From Melaminivora jejuensis (GTDB taxonomy: Bacteria > Pseudomonadota > Gammaproteobacteria > Burkholderiales > Burkholderiaceae_C), in NCBI RefSeq assembly GCF_017811175.1, contig NZ_JACWIJ010000002.1, forward strand, positions 310,001-374,000: a DNA stretch of 64,000 bases. The letters run 5' to 3'. Position numbers and translations under genes: made by a program. The notes under the pieces were generated by a model. It made no database searches. It had not been told where the DNA came from and was given only the letters and a program-made list of their open reading frames with translations. Shown here in pieces: positions 1-64,000 of this stretch; the stretch's first letter is position 1; every line of letters begins with the position of its first letter.

Positions 1-825
1 GGCGAGGCGGCGCTGCGCCGCTTCGACGCTCAGGCGCGCGTGCTGCATTTGGGAGCCAGCCTGCTGCCGGCGCAGCGCGCCTTCCAGATGGCGACGCAAC
101 TGGCCTTTCTGGAAGTCGAGGACGCGCTGGCCCAGACCGTGGCGCAGGCCGTGCAGACGGGCAGCCTGAGCGGCGCGGCGGCGCAGTCGCTGGCGCGCAT
201 CGGCCTGGCCAACTACTTTGCCGGCGCGCTGCTGCTGCCCTACACGCGCTTTGTGCGCGCGGCCGAAGAGCTGCACTACGACATCGAGCGGCTGGCGCAG
301 CGCTTCGGCGTGGGCTTCGAGACCGTGTGCCACCGCTTGTCCACGCTGCAGCGCCCGGGCGCGCGCGGCGTGCCGTTTTTCTTCATCCGGGTGGATCGGG
401 CCGGCAACATCAGCAAGCGCCAGTCGGCCACGCATTTCCACTTCAGCAAGATCGGCGGCACCTGCCCGCTGTGGAACGTGTACGAGGCCTTTGCCCAGCC
501 CGGGCGCATCGTGCGCCAGCTGGCGCGGATGCCGGACGGGAGGTCTTATCTGTGGATTGCCCGCACCGTGACGCGCAGCGCCGGCGGCTGGGGCGCGCCG
601 CAGCGGCAGTTCTCGGTGGCGCTGGGCTGCGACGTGCAGCACGCGGGCGCCCTGGTCTATGGACGCGGGCTGGATCTGGGCGATGCGGCGGCGTATGTGC
701 CCATCGGCATGGGCTGCAAGGTCTGCGAGCGCACGGCCTGCCCGCAGCGGGCGTTTCCGCCGATCGGGCGGGCGCTGCAGGTGAGTGAGGACAGGAGCAG
801 TCTGGTGCCGTATGAGGCGGGCTGA
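1..825 (+). CDS. ScfR-like short-chain fatty acyl transcriptional regulator, C-terminal part
   Basis: The frame is open from the first base, so the gene begins upstream and only the last 274 residues are present. They resemble the C-terminal portion of the XRE-type regulators of short-chain fatty acyl metabolism, where an N-terminal helix-turn-helix (outside the window here) is followed by an IrrE/ImmA-like domain and a DUF2083-type domain. Landmarks are ANYFAGALLLPY, LAQRFGVGFETVCHRLSTL and a Cys-rich segment GMGCKVCERTACPQRAF near the end. Family members respond to acyl-CoA status and control glyoxylate or methylcitrate genes; the target here is unknown. The next gene is a separate toxin-antitoxin pair, so there is no functional context in view. 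Confidence 0.82.
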   Translation, partial: GEAALRRFDAQARVLHLGASLLPAQRAFQMATQLAFLEVEDALAQTVAQAVQTGSLSGAAAQSLARIGLANYFAGALLLPYTRFVRAAEELHYDIERLAQRFGVGFETVCHRLSTLQRPGARGVPFFFIRVDRAGNISKRQSATHFHFSKIGGTCPLWNVYEAFAQPGRIVRQLARMPDGRSYLWIARTVTRSAGGWGAPQRQFSVALGCDVQHAGALVYGRGLDLGDAAAYVPIGMGCKVCERTACPQRAFPPIGRALQVSEDRSSLVPYEAG

Positions 826-860
826 GGGGCGGGCCTGGGTGGGCGTGTAGATGCTACTGA

Positions 861-900
861 ATAAATAGCTGTCAGCGCTTGGTGGGCAAGGGTTTTAATT
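861..900 (+). repeat. Dispersed Comamonadaceae-type repeat, copy 1
   Basis: Core TAGCTGTCAGCGCTTG followed by a short variable stretch and AAGGGTTTT. It lies between the scfR-like gene and the yefM promoter. The element recurs about a dozen times in this window, usually in intergenic DNA and in both orientations. A fuller version runs A-rich, core, TCCAGCAAGGGTTTGAG, then GCTGATTTGA. Confidence 0.8.
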
Positions 901-905
901 GATTT

Positions 906-923
906 TGTACAATAATTAGTACA
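906..923. promoter_or_regulatory. Putative YefM operator overlapping the yefM -10 element
   Basis: Inverted repeat TGTAC-AATAATTA-GTACA, 15 bp upstream of the yefM start codon. The left arm runs into TACAAT (908-913), a good -10 hexamer. The E. coli YefM operator is known to be built on TGTACA palindromes, so the site fits autorepression by YefM-YoeB. No convincing -35 was found. Confidence 0.6.
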
Positions 924-937
924 TATTGGAGGTTGCC

Positions 938-1189
938 ATGGATGCCATCACTTACTCTGCTGCCCGGGCCAATCTGGCGGCCACCATGGATCGCGTCTGC
1001 GATGACAGCGAGCCCATCATCATTACCCGCAGCGGCCAGCGGTCGGTGGTCATGCTGTCGCTGGAGGATTACAACGCACTGGAAGAAACTGCCTATTTGC
1101 TGCGCAGCCCGAAAAATGCCAAACGGCTGATGGACGCGATCGCTGAGCTGGAATCATGCAAGGGCCGTGAGCAGGCGCTGATCGAATGA
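938..1189 (+). CDS. yefM: YefM-family antitoxin (type II toxin-antitoxin)
   Basis: An 83-residue Phd/YefM-fold antitoxin that should bind and neutralise the YoeB RNase encoded next to it and repress the pair. The N-terminal half has the family DNA-binding pattern (ITYSAARANLAATMDRVC, then EPIIITRSGQRSVVMLSLED); the C-terminal half is the charged toxin-wrapping tail. An upstream in-frame TTG at 926 exists, but it lies in the Shine-Dalgarno sequence GGAGG (928-932), so ATG 938 is preferred. The stop overlaps the toxin start (ATGA), giving translational coupling. A TGTAC/GTACA palindrome upstream is the probable autoregulatory site. Confidence 0.95.
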   Translation: MDAITYSAARANLAATMDRVCDDSEPIIITRSGQRSVVMLSLEDYNALEETAYLLRSPKNAKRLMDAIAELESCKGREQALIE

Positions 1190-1440
1190 AGCTGGTTTTT
1201 GCCGAACAGGCCTGGCAAGACTATCTGTACTGGCAGGAGAACGACAAAAAGCTGGTGCAGAGGATCAATGCTCTCATCAGGGAAACCAGCCGCACGCCAT
1301 TTCAGGGGACGGGCAAGCCCGAACCCCTGAAGCACGCATTTTCAGGCTATTGCTCTCGGCGCATCACCGGCGAGCACCGGATGGTCTACAAGGCGAGTGA
1401 GGGGGAGCTGCTGATTGCCCAGCTGCGCTACCACTACTGA
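1186..1440 (+). CDS. yoeB: YoeB-family mRNA interferase toxin
   Basis: An 84-residue Txe/YoeB toxin, a ribosome-dependent RNase that cuts mRNA in the A site. Its length equals the E. coli protein and the match is close along the whole chain: the DYLYWQ helix, NALIRETSRTPFQGTGKPEPLKH, the SRRITGEHRMVYK core with catalytic Arg and His positions, and the final LRYHY in which the terminal His-Tyr is needed for activity. All expected active-site residues are present, so the toxin should be functional. It starts inside the antitoxin stop codon. Confidence 0.96.
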   Translation: MKLVFAEQAWQDYLYWQENDKKLVQRINALIRETSRTPFQGTGKPEPLKHAFSGYCSRRITGEHRMVYKASEGELLIAQLRYHY

Positions 1441-1450
1441 TATGGATGGC

Positions 1451-1897
1451 TCAGGATTTGCCCGAGCCGCCGTCTCCCAGCGACGCACTCCACCTGTCTC
1501 CCCAGCCCGTGCGCAGCCTGTCCATGTCCCGCCGATCCCGCTTGGTCGGCCGTCCGCCCTGCAGGTCATCCGCCGGCTCTGGCGCCAGCCGCCGCGCCAG
1601 CATTGCCTGTTCGCGTGCCGCGATGCTTTCGGCGGTTTCGTAGTACAGCAGTTGCGCCACCGCCGCCGGCCCGCGCATGTTGCTCAAGCCGCGCACCACC
1701 ACCGTGCGCGCCGTGTGGCCCTGGCGCAGCGCTACGGTATCGCCCACGCGCAACTCGCGCGCGGCCTTGGCGTTCTGGCCGTTCACGGTGACGCGGCCAC
1801 GACCGATTTCCTCGACGGCCAGGCCGCGCGTCTTGTAAAAGCGCGCGCACCACAGCCATTTGTCCAGACGCATGGATTCCAGGGGTTGGGCAGTCAT
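1451..1897 (-). CDS. hslR: S4-domain ribosome-associated heat shock protein Hsp15
   Basis: A 148-residue S4 RNA-binding protein. Hsp15 binds 50S subunits that carry a trapped nascent peptidyl-tRNA and helps to recycle them. The S4 fold occupies roughly residues 9-70, starting MRLDKWLWCARFYKTRGLA and including GRGRVTVNGQNAKAARELRVGD. The basic C-terminal tail (GGRPTKRDRRDMDRLR) is typical of the family. The gene lies downstream of hemH on the same strand with 168 bp between them containing one dispersed repeat. Its end faces yoeB convergently. Confidence 0.92.
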   Translation of the reverse strand: MTAQPLESMRLDKWLWCARFYKTRGLAVEEIGRGRVTVNGQNAKAARELRVGDTVALRQGHTARTVVVRGLSNMRGPAAVAQLLYYETAESIAAREQAMLARRLAPEPADDLQGGRPTKRDRRDMDRLRTGWGDRWSASLGDGGSGKS

Positions 1898-2016
1898 GGC
1901 GGTGATTCTTGCACGCCGCCCATGCCCCTGTCATGCCTGCTGGCCGGGTCTGGCTGTCAGCTAGCTGACCCATCGGCAGCTGCTGCCCAGGCCCGCATTG
2001 GCAATTGAGTTTGCAA

Positions 2017-2060
2017 TCAAATTGATAGCTGTCAGCGCTTGATACACAAGCCTTTGGCCA
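2017..2060 (+). repeat. Dispersed Comamonadaceae-type repeat, copy 2
   Basis: TTGATAGCTGTCAGCGCTTG followed by ATACACAAGCCTTTGGCCA, in the hemH-hslR gap just beyond the hemH stop codon. Confidence 0.8.
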
Positions 2061-2065
2061 GAATT

Positions 2066-3094
2066 TCATGCTTGCTGCTCGGGTGCTGAAACTGGCCAGC
2101 CGGCCAATTGCTGCTGCGCGATGCGCGACAGTGCGCCAATCCAGGCCGCGTCGTCGTTCAGGCAGGGGATGTAACGAAACTCCTGCCCGCCCGCCTGCAG
2201 AAAGGCTGCGCGCGCTTCCTGGTTGATCTCCTCCAGCGTCTCCAGGCAGTCGCCGGTGAAGCCGGGGCACATGACATCGACGCGCCGCGTGCCGCCCTGG
2301 GCCAGGGCCACCAGCGTGGGCTCGGTGTAGGGCTCCAGCCAGCGGGCGCGGCCAAAGCGCGACTGGAAGGTGACCTGGTATTGCTGCTCGGACAGATGCA
2401 GCGCCTGCGCCAGCAGCCGGGCCGTGGTACGGCACTCGTCGGCATAGGGGTCGCCCAAGCGCACGTTGCGCTCGGGGATGCCGTGAAAGCTCATGACCAG
2501 CCGCTCCGCCGGCCCGCCTTCGCGTGCCCAGTGCGCGCGCACGCTCCTGGCCAGGGCGGCGATGTAGTCGGGGTGGTCGTGGTAGCTGTTGACGAAACGC
2601 AGCTCGGGGTAGCGGCGTGCGCGGCGCACCCAGCGCGCCACGTCGTCGAACAGGCTGGCCGTGGTGGTGCTCGAATACTGCGGATACAGCGGCAGCACCA
2701 GCACGCGCTGCACGCCGGCGTCCTGCAGGGCCTGCAGCTGCGCGGCAATGGCCGGCTGGCCGTAGCGCATGGCCGGCAGCACCTGCACGCTGGCGCCCGC
2801 CTGGCCCAGCCAGCCGCGCAGCAGCTTGGCCTGGCGCTGCGTCCACACGGCCAGGGGCGAGCCTTCGGGCGTCCAGATGGTGGCGTACTTGGCCGCCGAG
2901 CGCCTCGGGCGGGTGCGCAGGATGATGCCGTGCAGGATGGGCAGCCACAGCAGGCGCGGGATCTCGACCACGCGCGGGTCGCTCAGGAATTGCGCCAGGT
3001 AGCGGCGCAGCGCCGGCGCGGTGGGTGCGTCGGGCGTGCCCAGGTTGCACAGCAGGACGGCGGTGGTGGGCGGTAGGGGAGGGGTGTGGGGCAT
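2066..3094 (-). CDS. hemH: Ferrochelatase
   Basis: A 342-residue ferrochelatase, which inserts Fe(II) into protoporphyrin IX as the last step of haem synthesis. The start [11 protein letters not shown] is the family signature. The metal/porphyrin histidine is in [10 protein letters not shown] (about residue 205), and the conserved acidic motif [13 protein letters not shown] lies near residue 280. [11 protein letters not shown] is also diagnostic. Length is normal for a proteobacterial enzyme, and no Fe-S-binding C-terminal cysteines are visible. It is followed by hslR on the same strand. Upstream is a GC-rich hairpin repeat and then the metY-hydrolase pair. Confidence 0.96.
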
Positions 3095-3136
3095 GGGGCG
3101 CGATTGTGGCCGGCAACTTCGGCGGGGAGTTGCTCC

Positions 3137-3237
3137 CTCGTCCCTTTGGGGAGAGGGTGGGGGAGAGGGGTGGTTCAGGCGCAGCGCCCTTGCCGGGTAC
3201 CCTCACCCCCGCCCTCTCCCGCACGCGGGAGAGGGAG
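3137..3237. repeat. GC-rich intergenic hairpin repeat (possible terminator)
   Basis: Two blocks of the CCCTCTCCC/GGGAGAGGG type common in Burkholderiales intergenic DNA. The second (3212-3235) forms a near-perfect hairpin, CCCTCTCCCGC-AC-GCGGGAGAGGG. It lies between the hydrolase stop codon and the hemH start. There is no T-run, so factor-independent termination is uncertain. Confidence 0.5.
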
Positions 3238-3254
3238 CGAAGAGCATGGCCGTG

Positions 3255-4067
3255 CTATCGGCGCAGAAAATCCCGGATTGCCAGCAGCGTCTCGTGCGGC
3301 GCCTCGGTCATCTGGTTGTGGCCCACGGGCAGGTTGGCCACCTGCACCTGCCTGCCGGCAGCGCGCGCGCCGTCGATCAGCCCCTTGGCAGCGCGCGGCG
3401 GCGTCATCTGGTCGCCTGCGCCCAGCACGAACAGCACCGGGCACTGGATGCGCGCAATGGCCTGTTCGCCGCCGGCGTAGCTGTCGCAGGCGACGAAGCC
3501 ACGGTGGAACACGTTGGCCGCGCGGTTGCCCTGCAGCACGCGCCGGCCCAGCGCCATGCCGGCGCCATAGACCCACATGCCCGCCCCGGTAGGCGGCGCC
3601 AGCGTGCTGCGCGAGAACACGTTGATCATCTTGAGCGCCGCCTCGGGCGTGTTCTGTGCCGACTCGATCAAGGCCGGCGAAACCTTCATCGGATAGGCCG
3701 TGCCCACCAGCACCAGGTGGCTGATGCGCTCACCCAGGCGCCCGGCCGCCTCCAGCGCGATCAGCGAGCCCCAGCTGTGGCCGATCAGCGCCGCGCGCTG
3801 CACGCCGGCCGCATCCAGCAGCGCGGCGATGAAGTCCGCCGCCTGCTCGACGCTTTGCGGCGCCTCGCCGCCGCTCCTGCCGTGGCCGGGCAGATCGACG
3901 GCCAGCACGTTCCAGCCGTGGTGCGCCAGATAGCGGCTTTGCCAGGCCCAGACGCTGTGGTCGCCCAGCACGCCGTGGATCAGCACGGCAGTGGGCTGCG
4001 CGGGGTCGAAGGGCCGTCCGCCGGTGTAGCAATAGGCGCGGGCGCCGTTGACTTCGTAGTTCATCAC
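3255..4067 (-). CDS. Alpha/beta-fold hydrolase
   Basis: A 270-residue single-domain alpha/beta hydrolase of unknown substrate. The oxyanion HG motif (VLIHGVLGDHSVW, about 28-40), the nucleophile elbow GHSWGS (Ser98), an acid in LGAGDQMTPP (about 222) and the histidine in VGHNQMTEAP (about 249) form a complete triad. There is no signal peptide, so it is probably cytoplasmic. The start codon overlaps the metY stop by 4 bp on the same strand, so the two are translationally coupled. This suggests, but does not prove, a role beside sulfur amino-acid metabolism, for example as an acyl-homoserine or thioester-type esterase. Confidence 0.85.
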   Translation of the reverse strand: MMNYEVNGARAYCYTGGRPFDPAQPTAVLIHGVLGDHSVWAWQSRYLAHHGWNVLAVDLPGHGRSGGEAPQSVEQAADFIAALLDAAGVQRAALIGHSWGSLIALEAAGRLGERISHLVLVGTAYPMKVSPALIESAQNTPEAALKMINVFSRSTLAPPTGAGMWVYGAGMALGRRVLQGNRAANVFHRGFVACDSYAGGEQAIARIQCPVLFVLGAGDQMTPPRAAKGLIDGARAAGRQVQVANLPVGHNQMTEAPHETLLAIRDFLRR

Positions 4068-5407
4068 GCACCTGCCTTTCCAGCGTGCTTTTCCGCTGCC
4101 CTCAGGGCGCGCTTGAGGTCGTCGATCAGATCGTCGGCCTCCTCCAGTCCGATGGACAGGCGGATCGTCCCCTGGCTGATGCCGCCGGCGGCCAGCGCCT
4201 CGTCGCTCATGCGAAAGTGCGTGGTGCTGGCGGGGTGGATGACCAGGCTCTTGGCGTCGCCCACATTGGCCAGGTGGCTGAACAGCTGCAGGCTTTCGAT
4301 GAACTTCTTGCCCTGCTCGCGGCTGCCTTTGATGTCGAAACTGAACACCGAGCCAGCGCCGCGCGGCAGCAGCTTTTGCGCCAATGCGTGGCTGGGGTGG
4401 GATTCGAGCATCGGATGCCCCACGCGCGAGACAAACGGGTGGCTGGCCAGGAACTGCACCACGCGTTCGGTGTTGCGCACGTGCCGCTCCATGCGCAGCG
4501 GCAGCGTCTCGATGCCTTGCAAGATAGTCCAGGCCGAGTGCGGACTCATGCAGGCGCCGAAGTCGCGCAGGCCCTCGCGCCGCGCGCGCAGCAAGAAGGC
4601 CGCGACGCTGGATTCTTCGGTGAACACCATGCCGTGAAAGCCGTCGTAAGGCTCGGTCAGCTCGGGGAACTTGCCCGCCGCTGCGCCGCCCTCCCAGTCG
4701 AAGCGCCCGCCATCGACCAGCACGCCGCCAATGACCGTGCCGTGGCCGGACAGGAACTTGGTGGCCGAGTGATAGACCAGGTGCGCGCCGTGCTCGAAGG
4801 GCTTGATCAGCCAGGGCGAGGTCAGGGTCGAGTCCACCAGCAGCGGCACGCCGGCTTCTTCGGCGATCTGGGCGATGGTGGGGATGTCCAGCACCTCCAT
4901 GCCGGGGTTGCCCACGGTCTCGCCCAGCAGCAGCCGGGTATTGGGCCGGATGGCGGCGCGCCAGCCGTCGATGTCGCCGGGTTTCACGAACGTGGTCTCG
5001 ATGCCGAAGCGGCGCAGCGTGTAGTGCAGCAGGTTCTGCGAGCCGCCGTACAGGGCGGTGCTGGCGACGATGTGCCCGCCCGCGCCCATCAGCGTGGCCA
5101 CGGCCAGATGCAGCGCGGCCTGGCCGCTGGCGGTGGCGATCGCGCCCACGCCGCCTTCGAGGGCCGCCACGCGCTGCTCCAGCACGTCGGTGGTCGGGTT
5201 GCTCAGGCGGCTATAGACGTGGCCGGGGCGCTCCAGGTTGAACAGCGAGGCGGCGTGGTCGCTGGACTCGAACACGAACGAGGTCGTCAGGTACAGCGGC
5301 GTGGCACGCGCGCCGGTCGTGGGGTCTGGCTGACTGCCCGCGTGCAGCGCGAGCGTGTCGAAGCCAGGGTCGGAATATCCGGGCATCCGTGTCTCCAAAG
5401 TGGTCAA
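4064..5407 (-). CDS. metY: O-acetylhomoserine aminocarboxypropyltransferase (sulfhydrylase)
   Basis: A 447-residue PLP enzyme of the Cys/Met-metabolism family that makes homocysteine from O-acetylhomoserine and sulfide. Family marks: FDTLALHAGSQPDPTTGARA at the N-terminus, YSRLSNPTTDVLEQRVAALE, ATASGQAALH, and the PLP-binding lysine in YHSATKFLSGHG (about Lys217). The length of about 430-450 residues fits MetY better than MetZ, which is nearer 400. A second in-frame ATG (5386) lies close to the first, so the exact start is uncertain. The stop overlaps the start of the alpha/beta hydrolase. No S-adenosylmethionine riboswitch was recognised upstream. Confidence 0.93.
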   Translation of the reverse strand: MTTLETRMPGYSDPGFDTLALHAGSQPDPTTGARATPLYLTTSFVFESSDHAASLFNLERPGHVYSRLSNPTTDVLEQRVAALEGGVGAIATASGQAALHLAVATLMGAGGHIVASTALYGGSQNLLHYTLRRFGIETTFVKPGDIDGWRAAIRPNTRLLLGETVGNPGMEVLDIPTIAQIAEEAGVPLLVDSTLTSPWLIKPFEHGAHLVYHSATKFLSGHGTVIGGVLVDGGRFDWEGGAAAGKFPELTEPYDGFHGMVFTEESSVAAFLLRARREGLRDFGACMSPHSAWTILQGIETLPLRMERHVRNTERVVQFLASHPFVSRVGHPMLESHPSHALAQKLLPRGAGSVFSFDIKGSREQGKKFIESLQLFSHLANVGDAKSLVIHPASTTHFRMSDEALAAGGISQGTIRLSIGLEEADDLIDDLKRALRAAEKHAGKAGA

Positions 5408-5482
5408 TGCGCCGGGGATTGTGGGCTATATTTTCCCGAGCACTCCCGGCTGCGCCGGCCCCACTGCCCCTTGCGAGACACC

Positions 5483-5947
5483 ATGAAAGTCAGCGACATC
5501 CTGCGCCTCAAAGGCAACACCCTCTACACCGTGACGCCCGATGAGCGCCTGGCGCAGGCCGTGCAGACCATGGCCGAGCGCGACATCGGCTCTCTGGTGG
5601 TCATGGAATATGGCGACCTGGTGGGGATGCTCACCTTCCGCGAGATCAACCAGGTGCTGGCGAAAAATGGCGGCAGTGTCGGCACCATGCTGGTGCGCAC
5701 CGCCATGGACGACGCGCCCCTGACCTGCACGCTGGAGACCGACATGGACGAGGTGCGCCGCATGATGCTGGGCTGCCACGCGCGCTACATGCCGGTCATG
5801 GAAAACCGCATGTTGATGGGCGTGGTCAGCTTCTACGACGTGGCCAAGGCGGTGGTGGACAGCCAGAACTTCGAGAACAAGCTGCTCAAGGCCTACATCC
5901 GCGACTGGCCGGAGGAAAAGTCGCAGCCGTCCGATCAGGCGGGTTGA
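5483..5947 (+). CDS. CBS-domain-pair protein
   Basis: A 154-residue protein consisting of little more than two CBS motifs, which bind adenosyl nucleotides as a regulatory module. CBS1 spans about residues 5-65 (VTPDERLAQAVQTMAERDIG, then LVGMLTFREINQVLA) and CBS2 about 75-135 (MDEVRRMMLGCHARYMPVME, then LMGVVSFYDVAKAVV). Stand-alone CBS pairs of this size are common in betaproteobacteria; the partner is unknown. The start ATG at 5483 follows GCGAGACACC, a weak ribosome-binding site. It is divergent from metY and followed by 150 bp before aroC that contains a GGGGAGGGC-type repeat. Confidence 0.88.
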   Translation: MKVSDILRLKGNTLYTVTPDERLAQAVQTMAERDIGSLVVMEYGDLVGMLTFREINQVLAKNGGSVGTMLVRTAMDDAPLTCTLETDMDEVRRMMLGCHARYMPVMENRMLMGVVSFYDVAKAVVDSQNFENKLLKAYIRDWPEEKSQPSDQAG

Positions 5948-6099
5948 GTATTCCGATCAGGCGGGTATTTCACTCTCTCCCTGCAGGGGAAGGCCGTCCT
6001 TGCTCCCTCCTCCTCTGGGGAGGGCTGGGGTGGGGCCAGCGACGGTGGCCCCGCCAAGCAAGAACCCAGCGCTGGGGCCAGCGATAATCCCGCCCCACT

Positions 6100-7197
6100 A
6101 TGAGCGGCAACACCCTAGGCACCCTGTTTTGCGTCACCAACTTCGGTGAGTCCCACGGCCCGGCCATCGGCTGCGTGATCGATGGCTGCCCGCCGGGCAT
6201 GGAGCTGTCCGAGGCCGACATCCAGCGCGACCTCGATCGCCGCCGTCCCGGCACCAGCCGCCACGTCACCCAGCGCAACGAGCCCGACGCCGTGGAAATC
6301 CTCTCGGGCGTCCATGAGGGCCGCACCACCGGCACGCCTATTGCCCTCTTGATCCGCAACCAGGATCAGCGCAGCAAGGACTACGGCAACATCGCCCAGA
6401 GCTTTCGCCCCGGCCACGCCGACTACAGCTATTGGCACAAGTACGGCCTGCGCGATCCGCGCGGCGGCGGGCGCTCGTCGGCGCGCCTCACCGCCCCCAC
6501 AGTGGCTGCCGGCGCCGTCGCCAGGAAGTGGCTGCAGGAAAAATTCGGCACGCAGTTCCGTGCCTGCATGACCCAGCTCGGCGAGCTGCCCATCGCCTTC
6601 GAGGGCTGGGAGCACGTGCCGCACAACCCCTTCTTCGCCCCCGTGGCCGACGTGCAGCGCTACGAGGACTACATGGACGCGCTGCGCCGCGCCGGCGACT
6701 CGTGCGGCGCGCGCATCCGCGTGCAGGCCACAGGCGTGCCCGTCGGCCTGGGCGAGCCACTGTACGACCGGCTGGACGCCGATATCGCCCACGCCCTGAT
6801 GGGCCTGAACGCCGTCAAGGGCGTGGAGATTGGCGCCGGCTTTGCCAGCGCGGCGCAGCGCGGCACGGTGCATGGCGACTCGCTCACGCCGCAGGGCTTT
6901 GCCAGCAACCACGCCGGCGGCATCCTGGGCGGCATCAGCAGCGGGCAGGACATCGAGGTCAGCATCGCCATCAAGCCGACCAGCTCCATCATCAGTCCGC
7001 GCCAGTCCATCGACATCCACGGCAACAGCGTGGACGTGGTGACCAAAGGCCGCCACGATCCCTGCGTCGGTATCCGCGCCGCGCCGATCGCCGAGGCGCT
7101 GCTGGCGCTGGTGCTGATGGATCACGCGCTGCGCCAGCGCGCCCAGTGCGGCGACGTGGCCCAGGCCGTCGGGCCGATCGCCGCCAGCGCGCGCTGA
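6100..7197 (+). CDS. aroC: Chorismate synthase
   Basis: A 365-residue chorismate synthase, which converts EPSP to chorismate with reduced FMN, the last common step of aromatic synthesis. Signatures are [19 protein letters not shown] at the start, RPGHADYSY, the arginine-rich [13 protein letters not shown] loop, and [20 protein letters not shown] with a later [14 protein letters not shown]. All three family signature regions are present and the length is standard. A MATE exporter follows 40 bp downstream and may be co-transcribed, although its weak TTG start suggests low coupling. Confidence 0.97.
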
Positions 7198-8567
7198 TGC
7201 GCGGATCCGTTTTGCGCCGATCCATTGCGACCTGAGCTTGCAAGTCTCCGCCCGATCGCGCCTGCGCCTGCTGCGCGAGCTGCCCACCCTGCTGGGCCAC
7301 GCCGTCACGGTGCTGGCCGGGCAACTGGCCGTCATGGCCTTTGGCGTCACCGACACCATCGTCGCCGCTCGCCACTCGCAGGAGGCGCTGGCTGCGCTGT
7401 CGATCGGCTCGGCGGTCTTCATCAGCGTCTATGTGGCGCTGATGGGCGTGCTGCAGGCGCTGCTGCCCATCTGGGCCGAGCAGCGCGGCGCCGGGCAGGA
7501 CGGCGCCATCGGCGCCAGCGTGCGCCAGTCGCTGTACCTGTGGCTGGCCGCCAGCGTGCTGGGCATGGCGCTGCTGCTGGCGCCCGGCCCCCTCCTGCGC
7601 GCCACCGACGTGCCGCCCGAGCTGCAGGGCGAGGTGCAGCGCTACCTGGGCATCCTGGCCTGGGGCCTGCCGCCGGCGCTGCTGTTTCGCATCTACAGCA
7701 CGCTCAACCAGGGCCTGGGCTGGCCGCAGTTGGTGACCTGGCTGCAGGTCGGCTCGCTGGCTCTCAAGGTGCCGCTGTCGATCTGGTTCACCTTCGGCGG
7801 CGCCGGGCTGGCGGCGCAGGGCGCGGCGGGCTGCGCCTGGGGCACGCTGATCGTGAACTACGCGCTGGCGGCGCTGGGCCTGGGGATGCTGCGGCGCAGC
7901 GCCCGGTATGCGCCGCTGCGCCTGTGGCAGCGGCTGGAGGCGCCCGACCGCGCGCAACTGCTGCGCTTCGTGCGCCTGGGCCTGCCGGCGGGGCTGGCCA
8001 TCCTGGTCGAGGTCACCTCCTTCACGCTGATGGCGCTGTTCATCGCCCGCCAGGGCGCGCTGGCGGCCGGGGCGCACCAGATCGCCTCCAACCTGGCCGC
8101 CGTGCTGTACATGGTGCCGCTGTCGCTGGGCATTGCCGCCAGCGCCCGCGTGAGCTTCTGGCGCGGCAGCGGCCACGAGGCGCGCGCCGCGCGCGTGGCC
8201 TGGCTGGGCCTGGGGCTGACGGTGGGTCTGGCGCTGGTGCTGGCCGCCGTACTGTTTCTGCTGCGCCAGGGCGTGGCCAGCCTCTATACCAACAGCGCCG
8301 AGGTCGCCGCGCTGACCGCCGGCCTGCTCGCCTGGGTGGCGCTGTATCACATCGCCGATGCCGTGCAGGCGCTGTGCATCTTCGTGCTGCGCAGTTGGCA
8401 CGTCACGCTGGCGCCGCTGCTGATCTATGGCGTGCTGCTGTGGGGCCTGGGGCTGACGGGCGGCTATGCGCTGGCCTATCGCGGCCTGTTCGGGCTGGGG
8501 CCGCTGCATTCGCCCGTGGCCTTCTGGGCCGCCAGCGCCGGGGCGCTGGCCGTGGTGGCGCTGGCGT

Positions 8568-9968
<1,401 letters not shown>

Positions 9969-9990
9969 GGGTGCATCCTGTGTGGGGTAG

Positions 9991-10037
9991 CTATGAAAAA
10001 AATAGCTGGCATCGCTTGCTGGTAAACGTTTTGATGA
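9991..10037 (+). repeat. Dispersed Comamonadaceae-type repeat, copy 3 (diverged)
   Basis: AAAAATAGCTGGCATCGCTTG followed by CTGGTAAACGTTTTGATG, in the phoB-phoR gap. It faces copy 4 in inverted orientation, so the transcript between phoB and phoR could fold into a long imperfect hairpin. Confidence 0.65.
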
Positions 10038-10046
10038 CCAATATAC

Positions 10047-10092
10047 GGTGAAATCGTTGCCTGGCAAGCGCTACAAGCTATGCTTTTTGCTG
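10047..10092 (-). repeat. Dispersed Comamonadaceae-type repeat, copy 4
   Basis: Read on the minus strand: AAAAAGCATAGCTTGTAGCGC then TTGCCAGGCAACGATTT. It is inverted relative to copy 3 and overlaps the last bases of phoB. Confidence 0.65.
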
Positions 10093-10800
10093 ATCTTTTG
10101 GCGCATCCGCCGGCTGCAGCGCCGTCAGCCTGTAGCCGGTGCCGCGCACCGTCTCGACCATGCAGGCGGCCTCGCCCAGGGCTTCGCGCAGGCGCTTGAT
10201 GTGGACATCCACCGTGCGCTCTTCGATGAAGACGTGGTCGCCCCAGACCTTGTCGAGCAGTTGCGCGCGCGTGTGGACGCGCTCGGCGTGGCGCATCAGG
10301 TGCTGCAGCAGGCGAAATTCCGTTGGCCCCAGCCTGAGCGGCTGGCCCTGCCAATGCACGCGGTGCGCCGCGCCGTCCAGATGCAGGGCGCCGACATGCA
10401 CGTCCTCGTCGCTGTGCTCGGGTGCGCGCCGGCGCAGCACGGCGCGGATGCGCGCCAGCAGCTCCTGCGTGGAAAAGGGCTTGGTGATGTAGTCGTCGGC
10501 GCCCGCGTCCAGGCCGGCCACCTTGTCGGGCTCGTCGCCGCGCGCGGTGAGCATCAGGATGGGCACGGCCTTGGTGCGCACATCGGCGCGCCAGCGCCGC
10601 GCCAGTTGCAGGCCGCTCATGCCGGGCAGCATCCAGTCCAGCAGGATAACGTCGGGCAGCACGGCGTCGAGCTCGCGCTGGGCGGATTCGCCGTCCTCGG
10701 CCCAGATGGGCGCAAAGCCGTTGTGCCGCAGGTTCACGGCCACCAGTTCGGCGATCGGTGCTTCGTCCTCGACGATGAGTACGCGGGGGGGTTTCTTCAT
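10078..10800 (-). CDS. phoB: Phosphate regulon response regulator PhoB
   Basis: A 240-residue OmpR/PhoB-type regulator: receiver domain at about 5-120 with acidic cluster VEDE and phospho-acceptor Asp55 in VILLDWMLPG, conserved Lys in ITKPFS, then a winged-helix DNA-binding domain with LRLGPTEFRLLQHLMRHAER and VWGDHVFIEERTVDVHIKRL. The frame runs nine residues further upstream, but ATG 10800 directly precedes the conserved KPPRVLIVEDE start. It lies between phoU (62 bp upstream) and phoR (109 bp downstream), so it is probably part of the pst transcript. Its predicted targets in this window are the Pho boxes of pstS and ppk. Confidence 0.97.
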   Translation of the reverse strand: MKKPPRVLIVEDEAPIAELVAVNLRHNGFAPIWAEDGESAQRELDAVLPDVILLDWMLPGMSGLQLARRWRADVRTKAVPILMLTARGDEPDKVAGLDAGADDYITKPFSTQELLARIRAVLRRRAPEHSDEDVHVGALHLDGAAHRVHWQGQPLRLGPTEFRLLQHLMRHAERVHTRAQLLDKVWGDHVFIEERTVDVHIKRLREALGEAACMVETVRGTGYRLTALQPADAPKDQQKA

Positions 10801-10862
10801 GCAGGCAGGTGGGCAAGACGGACACAAGGCGGACAGCGGGCAGCAGGCTGCCCAGCGCGGCC

Positions 10863-11564
10863 TCAGGCGAGGGCGGACTCGATCTCGTGCAGCGCCCGGT
10901 GGCGCACATCGCGGCCCTCGACGAGGTAGATGATCAGCTCGGCCACGTTCTTGGAGTGGTCGCCGATGCGCTCAATGGCCTTGGCCAGGAACAGCAAGTC
11001 CAGGCTGGGCGAGATCTTGCGCGGGTCTTCCATCATGTAGGTGATGAGCTTGCGCACGAAGCCGTCGAATTCCTCGTCGATCAGGTCGTCCTCCTTGAGG
11101 ATGGCCAGCGCGGCGCGGGTGTCCAGCCGGGCGAAGGCGTCCAGCGCCTTCCTCAGCAGGCCCGAGGCCAGGTCGGCGGCCACGCGCAGGTCGCTGGTGG
11201 GCAGGGCGCGGGCGGCGCCGCTGTCGATGATGGACAGGCACATGCGCGCCATGCGCGTGGCCTCGTCGCCCATGCGCTCGAGGTTGGCCGTGGCCTTGGA
11301 AAAGGCCATCAAGAGGCGCAGGTCGCGCGCCGTGGGCTGGCGCCGGGCGATGATGGTGGTGAGTTCGTGGTCGATCTCCACTTCCATGGTGTTCACCCGC
11401 TGCTCGAGCTGCTCGACCTCCTGCGCCGCCTCGGGGCTGAAGTGCGACAGCGCGTGGATGGCCTGGCGGATCTGCGACTCCACCAGCCCGCCCAGCTCCA
11501 TCACGCGCGCGGAGATGGCGTTCAACTCGCTGTCGAACTGCGTGGAAAGGTGTTTCTCGGTCAT
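10863..11564 (-). CDS. phoU: Phosphate transport system regulator PhoU
   Basis: A 233-residue PhoU with its two three-helix repeats. Each repeat carries the E/DxxxD metal-binding pattern, seen as ERMGDEATRMARM and ERIGDHSKNVAELI. PhoU links the Pst transporter to PhoR and keeps the Pho regulon off when phosphate is plentiful. The N-terminus MTEKHLSTQFDSELN is typical of betaproteobacterial PhoU. A good ribosome-binding site, GAGGAGAA, precedes ATG 11564. The 132-bp gap to pstB holds a palindromic GC-rich element. Confidence 0.97.
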   Translation of the reverse strand: MTEKHLSTQFDSELNAISARVMELGGLVESQIRQAIHALSHFSPEAAQEVEQLEQRVNTMEVEIDHELTTIIARRQPTARDLRLLMAFSKATANLERMGDEATRMARMCLSIIDSGAARALPTSDLRVAADLASGLLRKALDAFARLDTRAALAILKEDDLIDEEFDGFVRKLITYMMEDPRKISPSLDLLFLAKAIERIGDHSKNVAELIIYLVEGRDVRHRALHEIESALA

Positions 11565-11637
11565 TTCTTCTCCTCAGGTCTCAGTCGCCTGCAATGTTCT
11601 GTACTGGCACGCGGCAGGCCAGTGCCACCGCGCTTTG

Positions 11638-11698
11638 GATCCCCCGCCGCGCTGGTGGCGCCCCCTTGGGGGAAGCGGCGCAGCCGCTCAGGGGGATC
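11638..11698. repeat. Palindromic GC-rich element between pstB and phoU
   Basis: Outer arms GATCCCCC / GGGGGATC enclose a second palindrome CCCCCTTGGGGG and an inner hairpin GCGGC-GCA-GCCGC. The right arm overlaps the pstB stop codon. The shape suggests a REP-like element or an mRNA-stability hairpin that could uncouple phoU from pstB expression. Confidence 0.6.
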
Positions 11699-12479
11699 AC
11701 CCAAACCTTCCGGTGATGTAGTCCTCGGTTTCCTTGCGCTGGGGCTTGAAGAACATGGCCTCGGTCTCGCCGAATTCCACCAGGTCGCCCAGGTACATGT
11801 AGGCGGTGTAGTCGCTGCAGCGCGCGGCCTGTTGCATGTTGTGCGTGACGATGACCACCGTGTACTCGTTCTTGAGCTCGGCGATCAGCTCCTCGATCTT
11901 CGCGGTGGAGATCGGATCCAGCGCCGAGCAGGGCTCATCGAGCAGCAGCACCTCGGGCAGCACGGCGATGCCGCGCGCGATGCACAGGCGCTGCTGCTGC
12001 CCGCCCGAGAGGCTGGCGCCGCTTTGGTGCAGCTTGTCCTTGACCTCGCTCCACAGCGCGGCCTTGTGCAGCGCCCACTCCACGCGCTCGTCCATGTCGG
12101 CCGCGCTCAGGGCTTCGAACAGCTTCACGCCGAAGGCGATGTTGTCGTAGATGGACATCGGAAACGGCGTGGGTTTCTGGAACACCATGCCGACCTTGGC
12201 GCGGATCAGCGCCACGTCCTCGCGGCTGGTCAGCAGGTCTTGGCCGTCCAGCAGGATCTGGCCCTGCGCGCGCTGCTCGGGGTACAGCTCGAACATGCGG
12301 TTGAAGGTGCGCAGCAGCGTGGACTTGCCGCAGCCCGAGGGCCCGATGAAGGCCGTCACCTTGTGCTCGGGAATGTCCAGGTTGATGTTCTTGAGGGCAT
12401 GGAAGCGCCCGTAGTAGAAGTTCAGGTCGCGCACGGTGAGCTTGGCGCGCGGGGGTGGGGCGGTGCGGGTTGAGGGCAT
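11697..12479 (-). CDS. pstB: Phosphate ABC transporter ATP-binding protein PstB
   Basis: A 260-residue ATPase of the high-affinity phosphate importer. Walker A is GPSGCGKST (46-54), the signature motif [14 protein letters not shown], Walker [14 protein letters not shown], and the switch histidine is in [12 protein letters not shown]. The family-specific [17 protein letters not shown] is present. It is encoded between pstA and phoU. The stop codon lies within the palindromic element described at 11638-11698. Confidence 0.97.
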
Positions 12480-12513
12480 GGGAACTTTCGCTGAGCAGGG
12501 GGTCGTTGCGTTG

Positions 12514-13401
12514 TTATTTCTGCCGCGCCAGCACGCGCGCCAGCACGTTCAGCGCCAGCACGGCTACCGTGATGAGCAGCACCGCGGCCCAGGCCAATTG
12601 CTGCCAGTTCTCGTAGGGGCTCATGGCGAACTTGAAGATGGTCACCGGCAGGCTGGCCATGGGCTTGGACAGGTCGCCGTTCCAGAACTGGTTGTTCAGC
12701 GCGGTGAAGAGAAGCGGCGCCGTCTCGCCGGCGATGCGCGCCACGGCCAGCAGCACGCCGGTGGTCACGCCGGCGCGCGCGGCGCGCAGCGTCACCAGGG
12801 TGATGACCTTCCACTTGGGCGTGCCCAGGGCGTAGGCCGCCTCGCGCAGGCTGGCGGGCACCAGGATCAGCATGTTCTCGGTGGTGCGGATGACCACCGG
12901 AATGACGATCAGCGCCAGGGCCATGATGCCGGCCCAGGCCGAGAAGCTCTTGAAGCGCGCCACCACCACTGCGTAGACGAACAGGCCGATCACGATGCTG
13001 GGCGCCGACAGCAGGATGTCGTTGACGAAGCGCGTGGCGCCGGCCAGCCAGCCGCGCGTGTCGTATTCGGCCAGGTACACGCCGGCCAGGATGCCCACGG
13101 GCGTGCCCACGCAGGTGGCCAGCAGCACCATCACGAAGGAGCCGAAGATGGCGTTGGCGATGCCGCCGGCCTCGTTGGGCGGGGGCGTCATCTCGGTGAA
13201 CAGCGCCAGGCTGAGGCCGCCCAGGCCCAGGCGCAGCGTCTCCCACAGGATCCAGATCAGCCAGAACACGCCGAAGGCCATGGCCAGCAGCGACAGCGTG
13301 AGCGCGACGCGGTTGAGCCGCTTGCGCGCCGCGTAGCGCCGTGCGCGTACCTGCGCCAGCTCGGCGGCGGCGATCAGGTGCTGGGATGTGGTGGTGCTCA
13401 T
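12514..13401 (-). CDS. pstA: Phosphate ABC transporter permease PstA
   Basis: A 295-residue inner-membrane permease with about six transmembrane helices and the EAA-type cytoplasmic loop ([20 protein letters not shown]). The conserved motif [14 protein letters not shown] and the [13 protein letters not shown] segment fit PstA. The first four bases of the gene overlap the pstC stop codon (ATGA), so the permease pair is translationally coupled. Confidence 0.96.
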
Positions 13402-14423
13402 GCGCCGGCCCCCTCGCTTTTCTTCAGGCGCGCCAGCAGCAGTTTGGACAGCGACAGCACGACGAAGGTAATGAAGAACAGCACCAGGCCCAGGTAGATC
13501 AGCGAGGCCTGGTGCAGCCCTTGGCCGGCCTCGGCGAATTCATTGGCCAGGGCCGACGTGATGCTGTTGGCCGCCTCGAACACCGACAACGAATCGAGCT
13601 GGTTCATGTTGCCGATCACGAAGGTGACGGCCATGGTCTCGCCCAGGGCGCGCCCCAGGCCCAGCATGATGCCGCCCAGCACGCCCGACTTGGTGTAGGG
13701 CAGCACGACCTTCCAGACCACCTCCCAGGTGGTGGCGCCCAGACCGTAGGCGGACTCCTTGAGCAGCGCCGGCGTGACCTCGAACACGTCGCGCATGACC
13801 GAGGCGATGAACGGAATGATCATGATCGCCAGGATGATGCCGGCCGACAGGATGCCGATGCCCACCGGCGGCCCCGACACCAGCGCGCCGAAGTACGGCA
13901 CGCCGGCAAGCAGCGCCTGCAGCGGCTGCTGCACCCAGGTGGACAGGATGGGGCCGAAGACCATCAGGCCCCACATGCCGTAGACGATGGAGGGCACGGC
14001 CGCCAGCAGCTCGATGGCGGTGCCCAGGGGCCGCTTGAGCCAGGCCGGCGACAGCTCGGTCAGGAACAGCGCAATGCCGAAGCTGACCGGCACTGCCACC
14101 AGCAGCGCGATGAACGAGGTGGCCAGCGTGCCGTAGATCATGACCAGGCCGCCGAAGTCGTTTTGCACCGGGTCCCAGACGCTGCTGGTCAGAAAGCCCA
14201 GGCCATAGGCCTGGATGGCCGGCCAGGCGCCCTCCAGCAGCGAGGCCATGATGCCCAGCAGCAGTGCCAGGGTGATCAGCGCCGCCCCGCGCGCCAGGGC
14301 GCCGAAGATGCGATCGGCGAGCACGCCGGAGACCAGCGAGGGACGCGATGGCGGCGAGCTTCGGGAAGCGCCGCGCGCCGCCTCGATCGGCGGCGCCTGG
14401 TGGACTGGCAGCATGGTGGACAT
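13398..14423 (-). CDS. pstC: Phosphate ABC transporter permease PstC
   Basis: A 341-residue permease partner of PstA. After a soluble N-terminal stretch of about 45 residues come six hydrophobic segments, with [39 protein letters not shown] and the EAA loop [20 protein letters not shown]. Family length is about 300-340. The gene is separated from pstS by 75 bp and overlaps pstA by 4 bp. Confidence 0.96.
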
Positions 14424-14498
14424 ATCCGTTGCCTTGTGGGATCGAAAAGCCGGGAAGGTCGCCAGCCGGCCCGCCGCGCTGGCGGGCCGGCGCGCAGC

Positions 14499-15539
14499 TT
14501 ACTTCAGTGCGATGGGCTGGCCGGAGGCGTCCTTGATGTCGCCCCAGGACTTGACGATCACGCCCTTGACGCTCTCGGGCATGGCCACGTAGTCCAGCTC
14601 CGAGGCCGTCTTGTCGCCGTTCTGGTAGGCCCACTCGAAGAACTTGAGCGCCGTGGCGGCCTGCGCCGGCTTGTCCTGCGCCTTGTGCATCAGGATGAAG
14701 GTGGCCGAGGTGATGGGCCAGGCATCCTTGCCGGGCTGGTTGGTCAGGATCTGGTGAAAGCTCTTGGCCCATTCGGCACCCGCCGCAGCCGCCTTGAAGG
14801 AGGCTTCGTCAGGAGAGACGAAGTTGCCGGCGCTGTTTTGCAGTTGCGCGAAGGTCAGCTTGTTTTGCTTGACGTAGGCGTACTCCACGTAGCCGATGGA
14901 GTTGGGCAGGCGCCCCACGAAGGCGGCCACGCCCTCGTTGCCCTTGCCGCCGGCGCCCACGGGCCAGTTCACGGCCGTGCCTTCGCCCACCTTGGACTTC
15001 CACTCGGCATTGACCTTGGACAGGTAGTTGGTGAAGCCGAAGGTGGTGCCCGAGCCGTCGGCGCGGCGCACCGGCGCGATCGCTGCGTCCGGCAGGGCCA
15101 AGCCCGGGTTCAGCGCCTTGATGGCCTCGTCGTTCCACTTGGTGATCTTGCCCAGGTAGATGTCGCCCAGCACCTGGCCGCTGAGCTTGAGCTGGCCAGG
15201 CTGCAGGCCCTTGACGTTCACCACCGGCACGATGCCGCCGATGACGGTGGGGAACTGCACCAGGCCCTTGGCGGCCAGTTCGTCGTCCTTGAGCGGCGCG
15301 TCGGAGGCGCCGAAGTCCACCGTCTTGGCCTCGATCTGGCGCAGGCCGGCGCCCGAGCCGACCGACTGGTAGTTGATCTTCACCCCCGTGGCCTTGTGGT
15401 AGTCGGCGGCCCACTTGGAATACAGCGGCGCGGGGAAGCTGGCGCCGGCGCCCGTGGCTTCCTGCTGGGCCCAGGCGCCCGTGACCATACCCATCGCCAT
15501 CACACCAGACACCAGAACCCGAATCGCGGAGAGTTTCAT
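14499..15539 (-). CDS. pstS: Periplasmic phosphate-binding protein PstS
   Basis: A 346-residue periplasmic binding protein that feeds phosphate to PstCAB. A Sec signal peptide covers about residues 1-24 (MKLSAIRVLVSGVMAMG, with cleavage expected after AWA). The mature start TGAGASFPAPLYSKWAADYH and the ligand loops SVGSGAGLRQI, GASDAPLKDDEL and RADGSGTTFGFTNYL are characteristic. It is the first gene of pstSCAB-phoU-phoB-phoR. An 11-bp-period Pho box and a -10-like hexamer lie just upstream. Confidence 0.97.
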   Translation of the reverse strand: MKLSAIRVLVSGVMAMGMVTGAWAQQEATGAGASFPAPLYSKWAADYHKATGVKINYQSVGSGAGLRQIEAKTVDFGASDAPLKDDELAAKGLVQFPTVIGGIVPVVNVKGLQPGQLKLSGQVLGDIYLGKITKWNDEAIKALNPGLALPDAAIAPVRRADGSGTTFGFTNYLSKVNAEWKSKVGEGTAVNWPVGAGGKGNEGVAAFVGRLPNSIGYVEYAYVKQNKLTFAQLQNSAGNFVSPDEASFKAAAAGAEWAKSFHQILTNQPGKDAWPITSATFILMHKAQDKPAQAATALKFFEWAYQNGDKTASELDYVAMPESVKGVIVKSWGDIKDASGQPIALK

Positions 15540-15859
15540 GAGAAGACCTCTTGGTTGGAAAAAAGCTATGGCGGCACTCTAGGGGCCGTTTGTGACATGC
15601 CCGTGACACGGCGGCGCAGCCGTCACACAACACCCTGGGCGCCAGCCGGCTTGCCGTGGCCGCTTTGGTGGCTGCTTCTTTCCCCCCCCCCTTGTGTCTC
15701 TCGCGTGCGCCGCTGCTGCGGCGCCCCGAGCGCGCTGGCGCGCCTGGGGCGATTGCGCCGCGGACTTGTCATACCACTGTCGCAATCGCTGCGTACTCTG
15801 GCGCCGCCGACCGCAGTCGGCCCCGTCCAATGACCGACACACTCTCTGGGAGAAGAACC
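15540..15859. other. Intergenic region between pstS and the fasciclin gene
   Basis: A 320-bp divergent promoter region. It holds the pstS Pho box and -10 element. A run of nine or ten C lies near 15677. No ORF of convincing coding character was seen, and no operator for the plus-strand fasciclin gene was recognised. Confidence 0.6.
15576..15609 (-). promoter_or_regulatory. Pho box and -10 element of pstS
   Basis: On the minus strand GTGTCAC-GGGC-ATGTCAC (15591-15609) has two TGTCAC half sites exactly 11 bp apart, as in the PhoB consensus CTGTCAT-N4-CTGTCAT. Ten bases downstream is TAGAGT (15576-15581), a 4/6 match to the -10 consensus, at the spacing usual for PhoB-activated promoters that lack a -35. 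Confidence 0.82.
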
Positions 15860-16351
15860 ATGTTCCGCCGCTCTGCCATGCACTGTGCGCTGGCGCTGTC
15901 TGCCGCCGCCGTGCTGGGCGCCTGTGCCAGCCCCGCCTCCGCCCCGCGCACCGTGGCTGCGGCCACTGCCGCCACGCCCGCGCTGTCCACCTTCCATCGC
16001 CTGGCGGCCGACTCTGGCGTACTGGCCACCCTGGAGGGCCCGGGCCCCTACACGGTGTTCGCCCCCAGCGAAGCGGCCTTCCAGGCCCTGCCCGCCAAGA
16101 GCCTGGACGCGCTCAGGGCCGACAAGGCCCAGCTCAAGGCCGTGCTGCAGCACCACGTCGTGCCCGCCCGTGTCAGCGCCGCCGAGGCCCGCGCCGGCAA
16201 GGCCAAGACGCTGCAAGGCACGGACATCGCCCTGGCGCGCGCCGGCACCTTCCTGACCGTGGACGATGCACTGGTGGAGCAGGCCGACCTGCGCGCCGGC
16301 AACGGCGTGGTGCATGTCATCGACCGCGTCCTGATGCCCCCGCGCAAGTGA
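15860..16351 (+). CDS. Fasciclin-domain lipoprotein
   Basis: A 163-residue secreted protein. Residues 1-22 form a lipoprotein signal (MFRRSAMHCALALSAAAVL) ending in a lipobox-like LGAC. The rest is one FAS1 domain: LSTFHRLAADSGVLATLEGPG, YTVFAPSEAAFQALP, then VLQHHVVPARVSAAE and NGVVHVIDRVLMPP, the conserved H2 box at the end. FAS1 proteins mediate adhesion or matrix contact; the role here is unknown. ATG 15860 was chosen over earlier in-frame starts because it gives a proper signal peptide and follows GGGAGAAG. A binding-protein gene starts within its stop codon (GTGA). Confidence 0.88.
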   Translation: MFRRSAMHCALALSAAAVLGACASPASAPRTVAAATAATPALSTFHRLAADSGVLATLEGPGPYTVFAPSEAAFQALPAKSLDALRADKAQLKAVLQHHVVPARVSAAEARAGKAKTLQGTDIALARAGTFLTVDDALVEQADLRAGNGVVHVIDRVLMPPRK

Positions 16352-17501
16352 GCCGCGCCCCGTCCCATGCTCCCGCAGCCGGGCTTGCGGGTGTACAACC
16401 GGCGCTGCGCCGCCGTGCGCTGCTGCGTGCCGCGGGCGTGGGCGCTGCCGCCTGCGCGTTGCCTCTGGTGCGGGCGCAGGAGCCCCAGGCGCGTCCCGTG
16501 GCGGTGGCCCAGATCGTCGACCTGTCGGCACCTCAGCAGGATGTGAGCCGCGACTTCCTGATCGGCTCGCGCGCGGCCTGGGCGGACTTCAACGCCCGCG
16601 GCGGCCTGCGTGGGCAGGCGGTGCAGCACTTGGTGCTGGAGACCGATGGCTCGCCCGAGCGCCTGCGCCAAGCCTGGCAGGCGGCACATGACGAGCCGGC
16701 CTGCGTGGCCCTGTCGGGCTGCGCCGCCGACGGCGCCGCGGCCACCATCGCCGCGCTGCAGGCCGGCGGCGGCGCCCTGGCGCTGGCCGCGCCCTGGCTG
16801 CACCGCCAGTGGCACGACGCGGGCGATACTGTCTTCAGCATCTTTGCCGACTACCAGGCGCAGATCGGGCACGCCGTGCGCTCGCTGGCGGCCATGGGCG
16901 TGCCGCAGGCCGGCGTGGTCTTCGCCCGCCCCGAACTGCAGCGGCAGTTGCAGGGATCGGTGGCGCAGGCCGGCGCGGCCATGGGCCTGCGCACCGAGGT
17001 GCTGTCCGCCGCGCACACCCGCACCGCGCCGCCGGCCATCGTGCTGTTCGTGGGCGGCACACCGGAGCTGCACGAATACGTGTCCCGCCTGGCGCTGCCC
17101 GCCGGGCGCCAGTGCTACGTGGTGGCCCTGGCCGACGTGAACCTGCAGGTGCTGGGGCAATTGGGCGGGCAGCGGCGCAACGTCTCCGTCATCGCCACGC
17201 AGCCAGTGCCGCTGGTCACCGCCAGCCTGCCCATCGTGCGCGCCTACCGCGCCGTGATGGCGCGGCTGTACGACGAGCCGCCCTCGCCCCAGGGCCTGGC
17301 CGGCTTCATCGCCGCGCGCTACACGGCCGAGGTGCTCGCCTCGGTGGCCGGGCCGCTGCAGCGCGCCAGCGTGCTGGCCGCGTTCCGGCGCCGCCAGGGC
17401 GTGCAACTGGGGGCTATGCCGTGGCCTACCAGGGCGGGCGTCCGTCGCACGCCCAGGTCACGCAAAGTATGCTCACCGCCGACGGGCGCATCGTGGGCTG
17501 A
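16348..17501 (+). pseudogene. Branched-chain-amino-acid-type ABC substrate-binding protein, frameshifted near the C-terminus
   Basis: A periplasmic-binding-fold protein of about 384 residues when repaired. The GTG start overlaps the fasciclin stop (GTGA). The N-terminus has a twin-arginine-like signal (RRRALLRAAGVGAAACALP, cleavage after VRA). The body resembles LivK-type receptors: AWADFNARGGLRGQAVQHLV, GGGALALAAPWLHRQW and VVALADVNLQVLGQLGG. At the G run 17408-17412 the frame breaks; one extra G restores VQLGGYAVAYQGGRPSHAQV and a normal end at 17501. No permease or ATPase genes are nearby, so it may be an orphan sensor or receptor. The lesion could be a sequencing error. Confidence 0.75.
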
Positions 17502-17570
17502 GCGGGCGCACCCGGCGGCGCGGTGCTATGCTGCGCCGCCCCGAAAACACCGCGCGGCACGCGCACATCC

Positions 17571-19049
17571 ATGCAAGACGGAACACTGCTGGCGGCCGTG
17601 GACCTGGGGTCCAACAGCTTTCGCCTCGAGATCGGCCGCCTCGACCACGGGCTCATCCACCGCGTCGAGTACCTGAAGGAGACCGTGCGCCAGGGCGCCG
17701 GCCTGGACGAGCAGCGCAACCTTGGCGCCGACGCCATGCAGCGCGGCTGGGAGTGCCTGGCGCGCTTTGCCGAGCGCCTGGCCGGCTTCGCGCCCGGGCG
17801 CGTGCGCGCCGTGGCCACGCAGACGCTGCGCGAGGCGCGCAACCGCGAGGAATTCCTGCGCCGCGGCAGCGCCATCCTGGGCTTTCCCATCGACGTGGTC
17901 TCCGGCCCCGAGGAGGCGCGGCTGATCTACCAGGGCGTGGCGCGGCTGCTGCCGCAGTCGGACGAGCGGCGCCTGGTGGTGGACATCGGCGGGCGCTCGA
18001 CCGAGCTGATCCTGGGCCAGCAGTTCACGCCCAGCGCCGTCGCGTCCTACCGCGTGGGCAGCGTGGCCTGGTCGGCGCGCTACTTTGCCGACGGCGCGTT
18101 CACGCGCGAGGCCTTCGAGGCCGCCGAGGTGGCTGCCAAGGCGGTGCTGGACGAGGCTGCCCAGACCTACTGCCCCGGGCTGTGGGAAATGGCATATGGC
18201 TCCTCCGGCACCATGGGCGCAGTGGGTACGGTGCTGACATCGGCAGGCTACGGCGAAGGCCTGATCACCCGCGAGGGCCTGGACTGGCTGCGCGAGCAAT
18301 TGCTGCGCGCGCGCCACGCCGACCGCGTCCGCCTCGATGGATTGAAGGAAGACCGCCGCCCGGTCATCGGCGGCGGCGTGAGCATCGTGCGCGCGGTCTT
18401 CGATCTGCTCGACATCCGCGAGATGCGCGTGGCCCAGGGTGCGCTGCGCCAAGGCGCGCTGTACGACCTGCTCGAGCGCGAGCAGCCCGGCGCCGACCTG
18501 CGCTCGGCCACCGTGCGCGCGCTCATGCAGCGCTTTGCCGTGGATGAGGTGCATGCCGCACGTGTGGCACGACTGGCCTGCCGGCTGTTCGACGAGGCCG
18601 CCGCGCTCGGCAGCGCCGGCGCATCGCGCCAACTGCAGTGGGCCGCCTGCCTGCACGAGATCGGCTGCCGCATCTCGCACAGCAACTACCATCGCCACGG
18701 CGCCTACATCCTGGACCACGCCGAGGCCGCGGGCTTCGCGCAGCCCGAGCTGCACGCGCTCAGCCTGCTGGTGCTGGGCCACCGCGGCAAGCTGCGCAAG
18801 CTGGAGGCCGACCTGGGCGACGCGTTGCTGGCACTGCAATTGCTGTGCCTGCGCACGGCCGTGGCCCTGTGCCACGCACGCCGGGAGCCGGATGTGCAGG
18901 GCCTGGGCCTGCGGCTGCAGGGCCAGCGCTGCACGGTGCACTCGCGTGCGGGCTGGGCGGCGGCCTATCCGCAGTCGGCCCACCTGCTGCGCGAAGAAGC
19001 CGCCGCCTGGCACAAAACGCCCTGGGAATTCGTGGCCGAGCTGTCCTGA
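17571..19049 (+). CDS. ppx: Exopolyphosphatase (Ppx/GppA family)
   Basis: A 492-residue Ppx/GppA phosphatase of the ASKHA fold, which removes terminal phosphate from polyphosphate or pppGpp. Phosphate-binding loops are AAVDLGSNSFRLEIGRL near the start and VVDIGGRSTELILG around residue 135. A C-terminal HD-like part contains WAACLHEIGCRISHSNYHRH. ATG 17571 is the start that puts the conserved loop close to the N-terminus. It faces sixA-ppk convergently, so synthesis and breakdown of polyphosphate are encoded side by side. No Pho box was recognised in front of it. Confidence 0.94.
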   Translation: MQDGTLLAAVDLGSNSFRLEIGRLDHGLIHRVEYLKETVRQGAGLDEQRNLGADAMQRGWECLARFAERLAGFAPGRVRAVATQTLREARNREEFLRRGSAILGFPIDVVSGPEEARLIYQGVARLLPQSDERRLVVDIGGRSTELILGQQFTPSAVASYRVGSVAWSARYFADGAFTREAFEAAEVAAKAVLDEAAQTYCPGLWEMAYGSSGTMGAVGTVLTSAGYGEGLITREGLDWLREQLLRARHADRVRLDGLKEDRRPVIGGGVSIVRAVFDLLDIREMRVAQGALRQGALYDLLEREQPGADLRSATVRALMQRFAVDEVHAARVARLACRLFDEAAALGSAGASRQLQWAACLHEIGCRISHSNYHRHGAYILDHAEAAGFAQPELHALSLLVLGHRGKLRKLEADLGDALLALQLLCLRTAVALCHARREPDVQGLGLRLQGQRCTVHSRAGWAAAYPQSAHLLREEAAAWHKTPWEFVAELS

Positions 19050-19104
19050 AGGCGTGGCGCGCGGCCTGCAGGCCGCGGCGTTGTCTGTATTTTCAATGAA
19101 AATG

Positions 19105-19150
19105 GACTGAAACCTATGTCCATCAAGCGCTGACAGCTATAATTTTAATA
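19105..19150 (-). repeat. Dispersed Comamonadaceae-type repeat, copy 5
   Basis: Minus-strand reading TATAGCTGTCAGCGCTTGAT followed by GGACATAGGTTT, in the ppx-sixA convergent gap. Confidence 0.8.
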
Positions 19151-19210
19151 GCAAAACAGTGTTGTCGGTGGCACCAGCGCCACGCGCGGCGGGCGCACCT
19201 CGCCGCCGGT

Positions 19211-19674
19211 TCAGAGGAATTCCGGCGACTGCACTGCCAGCAGCACGGTCTGCGCCACGTCCTGGCGCTGGCGGTAGCGCAGCCACCACACGGCGCCCTT
19301 GCGGATGGCGCAGTCCGCCTCCTGCATGCCCAGCAGCCGCGCCGCCGTCTGGCCCAGCAGGGCTGGTGGCCCACGACCAGCACCGCGCCGCGGGCGCGCG
19401 GCCACTGCACCAGCTCCAGCAGCTCCTCGGGGCTGCCGCCGGGCAGCAGCTCGGCGCGCAGCTTGACCTTGCGGCCCAGCACGCGCGCGGTCTGCTCGGT
19501 GCGCCGCGCGGGGCTGGCCAGCACGCGCAGGCCATCGGGTAGTTGCCGGTCGAGCCAGGCGGCCATGCGCGCGGCCTGCTTTTCGCCGCGCTGCGTCAGC
19601 GGCCGCTCCAGGTCTTCCTGGCTGCCCTGCGGGTCTTGCGCCTCGGCGTGGCGCCAGAGGATGAGATCCATCAT
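19211..19674 (-). pseudogene. sixA: Phosphohistidine phosphatase SixA, frameshifted
   Basis: A histidine-phosphatase-superfamily protein of about 154 residues when repaired, starting MMDLILWRHAEAQD with the RH active-site motif. The family removes phosphate from phosphohistidine in signalling proteins. The frame breaks at the G run 19360-19362 (C run on the coding strand) right after VLVVGHQP, which holds the second catalytic histidine. One additional base joins it to LLGQTAARLLGMQEADCAI and a normal C-terminus ending at 19211. Its ATG overlaps the ppk stop (ATGA), so it would be coupled to ppk. As sequenced the product is truncated; an assembly error is possible. Confidence 0.78.
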
Positions 19675-21803
19675 GGCCTTGCGTTCTTCGTGGGCGAGGC
19701 GTAGCGCGCCATCAGCGCGTTCTGTGCGCCAGCGCCGTCCAGCGCGCCCGGCGCGCGCGTGTAGCTGCCGTCGCTGTTGAGCGTCCAGGCATCGCGGTTG
19801 TCGTGCAGATAGGCCACCAGGCACTCGTCGATGATGCGCTGGCGCAGCTTGGCATCGGTGACGGGCCAGGCAATCTCCACCCGGCGCAGCATATTGCGGT
19901 TCATCCAGTCGGCGCTGGACAGGTACAAGTCCTCGTGCTCGCCGCTGCGGAAATAGAACACCCGCGTGTGCTCCAGGAAGCGCCCGATGACCGAGCGCAC
20001 GCGGATGCGGTCACTCATGGCCGGGACACCGACCGGCAGCGTGCAGGCGCCGCGCACGATCAGGTCTACGCTGGCTCCGCGGCGCGCGGCGCGCTCCAGT
20101 GCCTGGATCAGTGCCTCATCGGTCAGCGCGTTCATCTTGGCCACGATGCGCCCGCCCTCGCCGCGCTCGGCCGCCAGGCCCGCCGCGTCGATCTTGTCGA
20201 TCAGCCGCTGCTGCAGGTCAAAGGGTGCGAGCAGCAGGCGCTTGAGCTGCGGCACGCGGTTCTGGTTGGCCAGGTGGTCGAAGACCGCGTCCATGTCGGC
20301 GGTGGTCTGTGCATCGGCCGTGAGGTAGCTCAGGTCGGTGTACAGACGCGCGGTGCGCGGGTTGTAGTTGCCGGTGGACAGGTGCCCGTAGCGGCGCAGT
20401 CCGCGGCCCTCGCGACGGGTGACCAGCAGCATCTTGGCGTGGGTCTTCAGGCCGACCACGCCGTAGACCACCTGCGCGCCGATGGACTCCAGCGCCTCGG
20501 CCCAGTTGATGTTGGCCTCCTCGTCAAAACGCGCCTTGAGTTCCACCACGACCATCACTTCCTTGCCCCGGCGCACCGCTTCGCACAACAAATCCATCTG
20601 CTCGGAGTCGGCGCCGGTGCGGTAGATGGTCTGCTTGATGGCCAGCACCTGCGGGTCGTTGACGGCCTCGCGCAGAAATCCCAGCACGCCCTCGAAACTC
20701 TCGAAAGGCTGGTGGATGAGTACATCGTGCCGGCGCAGGCGCGCCAGGATGGCGCCGGGCTGCGGCAGCTTGGCCGGCCACGCCGGGCGCCACGGGGGAA
20801 ACAGCAGCGCCGGGTCGTTGACCAGATCCACGAGCTGGCCCAGGCGCACCAGGTTGACGGGGCCGTGCACCCGGTACAGGGCAGCCGCCGGCAGCGCGAA
20901 CTGCGCCTGCAGGAAATCGGCCAGGAACTGCGAACAGCCGGCCGAGACCTCCAGGCGCACGGCCTGGCCATAGTGGCGGTGCTGCAGGCCCTGGCGCAGC
21001 GCCGTGCGCAGGTTGCGTACGTCCTCCTCGTCCACTGCCAGATCCGAGTGGCGCGTGACGCGGAACTGCGAGAACTCCACCACCTGCCGGCCGGGAAACA
21101 GCTCGGCCAGGTGGGTGCGGATGATGCTCGAGAGGCTGACGAACTGCAGGCCCGCCGGCGCCACGTGCGTGGGCAGGCGCATGAGCCGCGGCAGCGCGCG
21201 CGGCACCCGGGCGATGGCGATCTCGTTCTCGCGCCCGAAGGCGTCGCCGCCGCGCAGCCGCACGATGAAGTTCAGCGACTTGTTGGCCACCTGCGGAAAG
21301 GGGTGCGCCGGGTCCAGCCCCACGGGAATCAGCAGCGGCCGCACCTCGCGCACGAACAACTCGCGCACCCAGCGCCGCTGCGCGGGCGTGCGCTCGCTGT
21401 GGCCCACGATGCGGATGCCGCGCGCGGCGAACGCCGGCATCAGCGAGTCGTTGTACAGCGCGTACTGGCGCGCCACCAGCGCCTGCGCCTTGCGCGCCAG
21501 CACTTCGAAGGCGCCGCGGCCCACCTGGGCGCGGCCCGCGAGGGCCGCGCCCAGGTGGGCCGCGGCGCGCACCTCGAAGAACTCGTCCAGGTTGGACGAC
21601 ACGATGCACAGGTAGCGCAGCCGCTCCAGCAGCGGCACGTCCTCGCGCACGGCCCAGTCCAGCACCCGCTCGTTGAAGGCCAGAATGCTGTGATCGCGGT
21701 CCAGCCGGAGCACATGCCCGTCCGGAGCGGGGGCGCCGCCAGACGGCGCGAGCGCATCGACGGCATCTTCGGTGGAGGGCAGGCAAGGCAGCAGGGGCGT
21801 CAT
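19671..21803 (-). CDS. ppk: Polyphosphate kinase 1
   Basis: A 710-residue PPK1, which reversibly builds polyphosphate from ATP. The N domain (LDRDHSILAFNERVLDWA, then RLRYLCIVSSNLDEFFEVR) is followed by the head domain and two phospholipase-D-like catalytic domains. The autophosphorylated histidine is in YGHLSTGNYN, with KTHAKMLLVTRREGRG before it. The frame is open to 22205, but the homologous sequence begins at about residue 25 of the product started at ATG 21803. A Pho box and -10 lie 30-65 bp upstream, placing ppk in the phosphate-starvation regulon. It is coupled to sixA. Confidence 0.96.
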   Translation of the reverse strand: MTPLLPCLPSTEDAVDALAPSGGAPAPDGHVLRLDRDHSILAFNERVLDWAVREDVPLLERLRYLCIVSSNLDEFFEVRAAAHLGAALAGRAQVGRGAFEVLARKAQALVARQYALYNDSLMPAFAARGIRIVGHSERTPAQRRWVRELFVREVRPLLIPVGLDPAHPFPQVANKSLNFIVRLRGGDAFGRENEIAIARVPRALPRLMRLPTHVAPAGLQFVSLSSIIRTHLAELFPGRQVVEFSQFRVTRHSDLAVDEEDVRNLRTALRQGLQHRHYGQAVRLEVSAGCSQFLADFLQAQFALPAAALYRVHGPVNLVRLGQLVDLVNDPALLFPPWRPAWPAKLPQPGAILARLRRHDVLIHQPFESFEGVLGFLREAVNDPQVLAIKQTIYRTGADSEQMDLLCEAVRRGKEVMVVVELKARFDEEANINWAEALESIGAQVVYGVVGLKTHAKMLLVTRREGRGLRRYGHLSTGNYNPRTARLYTDLSYLTADAQTTADMDAVFDHLANQNRVPQLKRLLLAPFDLQQRLIDKIDAAGLAAERGEGGRIVAKMNALTDEALIQALERAARRGASVDLIVRGACTLPVGVPAMSDRIRVRSVIGRFLEHTRVFYFRSGEHEDLYLSSADWMNRNMLRRVEIAWPVTDAKLRQRIIDECLVAYLHDNRDAWTLNSDGSYTRAPGALDGAGAQNALMARYASPTKNARP

Positions 21804-21833
21804 GACGGCAGCTTGATGGGCAACAGCGGCAGC

Positions 21834-21867
21834 AGTATCCGCAGGGCCGATGACAGCTTCGTGACAC
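21834..21867 (-). promoter_or_regulatory. Pho box and -10 element of ppk
   Basis: On the minus strand GTGTCAC-GAAG-CTGTCAT (21850-21867) matches the PhoB consensus closely, with half sites exactly 11 bp apart. After a 10-bp gap comes GATACT (21834-21839), 4/6 to the -10 consensus. The architecture is the same as at pstS. Confidence 0.84.
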
Positions 21868-22277
21868 ACGGGTGCGGCCTCGAGGCTGCCGCCGGGGGTG
21901 GGGCAACGGGTCGGCCAGGGGCATGAGCAGCGGCAAGGTGGTGGCGTTGAAGTCCATGTCCCACACGGGCGCGCACAGCGACCGCCTCCTGGGCGCAGGC
22001 GCACCAGCATCGGGTGCTCGTGGGCGTAGGTGGGTCTGGCGCAACTGGCTTGGCGCCAGGCGCTGGCGGGCAGGGACGCCTTGCGTGCCGGCCCCTTGTG
22101 TGCCCCAACCACTGCCGCAGGCGCGCATGACACTGGCATGTCGGCTGCATGTCGCGGTGGCGCCAGCCGGCAGCGCCAGCAAGTCCACAGACACGACGGA
22201 CACACCCTGTTGCAAAAATAGCAACAATTTGGTACAAATCGCGATTTTGAATTTTTCCTTCATGGACGCCACGGCAC
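21868..22277. other. Non-coding region between ppk and the GGDEF-EAL gene
   Basis: About 410 bp. Open frames on the minus strand cross it, but they look like GC-driven shadows with no family resemblance. It ends in an A/T-rich segment (22210-22260), unusual for this genome, containing two palindromes likely to belong to the promoter of the GGDEF-EAL gene. Confidence 0.5.
22208..22247. promoter_or_regulatory. Two palindromes upstream of the GGDEF-EAL gene
   Basis: TGTTGC-AAAAATA-GCAACA (22208-22226) is followed nine bases later by the perfect 12-bp palindrome AAATCGCGATTT (22236-22247). Both sit 30-70 bp before the start codon in an A/T-rich patch, as expected for operator sites. The binding proteins are unknown. 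Confidence 0.5.
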
Positions 22278-24509
22278 ATGTCATTTCTGCCTGACGGCCC
22301 AGCGCTGGAGCCCGGGCATCCCTCTACGCTGGCGCTGCAACGCATCCTGCGCGAGCAGCAGACGCTGCTGGACAGTGCGGGAGTGGGCATCGTTTTCATC
22401 CGTCACCGCGCGGTGGTGCGGTGCAACCAGCGCTACGCCGAGATCTTCGGGCTGGACTCTTGCGCCGAGGCCGTGGGCCGCAGCAGCGAGGCCCTGCACC
22501 CCAGCCGCGAGGCCTTCCGCGAACTGGGGCGGGCGGCCTTTCCTGTGTTGACCCAGGGCCGGGCCTACCGCACCGAGCGCCAGATGCGGCGCAGCAACGG
22601 CCAGCTCTTTTGGGCGCACCTGACGGGGCGGCTCATCACGCCCCGCGACAGCTCCGAGGGCTCGATCTGGATCATCGACGACATCGACGAGCAAAAGCTT
22701 GCCCAGGCCCAGCTCGGCGCTGCCGTGCGCGAAAAGCAGATGCTGTTCGACAACGCCATGGTGGGTATCGTGGTGCTGCGCGATCGGCACCTCAAGCGCT
22801 GCAATCGGTATTTCGAGCAGATGCTGGGCTACGAGCCGGGCGAGTTGCTGGACAGCCCGTCGCGGCGCTGGTATCTGAGCGAAAGCGACTGGCAGGCGGC
22901 AGGCGAATACTGCTATGGGCCACTGCTGCGCGGCGAGGACTTCGAGGGTCAGATGACACTGCGCGCCAAGGATGGGCGGGCCGTGATCTGCGAAGTGCGC
23001 AGCCGGGCCATCGATCCGCACGATCTGGCGCAGGGCTCGATGTGGATCGTCATGGACGTGAGCGAGCGCCTGCGCATCCAGGCCCAGTTGGCGCAGATGC
23101 ACAGCGCGCTGGAGCAGCAAGTGCGCGAGCGCACTTCCCAGTTGAGCGACACCGTGGCCGATCTGCACCGCGAGATCGCCCAGCGCAAGCGCGACCAGGA
23201 GCGCATCCACTGGATGGCGCACTACGATGCCCTGACCGGGCTGCCCAACCGTGTCCTGCTGGCCGAGCGCGGGCAGGAGGCGGTGCGCCACGCCCAGGCC
23301 AGCGGCACGCCGCTATCGGTCATGTTTCTCGATCTGGACAACTTCAAGCACGTCAACGACTCGCTGGGGCACCGCCAGGGCGACACCCTGCTGGTGGAGA
23401 TTGGCCGGCGCCTGCGCGGCACCGTGCGCGAGCGCGACATGGTGGCGCGGTTGGGCGGCGACGAGTTCGTGCTGCTGCTGCCCGGCGCCGATGCCCGGGG
23501 CGCGGCGCGCGTGGCCGCCAAGATGCAGGAGGCGGCGCGCCAGCCGGTGCAGCTGGGCGAGCACGAGGTGTGCATGTCGCCCTCCATGGGCATTGCGCTG
23601 TTTCCCGAGCATGGGCAGGACTTCGAGTCCTTGATCCAGGCCGCCGATACGGCCATGTACCAGGCCAAGACCGAGGGACGCAACATCTACCGGTTTTTTT
23701 CGCCGCAGATGCAGGCCCAGTCCACCCGTGCGCTCCAGTTGATTCACGCGCTGCGCCGGGCGCTCGAGCGTGAGCAGTTCACGCTGCACTACCAGCCCCA
23801 GCTCGATCTGGACAGCGGCCAAGTGTGCGGTGTGGAAGCGCTGCTGCGTTGGCACCACCCGGAACTGGGCGATGTCAGCCCAGCGGAGTTCATTCCTGTG
23901 GCCGAGGACAGTGGCCAGATCATCCCGATTGGCGAGTGGGTGTTGCGCACGGCGCTGGCGCAGCTTGCACGCTGGCGCGACCAGGGCCTGCCGCCGCTGA
24001 CCATGGCGGTCAATCTGTCGGCGGCGCAGTTTCGCCATCCGCTGCTGCCCGAGTTGATCGAACAACTGCTGGCGCAGTATCAACTGCCGGCAGACCGCCT
24101 GGAACTGGAGCTGACCGAGAACGTGGCCGTGGATGACGCGGGCACGGCTGCGCAGATCATGAATCGTATGCACAGCAAGGGCGTGCGGCTGGCGATGGAT
24201 GATTTCGGCACGGGCTACTCGTCGCTCAGCCAGCTCAAGCGCTTTCAGATCTTCCGGCTGAAGATCGACCGCTCCTTCGTGCGCGACCTGGGTCAGGACG
24301 GCAATGACCGGGCCATCGTCAGCGCCATCGTGCGCATGGCCCAGGCCTTGAGTATGCGCACCACGGCAGAGGGCGTGGAAACCGCCGAGCAACTGGCTTT
24401 CCTGCACGAGCAGGGCTGCGACGAAGCCCAGGGCTACCACTTCGCCCGGCCCATGCCGGCGGCGCAGTTCGAGCGCTATCTGTGCGGTGCCCTGGCTTGC
24501 GCCGGCTAG
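22278..24509 (+). CDS. PAS-PAS-GGDEF-EAL cyclic-di-GMP turnover protein
   Basis: A 743-residue cytoplasmic protein: two PAS sensor domains (about 20-150 and 150-280), a coiled-coil linker, GGDEF (about 310-470) and EAL (about 485-735). The diguanylate cyclase motif is intact (LGGDEFVLLLP, about 393), with the usual NLDDFK-like DLDNFKHVND. The phosphodiesterase motif begins VEALLRWHHPELG (about 519) and has the later DDFGTGYSSLSQL loop. Both activities could therefore operate, switched by PAS input. There are no membrane segments, so the signal is intracellular or diffusible (redox, oxygen or ligand). The start ATG 22278 lacks a strong ribosome-binding site. Confidence 0.95.
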   Translation: MSFLPDGPALEPGHPSTLALQRILREQQTLLDSAGVGIVFIRHRAVVRCNQRYAEIFGLDSCAEAVGRSSEALHPSREAFRELGRAAFPVLTQGRAYRTERQMRRSNGQLFWAHLTGRLITPRDSSEGSIWIIDDIDEQKLAQAQLGAAVREKQMLFDNAMVGIVVLRDRHLKRCNRYFEQMLGYEPGELLDSPSRRWYLSESDWQAAGEYCYGPLLRGEDFEGQMTLRAKDGRAVICEVRSRAIDPHDLAQGSMWIVMDVSERLRIQAQLAQMHSALEQQVRERTSQLSDTVADLHREIAQRKRDQERIHWMAHYDALTGLPNRVLLAERGQEAVRHAQASGTPLSVMFLDLDNFKHVNDSLGHRQGDTLLVEIGRRLRGTVRERDMVARLGGDEFVLLLPGADARGAARVAAKMQEAARQPVQLGEHEVCMSPSMGIALFPEHGQDFESLIQAADTAMYQAKTEGRNIYRFFSPQMQAQSTRALQLIHALRRALEREQFTLHYQPQLDLDSGQVCGVEALLRWHHPELGDVSPAEFIPVAEDSGQIIPIGEWVLRTALAQLARWRDQGLPPLTMAVNLSAAQFRHPLLPELIEQLLAQYQLPADRLELELTENVAVDDAGTAAQIMNRMHSKGVRLAMDDFGTGYSSLSQLKRFQIFRLKIDRSFVRDLGQDGNDRAIVSAIVRMAQALSMRTTAEGVETAEQLAFLHEQGCDEAQGYHFARPMPAAQFERYLCGALACAG

Positions 24510-24543
24510 CGCACCCAGGCGCTGGCAGTCCGGCCGTGCCGTT

Positions 24544-24600
24544 CAAAAAATATAGCTGTCAGCGCTTGTCCCGCAAGGGCTGGAGGCCAAAAACACCATA
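24544..24600 (+). repeat. Dispersed Comamonadaceae-type repeat, copy 6
   Basis: AAAAAATATAGCTGTCAGCG followed by CTTGTCCCGCAAGGGC, in the gap between the GGDEF-EAL gene and the tRNA-His-associated element. Confidence 0.8.
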
Positions 24601-24634
24601 AATATCTGGCCCCAGCGTCACGTATTTCAGCCAC

Positions 24635-24726
24635 CCGGCAAACAAAAAGGCCAGTCCCGAAGAACTGGCCTTTTTGTTTGATTTTATTGGGGTGGCTGAT
24701 GGGGCTCGAACCCACGACAACAGGAA
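24635..24726 (-). repeat. Left 92-bp direct repeat: tRNA-His 3' fragment plus terminator (att site)
   Basis: Identical to 26076-26167 except at 24668 (G versus A). Contents in tRNA direction: the last 39 nt of tRNA-His (24688-24726, through the CCA end) and the downstream terminator hairpin. The copy lacks the 5' half of the tRNA, so it is not a functional gene. Duplicated tRNA 3' ends of this type mark integration of a tyrosine-recombinase element. Confidence 0.85.
24641..24679. terminator. Bidirectional terminator of tRNA-His, left copy
   Basis: A perfect stem, AAAAAGGCCAGT / ACTGGCCTTTTT, with an 8-nt loop and T/A tracts on both sides. The right-hand copy (26082-26120) has one stem mismatch (GACC). 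Confidence 0.85.
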
Positions 24727-24748
24727 GCGTTCCATTTCCTTGACGCCC

Positions 24749-25050
24749 CATGTCTGGCACTTGCTGGCTGGTCTGCCGTGCCGCAGTGAATGGGTTTCCA
24801 GCGGTGACGCTGGCGCAAAGCCGATGAGCCGCCCGCATCGCCGGCTGGCCGATGCCTGCGCCGTGGCCGGGATTGAAGAACTGACGCTGCACGGACTGTG
24901 CCGCAGCTTCCGGCCCCTGAACTTGCTGCGCCTGCACCATGAGCGGCTGGAGGCGTGGATTCTGGAACAGGCCGGGGTGGAGTTCGACCCTGCCCAGAAA
25001 CCCGGCAAGCTGCGCGCCGTGGGTGTACAGCAGTACCGTTTAAGATACCT
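24749..25050 (+). pseudogene. Tyrosine recombinase (phage integrase) C-terminal remnant with internal deletion
   Basis: The reading frame gives HVWHLLAGLPCRSEWVSS, RRLADACAVAGIEELTLHGL and CRSF, which align with the catalytic core of tRNA-targeting phage integrases. It then jumps directly to LNLLRLHHERLEAWILEQAG and the usual FDP-containing tail. The block between them, which should hold the GH motif and the nucleophilic tyrosine, is missing. The HxxR motif reads HGLC, so its arginine is also lost. The N-terminal half of the protein is absent. The gene cannot be active. Its position immediately inside the left att repeat is where an integrase is expected. Confidence 0.72.
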
Positions 25051-25052
25051 TT

Positions 25053-25376
25053 GTGGACATCCGAATCTACACCGATAGCAGTGGGCGAAGGCCTTTTGTG
25101 GAGTGGCTGGAGGCGTTGGAAGACAGGCAAGGCCGCGCTGCCATCAAGGCCCGACTGCTGCGCGTGGAAGCCGGCAACCTTGGTGACTGCAAGCCCCTGC
25201 GCGATGGCGTGCAAGAGTTGCGAATCGACAAAGGCCCGGGCTATCGCGTCTATCTGAGCCGGCAAGGCCCGGTGCTGGTGCTGCTGCTTTGTGCCAGCGA
25301 CAAAAGCGAGCAAGAGCGCGCAATCACGCGCGCCATTGGCTATCTGAACGACTGGAAGGAAAGGGGCAGACCATGA
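25053..25376 (+). CDS. RelE/HigB-like addiction-module toxin
   Basis: A 107-residue phage-type RelE/HigB toxin (the 'addiction module killer protein' group). Typical stretches are YTDSSGRRPFVEWLEALED, LRDGVQELRIDKGPGYRVYL and LLLCASDKSEQERAITRAI. It is expected to cleave mRNA on the ribosome. The antitoxin starts inside its stop codon (toxin first, as in higBA). It lies within the tRNA-His element directly after the integrase remnant, so it probably stabilised the element. The start MDIRIYTDS corresponds to an alternative codon (TTG at 25053) with little ribosome-binding sequence. Confidence 0.87.
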   Translation: MDIRIYTDSSGRRPFVEWLEALEDRQGRAAIKARLLRVEAGNLGDCKPLRDGVQELRIDKGPGYRVYLSRQGPVLVLLLCASDKSEQERAITRAIGYLNDWKERGRP

Positions 25377-25672
25377 ACGCGCCGCGCGATACAAGCTACA
25401 CGGCTTGGCTGACTGAATCACTTCAAGACCCGCAAGAAGCTGCCGCCTACATCGAAGCCGCCATTGAGCTGGAAGACCCGGCTGCGCTGCTGCTGGCGCT
25501 GCGCCATGTGGCGAAGGCGCACGGCATGGCTGAGGTGGCGCGCCGGGCAGAGGTAGGCGAGAAATCCCTGTTCCGCGCACTGAGCGAGAACGGCAATCCG
25601 ACGATTGACACGCTGTACAAGGTTTTGCACGCCATGGGGCTGCGCCTGAGCGTGACTCCAATTCACGCCTGA
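25373..25672 (+). CDS. HigA-like addiction-module antidote protein
   Basis: A 99-residue antidote with a lambda-repressor-like helix-turn-helix: AAYIEAAIELEDPAALLLAL, MAEVARRAEVGEKSLFRALS and NPTIDTLYKVLHAMGLRLSV. It should neutralise the preceding toxin and repress the pair. The ATG overlaps the toxin stop by 4 bp. It belongs to the family that accompanies the phage-derived killer proteins. No clear operator palindrome was identified in front of the pair. Confidence 0.88.
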   Translation: MNAPRDTSYTAWLTESLQDPQEAAAYIEAAIELEDPAALLLALRHVAKAHGMAEVARRAEVGEKSLFRALSENGNPTIDTLYKVLHAMGLRLSVTPIHA

Positions 25673-25867
25673 ACAGTTTGGTCCCGGACAGACCAGCTTC
25701 GAGGCCTGGCCGAAAAGCAGAACACCTTCACCCGCCTGCTGGGGCACCCATTGCGGAGGCTGCACTTGGAAGGGGAGCAAACGTTGAATGAAGAGCTGCA
25801 AGCCCTGCGCCGCATCGCGCAGACTGCCTTTTCGCCGCTGCCCACGGCATCGCCCGCCTGGCCTTGA
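25673..25867 (+). pseudogene. Unassigned coding remnant downstream of the antitoxin
   Basis: Directly after the antitoxin stop, and in the same frame, the sequence stays open for 64 codons without a start codon. It reads like a genuine amphipathic protein: LRGLAEKQNTFTRLLGHPLR, then LEGEQTLNEELQALRRIAQ. I do not recognise the family. It may be the tail of a gene deleted when the element shrank, or a former extension of the antitoxin cut off by a stop codon. The 200 bp after it, up to the right att repeat, show nothing recognisable. Confidence 0.35.
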
Positions 25868-26075
25868 ATTCTATGGCAGAAAGAAAGCCATGCGCCTGAA
25901 ATCCTTGCCAACAGTGCGCTGATTGCTATCAGTTTTGATGCCTGCCGTTCGGCGGCAGGACTATCCATTTCCGTCTTGCGATGGCTGGTGGCCGCCCGGC
26001 CCGGTGGGCTGCACGGATTCAAGTCTGAAGGCGTGGCTCGCGTGGCGAAATTGCCTACAGCTTGCCTACAAGCTG

Positions 26076-26167
26076 CCGGCAAACAAAAAGGCCAGTCCCG
26101 AAGAACTGACCTTTTTGTTTGATTTTATTGGGGTGGCTGATGGGGCTCGAACCCACGACAACAGGAA
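26076..26167 (-). repeat. Right 92-bp direct repeat within intact tRNA-His (att site)
   Basis: Matches 24635-24726 at 91 of 92 positions. It includes the 3' half of the functional tRNA-His and its terminator copy (26082-26120), whose stem has a G-to-A change at 26109. Confidence 0.85.
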
Positions 26168-26205
26168 TCACAATCCTGGACTCTACCAACTGAGCTACAG
26201 CCACC
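26129..26205 (-). tRNA. tRNA-His (anticodon GTG)
   Basis: A 77-nt cloverleaf on the minus strand. It has the extra 5' G (G-1) paired with C73 that is diagnostic of tRNA-His. Acceptor stem GTGGCTG / CAGCCAC, D arm TAGCTCAGTTGGTAGAG, anticodon loop ATTGTGATT with GTG complementary to 26169-26171, T arm with GGTTCGAGCC, and an encoded CCA end at 26129-26131. The 3' half is duplicated at 24688-24726 by element integration. Confidence 0.97.
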
Positions 26206-26215
26206 GTAGCCACGC

Positions 26216-26246
26216 ATTATAGCGTGACAATTGGCGTTTTTGCCAA
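26216..26246 (-). promoter_or_regulatory. Promoter of tRNA-His
   Basis: A perfect -10 TATAAT (26216-26221), about 11 bp before the mature 5' end, with TTGGCA (26241-26246) 19 bp further upstream as the -35. It lies between the ppiD stop codon and the tRNA. Confidence 0.7.
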
Positions 26247-26253
26247 GGAGCCA

Positions 26254-28191
26254 TCAGTTTGCTGTGGCCTGCAGCTCCGAAGGCTCCACCGGGCTGGGGC
26301 GTGGCACCTTGATCTGCACCTTCAGACGCTGCTTGAGCAGTTCGTAGTAGGCCAGTGCTTGCGCCGTGCTCCAGGCTTGGGCGTATTGCTGGCGCTCGGC
26401 CAGCCGGCGTGGCTCTTCCAGCCCCTCGCGCGCAACGATGCGGTTGATCTTGAGAACGGCATAACCGTCATTGCCCAGATCGACGCCGACCCAGCCGGGC
26501 AGACTGTCCACAGGGGCCTGCAGGGCAGCATCCACGATGGCGCGGCTTTGGCCCTGGGGCTGGTCGCGCGAGATGGTGATGGCCTGGCCCAGGCCGGTGA
26601 CGGAGGCCGGGTCGGCCTTCCAGGCCTCCAGCCGGGACAGGCCTTGCTCGCGCGCCAGCTGTGCCGATTTATCCGCCAGGTAGAGAGTGCGGGCCTTGGC
26701 CTGCGCCTGCTCCAGGGGTAGCGTCATGGCGGGCTGGTAGGCCGTGACGCGCCCGGCGGCCAGGGTGCTGGGTGCGGTCTCGACCGCTTCCGTGTTGCGC
26801 TTGGATTGCAGCGACTCGGGCTGGAACAAAGCCTCCAGCAGGCGCGCGCTGGCCAGGGCGCCGGTTGCGCCGGGGGCCGGCAGGCGCGTCACGCCTGCCG
26901 CCGTCTGTACCTTGAGCTTGAATTTGTCGGCCACGGCGGCCAGATCGTCGGACTGCTCATAGACGGCGTTGGCAAAGGCTTCGGCCAGCTCGGCGTATTT
27001 GCGCTGGGCCTGCTGCTGCTTGAGATCGGCCTCCAGGGTGGGGCGCAGTTCTTCGAAACTGGGCGCGCGCGGCTGCTTGATGTCGGTGAGCTGGATGATG
27101 TGGTAGCCGAAGTCGCTCTCGACGACGTCGCTGATATCGCCCTTGGCCATGCCGAAGACGGCATCTTCGAAAGGCTTGACCATGGCGCCCCGGCCAAAGA
27201 AGCCCAGGTCGCCACCGCTGGGGGCCGAGCCTGGGTCTTGCGAATGCTTGCGCGCCAGCTCGGCAAAGCTGCCCGGCGCCTTGCGCGCCTGCTCCAACAG
27301 CTCCTGCGCCTGTGCCCGGGCCTTGTCGCGTTCGCCGGCAGGGGCGTCCTGGGCTGCATTGATCAGGATGTGGCTGGCGCGGCGCTCTTCCTGGCCGGCC
27401 AGGCGCGCCAGGTTTTCCTTGTAATAGGTGCGCAGGTCATCCTCGCTCAGGCTGATGCCGGCCTTGACCGCATCCAGGTCGAGCACCACGTATTCGACCG
27501 TGGCCTGCTCAGCCTGCTGGAACTGGGCAGGGTGGGCCTCGTAGTAGGCCCGCACCTCGTCATCCGTGACCTTGACCTGGCTGGCGAAGGCGGCGGGCTT
27601 GAATTGCGCTACCTGGATCTCACGGCGCTGCAGGAAGGCGTCGAGTGCCAGGCTGGCCTCGGCCGGGCTGGCCGTGGAGGAGTTGACCACGGCGCCCAGC
27701 ACCTGGCTGATGGAGATGTCTTGCCGCATACGTGCCTCGAAACCTTCGGGCGACAGGCCTTGCGCCGCCACCAGGGAGCGATAGGCCTCGGTGTCCAGGC
27801 TGCCATCGGCACGCCTGAGCGCGGCGATCTGCGGGATGGATTGCAGCTCGCGCGCCAGCCGGGCGTCGCTGGTCAGCAGGTGCATTTTCTGGGCAGCGGC
27901 GGCCAGCACGCGGTCGCGCACCAGGCGCTCCAGTGTGGCGTAGCGTGCCTGGGGGGAGTCCAGCAGCTTGCCGTCGATGCCGGGCGACTGGGCACGGATG
28001 CGATCGCTTTCCATGCGGTGGGCGTTGTCCCACTCGTCCTGGGTGATGTCCTTGCCGTCCACGCGTGCCACCACCGGGCTGCCTCCGGTGAAATAGTTGC
28101 GGTCTATGCCCACCAGCACGAAGGACGGGATGATCAGCAGGAACAGCACAAGCATCACCACCTTGGAGTGCTTGCGAATGGATTCGAACAT
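26254..28191 (-). CDS. ppiD: Periplasmic peptidyl-prolyl isomerase/chaperone (PpiD/SurA type)
   Basis: A 645-residue membrane-anchored chaperone. An N-terminal cytoplasmic stretch and one transmembrane helix ([19 protein letters not shown], about 11-30) precede a SurA-N-like region. The parvulin domain lies at about 265-360 ([37 protein letters not shown], then [12 protein letters not shown]), followed by a long C-terminal SurA-like part. PpiD assists folding of outer-membrane and secreted proteins as they leave SecYEG. ATG 28191 directly precedes the conserved FESIRKHSK; the open frame upstream is not conserved. The gene is upstream of tRNA-His on the same strand. Confidence 0.94.
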
Positions 28192-28323
28192 GGTCTGTCG
28201 GGCTTTCAGCGGCGGAGCAAAAGAAAAGGCGAACTCGCGTTCGCCTTGTGCATGAAGTGGCGGGCGCTGACGGGCGGGCGTCGCTTGCACCAGCTGCGGC
28301 AGTCAAGCCGACGATTTTACTGT

Positions 28324-29976
28324 TTACGGCAGTGCCGGCTGCACCACGCGGCGCAGCACCAGCAATCGGTCGTTGCGCTCGGTTGGGCGGCTGACGCTGG
28401 CCATCAGCTGCCAGCGCTGCGGATCGGGGCGCGGGCGGGCTGAGGCATCGGCCACCAGCCAGTCGCATGAGGCGTGCTGCCCGGCGTCGGCCATGCCCAG
28501 CCCGCCGTGGTATTGCAGGGCGGCGATCTGCGCGCGGCTCAGGCCGTGGCCAGCGACGCAGCCGGGCTGCTTGCCCAGCACGGCAGTGATGCCGGCAATC
28601 TGCGGTGCAAAGCTGCGGCCATAGTCCAGCAGCGGCAGCCACAGCGTCATGACCAGCAGCCAGCCCAGCGTGGCCCCTGACGCCGGCAGCACCAGGCTCT
28701 TCCACAGCGCCGAGCGATGCCGTCCGGTGCGCCAGCGCACCAGCGCTGCCCAGGCCAGGGTGGCGGCCAGGGCCACGGCAAAGGGCAGGGCGGAAAACTC
28801 CGCCACGTAGCCCGGTGCCAGGCGTGCAACGTTGGCCGCCGGCTTGGCCGGCACGCCGGTCTGCACGGCCAGCCAGACCACCCACACGGCAATGGCACCG
28901 ATGCTGAAGAACAGCAGGGTGAACCAGTCGATCAGAGCAGCCAGGCTGCGCTGCAGGGTGGGCAGGGCAAAGGCTGCCAGCGTGGCCAGGGCCGGCAGGC
29001 CCAGCAGCAGGGCGCGGTCGGATGGCTCCGTGGCCAGGGTGGCGGCAATCGCCACCAGGGCAAACCACAGCGGCAGCCACAGGTGCCGGTGCCACTGCCG
29101 GCTGGCGATCTGCTGGCGCCAGCGCCAGCAAGTCCACAGTGCCAGCGGCCAGGCGGGCCAGGTGAACCAGGCGAGCAGGCGCAGCAGGCTGTCCCAATCC
29201 TTCATGTCCTGCCAGTCCAGAATGCGCCAACGCCACAGGTCGAGGGCAGCAGCCAGCAGCGCTGCCGCAAGCGCCAGGGCCACCAGCATGGCTGCGCCGG
29301 CAGCGCGCTGGCGCTGGCTGCCCGGCTGGGCCTGCCAGGCCAGCCAGGCGCTGCCCAGGCCCAGCAGCAAGGCGATGGCCGGGGCGCCGCTGAGCACCAG
29401 GCCGGCCATGCCGGCGGCGCCGGCCAGCGCGCTCCAGCCCAGGCGCTGGGGCACCAGCGCAGCAGCCGTGAACACCAGGGTGCTGCAGGTCAGTTGCGTG
29501 AGGTAGCTGGTGGTTTCGTGCGAATACTGCATCAGCCCCAGGCAGGCGATGAGTGCCAGCAGCGCGCTGTCGGCCATGGTGCGCGCATAGGCCGCAGGTT
29601 CGGCCTCGCCGCCGAAGGCAAAGGCCACGGGTTGGGCGCCCGGGCAACGGGCCAGGTGCTGCACGGCGTGCCAGGTAGCGACCAATGTCAGCGCCAGCAG
29701 GGCCATGAAAGGCAGGCGTGCGGCCAGGGCTGCCGGCAGCCAGCCATCGAGCGCCTGGATGGCCCAGGCGCCCAGCCAGTAGGGCAGCAGGCCGTCGGTC
29801 TCGGGTGGCAGGCCCAGCAGCAGCGGGGCGCTCCAGTCGGTGCGGCCCAGGGCCAGCTCACGCATGTAGCCGAAGGCGGTGATGTCCTCGCCGCGCCAGG
29901 GATCACGGCCCAGGTAGCCGGCCACCACATAGGCCAGGCACAGCAGCAGCAGCGCCCAGCGCGGCAGCGGGCGCAT
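28324..29976 (-). CDS. ArnT/GT39-like multispanning membrane glycosyltransferase family protein
   Basis: A 550-residue polytopic inner-membrane protein with about twelve hydrophobic helices. The N-terminal segment after helix 1 reads YLGRDPWRGEDITAFGYMRE, which resembles the conserved periplasmic loop of ArnT/GT39 transferases. Later helices and a soluble C-terminal domain of about 110 residues (SRAQIAALQYHGGLGMADAG) also fit that group. Such enzymes move sugars from polyprenyl phosphate to lipid or protein, but neither substrate nor donor can be inferred here. ATG 29976 is preferred because upstream codons are Pro/Ser-rich and unlike the family. The next gene upstream, rpmE2, has its own terminator. 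Confidence 0.75.
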   Translation of the reverse strand: MRPLPRWALLLLCLAYVVAGYLGRDPWRGEDITAFGYMRELALGRTDWSAPLLLGLPPETDGLLPYWLGAWAIQALDGWLPAALAARLPFMALLALTLVATWHAVQHLARCPGAQPVAFAFGGEAEPAAYARTMADSALLALIACLGLMQYSHETTSYLTQLTCSTLVFTAAALVPQRLGWSALAGAAGMAGLVLSGAPAIALLLGLGSAWLAWQAQPGSQRQRAAGAAMLVALALAAALLAAALDLWRWRILDWQDMKDWDSLLRLLAWFTWPAWPLALWTCWRWRQQIASRQWHRHLWLPLWFALVAIAATLATEPSDRALLLGLPALATLAAFALPTLQRSLAALIDWFTLLFFSIGAIAVWVVWLAVQTGVPAKPAANVARLAPGYVAEFSALPFAVALAATLAWAALVRWRTGRHRSALWKSLVLPASGATLGWLLVMTLWLPLLDYGRSFAPQIAGITAVLGKQPGCVAGHGLSRAQIAALQYHGGLGMADAGQHASCDWLVADASARPRPDPQRWQLMASVSRPTERNDRLLVLRRVVQPALP

Positions 29977-30122
29977 GGCGTTTTGGGCAACGATGGCAGG
30001 GGATGGACGGTTCACACAGGAAGGGGCTGGCAGGGACAAGCAGGGCTGGGGATGGGCGAAAGCCCGGGCCATCGAGGATGGCCAGTGGCGCCGGCACCGC
30101 TGCCCGGCAAGTGCTGCGGCGT

Positions 30123-30155
30123 AAAAAAAGGCAGCGCGGAGGGCCGGGCTGCCTT
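30123..30155 (-). terminator. Rho-independent terminator of rpmE2
   Basis: Minus-strand stem AAGGCAGC / GCTGCCTT with a 12-nt loop, followed by seven T, about 55 bp beyond the rpmE2 stop codon. Confidence 0.75.
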
Positions 30156-30210
30156 GTTCGTGCGCTGCTGACGTCCTGCGCCAGCGTGCTTTGCGTATCC
30201 AGCGGCTGAA

Positions 30211-30471
30211 TTACTTGGCGGCTGCCGCGCTCTTGCCGAAGCGGTTGCGGAAGCGCTCTACACGACCGCCCATGTTGTCCACGGATTTCTGCGTGCCGGT
30301 GTAGAAGGGGTGCGATTCGGACGAGGTGTCCAGCTTGAACAGCGGATATTCCTTGCCCTCGAAGGTCTCGGTTTCCTTCGTGTTCACGCACGAGCGGGTC
30401 ACGAATTTGAAGCCGTTGGACAGATCCACGAAGAGCACTTCGCGGTAGTTGGGGTGGATGCCTTCTTTCAT
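30211..30471 (-). CDS. rpmE2: 50S ribosomal protein L31 type B
   Basis: An 86-residue L31 of the zinc-independent B type: [39 protein letters not shown], and [20 protein letters not shown]. It has no CxxC zinc pairs (a single Cys), so it would replace the zinc-binding form when zinc is scarce if that paralogue exists elsewhere in the genome. ATG 30471 is the family start. It is monocistronic, with a terminator downstream. No Zur-type palindrome was recognised in the 147 bp upstream. Confidence 0.96.
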
Positions 30472-30618
30472 GGTGTGCCTTGCGCAGTCAGATACGGCAG
30501 CCGTGCAGGATGGGAGACAACCTCTGCCTCGCCAGGACATCCCGCATACTTGCCGCGTGAAAAAGCTTGCCATTATATCCCACGGCCCCGTTGCTCTTTC
30601 AGCGGTGCCGCAAGGCTG

Positions 30619-32073
30619 TCACGGCTGACTCGATGACAGGGTGTCGAAAGCCTGGCCCAGCGCCGTGATGCCGTATTGCAGCACCAGGACGGCGTCGACG
30701 CCGCAGGCCTGGGACAGCTGCTCCAACTGCTCGCTGGCGTGGCTTTCGTTGGCCCGCGCCAGATTCAGCACATCGCGATAGATGCCGGGCTGGCCTAGCA
30801 GCGCCTGATGCACCGGCTCGGGCAGCCGGGTTTCCTGCAGCAGCGTGGGCAGGGGCTGGCCCGTCAGCAGGTCGAGCATGGAAAACAGGCCCAGGATGAA
30901 CAGCTCGTCGCCGTTGTCCGGTACGCGCCCCTTGCCGGCCAGGCCCTCCAGGAAGAAGGCGCGCGTGAGTGCCTGCTCGGTCAGCAGCCGCTCGCGAAAG
31001 CCGCTTTGGCGGATGTCGAACAGCAGTAGCGACAGCCAGCGAAAGCAGCGCTCGCGCCCGAGCAGCTGCAGCGCCGTGTCGATGGTCAGCACCGGGTTGG
31101 GCAGGCCAATGGCGGGCGAGTTCAGGTAGCGCAGCAGCTTGAAGGTCATCACCGGGTCAGTGGTGATTTGCTGGGCGATGTTCTTCAGCTCTTCATCGCT
31201 GCGCAGCTGGTTGAGCAACTTCAGCGTCAGCACCCGGTTGGTCTCGCTCCTGGGTGGGTGCCAGTTCTCCCGGCTGGTGACGAAATCGCCCAGGAAGTGG
31301 CCGAAACCCATGCGAAAGCACAGGTCGAATTCCTCATGGACGTACAGCTCGGCAGCCATCAGCTGCAGCTTGCCCTTGCCGGACGGGCGCTGCTGTTGCA
31401 GATCGCGTAGCAGGGTCTTGATCTGCAGCCCATCCATGCCGCCGGTCAGTATCTGCACGTGGTCGCCCTGGGCGGCCAGCGCCAGCAGCGCGGGGTGCTC
31501 GTCCAGCCCCTTGGTGCCCACCACCCAGCCGATGGCAAAGCCGGCCTCGCGAAGTCCCCGCAGCCGTGGCTCAAGAGTCTCGGGCTGTAGCGGCTGGCGT
31601 CCTGGCTTGAGCATCAGCACCGTGCCCTGTGTCGGCAGCCGCTGCAGCAGCGGGTTGTCCAGCGACACTGGCGACAGCCCGACGAAGGCCAGGCGATGCC
31701 CCAGCAGGCTGTGGATGCCCAGGGTGGTCAGATTGCGCAGCAGCAGGTCGTCATAGACCTTGAGCTGCAAGTCCTGCTTGCCCTGCAGGCGCGATTGAAG
31801 GTTGTCCTGCAGATTGAAGGTATATCCGGCAATGCGCTCCTCGCGGTCGAGCACCGGCTCGCGGCGCACGAAGGTGGCGCTGATCAGCGCCTCTGTGCCT
31901 TGTCTGGCAGCCCGGATGGGCAGGTCGCTGGGAGCGGGCGGCGCGCCTTTCAAGGGGGCAATACGCTCCAGTGCCTCGAACTGTTGGCGGCTTTGCGCCT
32001 CGGGCGAAGGCGGGGCAGTCGGAGAATCGTCCGGGCGCGAGCGGCCCAGCAGGCGGCGCAGTGAATCAAGCAT
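30619..32073 (-). CDS. HDOD-domain signalling protein (YuxH-like, degenerate EAL)
   Basis: A 484-residue protein. After a disordered Pro/Ser-rich start, residues about 65-270 resemble a degenerate EAL domain without catalytic residues (ATFVRREPVLDREERIAGYT). Residues about 275-475 form the HDOD domain (LKLLNQLRSDEELKNIAQQI, DPVMTFKLLRYLNSPAIGL, LGRERCFRWLSLLLF, then LFILGLFSMLDLLTGQPLP). HDOD proteins are catalytically silent HD relatives that act in signalling, often in motility or stress responses. It follows rho by 58 bp on the same strand and could share its transcript. Confidence 0.88.
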   Translation of the reverse strand: MLDSLRRLLGRSRPDDSPTAPPSPEAQSRQQFEALERIAPLKGAPPAPSDLPIRAARQGTEALISATFVRREPVLDREERIAGYTFNLQDNLQSRLQGKQDLQLKVYDDLLLRNLTTLGIHSLLGHRLAFVGLSPVSLDNPLLQRLPTQGTVLMLKPGRQPLQPETLEPRLRGLREAGFAIGWVVGTKGLDEHPALLALAAQGDHVQILTGGMDGLQIKTLLRDLQQQRPSGKGKLQLMAAELYVHEEFDLCFRMGFGHFLGDFVTSRENWHPPRSETNRVLTLKLLNQLRSDEELKNIAQQITTDPVMTFKLLRYLNSPAIGLPNPVLTIDTALQLLGRERCFRWLSLLLFDIRQSGFRERLLTEQALTRAFFLEGLAGKGRVPDNGDELFILGLFSMLDLLTGQPLPTLLQETRLPEPVHQALLGQPGIYRDVLNLARANESHASEQLEQLSQACGVDAVLVLQYGITALGQAFDTLSSSQP

Positions 32074-32131
32074 GTGCGTCGGGGGTGACCGGGCAGCTGG
32101 ACGCTGCCTTGGCGGTGTGGGCCGATTCTAG

Positions 32132-33394
32132 TCAGCCGCCCCGGCGCATCGCCTCGAAGAATTCGACGTTGTTCTTCGTCTCCTTCATCTTCTTGATCAT
32201 GAGCTCCATGGACTCGATCTCGTCCATGTTGTACATGAACTGGCGCAGGATGCGTGTCTTTTGCAGGATCTCGGGCGCCAGCAGCAACTCCTCTCGGCGC
32301 GTGCCGCTCTTGTTGAGCTCGATGGCTGGGAAGACGCGCTTTTCATAGAGGCGCCGGCTCAGGTGGATCTCGCTGTTGCCCGTGCCCTTGAACTCCTCGA
32401 AGATGACCTCGTCCATGCGGCTGCCGGTATCCACCAGCGCCGTGGCGATGATGGTCAGCGAGCCGCCTTCCTCGACATTGCGCGCCGCGCCGAAGAAGCG
32501 CTTGGGCCGCTGCAGGGCGTTGGAGTCCACGCCGCCCGAGAGCACCTTGCCGCTGGAGGGCACGACGTTGTTGTAGGCGCGCGCCAGGCGGGTGATGGAG
32601 TCCAGCAGGATGACCACATCCTTTTTCAGCTCGACCAGGCGCTTGGCGCGCTCGATGACCATCTCGGCCACGTGTACGTGGCGCGCCGCCGGCTCGTCGA
32701 AGGTCGAGGCGATGATCTCGCCGCGCACCGAGCGCTGCATCTCGGTCACTTCCTCGGGCCGCTCATCGACCAGCAGCACCATCATGTGGACGTCCGGGTG
32801 GTTGGCAGTGATGGAGTGGGCGATGCTTTGCATCATCATGGTCTTGCCGCTCTTGGGCGGGGCGACGATCAGCGCGCGCTGACCGCGCCCGATCGGCGAG
32901 ACGATGTCGATGATGCGCCCGGTGATGTTCTCCTCGCCCTTGATGTCGCGCTCGAGCTTCATGCGCTCCTTGGGGAACAGCGGGGTCAGGTTCTCGAACA
33001 TGACCTTGTGCTTGTTCTTCTCGGGCGCATCGCCGTTGACCTTGTCCAGCTTGGTCAGCGCGAAGTAGCGCTCGCCATCCTTGGGGATGCGCACCTCGCC
33101 CTCGATCATGTCGCCGGTGTGCAGGTTGAAGCGGCGCACCTGGCTGGGCGAGATGTAGATGTCGTCGGTGGACGCCGTGTAGCTGGTGTCGGGGCTTCGC
33201 AGGAAGCCGAAGCCGTCGGGCAGGATCTCCAGAACGCCATCGGCAAAGACCTGCTCGCCGGCCTTGGCGCGCTTCTTGATGATGGCGAACATCAACTCCT
33301 GCTTGCGCATACGGCCGCCGTTTTCGATCTCCAGGGCCTCGGCCTGCTTGAGCACTTCAGACACGTGCAGTGCCTTGAGTTCATTAAGGTGCAT
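32132..33394 (-). CDS. rho: Transcription termination factor Rho
   Basis: A 420-residue Rho hexameric RNA helicase. The N-terminal domain begins [19 protein letters not shown]; the RNA-binding cold-shock-like domain has [18 protein letters not shown]. The ATPase core has Walker [41 protein letters not shown] and the arginine-finger region [18 protein letters not shown]. Length equals typical betaproteobacterial Rho. The open frame runs 29 codons upstream, but ATG 33394 is the family start. trxA lies upstream on the same strand with its own terminator, and an HDOD gene lies downstream. Confidence 0.98.
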
Positions 33395-33603
33395 GAATGG
33401 ACTCCTGCAGCGGAGTGAAAGAATTCTGGTAGGGGGAATGAGAGGGGGGCTGCGGGCCGTGGGTGCGTGCGTGGGTGGCACGCGAAAGGCAGGGGCCGAG
33501 CCGGGATCGGAACATGGCCGCGAAGGTGCTGCGGCAGGCGATCAGCGGGAAATTATGACAGGAAAATTCTGCCGCCCTGCGGATGCACCCTTGCCGCCAA
33601 AGC

Positions 33604-33628
33604 AAAACGGCTGCCCTGGGCAGCCGTT
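33604..33628 (-). terminator. Rho-independent terminator of trxA
   Basis: A perfect 10-bp stem AACGGCTGCC / GGCAGCCGTT with a 3-nt loop (33606-33628), followed on the minus strand by TTTGCTTT. It lies 20 bp beyond the trxA stop codon. Confidence 0.85.
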
Positions 33629-33648
33629 GCAGGAGGGTGATGGGCCGA

Positions 33649-33981
33649 TCAGGCCAGCTGCTGGTCGATGAAGGCGGTGAGCTGGGCCTTGCTCAGGGCG
33701 CCGACCTTGGTGGCCACCAACTGGCCGTTCTTGAACAGCATCAGCGTCGGGATGCCGCGGATGCCGAACTTGGCCGGCACCTCGCGGTTGTCGTCCACGT
33801 TCATCTTGGCCACCGTCAGGCGGCCCTGGTAGGCGCTGGCGACTTCGTCCAGGATGGGAGCGATCATCCGGCACGGCCCGCACCACTCGGCCCAGTAGTC
33901 CACCAGCACCGGTGTGCTGGCCTTGAGCACATCGGCATCGAAGCTGGCGTCGGAGAGTTGTTTGATGAGTTCGCTGGCCAT
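33649..33981 (-). CDS. trxA: Thioredoxin 1
   Basis: A 110-residue thioredoxin with the redox motif [17 protein letters not shown], the cis-proline segment [13 protein letters not shown] and a conserved buried Asp in PVLVDYW. It is the general cytoplasmic disulfide reductant. The trxA-rho neighbourhood is conserved in many proteobacteria. It is divergent from addB, sharing a 93-bp promoter region. Confidence 0.98.
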
Positions 33982-34074
33982 GGTGCGTTCCTTCGTGTCC
34001 TTCTTGGTCGAGCGCCTGTGGGGCGCGTTTACAGTCCGGGCATTGTGACAGAAACCCTCCACCCGCACAGTGCC

Positions 34075-36660
34075 ATGGACAGGCTCCAGGACGCTATGAC
34101 TGTCATAGCGGCAGACGATGATCCGGCCCAGCTTTGGGCCACAGCCTTTGCCTGGCTGCGCACGCGCGCGCAGCGGCAGGCCGTGCCCCTGTCGGCGGCG
34201 GTGGTGCTGGTGCCCTATGCCCAGCTCATGGCGCAGGCACGCCGGCACTGGCAGGCGCTGTTTGCGCAGGGCTTCGAGCCGCGCTTCGAAACCACGCGCA
34301 ACTGGGCCGGGCAGTTCGCCGCGCCGCCCCTGGAGGCCGCCGAGTACACCGGCGAGCGCGCCCGCGACACCCTCGCGGCGCGCGTCCTGCTGGAGGGCGC
34401 CGGCCTGGGCGCCCATGCCGAGCTGCTGATCGGCCCGCTGCTGGACATGGCCGGGCAACTCGCCGCCGCCGTGGCTGTCGTCGAGCCGGCGCGCCGTGCC
34501 GCATGGGCCGAGCAGGCCCGCGCCCTGCTGCCAGTGGGCGAGGAGGGCAGTCCGCTGCGCCTGGAGGCGACAGCCGCCCGGGTGGCGCTGGAGTGGGTGC
34601 TGGCCTCGCGTCACAGCTGCGACGTGCTGTTCACCGCCCCGGCACGCGCCAGCGCCCGGCTGCTGCTGGTCGTCGAAGGCCTGCAGCCCGACCCGCTGGC
34701 GCAGGCGCTGCTGGCGCATTGGGGCGACGATGGCTACGCCGTGCCGCTGCGCGAGTCGGCCCCGCTGGCCCCGGCGCGCATCGCGCTGCACGCAGCCGAG
34801 GACGCCGAGGCCGAAGCCCAGCGCGCCGCCGCCTGCGTGCTGGCGCATCTGGGGCGGCAGCGCTCGCCGGTGGCGCTGGTGGCCGTCGATCGGGCGCTGA
34901 CGCGGCGCGTCAGTGCGCTGCTGCAGCAGGCCGGCGTGCCGCTGCAGGACGAGTCCGGCTGGACGCTGTCCACCACCCGCGCCGCCGCCCAGCTCATGGC
35001 CTTGCTGCGCGCCGCCGCCTGGGGCGCCAGCAGCGATGAGGTGCTGGACTGGCTCAAGCATTGCCCGGCAGCCGCCCCTGCCGCAGTGCGCGCGCTGGAG
35101 CGCTGGCTGCGCCGCCACGGCGCGCACCGCTGGAAGCTGGCTGCGCACGAGCTGGCCGCCCTGGCCGGGCGCCACCCGCTCGAAGCCGCCCTGGCCGCCC
35201 AGTGCGAAGACTGGCGCACGCAACTGCACGCCCGCCGCCCGCTGGCCGACTGGCTGGCGGCGCTGCGCGCGCTGCTGCAGGCCACCCTGGCCTGGACGGC
35301 GCTGGAGGGCGACCCTGCCGGCGCAGCCGTCCTGTCTGCGCTGCACCTGCTGCCCGGGCTGGACATCGGCCTGCGCGACGCTGCCGGTGCCCAGCAGCGC
35401 CTGGATCTGGGCGAATTCACCCGCTGGGCCAGCGATGTGCTGGAGTGCGCACGCCACCGGCCCGAATACCCTGCCGGCGCACCCGTGGTGGTGCTGCCGC
35501 TGGCACAGCTGCTGGGCCGGGAGTTTGCCGCCCTGGTCATGCCCGGCTGTGATGAAAAACGCCTGCCTGCCGTGCCCGAGCCGCCTGGCGCCTGGAGCGC
35601 TGCCCAGCGCCAGGCCCTGGGTCTGCCCACGCGCGACAGCCTGTTGCAGGCGCAGCGCCTGGCCTGGGGCTGCGCCCTGAAGTCGCCCTGGGTCGATGTG
35701 CTGTGGCGCGCCGGCGAAGGGGGCGAGCCGCTGCTGCCCAGCGCGCTGGTGCAGGCGCTGCAGCTCGAAGGCCTGGCCACCGATGGCGCCGACGCCTGCA
35801 CCCCGCGCGCTGTGGCGCCGACCCCCGTGGTGCGCCCGGCCATCGACGCCAGCGCCCTGCAGCTGCAGCAGCTGTCGTCCTCGGCCTATGACGACCTGCG
35901 CCAGTGCCCCTACCGCTTCTTCGTGCGCCGCCTGCTGCGCCTGCAGGACGACGATGAACTCGACGGGCAGGTGGACAAGCGCGACTTCGGCACCTGGCTG
36001 CACGCCGTGCTGCAGCACTTCCACGAAGCCCTGGCGCAAGACCCCGGCGCCGATGCCGGCCAGCGTGTCACGCTGATGGACGCTGCCGCCGAACGCGCGC
36101 AGCACCAATTGCGCCTGCAGCCGGGCGACTTCCTGCCCTACCGCAGCGGCTGGCCCGAGCTGCGCAAGGGCTATCTGGACTGGCTGGTGCAGCACGAGAC
36201 GGGCCTGGCCGCGCGCTTCGAGCAGGCCGAGCGGCACGTGCGCCAGCGCCTGCCGGGCCTGGCGGTCGAGCTGGTCGGCAGCCTCGACCGTGTCGATCGG
36301 CTGCAGCCGGCGGGCGCTGGCGCGGCCAGCCACTTGCTCATCGACTACAAGACCGAGGGCGCGGACAAGACCAGCGCGCGCGTGCAGCCCGGCAGTGAGG
36401 ACACGCAGCTGGCCTTCTACGCCGCCCTGATGCCGCCGGGCACGCAGTTGCGCGCGGCCTATGTCAACGTCGGCGAGCGCGGCGCAACCCGGCTGTACGA
36501 GCAGGCCGAGGTGCTGGCGCAGCGCGAGCAGCTGCTGCAGGGCATTGCCGACGACCTGCAGCGCATCGCCGGCGGCACGCCGCTGCAGGCGCTGGGTGAG
36601 GGTTCAGTCTGCGAATGGTGCAACGCACGCGGCCTGTGCCGCAGGGACTTCTGGACATGA
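34075..36660 (+). CDS. addB: AddB-like PD-(D/E)XK nuclease of a recombination repair complex
   Basis: An 861-residue protein resembling the nuclease/inactivated-helicase subunit of AddAB-type recombination enzymes. The C-terminal RecB-family nuclease has [16 protein letters not shown] (about 640) and LLIDYKTEG (about 754) with catalytic Asp and Lys. Four cysteines, one in [13 protein letters not shown] (about 613) and three in [11 protein letters not shown] (about 847-857), match the AddB iron-sulfur staple. The N-terminal two thirds are helicase-like but lack a Walker A lysine. Two close ATGs exist (34075, 34096). The stop overlaps the addA start (ATGA). AddAB does the job of RecBCD in double-strand break repair. 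Confidence 0.86.
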
Positions 36661-39600
36661 CGCAGCCGGCTGCCTCCCCCGCCTCCTACGCCTACGAATG
36701 CAACGGTGCCAGCATCGCGCGCGAGGCCTTCTACGCCATCGCCTGCGACCCGCGCCGCAGCGTGGCCGTGGAGGCCTGCGCCGGCGCCGGCAAGACCTGG
36801 ATGCTGGTCTCGCGCATCCTGCGTGCCCTGCTCGACGGCTGCGCGCCGCATGAAATCCTGGCCATCACCTTCACCAAGAAAGCCGCTGGCGAGATGCGCC
36901 AGCGCCTGCAGGAATGGCTGCAGGACTTCGCCCGCCAGACCCCGCAGCGCCTGGAAGCCGAACTGATTGCAAGAGGAATCCCGCCCAAAGCCGCACGGGA
37001 CAAGCGCGAGCAGCTACAAAATCTATATCGCCAGACGCTCGATGCCGGCAGGCCACTGCAGATCCGCACCTTCCATAGCTGGTTTGCCGCACTGCTGTCG
37101 AGCGCACCGCTGTCGGTGCTGGAGCAGCACGGCCTGCCCACGCGCTACGAATTGCTGGAGGACGACGAGGCCGCCATGGCCGAGGTCTGGCGCCCCTTCC
37201 TGCACACCGTGGCGCACGACGCGGCGCTGCGCGCCGACTATGAGGCCTGCATCGCCGCGCATGGCCGCCACCAGACGCACAAGGCGCTGGAGGCGGCGCT
37301 GAAAAAGCGCGTCGAATTCACCCTGGCCGACCAGGCCGGTGTGGCCGAGGCGTCCATGCCGGCGTTCGGTGTGGCCTTCCCTGCACTGGCCGGCCTGTCC
37401 GCGCCGTGCCAGGCGCTGCATGGCGAGGCCGCCAGCACCCGCTGGCACGCCCGGGCCAGGGCGCTTGGCGCAGAAAAGAACAAGACCCCGCAAAAAGCCG
37501 CCCAGGGCGTGGTCGAAGCCTTCTTGCTGGACGATCTGGAGCAGCGCCTGGCCAAGCTGCGCAAGGCGTTCCTCGTGGCCAACGCAGACCGTCTCACGGC
37601 GCATCTGCAGAGCTATCCGCTGGCGCAGGAGGCCGAAGCCGAGTTGCAGCAGCTGTGCGCCGCGCAGCGCCAGCACGCCGCCTGGCTGCACCAGCAGCGC
37701 ATGATCCGCCTGACGCGCTGCCTGATCGCCGAGTTCGCCGCCCTCAAGCGCGCGCGCGGCTGGATCGACATGAACGACATCGAGCGCACGGCGCTGGCGC
37801 TGCTGTCCGACCCGGTGCTGTCGGGCTGGGTGCAAGAGCGCCTGGATGCGCGCGTGCGCCACCTGCTGATCGACGAATTCCAGGACACCAACCCGCTGCA
37901 GTGGCAGGCGCTGCACGCCTGGCTGTCGGGCTATGCCGGCGCCGGCGGCGGGCAGCACGCGCCCAGCGTGTTCATCGTCGGCGATCCCAAGCAGAGCATC
38001 TACCGCTTCCGCCGCGCCGAGCCGCAGGTCTTTCGCGCCGCGCAGGCCTTCGTGCAGGATGCCCTGGGCGGCGACCTGCTGGCCTGCGACCACACGCGGC
38101 GCAACGCCAGCGGCGTGATCGGCTGCGTCAACCGTGCCATGCAGCAGGCGCAGGACGCCGGGGACTACGGCGGCTTTCGCCCCCATACCACCGAATCGCA
38201 GCAGGCCGGCACGCTGCTGCACCTGCCCCCCATAGAGCGCATGGAGCGCGCCGCCAGGGGCCGCCGCGCCGACGGCAGCGATGGCGGCGACAGCAGCGAC
38301 GACAGCACCGACAGCGCCGCCGCCCGCTGGCGCGACAGCCTGGCCGAGCCCCGGCACGAGGCTGAGGAAACCCTGCTCATGCGCGAATGCGCCCAGGCCG
38401 CGCAATGGGTGGCCGCGCAGATCGCTGCCGGCCTGGCGCCGCAGGACATCCTGGTGCTGGCGCGCAAGCACGAGCGCCTGGCGCAGATGCAGCAAGCGCT
38501 GCGCGCGCTGCACATTCCCTGCGTGCGCCCTGACAAATCCCAGTTGACCGATGCGCCCGAAGTGCAGGACGTGCTGGCGCTGCTGGATGCACTGGTCTCG
38601 CCCGGCCACGACCTGGCGCTGGCGCGCGCGCTCAAATCGCCGCTGTTCGGCGCATCCGACGAGCAGCTGATCCGCATCGAGTTGCAGCGCCGCCAATGGC
38701 AGGCGCAGCAAGATGCTGCCGTCCAGGCCGAGCCGCAGGAGGCAGCGCACACCAGCCGGCAAAGCGCCACCAGTGTCCCCGTAAGCTGGTTCGATGTACT
38801 TCAAAAAAGTGAGCTATCAGCGCTTGACCTGAAAGGGTTTGGGGCTGATTTGACCTTGTATCAGCAATGGGTGCAGGCCTTGCCCCCGCACGACGCCCTG
38901 CAGGCCATCTACGTCCATCGCGACGCACTGGCGCGCTACGCCGCCGCCACGCCGGCCACCCAGCGCGCCAGCGTGCTGGCCCATTTGCGGGCGCTGCTGG
39001 CGGCGGCGCTGGACGAGGCGGGCGGGCGCTACCTCACGCCCTACGCCTTCGTGCGCGCCATGCGCAGCGGCGGCCCGCGTGCGCCCGGGCGGGTGGACGA
39101 CCAGGCCGTGCGCCTGTTGACCGTCCACGGCGCCAAGGGCCTGGAGGCGCAGACCGTGCTGCTGCTGGACACCGACGCCGCCGGCCAGCGTGCCGAGACC
39201 ATGGGCGTGCTGGTGGACTGGCCGGGCGAGGCGGCCGTGCCGCGCCACTTTGTCTTTCTGGCCAGCGAGACCAGCCCGCCGCCCAGCGTGCGCGCTGTGC
39301 TGGAGCGGGAGGTGGCGGCGCGCCGGCGCGAGGAGCTCAACACCCTGTATGTCGCCGTCACGCGCGCCAAAACCTGTCTGGTGCTGTCGTGCGTGCAGGC
39401 CAGAACCGATGCGCCGGGCAGCTGGTGGCAGCGCCTGCTGCCCGACCTGCAGCCCGCCGGCCTGCCCGGGGAGGGGGGTGCCGGCAGCCCTGCCGAGGCT
39501 GCGGCTATCACATTGCACGTTTTGCCCGAGTACATCGCACAGCCGCAGACGCGCGCCGCGCCGCCGCCGGCCAGCACGCTGCAATCGCGCCAGGGCGAGG

Positions 39601-40061
39601 CCATGCACCAGCTGCTCGAACAATTGGCCGAACCGGCGGCCCTGGACAGCAGCCCGGCGCGCCTGGTGCGTCTGGTGCGCGACTTCGACATCCCGCTGGA
39701 GGCCGCCGAGCGTGCCGCCGCCATGGCACGTGCCATCGTGCAGGGCGAGGGCGCCTGGGCCTGGGATGCAGGCTGCATCGAGCACGCCATGAACGAAGTG
39801 CCGCTGACCTGGCAGGGCCAGGGCCTGCGCCTGGATCGCCTGGTGCGCCTGCGCGCACCGCGCCAGGGCGCGCGCTGGTGGGTGCTGGACTACAAGAGCG
39901 CCACCGAGCCCGAGCAGCAGGCGCAACTGCTGGCGCAGCTGCACCGCTACCGCCAGGCGCTGAGCGCGCTGCTGCCGGGCGAGGCGGTGCAGGCGGCCTT
40001 TCTCACCGGCGATGGCCGGCTGGTGACGCTGGACGGGGCGCGGCAGGTGGAGCTGTTTTGA
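36657..40061 (+). CDS. addA: AddA-like UvrD helicase/nuclease
   Basis: A 1134-residue UvrD-type helicase with a C-terminal nuclease. Walker A is ACAGAGKTWMLVSR (about 40), then motif Ia ITFTKKAAGEMRQRLQ, Walker B DEFQDTNPLQW (about 405), VGDPKQSIYRFRRAEP (about 441), motif V/VI LTVHGAKGLEAQTVLLLDTD and LYVAVTRAKTCLVLS, and the nuclease motif VLDYKSATEPEQQ (about 1077). It is translationally coupled to addB. Around residues 715-735 the linker (LQKSELSALDLKGFGADL) is encoded by a copy of the dispersed repeat inserted in frame. Together AddAB unwinds and trims DNA ends for RecA loading. Confidence 0.92.
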   Translation: MTQPAASPASYAYECNGASIAREAFYAIACDPRRSVAVEACAGAGKTWMLVSRILRALLDGCAPHEILAITFTKKAAGEMRQRLQEWLQDFARQTPQRLEAELIARGIPPKAARDKREQLQNLYRQTLDAGRPLQIRTFHSWFAALLSSAPLSVLEQHGLPTRYELLEDDEAAMAEVWRPFLHTVAHDAALRADYEACIAAHGRHQTHKALEAALKKRVEFTLADQAGVAEASMPAFGVAFPALAGLSAPCQALHGEAASTRWHARARALGAEKNKTPQKAAQGVVEAFLLDDLEQRLAKLRKAFLVANADRLTAHLQSYPLAQEAEAELQQLCAAQRQHAAWLHQQRMIRLTRCLIAEFAALKRARGWIDMNDIERTALALLSDPVLSGWVQERLDARVRHLLIDEFQDTNPLQWQALHAWLSGYAGAGGGQHAPSVFIVGDPKQSIYRFRRAEPQVFRAAQAFVQDALGGDLLACDHTRRNASGVIGCVNRAMQQAQDAGDYGGFRPHTTESQQAGTLLHLPPIERMERAARGRRADGSDGGDSSDDSTDSAAARWRDSLAEPRHEAEETLLMRECAQAAQWVAAQIAAGLAPQDILVLARKHERLAQMQQALRALHIPCVRPDKSQLTDAPEVQDVLALLDALVSPGHDLALARALKSPLFGASDEQLIRIELQRRQWQAQQDAAVQAEPQEAAHTSRQSATSVPVSWFDVLQKSELSALDLKGFGADLTLYQQWVQALPPHDALQAIYVHRDALARYAAATPATQRASVLAHLRALLAAALDEAGGRYLTPYAFVRAMRSGGPRAPGRVDDQAVRLLTVHGAKGLEAQTVLLLDTDAAGQRAETMGVLVDWPGEAAVPRHFVFLASETSPPPSVRAVLEREVAARRREELNTLYVAVTRAKTCLVLSCVQARTDAPGSWWQRLLPDLQPAGLPGEGGAGSPAEAAAITLHVLPEYIAQPQTRAAPPPASTLQSRQGEAMHQLLEQLAEPAALDSSPARLVRLVRDFDIPLEAAERAAAMARAIVQGEGAWAWDAGCIEHAMNEVPLTWQGQGLRLDRLVRLRAPRQGARWWVLDYKSATEPEQQAQLLAQLHRYRQALSALLPGEAVQAAFLTGDGRLVTLDGARQVELF
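38801..38856 (+). repeat. Dispersed repeat, copy 7, in frame inside addA
   Basis: CAAAAAAGTGAGCTATCAGC then GCTTGACCTGAAAGGGTTTGG and GGCTGATTTGACC. It matches the full-length element and keeps the addA frame open, encoding a linker in the helicase. Confidence 0.72.
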
Positions 40062-40200
40062 GGCCTCCCGACAACAATCAGAAATACCGGGCTGGCAGGA
40101 GCGTTTGCCTCTGCAGCCCTGCAGCCAGGCAAGACCGCCAAGGTGCCTGGCCAGCGCTGCTGGTCGCCCCAGCCCGACGAGCCAGGCCCGTCCTCGACCC

Positions 40201-41628
40201 ATGACCCACGACCTCACCCCTCTTTCCTCCCCCGCGCCCACCCGCACTTGCACCCTGGCCGTGATCGGCGCCGGCCCCGCCGGCCTGATGGCGGCCGAGG
40301 CAGCCATTGCGGCAGGCCTTGCCGATGTCCACGTCTTCGACGCCATGCCGTCCGCCGGGCGCAAGTTCCTGCTGGCTGGCAAGGGCGGGCTGAACCTGAC
40401 GCACTCCGAGGCGCTGCCGGCCTTTCTGGGCCGCTACGGCGCGCGCGCGCAGGTGCTGGCGCCGCTGTTACAGCATTTCGGCCCGCAGCAGTTGCGCGAC
40501 TGGGCGCAGGGCCTGGGGGTGGAGACTTTCGTCGGCACCTCCGGGCGCGTCTTTCCGACCGACATGAAGGCCGCGCCGCTGCTGCGCGCCTGGCTGCAGC
40601 GCCTGCGCGCTGGCGGCGTGCAATTGCACATGCGCCAGCGCTGGCTGGGCTGGCAGGAGGCGCCAGAGAGCGTGGCAGGTGCGGCACAGGATGCGGCAGG
40701 CCTGGACAGCCCCGGCACCGCGCCCCCGCAGGAGCTGCTGTTTGCCACCCCGGCAGGCCCGGTGCGCGTACAGGCGCGCGCCGTGGTGCTGGCCCTGGGC
40801 GGGGCCAGCTGGGCGCGGCTGGGCTCGGACGGCGCCTGGGTACCCTGGCTGCACCAGCGCGGCGTGGCCATCGCGCCGCTGCAATCGGCCAATTGCGGCT
40901 TCGACGTGCTGGGCGCGCATGGCGGCGCTGGCGAGACGCGGCGCGATTTCCTGCGCGAGCTGCTGGGCCGCCAGGAAGCCCCCCAGCCTGGCTGGTCGGC
41001 CTATTTTGCCGAGCGCTTTGCCGGTCAGCCGTTCAAGTCGGTGCGCCTGTCGTTCACCGACAGCCAGGGCCGCAGCTTCGAGCGGCGCGGCGAGTTCGTC
41101 GCCACCGCCAGCGGTATCGAGGGCAGCCTGGTCTATGCGGCGTCCAGTCTGCTGCGCGACGAGATCGCCGCGCACGGCCACGCCACGCTGCACCTGGATC
41201 TGCTGCCCGACCACACACCCGAGCGCGTGCTGGCCGAGGTGCGCCACCCGCGCGGCGCGCGCAGCCTGCCCAGCCACCTGAAAAGCCGCCTGGGCCTGGG
41301 CGGCATCAAGGTGGCGCTGCTGCACGAGGTGCTGGGCCGCGACGGCGTGCAGGACGCCGAGCGGCTGGCGCAGGCCATCAAGGCCCTGCCGCTGACGCTG
41401 CTGGCGCCGCGCCCCATCGACGAGAGCATCAGCAGCGCCGGCGGCGTGGCTTTCGAGGCGCTTGATGAGGCGCTGATGCTGCGTGCGCTGCCCGGGGTGT
41501 TCGCTGCCGGTGAAATGCTGGACTGGGAGGCGCCCACCGGCGGCTACCTGCTCACCGCCTGCTTCGCCACGGGCCTGGCGGCGGGGCAGGGTGCGGCACG
41601 CCGGCTGGGGTGCCGCACCGAGTTATAG
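40201..41628 (+). CDS. HI0933-family FAD-dependent oxidoreductase (PP_4765 type)
   Basis: A 475-residue flavoprotein. An N-terminal Rossmann dinucleotide fold (LAVIGAGPAGLMAAEAAIAA, about 18-37) is followed by MPSAGRKFLLAGKGGLNLTH, which is diagnostic of the HI0933/YhiN group, and GRVFPTDMKAAPLLRAWLQ. The C-terminal FAD loop is SSAGGVAFEALDE and GVFAAGEMLDWEAPTGGYLL. The biochemical function of this family is not established. ATG 40201 is chosen because it brings the Rossmann motif to the usual distance. It lies 139 bp after addA on the same strand and is closed by a terminator hairpin before the TonB receptor operon. Confidence 0.9.
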   Translation: MTHDLTPLSSPAPTRTCTLAVIGAGPAGLMAAEAAIAAGLADVHVFDAMPSAGRKFLLAGKGGLNLTHSEALPAFLGRYGARAQVLAPLLQHFGPQQLRDWAQGLGVETFVGTSGRVFPTDMKAAPLLRAWLQRLRAGGVQLHMRQRWLGWQEAPESVAGAAQDAAGLDSPGTAPPQELLFATPAGPVRVQARAVVLALGGASWARLGSDGAWVPWLHQRGVAIAPLQSANCGFDVLGAHGGAGETRRDFLRELLGRQEAPQPGWSAYFAERFAGQPFKSVRLSFTDSQGRSFERRGEFVATASGIEGSLVYAASSLLRDEIAAHGHATLHLDLLPDHTPERVLAEVRHPRGARSLPSHLKSRLGLGGIKVALLHEVLGRDGVQDAERLAQAIKALPLTLLAPRPIDESISSAGGVAFEALDEALMLRALPGVFAAGEMLDWEAPTGGYLLTACFATGLAAGQGAARRLGCRTEL

Positions 41629-41647
41629 TCGCTGCCTTGTGCGATGG

Positions 41648-41696
41648 CCATGGTGGCTGCCTGCATCGCAAGACAGGCAGCCCATGGTTTTTTTTT
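41648..41696 (+). terminator. Terminator after the flavoprotein gene
   Basis: Stem CCATGG(TG)GCTGCCTG / CAGGCAGCCCATGG with a 10-nt loop (41648-41687), followed by a run of eight or nine T (41688-41696). It separates the flavoprotein gene from the TonB-receptor operon. Confidence 0.82.
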
Positions 41697-41703
41697 CGGC
41701 TAT

Positions 41704-41726
41704 CGCTATTCATTTTTTGAATAACG
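41704..41726. promoter_or_regulatory. Palindrome in front of the TonB receptor gene (ModE-like?)
   Basis: CGCTATTCA-TTTTT-TGAATAACG: two 9-bp arms with one mismatch and a 5-bp spacer, ending 9 bp before the receptor ATG. The CGnTAT...ATAnCG outline recalls published ModE (molybdate repressor) sites. It does not look like a Fur box. Position over the start region suits repression. The identification rests on shape only. Confidence 0.5.
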
Positions 41727-41735
41727 GGGGTGGGC

Positions 41736-43724
41736 ATGGGAAGTGATGTCATACCGGCCTTGCGCCGAGGCCGTGGATGGCGTGGTGCGCAGCCGTTGCT
41801 GCTGTGCGCGCTCGGTCTGGCGGCAGGGACTGCACAGGCGGCTGACGGGGTGTTCGAGCTGGGCACGGTGACGGTGACGGGTTCGCCCGTGCCGGCAGCG
41901 CCGGCAAGCGAGGCCGCGCTGGGGCAGCAGGAGATCGCGCGCAACAATGCCGACACGGTGTCGGAGGCTGTGCGGCTGCTGCCCGGCGTGAGCCTCTCGC
42001 GCGTGGGTGCGCGCAACGAGGAGATGATCTACCTGCGCGGCTTCGATTCGCGCCAGGTGCCGGTCTATGTGGATGGCGTGCCGCTGTACGTGCCCTATGA
42101 CGGCTATGTCGATTTCAGCCGCTTCACCACCTTCGATCTGGCCGAGATTCGCGTGGCCAAGGCCGATGCCTCGCTGCTGTATGGCCCCAATACGCTGGGT
42201 GGTGCGATCAACCTCGTCACGCGCAAGCCGGCGCGCCCGTTCGAGGGTGATGCACGCCTGGGCCTGGGCGCTGGCCAAATGCGCAAGGCGGCAGTCAACC
42301 TGGGCGGCAATCAGGGCGCCTGGTACTACCAGCTTGGCACCTCCTACCTGGACGCCGACGGCTTCCCGCTGCCCAAGGGTTTCAAGGACTACAAGCGCCA
42401 GCCCACCGACACCGGCAGCCGCCGCGAGAATGCCTATCGCACAGACCAGCGCCTGTCGTTCAAGCTGGGCCTGACACCGAATGCCACCGACGAATATGCG
42501 CTGGGCTACGTGCGCCAGGAGGGTGAGAAGGGCAATCCGGTCTATGCCGGCACCTCTGCGCAACGCAACGCCGTGCGCTACTGGCGCTGGCCGTACTGGG
42601 ACAAGGACAGCGTGTACTTTCTGAGCACCACGCGCATCGGTGCGGACAACGTGCTCAAGACCCGCCTGTACCACGACAGCTACAAAAACGGCCTGGATAT
42701 CTACGGCGACGCCAGCTACGGCAGCCACGATCCCACCAGCGCCTACCAGGACACCAGCAAGGGGACGACTTTCGAATGGGCCAACTACAGCCTGCGCCGC
42801 CACGAGCTGCGTCTGGCTGCGCACTACAAGGTCGATGAGCATGACGACGCCGGCCAGTTCTACCGCGACGTGACCACCTCGCTGGTGGCCGAGGACAGCA
42901 TCGCCCTGGGCGAGCGCTGGCGCCTGAATCTGGGCGTGAGCCATGAAAAGCGCGATGCCCGGCAGGTGTACTACTGGCCCAAGGGCTCGGCCAACGCCAC
43001 CAACGGACTGGCCAGGTTGAGCTATGCGCTCACGCCCCAGGGCGATGAGGTGTATGCCGTCATCTCGCACAAGACGCGCTTTCCCACCATCAAGGATCGC
43101 TACTCCGCCCGCATGGGCCGCGCCTTGCCCAACCCCGACCTCAAGCCCGAGAGTGCCAACCACTTCGAGCTGGGCGTCAGCGCCCGGCCCTGGGCCGGCG
43201 GCACCGGCCAGGCGGCTGTGTTCTACAGCCGTGTGCGCGACCAGATTCAGACCGTGGTGGTGTCCTCCGGCGCCTGCGGCGGCTCCACCTGCGACCAGGC
43301 GCAGAACGTGGGCCGCACGCGCAGCCTGGGGCTGGAGCTGTCGCTGGCGCAGCAGTTGGCGGCCCAGTGGAGTGCCAATGCCAGCTACACCTACCTGAGC
43401 CGCACCAATCTCAGCGACCGCCGCGTGATGCTGCTCGATACCCCGCGCCATCGCCTGTTTGCTGCCGTCAACTGGCAGGCCAGCGCCCTGTGGGAGCTGC
43501 GCGCCACGCTGGAGGCCGAGCAGGGCCGCCGGGTGAGCCTGGATAGTGCCTACCGCCAGCTTGGCGGCTTCGGCACTACCGGCTTCAAGGCGATCTACCG
43601 GCCTGCCAAGGGCGTTGCGGTGGATTTCGGTGTGAACAATCTGGCGGACAAATGGTACGAGTTGGCTGACGGCCATCCCATGCCGGGCCGGTTCTGGTAT
43701 GTCAATGGCTCCTACCGCTTCTGA
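41736..43724 (+). CDS. TonB-dependent outer-membrane receptor
   Basis: A 662-residue receptor. Signal peptide about 1-31 (PLLLCALGLAAGTAQA), a TonB-box-like FELGTVTVTGS, a plug domain (ETVSEAV-like ADTVSEAVRLLPGVSLSRVG, NEEMIYLRGFDSRQVPVYVD, YGPNTLGGAINLVTRKPARP) and a 22-strand barrel ending in an aromatic residue (FWYVNGSYRF). ATG 41736 follows GGGGGT; an in-frame GTG six bases earlier is less likely. It is the first of seven overlapping genes ending in a Mop protein, so the ligand is probably a molybdate- or tungstate-containing species, although TonB receptors of this type also carry ferric siderophores and cobalamin. Confidence 0.9.
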   Translation: MGSDVIPALRRGRGWRGAQPLLLCALGLAAGTAQAADGVFELGTVTVTGSPVPAAPASEAALGQQEIARNNADTVSEAVRLLPGVSLSRVGARNEEMIYLRGFDSRQVPVYVDGVPLYVPYDGYVDFSRFTTFDLAEIRVAKADASLLYGPNTLGGAINLVTRKPARPFEGDARLGLGAGQMRKAAVNLGGNQGAWYYQLGTSYLDADGFPLPKGFKDYKRQPTDTGSRRENAYRTDQRLSFKLGLTPNATDEYALGYVRQEGEKGNPVYAGTSAQRNAVRYWRWPYWDKDSVYFLSTTRIGADNVLKTRLYHDSYKNGLDIYGDASYGSHDPTSAYQDTSKGTTFEWANYSLRRHELRLAAHYKVDEHDDAGQFYRDVTTSLVAEDSIALGERWRLNLGVSHEKRDARQVYYWPKGSANATNGLARLSYALTPQGDEVYAVISHKTRFPTIKDRYSARMGRALPNPDLKPESANHFELGVSARPWAGGTGQAAVFYSRVRDQIQTVVVSSGACGGSTCDQAQNVGRTRSLGLELSLAQQLAAQWSANASYTYLSRTNLSDRRVMLLDTPRHRLFAAVNWQASALWELRATLEAEQGRRVSLDSAYRQLGGFGTTGFKAIYRPAKGVAVDFGVNNLADKWYELADGHPMPGRFWYVNGSYRF

Positions 43725-44250
43725 TCTGGCAGCCATCGTCTGCGCCAGCGATCTGGCCGACAGCGATGCGGTCGATGCGCTGGTGCTGGGTTTTTGCCAG
43801 GGTCTGCAGCGCGCTGGCTGGCGCGTGGGCGGTCTGGTGCAGCGGCGCCTGCCGGCTCCGGGCGGCGGCAAGCCGCTGCTGGAGCTGCAAGATGTGCGCA
43901 CAGGCCAGCTCTGGCCCATCTCGCAAAGGCTGGGGACCCTCTCGCGTGCCTGCAGCCTGGACACTTGTGCCCTCGCCCAGGCCAGCGGCGTGCTGCGCCA
44001 GGCGCTGGCCGATGGGGTGCAGTTGGCGGTGACCAATCGCTTCGGCGAGCTGGAGGCCGCAGGCGGCGGCTTTGCCGCCGAGCTTGCGGCTCTGGCGGGT
44101 GCGGGCATTCCCGTGCTGACGGTGACCGGTCGCAAGCATGTCCAGGCCTGGCGCTGCTTCACGGGCGGCCTGGGCGCTGAATTGCCGGCGCAGCCGGCAG
44201 CTCTGCACGCCTGGTTCACGCAGGCTGCGGGGCGCGGGGTGCCTGCATGA
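43705..44250 (+). CDS. DUF2478-family protein
   Basis: A 181-residue protein matching my recollection of the DUF2478 family: AAIVCASDLADSDAVDALVL at the start, GGLVQRRLPAPGGGKPLLEL, SLDTCALAQASGVLRQAL, VTNRFGELEAAGGGFAAELA, and TVTGRKHVQAWRCFTGG. The NRFGELE and GRKH segments suggest a nucleotide- or ligand-binding Rossmann-like fold. It lacks a signal peptide and is probably cytoplasmic. The family has no proven function but is known beside molybdenum transport genes, in line with the Mop gene at the end of this operon. The start lies inside the receptor gene (ATG 43705, or 43699), and the stop overlaps the next start. Confidence 0.8.
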   Translation: MAPTASDLAAIVCASDLADSDAVDALVLGFCQGLQRAGWRVGGLVQRRLPAPGGGKPLLELQDVRTGQLWPISQRLGTLSRACSLDTCALAQASGVLRQALADGVQLAVTNRFGELEAAGGGFAAELAALAGAGIPVLTVTGRKHVQAWRCFTGGLGAELPAQPAALHAWFTQAAGRGVPA

Positions 44251-45317
44251 CGCGCCCTGGGCTGCACCACCGGCGCCGCTTGCTGCTGCAGTTGCCGCTG
44301 GCGCTGGCTGCTGCGCAGGTGCCGGCGCGCGCCCAGGTGCCTGGCGCCCAGGAGGTGGTTGTCGCGCGCTTTGGCGTGCAGCCCGCACCTGAGCGGGTAC
44401 GCAAGGTGTTTGCTGCAGGCCCGCCTGCCGGCGTGCTGGTGGCGGCGCTGGCGCCCGGCAAGCTGGTCGGCTGGCCGCTCACGCTCGGCGACGAGGCGCG
44501 TGCCTTGCTGGGCCCGCAGCTGCGCGCACTGGCGCACAGCGGGCGCCTGTCCGGGCGCGGCAGCACGGTGCCGCTCGAAGCGCTGTTGCAACTGCAGCCC
44601 GATCTGGTGCTGGACGCAGGCACGGCGGACGCCACTTATGTCTCTGGCGTGCGCCGCGTGAGCGAGCAGACCGGCCTGCCCACGGTGCTGATCCAGGGCC
44701 GCATCGCCGACCATGCCGCCCAATTGCGCGAGGTAGGGCGCCTGCTGGGCGTGGCCGAGCGCGGCGCGCTATTGGCCGCCGAGGCCGATGCAGCCATTGC
44801 TCTGGCTGCGCGGATACGTGCCAGCGTGCCGCCTGCCCAGCGTCCGCGTGTGTACTACGGGCGTGGCACGGATGGGCTGGAGACGGGGCTGTCCGGCTCC
44901 ATCAACGTGGAGCTGCTGGACTTTTGCGCGGGCCGCAATGTGGCAGCCCAGGCCGGCCAGGGTTCACTCGTGCGTGCGTCGCTGGAGCAGCTCCTGCTGT
45001 GGAACCCCGAGGTCATCGTCACGCAGGATGCGGCCTTCGCACGCCGTGTGCGCGCTGACCCGCTGTGGCGCGGCATCGCTGCCGTGCGTGCGCAGCGTGT
45101 GCATTGCGCGCCTGCGCTGCCCTTTGGCTGGCTCGATGGGCCGCCTGGCGTGAACCGCCTGATCGGTGTGCGCTGGCTGCTGGAGCGGCTGCACCCGGGA
45201 CACCCGGTGCTGCGTGCGCAGGCGCCGTTGCCCGAGGCCGTGCGGCGCTTCTACCAGTTGTTCTATGGCGCCAGCCTGGCGCCCCAGGAGCTGCAGGGGC
45301 TGCTTGATGAAATATGA
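44247..45317 (+). CDS. MolA/FepB-type ABC transporter substrate-binding protein
   Basis: A 356-residue periplasmic receptor of the metal-chelate (class III) type. N-terminal signal about 1-29 with RRRLLLQLPLALAAAQVPA, then two lobes joined by a long helix: VLVAALAPGKLVGWPLTLG, VPLEALLQLQPDLVLDAGTA, VLIQGRIADHAAQLREVGRL and LLDFCAGRNVAAQAGQGSLV. The late motif FGWLDGPPGVNRLIGVRWLL resembles MolA-like receptors, which bind molybdate/tungstate, as well as iron-complex receptors. The ATG overlaps the DUF2478 stop by 4 bp, and its own end overlaps the permease start by 11 bp. Confidence 0.88.
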   Translation: MTRPGLHHRRRLLLQLPLALAAAQVPARAQVPGAQEVVVARFGVQPAPERVRKVFAAGPPAGVLVAALAPGKLVGWPLTLGDEARALLGPQLRALAHSGRLSGRGSTVPLEALLQLQPDLVLDAGTADATYVSGVRRVSEQTGLPTVLIQGRIADHAAQLREVGRLLGVAERGALLAAEADAAIALAARIRASVPPAQRPRVYYGRGTDGLETGLSGSINVELLDFCAGRNVAAQAGQGSLVRASLEQLLLWNPEVIVTQDAAFARRVRADPLWRGIAAVRAQRVHCAPALPFGWLDGPPGVNRLIGVRWLLERLHPGHPVLRAQAPLPEAVRRFYQLFYGASLAPQELQGLLDEI

Positions 45318-46376
45318 GTCAAATCAGGCTCAAAGGCTTGCTGGACAAGCGCTAACAGCTCCTTTTTCAGTAGCTGGACAACGGCTGCGCTGGCTGCTGG
45401 CCGTGGCGCTGCTCGTGGCGCTAGTCCTGGCGGCCTTTGCGGCGGGCAAGTTTCCAGTGGCGCCGGGTGAGTTGTGGCGTGCCGTGACTGCGCGCCTCAT
45501 GGGCTGGGATTCGGGCCTGCCGGTTGCGGTAGAGACTGTGGTCTGGAGCATCCGCCTGCCGCGCGTAGCTGCCGGATTGCTGGTCGGCGCGGTGCTGGCG
45601 GCGGCAGGCGCCACCTATCAGGGCATGTTTCGCAACCCGCTGGTGTCGCCCGACATCCTGGGTGTATCGGCTGGCGCCGGACTGGGAGCGGTGGCGGCCA
45701 TTTACCTGGGCCTGCCTGTGGTGGCAGTGCAGGCGCTGGCTTTTGCGGGCGGGCTGCTGGCTGTTGGGGCGGTGCTGGCGGTGGCCGGACTGGTGCGTCG
45801 CCATGACCCGGTGCTGGTGCTGGTACTCGCCGGCGTAGCCGTGGGGGCATTGCTGGGTGCGGGTATCTCGCTGGTCAAGATTCTGGCCGACCCGATGGCG
45901 CAGTTGCCGACCATCACTTTCTGGCTGCTGGGCGGCCTCAACGCCATCACTGCCGCCGACTTGTTGGCCACCGCGCCGGCACTGCTGGCCGGGCTGGTGC
46001 CCATGGCGCTGCTGCGCTGGCGCATCAACTTGCTGGGCCTGCCCGATGAGGAGGCGCTGGCGCTGGGCGTGGCCGTGGGCCGCCTGCGCCTGGTGCTGGT
46101 GGCCGCCGCCACGCTGGCCACGGCGGCGGCTGTGTCGCTGGCCGGCATCATCGGCTGGGTCGGCCTGGTGGTGCCGCACGTGGCGCGGCTGCTAGTGGGG
46201 CCGGAGTTTTCGCGGCTGCTGCCCGCATCGCTGCTGCTGGGTGGGGGGTTCCTGGTGGCGGCGGACACGCTGGCGCGCACTGTGGCCCCATCGAGGTGCC
46301 GCTGGGCATCCTCACCGCTTTGGTGGGTGCGCCGTTTTTTCTGTTCCTGCTGGCCGGCACCGGGAGTCGGTCATGA
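45307..46376 (+). pseudogene. FecCD-family ABC transporter permease, frameshifted near the C-terminus
   Basis: An inner-membrane permease of about 356 residues when repaired, with some ten helices: PRVAAGLLVGAVLAAAGATY, QGMFRNPLVSPDILGVSAGA, WLLGGLNAITAADLL and IIGWVGLVVPHVARLLVGP, all hallmarks of the BtuC/FecCD/MolB group. At the C run 46286-46289 one base is missing; adding it restores IEVPLGILTALVGAPFFLFL and a stop at 46374-46376 that overlaps the ATPase start. The first 25 residues ([17 protein letters not shown]) are encoded by a dispersed repeat, so the true start may be further in. The lesion could be a sequencing error. Confidence 0.82.
45310..45370 (-). repeat. Dispersed repeat, copy 8, forming the 5' end of the permease gene
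   Basis: Minus-strand reading GGAGCTGTTAGCGCTTGTCC, AGCAAGCCTTTGAGCCTGAT and TTGACTCATATTTC. It overlaps the end of the binding-protein gene and encodes the N-terminus of the permease. Confidence 0.78.
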
Positions 46377-47152
46377 GCGCGGTGCTGCAGGCGCAGGCCC
46401 TGTCCATTGGCCATGGCCGGCGCTGTGTGGCGCAGGGGCTGAACTTTGCCCTGGCGACCGGCGAGGTGCTGTGCCTGCTGGGCGCCAACGGCGGCGGCAA
46501 GACTACGCTCTTGCGCACGCTGCTCGGCCTGTTAGCGCCGCTGGCCGGCGAGGTGTCCTGCGGCGGGCAGAACGTGGCCGCCTGGCCGCGCGCGGCCTTC
46601 GCGCGCCATGTGGGCTACGTGCCGCAGGCGCACGCAGGCCTGTTTGCCTTCACTGTGGAGGACGTGGTGCTCATGGGCCGGGCTGCGCGCGTGGGGCGGT
46701 TTTCCGCGCCGAGTGCGCAAGACCGGCGCATCGCGCTGCAGTGCCTGGAGCTGCTCGGTGTCGGGCACCTGCGCCGCAGCGTCTATACCGCCATCAGCGG
46801 CGGCGAGCGGCAGCTTGCGCTGATCGCCCGCGCACTGGCGCAGGAGCCAGCGCTGCTGGTGATGGATGAGCCAACGGCCAGCCTGGACTTTGGCAACCAA
46901 ATCCGGGTGCTGCAGCACATCGAGCGCCTGCGTGCCGCTGGCATGACCGTGCTCATGACCACGCACCAGCCCGAGCACGCGCTGCGCGTTGCCGATCGCA
47001 TCGCGCTGCTGGGCGGTGGGCGGCTGGTGGCCATCGGTGCGCCGCACGCCACGGCCACGCCGGCCGCCCTGGCAGCTCTCTACGGCGTCAGCGAGGCGGC
47101 GGTGGCTGCCAGCCTGGGCAGCGCCTGCTGGGCTGAGGAGGCTCTTGCATGA
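46373..47152 (+). CDS. ABC transporter ATP-binding protein (metal-chelate/molybdate importer)
   Basis: A 259-residue importer ATPase: Walker A LLGANGGGKTTLLRTLLG (about 39-56), Q-loop YVPQAHAGLFAFTVEDVVLM, signature ISGGERQLALIARALAQEPA, Walker B LLVMDEPTASLDFGNQI and switch MTTHQPEHAL. It closely follows the FecE/BtuD/MolC pattern. ATG 46373 overlaps the permease stop, and the stop overlaps the methyltransferase start (ATGA). It would power uptake through the FecCD permease. Confidence 0.93.
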   Translation: MSAVLQAQALSIGHGRRCVAQGLNFALATGEVLCLLGANGGGKTTLLRTLLGLLAPLAGEVSCGGQNVAAWPRAAFARHVGYVPQAHAGLFAFTVEDVVLMGRAARVGRFSAPSAQDRRIALQCLELLGVGHLRRSVYTAISGGERQLALIARALAQEPALLVMDEPTASLDFGNQIRVLQHIERLRAAGMTVLMTTHQPEHALRVADRIALLGGGRLVAIGAPHATATPAALAALYGVSEAAVAASLGSACWAEEALA

Positions 47153-47962
47153 CCATCGAAGCCATCGATTTTGGCCGCCTGTACCGCGACCATCTGGCCC
47201 TGTCCGGGCGCAACCACAAGAGTGCCGCTGCCTGGGACGCGCGGGCCGCCGGCATGGCCGCCAAGGCGCTGGACAGCGGCTACGCCAGCGCCTTTGTGGC
47301 GCGCATGAACCTGCACGGCGCGCAGTCGCTGCTGGACGTGGGCTGCGGCCCTGGCACCATCGCCCTGGCCGTGGCCAGCCGGCTGCAGCGCGTGGTTGGG
47401 CTGGACTACAGCCGCGCCATGCATGGATGCCATGCAGGCGCAGGCTGCAGCGCGCGGGCTGCAGGGCGTCGAAGCCCTGCACCGCGCCTGGGAAGATGAC
47501 TGGAGCGATGTGCCGGTGTGCGACATCGCCGTCGCCTCGCGCTCGACCACTGTGCAGGACATGGCTGCGGCGCTGGAGCAGTTGCGGGCCAAGGCGCGCC
47601 TGCGTGTGTACCTGACGCACCTGGTGGGCGGGCACTTCACCGATCCGCTGATCCAGCAGGTCATTGGCCGCGCCCTGCCCACGGTGCCCGACTACATCTA
47701 TGTGCTCAACATCCTGCACCGCATGGGCCTTCATCCTGAGCTGTCGTATCTGACGCAGGAAAACCGCCTGGCCGGTGCGCCGGACTGGGACGAATTCGCG
47801 CGTCGCGTGGCCTGGTCGATGGGCAGCCTGGACGAGGCCGAAACCGCACGCCTGCGCGCCTGGTACGAGCGCGCCACGCCGCAGCAGCGTGCCGGCGCAC
47901 CCATGCGCTGGGCCTTCATTTCCTGGGAGAACCCCCATGGCGAGCACCATGACGCGCATTGA
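47149..47962 (+). pseudogene. Class I SAM-dependent methyltransferase, frameshifted
   Basis: A methyltransferase of about 270 residues when repaired. Motif I is LLDVGCGPGTIALAVASRL, followed by VVGLDYSRAM, then DIAVASRSTTVQDMAAALEQ and LRVYLTHLVGGHFTDPLIQQ. The frame changes at 47419-47425: GCCATGCATGGATGCC needs one base removed to give SRAMLDAMQAQAAARGLQG. This is the only +1 lesion in the window; the others are losses. Methyltransferases of this type recur beside molybdate/metal-chelate transporters, but the acceptor is unknown; modification of the ligand or a chelator is a guess. It overlaps the ATPase gene upstream and the Mop gene downstream. Confidence 0.78.
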
Positions 47963-48154
47963 GACCGCCCAGGCGGGCGCCACCTTGCTGGCCGAGCTGC
48001 AAGCCGAAGTCACGCAGCGCTCGGCCTGGAGAGTGGTGCCTCAGTGGTGGCCATCGTCACCAACGAAAGTGCCCGGAACCTGGCCTTGGCCGAGGGCGTT
48101 CCGGCTGCTGCCCTGTTCAAGGCATCCAGCGTCATCGTCGGCGTGGCCGGCTGA
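47937..48154 (+). pseudogene. Mop/TOBE-domain molybdopterin- or molybdate-binding protein, frameshifted
   Basis: A small protein of about 72 residues when repaired. The upstream part reads MTRIETAQAGATLLAELQAE and VTQRSA. One missing C at 48025-48026 breaks the frame. The continuing frame gives LESGASVVAIVTNESARNLA and VPAAALFKASSVIVGV, which is the TOBE/Mop signature (compare KATSVMVGV in known Mop proteins). Single-TOBE Mop proteins bind molybdate or tungstate oxyanions in the cytoplasm. As the last gene of the operon it is the strongest clue to the transported ligand. The start (ATG 47937, or 47949) lies within the methyltransferase gene. Confidence 0.78.
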
Positions 48155-48206
48155 GAACCGGTTCACGGCTTTTCCTCGTGGATGCGCTCCGAGAGCGCTC
48201 GGTATC

Positions 48207-48848
48207 TCAGAACTTGGTGCGGTAATACACCATCGGCCCGCCATGCCGGGCGCGCAGCAGCAGCTTGGCATCGCCCTGCAGCTGCACGCCGATGGCACCG
48301 AACTCGGGCACCAGACCGCCGGTGCGCGAGGCCTTCCATTGCACTTCCAGCCGGGTGCCGACGCTGGCCGGCTCGCGCGCCCAGACCATGCCCAGGGCAT
48401 CAGGTGCGCCCGGGCGCTGCGGGCTGCGCGCCCAGGCCTGCACGTCCAGATGTATGCGTTGCTGCAGGCGCGAGCGCCAGCGCAGGCCCAGGTCATAGGC
48501 CAGCGGGGCGGACTGGGCGCCGCTGGCGCCGGAGGCCGACAGCACGCCCAGCGTCATGCCCAGGCTGGATGGCCGGTCGGCAAACAGCCAGCCGGTCATC
48601 TCGCTGTAGTGCGCCGGCCCGGCAGGCAGGCCATTGCCAGCACGGGTGAACAGCGGCGCATCTTCGCTGCGCAGGGTCAGCGGCGCTTGGGCGGCGGTGA
48701 GCTGCTGGGGGGCCGTGTGCTGGAAGGTGGCGGCCAGGGCGCGTCCGGCCAGGTCGTCCTGGGCCTGGACAGCCGGGCCAGCCAAGATGAGCAGCAAGGC
48801 AACTGCCAGGGCGCTGGTGCAGGGTGCGGGGTGGAGGCGGGCAGTCAT
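48207..48848 (-). CDS. Secreted protein of unknown function (possible small outer-membrane barrel)
   Basis: A 213-residue protein with a clear Sec signal (about 1-30, LAVALLLILAGPAVQA). The mature part alternates polar and hydrophobic residues and contains several strand-like runs (YDLGLRWRSRLQQRIHLDVQ, GTRLEVQWKAS, LQGDAKLLLRARHGGPMVYY) and ends in a terminal Phe, as outer-membrane barrels do. I do not recognise a family. ATG 48848 was chosen for the signal peptide. It is convergent with the molybdenum operon, so a functional link is possible but not shown. Confidence 0.6.
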   Translation of the reverse strand: MTARLHPAPCTSALAVALLLILAGPAVQAQDDLAGRALAATFQHTAPQQLTAAQAPLTLRSEDAPLFTRAGNGLPAGPAHYSEMTGWLFADRPSSLGMTLGVLSASGASGAQSAPLAYDLGLRWRSRLQQRIHLDVQAWARSPQRPGAPDALGMVWAREPASVGTRLEVQWKASRTGGLVPEFGAIGVQLQGDAKLLLRARHGGPMVYYRTKF

Positions 48849-49147
48849 GGCGGCACACTCTCGTCGGTCAGCCAGGGGTGTTGCCGGCCAGTATGCAGCC
48901 ATGCCCCTTGACCTCTCATCGCCTGACGGCGCACCCGCCTGTCGGACTGAAGCCTACGCCGCCCGAGGTGCTGTGGCGAACAGGCCTTTCAGGCGTCGCC
49001 GAACGCACAGCGCACGGCTGCAGCCCGCGCGCGACATTCTGGAAGCGATAGGAAGCCCAAGGGCTGGGCGCTGCCCAGCGCGTGCCTGGGCGCGAGCAAT
49101 GGGCAGAAGAAAGGGAGGGAGGGGAGAGTAGAAGAGTGAGAGGTGAC
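48849..49147. other. Intergenic region between the secreted-protein gene and 4.5S RNA
   Basis: About 300 bp. It contains a hairpin GCTGGGC-GCT-GCCCAGC near 49064-49080 and a purine-rich stretch (49100-49140). No coding sequence, riboswitch or terminator with a T-run was recognised. Confidence 0.45.
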
Positions 49148-49235
49148 GAGCCTTACCCCCGGCACTGGCTCCACGGTTAGGGCTGCTTGGTTCCCCACCT
49201 GACCCGGTTGGCCGCTTCCCCATGCGGGGAGGCCC
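49148..49235 (-). ncRNA. ffs: Signal recognition particle 4.5S RNA
   Basis: The minus strand carries the SRP RNA apical domain GGGTCAGGTGGGGAACCAAG followed by CAGCCCTAACCG, with the GGAA tetraloop closed by TGG/CCA and the internal-loop bases that bind Ffh. Flanking arms GGGCCTCCCCGCATGG and GTGCCGGGGGTAAGGCTC pair to extend the rod. The ends are approximate. Its position next to dnaX-ybaB-recR is usual for Burkholderiales. Confidence 0.93.
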
Positions 49236-49245
49236 GTCAGCGGCG

Positions 49246-49251
49246 ATTGTA
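49246..49251 (-). promoter_or_regulatory. -10 element of 4.5S RNA
   Basis: TACAAT on the minus strand, 11 bp before the inferred RNA 5' end. No clear -35 was found. Confidence 0.55.
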
Positions 49252-49270
49252 GCCCGCCGCCGGATCGGTT

Positions 49271-50010
49271 TTATTCGGATGGCGGGCGCAACAGCTCCTC
49301 CCAGGCGGCCACGCGGTTGCGCCCGGCGCGCTTGGCAGCGTACAGCGCCTGGTCGGCGTGCGAGAACAGCGCATCGAATACTGGCGTGCGCTCGCTGGAG
49401 CAGGCGAGGCCGAAGCTGGCGCTGACGCGCAGCTCGGCAGCCGCATCCGTTTGCGCATCCAGGCGCAGCCTGGTCACCTGATCGCGGATGCGCTCGGCCA
49501 TGGTGCGGGCGCCGCCCAGGTCGGTGGCCGGCAGCAGGACACAGAACTCCTCGCCCCCGGTGCGCGCGCACAGATCGGTGCTGCGCAGCGCCTGCCGGCA
49601 GGTGTCGGCAAAGGCGCGCAGCACCTGGTCGCCCACCAGGTGGCCGTGGGTGTCGTTGATGGCCTTGAAATGGTCGATGTCGATGGCCACTAGGGCCAGC
49701 GGGATGCCGTGGCGCCGGCTCAAGGCCAGTTCGCGCTCGGCCTACTCCCAGAAGCGCCGGCGGTTGTCGGCGGCCTGCAGCGCGGCGCTGGCCTGCTCGT
49801 CCAGTTCGATGATCTCGCCAAAATGCTTGCCCACGATGTCGCACACGTCGCGCACTCCCAGCAGGTCGAGCACCAGCCGGTTGGCGTAGGCGTAGCGCCC
49901 CTGCAGGTCGGTGGTATAGACATAGGCGCCGACTTCGTCGAGCAGGATGCGAAATGGGTCTTGGGCAGGCTGGGGGCAGAGGTGGGCGCTCGGACTGCGA
50001 AATCAGGCAT
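49271..50010 (-). pseudogene. PAS-GGDEF diguanylate cyclase with a frameshift and an amber stop
   Basis: When repaired, about 246 residues: a short start MPDFAVRAPTSAPSLPQDPF, a PAS domain (RILLDEVGAYVYTTDLQGRY, then LVLDLLGVRDVCDIVGKHF), a coiled-coil and a GGDEF domain (VAIDIDHFKAINDTHGHLVG, ARTGGEEFCVLLP). Two lesions separate the parts: a missing base in a C run at 49963-49965 (plus-strand GGG), and a TAG codon at 49742-49744 in place of an expected Gln in RRRFWEQAEREL. The GGEEF half alone has an ATG (49723) and could be made as a 150-residue fragment without its sensor. It is divergent from dnaX. Confidence 0.72.
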
Positions 50011-50154
50011 GAGGCAGGAAGCTGAGGGAGGTAACTGTGCGCAACCGGGGCAATATGCCCGCAGTGCGGCCCGGCCTGCAGGCCGCGCCGGCAGGCCAGG
50101 GGGCGCCCGCCGCCCTGCCAGGCCGGCCAGGTCGGCCACATAGAATCGCCCTCC

Positions 50155-52001
50155 ATGTCCTACCTCGTGCTCGCCCGCAAGTACCGCCCCGAAATTTCTC
50201 CGAGATGGTGGGCCAGGAGCATGTCGTGCAGGCGCTGACCAACGCCCTGACCCAGCAGCGGCTGCACCACGCCTATCTGTTCACCGGCACGCGCGGCGTG
50301 GGCAAGACCACGGTCTCGCGCATCCTGGCCAAGTCGCTCAACTGCCAGGGGCCGGATGGGCGCGGCGGCATCACCGCTACGCCGTGCGGCGTGTGTCCGG
50401 CCTGCACGGCCATCGACGAGGGGCGCTTCCCGGACTACACCGAGCTGGACGCGGCGTCGAACCGTGGCGTCGATGAAGTCCAGGGCTTGCTGGAGCAGGC
50501 CGTGTACAAGCCGGTGCAGGGGCGCTTCAAGGTCTTCATGATCGACGAAGTCCACATGCTGACCAACACCGCCTTCAACGCCATGCTCAAGACGCTGGAG
50601 GAGCCGCCCGAGTACCTGAAGTTCGTGCTCGCCACGACCGACCCGCAGAAGGTGCCGGTCACCGTGCTCTCGCGCTGCCTGCAGTTCAACCTGCGGCCCA
50701 TGCCGCCCGAGGTGGTGTTGGAGCATCTGGCGCATGTGCTGGCCGCCGAGCACATCGCCGCCGAGCCGCAGGCGCTGCGTCTGCTGGCGCGCGCAGCGCG
50801 CGGCTCCATGCGCGATGCGCTGTCGCTGACCGACCAGGCGATCGCCTTCGGCGGCGGGCAGGTGCAGGAAGCCCACGTGCGCCAGATGCTGGGCAGCGTC
50901 GATCGCAGCCACGTCTTCACGCTGATCGACGCCCTGGCGCGCGGCGACGGCCTGGCCGTGGTGCAGACCAGCGACCTGCTGCGCACGCACGGCCTGTCGG
51001 CGGCGCAGGCGCTGGAGGACATGAGCGCCGTGCTGCAGCGCATGGCCGTGCTGCAGGCCGTGCCGCAACTGGCCGTCCAGGCGGCGCAGGCCGATGCGGG
51101 CGGCGACCCGGACGCCGCCGAAATCGCCCGCCTGGCGGCCCTGCTGCCAGCCGACGAGACGCAGCTGCTCTACAGCATCTGCCTGCATGGCCGCGCCGAG
51201 CTGGGCCTGGCGCCCGACGAGTACGCTGCCCTGACCATGGCGCTGCTGCGCCTGCTGGCCTTCAAGCCGGCGCAAGCTCCGCAGGCGGCGGGGCAGGCTG
51301 AAAAAAAAACTCTGACGCCGGCACCGGCTGAGGTCTCGGCCGCTCCCCCGGCACCGGCACCCGCCGCATCAGCCGCGCCGACCGCACCTCGTGCCGTCTC
51401 GCCTTCCCCGGCGCCGGCCCTGCCATCGCAGGAGGCGGACGATCCTGGAAAATATCAGTCAAATCCTGCTCAAAGCCTTGCTGGACAAGCGCTGACAGCT
51501 ACTGAAAGCGTAGCGACAACAACACCCGCTCCAGCGCCCGCACAGGGCGCGCAGAATGCCCAGGACACGCCAGCGCCACCCGCTGGCGCACCGGACGCTG
51601 GCAGTGCGCCGGCAACGTCCGGGGACGACGACTTGTGGCACGCCACCGTGCAGCGCCTGGTGCAGGACGGCGCCATCGCGGCGCTGGCGCGCGAGTTGGC
51701 GCTGCAGTCTCAGCTCGTGGCGCGCGAGGGCGGGCACTGGTTTCTGCGCGTGGAGCGCGAATCGCTGACCCAGGCCACCGCCCACGAGCGCCTGCGCGCC
51801 GCGCTGCAGGCTGCTGGCTGCGCGCAGCAGCTCAGTGTCGAGATCGGCCCGGTCAGCGACAGCCCGGCGCAGCGCAACGCCAGTGCCGCGCGCGCGCGCC
51901 AGCAGCGCGCCGAGGCCACCGTGCGCGCCGACCCCTATGTGCAGCAGCTGATGCGCGAATTCGACGCGCGCATCGTGCCCGGCAGCATCCGGCCTCTCTG
52001 A
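50155..52001 (+). CDS. dnaX: DNA polymerase III subunits tau/gamma, frameshift in the 12th-13th codon as sequenced
   Basis: The clamp-loader motor subunit of the replisome, about 615 residues when repaired. The start [12 protein letters not shown] (50155) breaks at the C run 50187-50190; one more C gives [20 protein letters not shown]. Walker [21 protein letters not shown], zinc cysteines around [32 protein letters not shown] and the sensor [11 protein letters not shown] follow. The Pro/Ala-rich tau linker contains an in-frame dispersed repeat ([17 protein letters not shown]). dnaX is essential, so the frameshift is very probably an assembly error. The GAAAAAAAAA tract at 51300-51309 might serve the programmed frameshift that makes gamma in some species. 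ybaB and recR follow. Confidence 0.93.
51449..51508 (-). repeat. Dispersed repeat, copy 9, in frame inside dnaX
   Basis: Minus-strand reading AGTAGCTGTCAGCGCTTGTC, CAGCAAGGCTTTGAGCAGGA and TTTGACTGATATTTTC. It lies in the tau linker and encodes nearly the same peptide as copy 8 in the permease gene. Confidence 0.78.
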
Positions 52002-52083
52002 CCGGGCGCGCCGCTCCAGGCAACGGCCAGGGGGCGGCTATCCTCGCACCATCGCCGTCATTCACAACCCAAGGAAACACACC

Positions 52084-52416
52084 ATGTTCAACAAAGGACA
52101 GCTCGCCGGCCTCATGAAGCAGGCCCAGGCCATGCAGGACAACCTCAAGAAAGCCCAGGAGGAACTGGGCAGCATCGAAGTCGAGGGCGAGGCCGGCGCC
52201 GGCCTGGTCAAGGTGCTCATGACCTGCAAGCACGATGTCAAGCGCGTGACCATCGACCCCAGCTTGCTCGAAGAGGACAAGGACATGCTGGAAGACCTGG
52301 TGGCCGCCGCCTTCAACGCCGCCGTGCGCCGTGCCGAGGAGACCTCGCAGGAAAAGATGGGCAAGCTCACCGCCGGGATGCCGGGCCTGCCGGGCGGCAT
52401 GAAGTTCCCGTTCTGA
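52084..52416 (+). CDS. ybaB: YbaB/EbfC nucleoid-associated protein
   Basis: A 110-residue YbaB/EbfC DNA-binding protein forming a tweezer-like dimer: [59 protein letters not shown], and a Gly/Pro-rich tail [13 protein letters not shown]. It sits 82 bp after dnaX and 13 bp before recR, the classical order. It is thought to coat nucleoid DNA and assist recombination. Confidence 0.97.
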
Positions 52417-52429
52417 GCGCGCGCCGCCC

Positions 52430-53020
52430 ATGTCCGACACCAGCTCGCTGGACGCGCTGATCCAGGCGCTGCGCCGCTTGCCGGGCGTGGGCCAGAAGTC
52501 CGCCCAGCGCATGGCCTTTCACCTGCTGCAGCACGACCGCGCTGGCGCCCAGGTGTTGTCGCAGGCGCTGGCGCAGGCGGCGGGCAACGTGCGCCACTGC
52601 CAGCGCTGCCACACCTTCACCGAGGATGCGCTGTGCGAGATCTGCCAGGACGCCGGGCGCGATGCCACGCGCCTGTGCGTGGTCGAGACCCCGGCGGATC
52701 AGGCAGCCATGGAGCGCACCGGGGCTTTCAAGGGCCTGTACTTTGTGCTCATGGGCCGGCTGTCGCCGCTCGATGGCGTCGGCCCGCGCGACATCGGCGT
52801 GCGCGAGTTGATCGAGCGCGCCAGCGACGGCACGGTGCAGGAGGTCATCCTGGCCACCAGTTTCACCGCCGAGGGCGAGGCCACGGCGCACGCCATTGCC
52901 GAGGCGCTGGGGCGCCGGGGCGTGCAGGCCACGCGACTGGCGCGCGGCGTGCCGGTGGGCAGCGAATTGGAATATGTCGATCTGGGCACCATCGCCCACG
53001 CCCTGGCCGACCGGCGCTGA
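52430..53020 (+). CDS. recR: Recombination protein RecR
   Basis: A 196-residue RecR of the RecFOR pathway, which helps RecA load at gaps. The helix-hairpin-helix [20 protein letters not shown] is followed by the zinc finger [16 protein letters not shown] and a Toprim domain starting [19 protein letters not shown]. The end [20 protein letters not shown] is the family Walker-like motif. With addAB elsewhere in the window, both major RecA-loading pathways are represented. Confidence 0.97.
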
Positions 53021-53078
53021 GGCGCCCCGGCTCAAGGCGGGCGCTGCTGCCTGGGCAGTTTTTGGGCGTACAACCACC

Positions 53079-55154
53079 ATGGCCGAAACACCGCCGACAC
53101 CGCCGCAGTTCCCCCATGCTCCCGGCGCCATGAGCGCCAAGGTGCGCGCCTTCGACTGGGCGTCGCACCCGCTGGGGCCGATGGCGGGCTGGCCAGACAC
53201 CCTGCGCGTGGTGCTGGAGCTGATGCTGGCCTCGCACTTTCCCAAGTGCCTGGTTTGGGGCGAGCGGCAGACCACTTTCCACAACGATGCCTACCGCCCC
53301 CTGCTGGGGGACAAGCCCGATGCGCTGGGGCGGCCTTTCCCCGAGGTCTGGCACGAGACCTGGCATCTGGTGGGCGACATGGCGCAGCGCGCGCTGGCCG
53401 GGCAGGCCTCCTTCTGGCAGGACGCACCCTTCACGGTGCAGCGCTACGGCTATCCCGAGCCGACCTTCTTCACCTTCGGCTTCAGCCCGGTGCGCGATGT
53501 CCACGGCGCGGTGGGCGGCTATGTGGTCACGATCATCGAAACCACGCAGAGCAACCACGCACAGCAGCAGCTGCGCGCCGAGGCCAGTTCGCTGGAGCAG
53601 CAGGTCGTGCAGCGCACCGCCGACCGCGACCGGCTGTGGAGCCTGTCGGACGCGCTGATGATGGTGGCCCGGCTGGCTGATGGGGTCATCGTCTCGGTCA
53701 ATCCCGGCTGGACGGTGGCCCTGGGCTGGAGCGAGGCCGAGACCGTGGGCCGCCATGTGCGCGCCTTCGTGCTGGACGAAGACGCCGCCGAGCTGGATGC
53801 CGAAGGCACGCTGCTACGCGCCGGGGCGCCGCGCCGCCAGGTGCGTATGCGTCTGCTGGGGCGCGACGGCCAGTTGCGCACCGTTGCCTGGTCGGTGGTC
53901 TCGGGCGATGGCTTTTTGCACGCCATTGGGCGCGACGAGACCGAGGAGCTGTCGCGTGCGCTGGAGTTGACCGAGGCCCAGGAGCGCTTGCGCCAGGGCC
54001 AGAAGATGGAGGCCATCGGCCAGCTCACCGGCGGCATCGCGCACGACTTCAACAACATGCTGCAGGGCATCGTGCTGCCGCTGCAGCTGATGCAGCGGCG
54101 CCTGCAGCAGGGCCGGGTGCAAGAGGTCGGCAGCTACATCGACACCGCGCTGGCCTCGGCGCGGCGCGCCGCTTCCCTGACCCAGCGGCTGCTGGCCTTC
54201 TCGCGCCGCCAGCCGCTGGATGTGCGTGCCGTCGATGTCGCCGCCGTGCTGGCCGGCCTGCAGACCATGCTGCGCAGCAGCTGCGGCGAGAACATCGCCC
54301 TGTCGGTGCAGGCCGATGAGGATTTGTGGCTGGTCTGCACCGACTTGCACCAGTTGGAAAACGCCGTGCTCAACCTGGCCATCAATGCCCGCGATGCCAT
54401 GCCGGCAGGCGGGCGGCTGCACCTGCAGGCCAGCAACGCGGCCAGGCTTGGCGAGCATGGCGCCGGCAGCGGCAGCAGCGGCCTGGCGGCAGGCGACTAC
54501 GTGCGCCTGAGCGTCTCGGACAGCGGCACCGGCATGGCTGGCGACGTCATCGAGCGCGCCTTCGACCCGTTCTTCACCACCAAGCCCATAGGTCTGGGCA
54601 CCGGCCTGGGCCTGTCCATGATCTACGGCTACATGCGCCAGACCAGCGGCGCGGTGGAGATCGACAGCCAGCCGGGCGTGGGCACCACGGTGCATCTGTA
54701 CCTGCCGCGCTGCGCCGAAGAGCTGCAGCCGGCAGCGCCCGCCGTGCTGCACGCGCAGACGCACGAGCGGCGCCACGATGCCGTGCTGGTGGTCGAGGAC
54801 GATGCCACCGTGCGCGCCACCGTGGTCGAGCTGCTGCAGGAGCTGGGCTTTCAGATCATGCAGGCTGCCGATGGCCATGAGGCCATGGCCTTGCTGTCGG
54901 GGGCGCTGCAGTTCGATCTGCTGGTCACCGATGTCGGCCTACCCGGCCCCAATGGCCGGCAGGTGGCCGATCTGGCGCGCGAGCGCCTGCCGGCCATACA
55001 GGTGCTGCTCATGACCGGCTACGCCGAGCGCGCCGCCTCCAGCGACAGCCTGGTGGGCGATGGCATGGAGCTGCTGGTCAAGCCCTTCGATGCCGGCACC
55101 TTCATGCGCAAGGTGCAGCAGATGATGGGCTGCGAGGGCCAGCCGCCGACGTGA
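53079..55154 (+). CDS. PAS-domain hybrid histidine kinase with C-terminal receiver
   Basis: A 691-residue cytoplasmic kinase. Residues about 20-160 form a PAS-like domain (FDWASHPLGPMAGWPDTLRV, then FTFGFSPVRDVHGAVGGYV), and about 190-310 a second PAS. The HisKA segment is GGIAHDFNNMLQG (His about 323), with HATPase_c (NLAINARDAMPAGG, TTKPIGLGTGLGLSMIYGYM). A receiver at about 565-690 carries VVEDDATVR, phospho-Asp in DLLVTDVGLPG (about 617) and Lys in LVKPFDAGT. Relatives act as photo- or redox-type sensor kinases, but no chromophore cysteine or domain is evident. No partner regulator is nearby. Start ATG 53079, 58 bp after recR. Confidence 0.92.
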   Translation: MAETPPTPPQFPHAPGAMSAKVRAFDWASHPLGPMAGWPDTLRVVLELMLASHFPKCLVWGERQTTFHNDAYRPLLGDKPDALGRPFPEVWHETWHLVGDMAQRALAGQASFWQDAPFTVQRYGYPEPTFFTFGFSPVRDVHGAVGGYVVTIIETTQSNHAQQQLRAEASSLEQQVVQRTADRDRLWSLSDALMMVARLADGVIVSVNPGWTVALGWSEAETVGRHVRAFVLDEDAAELDAEGTLLRAGAPRRQVRMRLLGRDGQLRTVAWSVVSGDGFLHAIGRDETEELSRALELTEAQERLRQGQKMEAIGQLTGGIAHDFNNMLQGIVLPLQLMQRRLQQGRVQEVGSYIDTALASARRAASLTQRLLAFSRRQPLDVRAVDVAAVLAGLQTMLRSSCGENIALSVQADEDLWLVCTDLHQLENAVLNLAINARDAMPAGGRLHLQASNAARLGEHGAGSGSSGLAAGDYVRLSVSDSGTGMAGDVIERAFDPFFTTKPIGLGTGLGLSMIYGYMRQTSGAVEIDSQPGVGTTVHLYLPRCAEELQPAAPAVLHAQTHERRHDAVLVVEDDATVRATVVELLQELGFQIMQAADGHEAMALLSGALQFDLLVTDVGLPGPNGRQVADLARERLPAIQVLLMTGYAERAASSDSLVGDGMELLVKPFDAGTFMRKVQQMMGCEGQPPT

Positions 55155-55228
55155 GGCGAGGCGTGTACGCGGGCAGGGCAGTGTCCTGTCCGGCCTGTCC
55201 GCTGCTGGCGATTGTCAGCAAGTTTTGC

Positions 55229-55280
55229 TATTTAAAAAGTAGCTGCCAGCGCTTGCCAGCATTGGGTTTGCGACTGAAAT
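55229..55280 (+). repeat. Dispersed Comamonadaceae-type repeat, copy 10
   Basis: AAAAAGTAGCTGCCAGCGCT followed by TGCCAGCATTGGGTTTGCG, in the gap between the hybrid kinase gene and the chaperone operon. Confidence 0.75.
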
Positions 55281-55355
55281 CATGCCAAGACAGCGTCCCG
55301 GCCCTGGTGCGTGCCTGAATGCGCCCGGGTGGCCAGCCGTGCCCTACCCCGCGCC

Positions 55356-55853
55356 TCAGGCGCGCAGGAAAGCGCCCAGGCCCGGCACCGGGATTTCCAG
55401 GGGCGCGGCGGCGGACGCGCCCTCGGCTGCTGCGCCTGGCGCAGCAGCGCCGGGCTGGTGCGCCGCCAGGCGTTCCTTCCAGTCTTCGGCGGCGGCGATG
55501 AACTGCTCCACGGTCTGCACGAAGGCCGGCGCCGCCAGGCCCTCGGCGGAGATGCTGCGGCACAGCACGATCTCGCGCATCGGGCCGTCGATGGCCAGGG
55601 TGGCACCGGCCGTGTCGGCGCCGAACAGGTTGGCCTCCAGCAATTGCCGGTACAGCGCAGCGTCGCCCTGCGCCGGTGCAGGGCCGAGCACGCTGTAGAG
55701 CTGGATGACGCCGGCCTCGGCGTCGCGCTCGAAGTCCAGTGCCAGATGGGCGCCGACCATCAGGCGGGCGCAGCCGTGGTCATCGAAGCGCAGGGGCTGG
55801 GACAGGCCGGCGGTCTGGCCCAGGTCGAGCAAAAGCTGGTCGCAGGAGTGCAT
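55356..55853 (-). CDS. CesT-family type III secretion chaperone
   Basis: A 165-residue acidic protein of the Tir-chaperone (CesT/SycT-like) fold. Recognisable parts are LLLDLGQTAGLSQPLRFDD, LMVGAHLALDFERDAEAGVI, the highly typical YRQLLEANLFGADTAGATLA, IVLCRSISAEGLAAPAFVQT and EQFIAAAEDWKERLAAH. A Pro/Ala-rich tail of about 35 residues follows. Such dimeric chaperones bind the N-terminal region of a specific effector and bring it to the secretion ATPase. It is the last gene of a three-gene minus-strand operon, 60 bp after the 820-residue protein, which is its most likely client. Confidence 0.9.
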   Translation of the reverse strand: MHSCDQLLLDLGQTAGLSQPLRFDDHGCARLMVGAHLALDFERDAEAGVIQLYSVLGPAPAQGDAALYRQLLEANLFGADTAGATLAIDGPMREIVLCRSISAEGLAAPAFVQTVEQFIAAAEDWKERLAAHQPGAAAPGAAAEGASAAAPLEIPVPGLGAFLRA

Positions 55854-55913
55854 GGCAGGGGTCTTTCTCGGCAGGTCGGTTCAGTGGAGGGCGGGGGATG
55901 GGGCCGGCGGCGC

Positions 55914-58376
55914 TCAGGGCGCACGCACGGCATCGTAGGTGTACTGCAGCGGATCGTGCATCTGCACCGACAGGTCGGCGCCGATGTGCAGGGCAAAGCG
56001 CAGCTGGGCCTGGCTGTGCGCCGCGTCCAGCATGACCGGCACGCCCACGCCCTCGCGGGCGTTGCGCGGCGCCGGCAGGAAGGCGCTGGCATTGCTCAGG
56101 CCGTAGTCCACCTGCAGGATCAGGCCGCCCTGCCCGTCGCTGGAGAAGGTGTAGCGGTTGTCCTCGTCGCCCATCAGCCGCCCTGGCGTGCCATCGTCCA
56201 GGCGCATCGGGCTTTGCTGGGACATCAGCGCCTGCTGCACGCCGGCCTGCACGTTCTGGTTGGCCAGGCGCGTGGCCAGCAGCAGCAGCGCGTCGTTGTT
56301 GCCGGCCAGTGCACGCAGCTGGGTGACGGCGTTGCCGATCTGCGCGTCCTGGTTGCCGGCGCCCGGGGCCAGCAGGGGCTGGCGCGTGCCATCCGGGGCA
56401 ATCAGGCCGAAGTCGGCGCGTGTCAGATCCTTGATGAAGCCATCGCTGACCAGCGGGTGCTCGGCGTGCGGCGGGTCGGTCTGCGGGTGCTCCAGCATGT
56501 CGTCGATGTTGGCCTGCAGCGCCTCCTGCATGGCCGGGCCGCCCAGGCCGGCACGCATCCGGATGCTGCCGTCGCTGGTGGCTTCGACGCCGTACTGCTG
56601 CTCCACCAGGGCCGCCAGATCGGGCGCCGCGCCGGGCCAGCCGGGTGCGGGCACATCGGCGCCGCGCTCTTGCAAGGCGTTGCCGACGGCCTCGCGCAGC
56701 ATGTACAGGTCGGTGGCGCGGTCGAACATGCGCCGGCCCACCTGCGGGTCGTAGCCGGTCATGTTCATGTCCGACAGCAGCAGCATGGCGCTGTCGGACA
56801 GGGTGGCGCTCAATTCGTCGGCCACCGGACTGCCCAGGCGCTGCGCCAGCGCCTGCAGCGTGGGTGTGTCCAGGCCCTGCAGGGCGTGCGCGGTGAGCTC
56901 GGCGCGGAAGTCCATGATGTCGTCGGCACCGTCGATCTTGCGTCCCAGGTTGCTGTGGACGGTCAGCGCCGTGTCGCCCAGGCGCTGGGCATTGGCCAGG
57001 CTTTGCAGGCCGCCGGTCAGATTGCCGGTGGATAGTGCCTGCAGGGCCGGCTGCAGCCCCTGGGCGTACTGGTCGAAGGCCTCGGTGCGCCGGCGTGCGG
57101 CATCGGCGGCGACTTCGGCCTGTCCGGCTTCGACGCCCAGCTGGCGCAGGCCCTGGCCGAAGGCGTGCAACTGGCTGGAGCTGAGTTCGCTCAGCTGGCT
57201 CAGGTTGAGCGGGGTCAGGTAGTCCTCCAGGTGCGCCAGCGTGCGGGCGTAGGCGGCGTCCAGCTCGGGCGGGAAGTGCTGGCCGTGGACTTCGCTGTGC
57301 TGGCGCAGGTCAGTCAGCGCCTGGCCCATTTCGGCCACTTGCCGAGCAAAGGCCTGGGGGCTGTGCAGCAGCCCGCCGGGATCGTCCACGGCCGGCTCGC
57401 CGTGGCCGAGCAGGGCGGCAAAGCCGTCGGTCAGGCTCTGCTCCAACTGCTCGGAGCGCAAGCCGATGGCGCCCATGAGCACGAACGAGGTGCTGGACGG
57501 CTGGATGGCGCCCAGCTGCCGATCCTCGTGCATCAAGGCGTGCAGCTCGCGCGTGGGCAGGTGGTTGATCATGTCCGCCAGGGGCTGCAGGTCGGCGGGG
57601 TCTTCGGCACCGCTCATGCGCTGCTCCAGCGCCTGCAGTACCAGGGCGCGCTGCAGGTGCTTGAGTTCGTCGCGCGGCAGGCCGCCAAAGCCCTGCTGCT
57701 CCAGCACCTGGCGCGCGGTGTTGTACAGCTCCTGGAAGGCGCGGCCCGTGATGCCCTTGTCCTGCGTCTCGCGTGCCACCATGGCAATGGCCTGATCCAG
57801 GTCGCCCTGCAGGGCCGGGATGCCGGCCTCGACGGCACCTTGCTCCATGGCGCGGCGCACGGCGGCCAAGGTCGGGTCGCCGCGCAGGGCGGAGTTTTCC
57901 GCCATGGCCAGGCCGGTGTGCAGGGCCTGGCGCTGCGCCGGACTCATGTGGGCTAGGTGGACGGCGGTGCGCTGCTCGATCAGCTGTGCGTAGGGCAGGC
58001 CCCGGCTGGTGGCTGGCTGGGCGGTGCCGGGCAGGGACTGCAGCAGGCGCTGCGCCGCCGCGCCATCCACCGAGTGGTTGCCGCTGTGCGAGATGGCGCC
58101 CAGCAAGTCGCCCAGCTGCGCGCTGGTGTCCTTGAGGCCGGCGCGGAACTTGGTGTCGGCGCGCACGCTGTGCGGCGTGACGGCGTTGAGCGCGCGCGAG
58201 GCCAAGTTCTGGATGCCGCGGCCCACGTCCGAGAGCACCCGGCCCAGGCTGCGCGGCGCCTGCGCTTGGCCTTGCTGCACCTGGCGTCCGCCCAGGCTGC
58301 CGACGGGGCTTTGCTGAAAATCATGGCGCAGTGCGATGCCGTGCATCGAGGCGCCGGGCTGGATGACGTGGGACAT
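55914..58376 (-). CDS. Large protein of unknown family, candidate type III effector
   Basis: An 820-residue, mostly helical protein without signal peptide or membrane segments. The N-terminal 60 residues are Gln/Ser/Gly-rich and look disordered (HDFQQSPVGSLGGRQVQQGQ), like a type III secretion and chaperone-binding region. The middle is long amphipathic helices (RAFQELYNTARQVLEQQGFG, LSQLSELSSSQLHAFGQGLR). The C-terminal part is more mixed (DNRYTFSSDGQGGLILQVDY). I recognise no catalytic motif. It is followed by a CesT-type chaperone and preceded by a kinase-like gene, both on the same strand with gaps of about 60 bp. AAAGGAAG precedes ATG 58376. Secretion by a type III system is inferred from context only. 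Confidence 0.62.
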   Translation of the reverse strand: MSHVIQPGASMHGIALRHDFQQSPVGSLGGRQVQQGQAQAPRSLGRVLSDVGRGIQNLASRALNAVTPHSVRADTKFRAGLKDTSAQLGDLLGAISHSGNHSVDGAAAQRLLQSLPGTAQPATSRGLPYAQLIEQRTAVHLAHMSPAQRQALHTGLAMAENSALRGDPTLAAVRRAMEQGAVEAGIPALQGDLDQAIAMVARETQDKGITGRAFQELYNTARQVLEQQGFGGLPRDELKHLQRALVLQALEQRMSGAEDPADLQPLADMINHLPTRELHALMHEDRQLGAIQPSSTSFVLMGAIGLRSEQLEQSLTDGFAALLGHGEPAVDDPGGLLHSPQAFARQVAEMGQALTDLRQHSEVHGQHFPPELDAAYARTLAHLEDYLTPLNLSQLSELSSSQLHAFGQGLRQLGVEAGQAEVAADAARRRTEAFDQYAQGLQPALQALSTGNLTGGLQSLANAQRLGDTALTVHSNLGRKIDGADDIMDFRAELTAHALQGLDTPTLQALAQRLGSPVADELSATLSDSAMLLLSDMNMTGYDPQVGRRMFDRATDLYMLREAVGNALQERGADVPAPGWPGAAPDLAALVEQQYGVEATSDGSIRMRAGLGGPAMQEALQANIDDMLEHPQTDPPHAEHPLVSDGFIKDLTRADFGLIAPDGTRQPLLAPGAGNQDAQIGNAVTQLRALAGNNDALLLLATRLANQNVQAGVQQALMSQQSPMRLDDGTPGRLMGDEDNRYTFSSDGQGGLILQVDYGLSNASAFLPAPRNAREGVGVPVMLDAAHSQAQLRFALHIGADLSVQMHDPLQYTYDAVRAP

Positions 58377-58442
58377 GGTGCGTGGCTTCCTTTCAGCAGA
58401 TGAGTAACCTGGCGGGGTCGTGCGGTTCCAGGCGGCAGGCCG

Positions 58443-59798
58443 TCAGGCGCGCACGAAGTGGTCTGGCAGGTGCGGGCGGCTGAAGTGGTCGGAGGTGGCC
58501 GACAGCGTGTTCATGGCCAGGTCGAAGGCCGCATCGATGGCCTGCGTGCGTGCCGGCTCGTCCAGGGTTTCGGCGTGCTGCAGCTGGGCGATCAGCTGGT
58601 CGCCGGCGCGGCTGATAGCCTCGTCGAAGGCGTTGGGCGCCAGGGCGGCCTGGCCCCCCAGGGCGGCGCTGGCGCATTGCCCCATCAGCTTGTGCAGCGG
58701 GTAGTGCTTGGCCTGCTTGTCCATGTCGTAGTTGAAATACTCGCGTGCGTCGCGCCGCATGGTCTCCAGCTTGCCCGACGAGGCCTGCTTGTGGAACAGG
58801 TAGCGCACGTCGTTGAGCCGGTCGGACTCGCTGGTGACGCCGACCTTGGACTTGCCGAAGTCGATGGCCTTGAGGGTGATGTTGTTCTGCGACTGATCGA
58901 CCGGCTTGTGCACCATCAGGTTGTGCATGTGCAAGTCCTGGTGCGACATGCCGTTTTGGTAGAACACGCGCGCCATGTCCACGGTCTGCATCAGCACGCT
59001 GTGGGCTTCGCGGGCGCTCAGCGTGCCGATCTGGCGATCGAGCTCGCCGCTGGTGACGTGGGCCTGGTCGTACAGGGTGACGGTGGCGTGGGCCTTGTTG
59101 CTGCTGATGCCGGGCAGCATGGCCGATTTTTCCGCTTCGCTCAGCACCTTCTGCGTCGAGACGTAGCGCGCCAGGCTGTCGCTGGTGGCGGCGCGCTCCT
59201 CGACCAGGCGCTCCTTGTCGAAGTCGCGCGCGCCGGTGTTGTCCTCGGCACGCAGCACGCCGCTTCTGGGGTCGAAGCGCTTGTGGACACCGCCCTCCCG
59301 GAAGGCGTCGTCGGTCACGGCGTTGCGCTCGGCCTCCAGATCCTGGCGCTCGTGCTGTCCCAGCCAGTCGGCGGCGCGCGGATGGCCCATGTCGCCCAGT
59401 CCGGTGACCTGGCCCAGGCGGGTTTCGATGGTGCTCCAGGCCTGCGCCGAGACCTGGTCGTGCTTGACCGGCGTGCCCTTGATGCTGTAGGTCAGGTTGG
59501 GCGCCTGCTGCGGGCCTTCGTTGGTGACGGTGAACTGGCTGCGGTCGGCGGCAGTGGCGTACTGGGCCAGGCGCTCGAACTTCTCGAAGGCGCTCAGGCC
59601 GTGGGCGGCGTCGAATTCCTGGGCCAGCTGCTGCAGTGCAGCCTGCTTGGCGCCCCCGCCGAAGACCTGATCCTTGAAGGTGTCGAACCAACCCATCTTC
59701 TGGGCGGCAGCGTTGTTGCCGTCCAGGAATTTCTGGATGCGGCTCTCGCTCAGGGCCAGGGATTGGTTCAGGCCGAAGGAGATGTTGATCTTGTCCAT
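58443..59798 (-). CDS. Protein-kinase-like protein, candidate type III effector
   Basis: A 451-residue protein without signal peptide. The N-terminal 110 residues (SLALSESRIQKFLDGNNAAA, then FEKFERLAQYATAADRSQF) precede a kinase-like C-terminal domain. Its catalytic loop HQDLHMHNLMV has Asp288 and Asn293 in HxDxxxxN spacing, and KAIDFGKSKVGVT has the DFG-type Asp313, 25 residues later. A later helix (DEPARTQAIDAAFDLAMNTL) closes the domain. No clear glycine-rich loop was recognised. Type III effector kinases such as OspG/NleH have similarly reduced kinase folds. It is the first gene of the operon, divergent from pbpC. The first of three genes sharing a chaperone supports secretion, but no apparatus is in view. 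Confidence 0.68.
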   Translation of the reverse strand: MDKINISFGLNQSLALSESRIQKFLDGNNAAAQKMGWFDTFKDQVFGGGAKQAALQQLAQEFDAAHGLSAFEKFERLAQYATAADRSQFTVTNEGPQQAPNLTYSIKGTPVKHDQVSAQAWSTIETRLGQVTGLGDMGHPRAADWLGQHERQDLEAERNAVTDDAFREGGVHKRFDPRSGVLRAEDNTGARDFDKERLVEERAATSDSLARYVSTQKVLSEAEKSAMLPGISSNKAHATVTLYDQAHVTSGELDRQIGTLSAREAHSVLMQTVDMARVFYQNGMSHQDLHMHNLMVHKPVDQSQNNITLKAIDFGKSKVGVTSESDRLNDVRYLFHKQASSGKLETMRRDAREYFNYDMDKQAKHYPLHKLMGQCASAALGGQAALAPNAFDEAISRAGDQLIAQLQHAETLDEPARTQAIDAAFDLAMNTLSATSDHFSRPHLPDHFVRA

Positions 59799-59957
59799 GG
59801 TGCGTGCCTTGGCCGGTGGGCCGGGGTGGTGAAGAAGACCCTCATGAGTGGCAGTTGCACGGCGGTGGTTCCAGGCCAGCGCCGGCGTGCAGACGAAAAT
59901 GCCTGGGCAGTGCTGCATGGCAGCTTCCTGCCGCAAAGATGAGAAAAGGACACTGGG
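59799..59957. other. Divergent promoter region between the kinase-like gene and pbpC
   Basis: A 159-bp region. I looked for a plant-pathogen-type PIP/hrpII box (TTCGB-N16-TTCGB) on the effector-gene side and found only single half sites. AAAAGGA at 59944-59950 is the ribosome-binding site of pbpC. Confidence 0.45.
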
Positions 59958-62321
59958 GTGGAGCGCAACAACACGCCGGCAGACCGGCGCCATCGAGGCC
60001 CGGATGCGGCGCCTGTCCACGGGCTTGGCACAACCCTGGCGCGCCTGGCGCTGGCCGCGCTGCCGGGCCTGCTGGCCCTGCCGGCGCTGGCCCTGCCGAC
60101 GTTTGCCGAAGTGCGCGCCGCGCATCAGCCCTCGGATGTGCTGCTGCACTCGCGCGAAGGCCAGGTGCTGGGCCGCGTGCGCCTGGACAGCACTGTGCGC
60201 CGGGGCCAGTGGCTGCAGTTGGGCGATGTCTCGCCGGCGCTGCGCGTGGCCCTGGTGCTGGGCGAGGATCGGCGCTTTCATGAGCACAGCGGCGTGGACT
60301 GGGCGGCCGTATCCGCCGCTGCCTGGGGCAATCTGTGGAACACGCGCACGCGCGGCGCCAGCACCATCACCATGCAGCTGGCCGGGCTGCTCGATGGCGA
60401 CTGGCGCGCCGGCCCGGGCGGACGCAGCGTGGTGCAAAAGGCCGGCCAGGCCGTGGCCGCGCAGGTGCTGGATCGGCGCTGGCGCAAGGATCAGATCCTG
60501 GAGGCCTACCTGAACCTGGTGCCGTTTCGCGGCGAGCTGGTCGGCATCGACGCACTGTCGCGCACGCTGTTCGCCAAGGCCGCGCACGGTCTGGATGCGC
60601 GCGAGGCGGCCATTGCCGCCGCCCTGGTGCGTGCGCCCAACGCCGGCGCGGCGCTGGTGGCGCGGCGTGCCTGCGCGGTGCTGGGCGAGATGCAGCGCGC
60701 CAGCGCACCGGCGCAGGCCGGGGCCGCAGCCAGGGCCGGCGCCGTCCCCGGGGCTGCGGCCCTGATCGTCCCCGCCGCGCCCGACTGCGGCGCGCTGGAG
60801 CTGCTGACCGAAGCCGCCCTGCAGCGCCGTGCCTGGAGCGCCAGCGAGGGCGTGGCGCCGCACTTCGCCCGCCAGTGGCTGCGCGCGGCGGGCGCGGACG
60901 CGGTGCGCGGCGGCGAGCGCCTGCCCCTGAGCGCGCCGCTGCAGCGCCACGCCACCGAGCTGCTGGCCCGGCACCTGCGCGAGCTGGCCGGGCGCAACGC
61001 GCGCGACGGCGCGCTGGTCGTGCTGGACAACGCCAGCGGCGAGGTGCTGGCCTGGGTCGGCTCCTCCGGCGCCCTGAGCGCTGCGCCCGAGGTGGACGCC
61101 GTGCTGGCGCTGCGCCAGCCGGGCTCGGCGCTCAAGCCCTTCCTGTACGCGCAGGCCATCGCCCAGCGGCGGCTGACGGCGGCCTCGCTGGTGGAGGATT
61201 CGAGCGCCCACATCCCCACGGCCTCGGGCCTGTACATCCCGCAGAACTATGACCGGCGCTTCAAGGGCCTGGTGTCGGTGCGCACGGCGCTGGCCGCGTC
61301 GCTCAACGTGCCGGCGGTGCGCACCCTGGTCATGGTCACGCCCGATGCTTTTTTTGGGCAGCTGCGCGCGCTGGGCCTGCCGCTGCGCGAGTCGGGCGGC
61401 TACTACGGCTACAGCCTGGCGCTGGGCGCCAGCGAGGTAAGCCTGCTGCACCTGGCCAACGCCTACCGCGCGCTGGCCAATGGCGGGCAGTTCACACCGG
61501 CGCGCCTGCGCCTGGCGGCAGCGGGCGGGCCACAGCCGGCGCCGGTGGCGGCGCTCGATGCCGGCGCAGCCTTCATCGTCGGCGACATCCTGGCCGATGC
61601 ACAGGCGCGCGTGCCCACCTTCGGGCCGGACAGCGTGCTGAACACGCGCTTTTGGAGCGCGGTCAAGACCGGCACCAGCAAGGACATGCGCGACAACTGG
61701 GCCGTGGGCTGGTCGGCGCGCTACACGGTGGCGGTGTGGGTGGGCAATGCCAGCGGCGCGCCCATGCACGATGTCAGCGGCACCAGCGGCGCGGCGCCCA
61801 TCTGGGCGGCGCTGATGCAGCACCTGCACCGCCGCACGCCCAGCCGCGTGCCGGCGCCGCCGCCGGGCGTGCTGCGCCAGGCCGTGCGCTTTGGCCCGGG
61901 CGAGGGCGGTCAGCCCATCGAGAGCGCCCGCCAGGAATGGTTTGTGCGCGGTACGCAGCAGGCCTTGTTTGCTTCTGAAAAAATAGCTGTCAGCGCTTAC
62001 CCAGCAAGGGTTTCAGGCCAAAAAGACCAAAAAAATTGGGCGGCTGCAGCGAGCCGGGCGCGCATTGCGGCCCCGGTGGCCGGCACGGTGCTGGCGCTCG
62101 ACCCGGACATCCCGCCAGCCCATCAGCGCCTGCAGTTGCGCGCCAGCGGTGCGGCGCCGGGGCAGGCGCTGGCCTGGCGCATCGGCGGCAAGCCGGTGGC
62201 ACGCGGCTCCGAGGGCGCCTGGCTGCCCTGGCCGGGGCGCCACCGCGTGCAATTGCTGGACGGGCGCGGGCAGGTGCTCGACGAGATCGGCATCGAGGTG
62301 CGCGGCGCCGGGGTGCGCTGA
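59958..62321 (+). CDS. pbpC: Penicillin-binding protein 1C
   Basis: A 787-residue bifunctional peptidoglycan synthase. An N-terminal membrane anchor (about 25-48) is followed by the GT51 glycosyltransferase (VLGEDRRFHEHSGVDWAA with catalytic Glu about 103, RGASTITMQLAGLLDG) and the transpeptidase (SxxK in GSALKPFLY about 390, SLN in AASLNVPAVRTL, KTGTSKDMRDNW). The C-terminal BiPBP_C domain begins APVAGTVLALDPDIPPAHQR. The start is GTG 59958 after AAAAGGA. The linker before the last domain (SEKIAVSAYPARVSGQK) is encoded by a dispersed repeat in frame. PbpC is non-essential in E. coli and often paired with an alpha-2-macroglobulin gene, which is not seen here. Confidence 0.94.
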   Translation: MERNNTPADRRHRGPDAAPVHGLGTTLARLALAALPGLLALPALALPTFAEVRAAHQPSDVLLHSREGQVLGRVRLDSTVRRGQWLQLGDVSPALRVALVLGEDRRFHEHSGVDWAAVSAAAWGNLWNTRTRGASTITMQLAGLLDGDWRAGPGGRSVVQKAGQAVAAQVLDRRWRKDQILEAYLNLVPFRGELVGIDALSRTLFAKAAHGLDAREAAIAAALVRAPNAGAALVARRACAVLGEMQRASAPAQAGAAARAGAVPGAAALIVPAAPDCGALELLTEAALQRRAWSASEGVAPHFARQWLRAAGADAVRGGERLPLSAPLQRHATELLARHLRELAGRNARDGALVVLDNASGEVLAWVGSSGALSAAPEVDAVLALRQPGSALKPFLYAQAIAQRRLTAASLVEDSSAHIPTASGLYIPQNYDRRFKGLVSVRTALAASLNVPAVRTLVMVTPDAFFGQLRALGLPLRESGGYYGYSLALGASEVSLLHLANAYRALANGGQFTPARLRLAAAGGPQPAPVAALDAGAAFIVGDILADAQARVPTFGPDSVLNTRFWSAVKTGTSKDMRDNWAVGWSARYTVAVWVGNASGAPMHDVSGTSGAAPIWAALMQHLHRRTPSRVPAPPPGVLRQAVRFGPGEGGQPIESARQEWFVRGTQQALFASEKIAVSAYPARVSGQKDQKNWAAAASRARIAAPVAGTVLALDPDIPPAHQRLQLRASGAAPGQALAWRIGGKPVARGSEGAWLPWPGRHRVQLLDGRGQVLDEIGIEVRGAGVR
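61974..62035 (+). repeat. Dispersed repeat, copy 11, in frame inside pbpC
   Basis: GAAAAAATAGCTGTCAGCGC, TTACCCAGCAAGGGTTTCAG and GCCAAAAAGACC. It encodes the linker between the transpeptidase and BiPBP_C domains. Confidence 0.82.
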
Positions 62322-62443
62322 AGGTCGCCTGCCGGTGGTGGAAGGATTTTCACGCGCGGCAAAAATCGCTCAAACCACACGCCGCTCGCCCGCACTACCA
62401 TGCGCGCCTTGCCCTTTTGGCCATCCACGCAGCTGCCATCGCC

Positions 62444-63619
62444 ATGCCCGATCTGTCCAGAATCACCACCATCGAAGACCTGCGCCAGGTCGCCCAGCGG
62501 CGCGTGCCGCGCATGTTCTACGACTATGCCGACTCGGGCTCGTGGACTGAGACCACCTACCGCGCCAACGAGCAGGATTTCACGCCCATCAAGCTGCGCC
62601 AGCGCGTGGCCGTGAACATGGAGGGGCGCAGCACGGCCTGCGCCATGGCCGGCCAGCCGACGCGGATGCCGGTGGCCATCGCCCCGGTGGGCCTGACCGG
62701 GATGCAGCACGCCGACGGCGAGATCCACGCCGCGCGCGCCGCCGAGAAGTTCGGCATCCCCTTCACCCTGTCCACCATGAGCATCTGCTCCATCGAAGAC
62801 ATCGCCACGCACACCAGCGCGCCGTTCTGGTTCCAGCTGTACATGATGCGCGACCGCGAATCTATGGCCCGCATGATCGGGCGCGCCCGGGCAGCCGGCT
62901 GCAGCGCCCTGGTGCTGACGCTGGACTTGCAGGTCATCGGCCAGCGCCACAAGGACATCAAGAACGGCCTGTCCGCGCCGCCCCGGCCGACGCTGGCCAA
63001 CATCGCCAACCTGATGACCAAGCCGCGCTGGTGCTTAGGGATGGCCGGCACGCAGCGGCGCACTTTCCGCAACCTGGTCGGGCATGTGAAGGGCGTGTCG
63101 GACATGAAGTCGCTGGCCGCCTGGACCAACGAGCAGTTCGACCCGCGTCTGTCCTGGGCGGATGTGGCCTGGGTCAAGGAGCAGTGGGGCGGCAAGCTGA
63201 TACTCAAGGGCATCATGGAAGTGGAGGATGCGCTGCTGGCCGTGCAGCACGGCGCCGACGCCATCGTGGTCAGCAACCACGGCGGGCGCCAGCTCGATGG
63301 CGCGCCTTCGTCGATTGCCGCGCTGCCGGCCATCGTGGCCGCCGTGGGCAGCCAGGTCGAAGTGTGGATGGACGGCGGCATCCGAAGCGGCCAGGATGTG
63401 CTCAAGGCCTGGGCGCTGGGCGCGCGCGGTACCCTGATCGGGCGTGCCATGGTCTATGGCCTGGGCGCATATGGCGAGGCCGGCGTGACCCGCGCGCTGG
63501 AGCTGATCCACAAGGAGCTGGATGTGACCATGGCTTTTTGTGGGCATGTGGACATCCGCAACGTCGATGGCCGCATCCTGGTGCCGGGCACTTATCCGCT
63601 GCCCGTGCCGCTGCCTTGA
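62444..63619 (+). CDS. lldD: FMN-dependent alpha-hydroxy-acid dehydrogenase (L-lactate dehydrogenase type)
   Basis: A 391-residue TIM-barrel flavoenzyme of the LldD/glycolate oxidase family. N-terminal VPRMFYDYADSGSWTETTYR, FMN-binding MPVAIAPVGLTGMQHADGEI, FQLYMMRDRE, the lysine in LILKGIMEVEDA, and the signature SNHGGRQLDGAPSSIAALPA with the catalytic histidine; the tail has MDGGIRSGQDVLKAWALGAR. It oxidises L-lactate or another 2-hydroxy acid and passes electrons to quinone. ATG 62444 starts the conserved MPDLSRITTIEDLRQVA. The symbol is by family; substrate is not certain. It lies 122 bp after pbpC. Confidence 0.88.
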   Translation: MPDLSRITTIEDLRQVAQRRVPRMFYDYADSGSWTETTYRANEQDFTPIKLRQRVAVNMEGRSTACAMAGQPTRMPVAIAPVGLTGMQHADGEIHAARAAEKFGIPFTLSTMSICSIEDIATHTSAPFWFQLYMMRDRESMARMIGRARAAGCSALVLTLDLQVIGQRHKDIKNGLSAPPRPTLANIANLMTKPRWCLGMAGTQRRTFRNLVGHVKGVSDMKSLAAWTNEQFDPRLSWADVAWVKEQWGGKLILKGIMEVEDALLAVQHGADAIVVSNHGGRQLDGAPSSIAALPAIVAAVGSQVEVWMDGGIRSGQDVLKAWALGARGTLIGRAMVYGLGAYGEAGVTRALELIHKELDVTMAFCGHVDIRNVDGRILVPGTYPLPVPLP

Positions 63620-63621
63620 TG

Positions 63622-63685
63622 CTTTTTATTTGATAGCTGGCAGCGCTTGCCTGGAGCGGGTTTCAGCGGTTTTTGATGTTTTTTA
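63622..63685 (+). repeat. Dispersed Comamonadaceae-type repeat, copy 12
   Basis: ATTTGATAGCTGGCAGCGCTTG-type core at 63629-63650, then CCTGGAGCGGGTTTCAGCGG. It fills most of the gap between lldD and the transporter gene. Confidence 0.75.
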
Positions 63686-63689
63686 TTTC

Positions 63690-64000
63690 TTGAGCGCCAC
63701 CTTTTCTTCCCTGCTGCCCGGCCTGTGGGTGCCGGTGGTGCTGTTCGCCGCTCTGGCGCAGACTGCGCGCAATGCGGCGCAGCGCTCGCTGACGGCTGAG
63801 GTCGGCACGCTGGCCGCCACCCTGGTGCGCTTTCTGTTCGGCCTGCCCTTTGCCGCTGCCTGGCTGATCGCGTTGTATGCGCTGCCGGGCGGGCAGCCGG
63901 CGCTGGCATTTTCCTGGGCCTGGGCGGGCTGGATTGCGCTGGGCGCCTTCTTCCAGGTCATGGCCACGGCGGCGCTGCTGCTGGCCATGCAGGAGCGCAA
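63690..64000 (+). CDS. DMT/EamA-type membrane transporter, N-terminal part
   Basis: The first 103 residues of a multispanning membrane protein that continues beyond the window. The frame reads MSATFSSLLPGLWVPVVLFA, LAQTARNAAQRSLTAEVGTL, AATLVRFLFGLPFAAAWLIA and GWIALGAFFQVMATAALLLA, giving three hydrophobic helices. The arrangement and the RNAAQRSLTAEVGTLAATLVRF segment suggest the drug/metabolite transporter superfamily. The most upstream start is TTG 63690, without a good ribosome-binding site because the dispersed repeat directly precedes it. The substrate is unknown. Confidence 0.65.
   Translation, partial: MSATFSSLLPGLWVPVVLFAALAQTARNAAQRSLTAEVGTLAATLVRFLFGLPFAAAWLIALYALPGGQPALAFSWAWAGWIALGAFFQVMATAALLLAMQER

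Follow-up and report, generated by a model that had tools for sequence, protein, structure and literature searches.

The 64,000-nt stretch of Melaminivora jejuensis DNA analysed here (the window) carries an operon that, judged from its sequence and that of its relatives, probably serves the ModE-repressed, TonB-driven uptake of scarce and probably chelated molybdenum or tungsten, feeding an importer of the MolBCA/BtuCD type. The operon comprises the following features:

41704–41726, no strand assigned: putative ModE-type operator, CGCTAT-N11-ATAACG, with its 3' base at −10 from the receptor ATG
41736–43724, + strand: TonB-dependent receptor, 662 aa (PF00593, 9.4e-36; PF07715, 4.2e-21)
43699–44250, + strand: DUF2478 protein, 183 aa (PF10649, 157.5 bits)
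44247–45317, + strand: periplasmic binding protein of the MolA/BtuF type, 356 aa (PF01497, 1.8e-16)
45307–46376, + strand: FecCD/BtuC-type permease, with a frame break near 46288 in the assembly (PF01032, 4.3e-74)
46373–47152, + strand: ABC transporter ATPase, 259 aa (PF00005, 4.3e-28)
47149–47962, + strand: class I SAM-dependent methyltransferase, with a frame break near 47424 (PF13649, 2.5e-06, first piece)
47937–48034, + strand: DUF364/DUF4213 gene remnant, first codons (blastn of 47900–48170 against L026, L027, L028, L031 and L032)
48035–48154, + strand: remnant of a di-Mop molbindin (ModG-like) gene, 3' end, out of frame with the DUF364 remnant (80.8% over 120 bp to L026 16954–17073)

All seven gene families called in the earlier note were matched by Pfam or class-level hits, Mop as a fragment, and each gene start overlaps the end of the preceding gene, as had been described. 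Four of the genes (receptor, DUF2478, binding protein and ATPase) have open frames, but the permease, the methyltransferase and the "Mop" gene are not single frames in the assembly, which rules out the seven intact genes first proposed. The permease and methyltransferase breaks were recognised by comparison with relatives. Because intact, near-identical versions of both proteins are encoded in other assemblies (permease P0122, 356 aa, 100% over the 327 aa given; methyltransferase P0017, 270 aa, with 90/91 and 178/179 identities to the two pieces in the window), these breaks may be assembly errors or a peculiarity of the strain. Elsewhere in the window, further frame breaks were flagged near 12.5, 32.0 and 52.0 kb; of these, the one near 32.0 kb alone showed up against both relatives.

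The "Mop" ORF (47937–48154) is spread over two frames, and no complete TOBE/Mop domain was found in an open frame within it: the TOBE fragment at 48005–48154 covers positions 25–64 of the 64-position PF03459 profile, in two frames, and the TIGR00638 score of 34.3 bits lies under the cut-off of 55. Positions 47978–48024 match the start of a DUF364 gene (PF04016+PF13938 in its intact form in L027) and 48035–48154 match the end of a di-Mop gene, two points that lie ~3.5 kb apart in a relative of the same genus (L026). By this alignment the "single-TOBE Mop" arose as the scar of a deletion that fused the start of DUF364 to the end of di-Mop, the window species having lost DUF364, ModA, ModB, ModD and most of di-Mop while keeping the TonB-ABC core. 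The same fusion is present in P0121 (74-aa ORF, 98%), so the deletion is not confined to the window assembly. A window Mop protein acting as oxyanion binder is thus ruled out, and the case for molybdate that the earlier note had built on this gene fails as given, since the gene is a scar; in relatives the operon does encode a genuine di-Mop protein. Taken together with the other breaks flagged in the window, two broken frames and the loss of several genes within 6.4 kb might mean that the operon in this genome is a decaying pseudogene cluster, functionless at present. The four open frames and the near-identical intact permease and methyltransferase of other assemblies argue against such decay, which we consider unlikely although a real prospect, and which would be compatible with the uptake reading for the relatives.

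In close relatives the operon is longer, running from the receptor through DUF2478, binding protein, FecCD permease, ATPase, methyltransferase, DUF364, ModA, ModB and ModD to di-Mop; in L027, ModA, ModD and Mop score above their NCBIfam cut-offs and ModB at its cut-off. DUF2478 occurs in only 20 of 250 genomes of the bacterial family, and the order receptor-DUF2478-binding protein-permease-ATPase is found at 11 of the 19 other DUF2478 loci (L041, a weak second DUF2478 match of G219, was left out of these 19). Three of the 11 ordered loci have one extra gene after the receptor, a weak SBP_bac_11/TupA-like match that exceeds the Pfam cut-off in one of the three. Of the 11 family stretches, 5 contain ModD, 7 a Mop gene and 7 ModB. 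The profiles exclude the L030 ATPase, an L023 DUF364 fragment and the broken pieces of the window, or contain them in trimmed form. Beyond the family, 80 named relatives of the receptor, the best-scoring 80 of 463, were inspected; DUF2478, ModB, ModD, Mop or DUF364 lies in the stretch covered (at most 10 kb on either side) in 57 of them, against 2 of 17 control stretches drawn from three genomes only, both control positives being ModB-type permeases. These counts are not independent, since several rows are close strains, and the named and family sets share at least four contigs (L048/L028, L052/L030, L053/L022 and L068/L026).

The operator provides a second, separate connection to molybdenum. 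The pattern CGYTAT-N11/12-ATARCG occurs at two sites in the 3.75-Mb source genome, one ahead of this operon and one between modE and modA, and the reversed control gave none. The ModE consensus appears in the available text of PMC545781 as ATCGNTATATA-N6-TATATANCGAT; an E. coli-type ModE site is thus present ahead of the operon, with N11 in the window site versus N12 in the consensus core. An exact CGNTAT-N11/12-ATANCG box lies within 300 bp of the receptor in 9 of the 12 family operons, the window included, with one mismatch in two others and two mismatches in one. Among the named relatives, an exact ModE-type box was located near the receptor start in 41 of 79 (L101 lacks upstream DNA and was left out), compared to 0/79 for the reversed sequence and 15/3349 random windows, and the 41 represent 33 distinct boxes. 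Allowing two mismatches was dropped as a criterion (62/79 versus 47/79 reversed), as was a genome-wide count with a looser pattern, which did not rise above the reversed control in 12 genomes and was equalled or exceeded by it in 6. What makes the box significant is therefore where it lies, together with the stricter pattern in the organism's own genome. At 12 of the 80 named loci both an exact box and a linked gene are missing, which weighs against the uptake reading, as does the limited spread of DUF2478 in the family.

The source genome already encodes modABC, a further point against that reading, and also a ModE-type gene (L140 8231–9034) with the right domains that scores under all curated cut-offs (TIGR00637, 82.3 bits against 98.5; NF007957, 100.9 against 369; Mop domain, 51.8 against 55). 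In Stenotrophomonas (L067) and Sideroxydans (L107) the receptor gene and a ModE-type gene are transcribed divergently. ModE would be expected to bind the operator, with repression as the probable direction of control.

Individually, the transport proteins fall into families known above all from siderophore, heme and B12 systems. The only Pfam content of the receptor is its plug and barrel domains, both over cut-off; by profile its nearest solved structures are the colicin I receptor (2hdf, 4.5e-35) followed by ferric enterobactin receptors, and the 25 NCBIfam receptor models listed all fall under cut-off. The best solved match of the binding protein is 4pag (2.8e-46), ahead of MolA HI_1472 (3psa, 2e-20) and BtuF (1n2z, 1.1e-9), and at lower scores it also resembles heme and iron-chelate binders. 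The ATPase is best matched, always under cut-off, by F420-0, corrinoid and heme importer ATPases. An iron-chelate or cobalamin operon with molybdenum genes nearby by chance would suit such families. It would also suit the five distant relatives examined whose receptor genes adjoin an SBP_bac_6-type binding protein gene, three of them also a di-haem oxidoreductase (DHOR) gene; with such neighbours iron would fit too. Against this stand the ModE-type operator and the Mod linkage across many lineages, and the specific signatures of iron and cobalamin control were not found in the sequences searched. No Fur box precedes the receptor: against the 19-mer Fur box, the best match is 12/19 in the window, where it lies across the ModE-type box, and 9–10/19 in 11 relatives. 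A nearly identical string is printed in the available text of PMC545781. No cobalamin riboswitch was found in five sources (the window, L027, L028, L031 and L140), and the BtuB and BtuF models remain under cut-off (TIGR01779, 113.6 of 599.7 bits; NF002894, 18.6 of 234). We rejected both the Fur-iron and the cobalamin readings for the sources tested, and chance proximity to the molybdenum genes is highly improbable. The earlier note had named homologous operons with cobalamin or siderophore genes in place of Mop as the pattern pointing away from molybdenum; no such pattern emerged from the riboswitch search in the five sources or from the Fur box search, and some distant relatives do have iron-like neighbours. 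Its proposal of a TonB receptor dedicated to molybdenum or tungsten survives without the window Mop argument, on the ModE-type operator, the linkage to ModA/B/D, Mop and DUF2478, and the MolA-related binding protein.

The architecture combines parts of several known systems. With its FecCD permease, separate ATPase and MolA-related binding protein, the operon holds a MolBCA-type set like that of Haemophilus influenzae; it differs in adding a TonB receptor, DUF2478, a methyltransferase and a ModE-type operator, and in that the binding protein is closer to 4pag than to MolA. MolBC-A is described as a low-affinity system in the text available from PMC4031551. The receptor resembles the catecholate siderophore receptors CirA, FepA and PfeA in its plug and barrel and in profile, but stands behind a ModE-type rather than a Fur-type site, with molybdate genes adjoining in relatives. 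BtuB-BtuFCD likewise joins a TonB receptor to a binding protein and a FecCD-type ABC importer, whereas Mod genes lie in the operon here in relatives. With the ModABC-ModE regulon the complete operon shares the operator and ModA, ModB, ModD and di-Mop, to which it adds a further importer, of the FecCD type, and a predicted energy-dependent passage of the outer membrane. Azotobacter makes catecholate molybdophores, which share with this operon the concept of chelated molybdenum uptake; no receptor or operon of this kind appears among the matches listed in open-licence literature. An outer-membrane molybdate route is described in Pseudomonas aeruginosa, in which ModA secreted by type VI secretion acts with the outer-membrane protein IcmP (PMC11734730, PMC9171197, accessible portions). 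That route differs in its secreted protein carrier, delivered via the H2-T6SS and termed metallophore-independent (PMC9171197, same portions). Among the matches listed in open-licence literature, again to the extent of the accessible text, there is no description of a ModE-controlled TonB receptor; subscription papers, RegPrecise and SEED lay outside the scope.

We propose that under low cytoplasmic molybdate ModE would leave 41704–41726 and the operon would be expressed. The receptor, powered by TonB, would then import molybdenum or tungsten in a form whose size or scarcity puts it beyond the reach of porins. An organic chelate resembling a catecholate complex is the likeliest such form, in keeping with the catecholate receptors that are nearest to this one among solved structures. 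From the MolA/BtuF-type protein the cargo would pass to the importer formed by the FecCD permease and the ATPase. Where the operon is complete, the methyltransferase, DUF364, DUF2478 and ModD may process the complex in the cytoplasm, ModAB may open another path for molybdate, and the di-Mop protein may store the oxyanion. A cargo of tungstate or vanadate, or a complex thereof, with ModE sensing the same oxyanion, is very unlikely. It would agree with the weak resemblance to TupA (E 0.0013, 18.2 of 400 bits) shown by the additional gene in L026, and with the fact that molybdate systems also carry tungstate, as MolA binds both oxyanions (PMC4031551, available text) and ModE senses tungsten (PMC9171197, accessible portions). 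The neighbours, however, are the molybdate families ModA, ModB and ModD, and WtpB and WtpC matches lie far below cut-offs.

To our knowledge, no functions have been assigned to DUF2478, DUF364 or ModD. The predicted fold of DUF2478 is THEP1-like: its sequence gave two matches to solved structures at E 0.69, which are not credible, Foldseek alone gave the model nothing under 1e-3, and THEP1 was set apart from the other structural matches by the VIA-align re-look only. The Walker A P-loop motif, GxxxxGK[ST], is found in 0 of 36 DUF2478 rows. The methyltransferase model has a generic class I fold nearest to N-, S- and other small-molecule methyltransferases (TM ~0.5–0.6), and these structural neighbours gave no clue to its substrate. 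The THEP1-like fold, the presence of the methyltransferase in 7 of 11 family operons, the relationship of ModD to quinolinate phosphoribosyltransferase (TIGR01334, 2.3e-67) and an overall plan like that of BtuB/BtuFCD for cobalamin import would all accommodate a molybdenum-controlled operon that salvages an organic molybdenum compound (molybdopterin, Moco or a degradation product), with the methyltransferase, ModD, DUF364 and DUF2478 as salvage enzymes. No identified operon gene is a known molybdopterin synthesis or cleavage enzyme, and the methyltransferase and DUF364 are both absent from 4 of the 11 family operons, making salvage in this form rather improbable. Since these four lack both genes, processing by the methyltransferase and DUF364 is not obligatory, and the part that the earlier note gave the methyltransferase and DUF2478 in handling the imported compound is best kept as a suggestion. 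As a broader and more tentative proposal, which we hold possible though short of probable, a ModE-controlled TonB receptor family of Beta- and Gammaproteobacteria would import organic molybdenum, molybdophore-bound or Moco-derived, and the methyltransferase, DUF364/DUF4213, ModD and the P-loop-less DUF2478 would release the metal in the cytoplasm.

In the usual view, molybdate enters by diffusion through porins. The present results suggest that some bacteria actively draw molybdenum, probably carrier-bound, across the outer membrane, and a receptor family with a retained ModE-type site and molybdate-gene neighbours would imply that TonB energy is invested in molybdenum (or tungsten) at that barrier by many bacteria. 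The operon gives DUF2478 a context and a predicted fold, and DUF364 and ModD a context. The molybdophore question becomes directly testable because a receptor, a binding protein, an operator and genomes with the complete operon, such as that of an environmental Oryzisolibacter propanilivorax strain (L068), are now named. If true, import of organic molybdenum followed by enzymatic release would give an oxyanion metal a complete metallophore pathway, comparable to the siderophore and cobalamin systems.

The receptor gene is preceded by a ModE-type operator. The E. coli-type ModE consensus appears in passages of PMC545781 as ATCGNTATATA-N6-TATATANCGAT; its core is CGNTAT-N12-ATANCG, and the window site has an N11 spacer. 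In the genome of the window species (two contigs, 3.75 Mb, the window being G000:C2:310001-374000), CGYTAT-N11/12-ATARCG occurs exactly twice and its reversed control not at all.

41704-41726: ModE-type operator immediately 5' of the receptor start, CGCTATTCATTTTTTGAATAACG
C2:1879073-1879095: second site, between a ModE-type gene and modA, with modB and modC further on
L140 (own genome, modE/modA region) 8231-9034, minus strand: the ModE-type gene

The exact box, CGNTAT-N11/12-ATANCG, was found within 300 bp of the receptor start in nine of 12 family operons, the window included; two of the remaining three have one mismatch and the third has two. Whole-genome scans placed an exact box at the receptor in seven of eight receptor-bearing family genomes. 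The loose pattern alone means little, because its counts in these eight genomes (2, 2, 2, 4, 3, 2, 2 and 3) are not above those of the reversed control (1, 1, 2, 5, 1, 3, 5 and 2); four receptor-less genomes held 1, 1, 1 and 0 (control 4, 0, 0 and 2). Receptor relatives in named genomes numbered 463, of which the best 80 were analysed. Upstream DNA was available for 79 of these, and in 41 of them an exact box lay in the stretch from -350 to +200 relative to the open-frame start (reversed control 0/79); random 550-bp windows from the same loci held it in 15 of 3349 cases. With one mismatch allowed the count was 58 against 8 reversed, and with two it was 62 against 47 (n=79).

Twenty of 250 family genomes, that of the window species counted, encode DUF2478, and the order receptor, DUF2478, binding protein, permease, ATPase recurs at 11 of the 19 other loci. 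Within these 11 operons the methyltransferase is present in seven and DUF364 is full-length in five and a fragment in one; their stretches hold ModD in five, a Mop gene in seven and ModB in seven, four of the last directly downstream in the operon with ModA. Three operons (L022, L024 and L030) showed no DUF364, ModD, Mop gene or ModB. The other eight DUF2478 loci are without this receptor; ModB is nearby in three of them (L025, L039 and L040), two of which have a Mop gene too. Three of the 11 operons contain, in a gap of 864-1070 bp 3' of the receptor, one extra gene that is absent from the window operon.

L023 8201-9088: extra gene between receptor and DUF2478
L026 7753-8706: the same
L030 7606-8778: the same

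The products share 63-74% identity over 261-271 aa and resemble, weakly, the SBP_bac_11 type, which includes ModA (above the Pfam cut-off in one of three); one gave a weak TupA match. Judged by these matches, the gene probably encodes a second periplasmic oxyanion-binding protein.

Receptor residues 514-519 (window 43275-43292) include Cys514, invariant among 12 receptors, and Cys519, nearly so; the pair may mark a disulfide or a ligand site. A conserved 231-aa protein adjoins the operon (48207-48902, minus strand); its relatives in L026 and L027, the latter with no Pfam match, sit on the downstream side of the operon, those in L028, L031 and L032 on the upstream side of the receptor. A bacterial small SRP RNA follows at 49142-49238 (minus strand); L027 and L031 likewise have one downstream of the operon.

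The best 80 of the 463 relatives include Comamonas, Delftia, Acidovorax, Pusillimonas, Alcaligenes, Stenotrophomonas, Pseudomonas, Zoogloea, Dechloromonas, Sideroxydans, Janthinobacterium and one Verrucomicrobiaceae MAG. A gene for DUF2478, ModB, ModD, a Mop-domain protein or DUF364 lies up to 10 kb to either side of the receptor in 57 of the 80 (control 2/17). The exact box accompanies 30 of the 57 that have such a linked gene and 11 of the 23 that do not; 12 have neither. In Stenotrophomonas (L067) and Sideroxydans (L107) the receptor gene and a ModE-type gene are divergently oriented, and in one Janthinobacterium (L125) the gene that follows the receptor has a molybdopterin-binding oxidoreductase domain. 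In the five distant relatives examined (L098, L103, L107, L113 and L120) the next gene encodes an SBP_bac_6-type binding protein, and in all three where the second gene was scanned too, it encodes a di-haem oxidoreductase (DHOR).

L098 11901-14629: receptor, SBP_bac_6-type and DHOR genes
L107 11991-14602: the same
L120 12002-14655: the same

These neighbours speak against a uniform picture of the receptor relatives, and the arrangement is a second operon type, possibly for another metal or another chemistry.

The earlier note described seven overlapping genes in the window. All the named genes are present and overlap as described, but in this assembly interruptions affect three of the seven, among them:

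near 46288: frame break in the permease gene
near 47424: frame break in the methyltransferase gene

Near-identical intact database copies exist of both (P0122, permease, 356 aa; P0017, methyltransferase, 270 aa). Outside the operon, a gene conserved in both same-genus relatives also shifts frame (31992-32132). The supposed single-TOBE Mop gene proved to be a deletion scar, its ORF spread over two frames. In the same-genus genomes G072 (L027) and G178 (L026), genes for a DUF364/DUF4213 protein, ModA, ModB, ModD and a di-Mop protein come after that for the methyltransferase. In the window, 47978-48024 aligns at 87% with L026 13424-13470, near the DUF364 start, and 48035-48154 at 81% with L026 16954-17073, the terminal part of the di-Mop gene; thus ~3.5 kb is missing from the window and the remnants are joined out of frame. 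No DUF364 match was found elsewhere in the genome. Because P0121 (74 aa, 98%) carries the same DUF364/di-Mop fusion, there as an open frame, the deletion is not confined to this assembly. L031 13020-15654 holds DUF364, ModD and Mop genes but neither ModA nor ModB, indicating that the accessory block was lost piecemeal in the family.

Passages of PMC9171197 and PMC4031551 state, of modABC, that molybdate-bound ModE represses; the operon would therefore be expected to be expressed under molybdenum shortage. Since the receptor is akin to catecholate receptors, a catecholate complex of Mo or W would be the first guess at the cargo. A TonB receptor is worthwhile only for ligands poorly supplied by porins, which argues for a chelate.

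MolBCA, ModABC/ModE, molbindins, TonB receptors and the T6SS-ModA-IcmP route are already known. Among the matches listed from open-licence full-text literature, no family of TonB receptors combining a ModE-type site with this operon was found. The operator sequence, the linkage, the protein families and the deletion are direct observations; we rate the operon as probably a metal-chelate TonB-ABC system of a known kind, here with molybdenum as the metal. The window species has kept the TonB-ABC core and a chromosomal modABC; DUF364, ModD and the di-Mop gene are gone from it and would therefore be dispensable in this species if its operon works.
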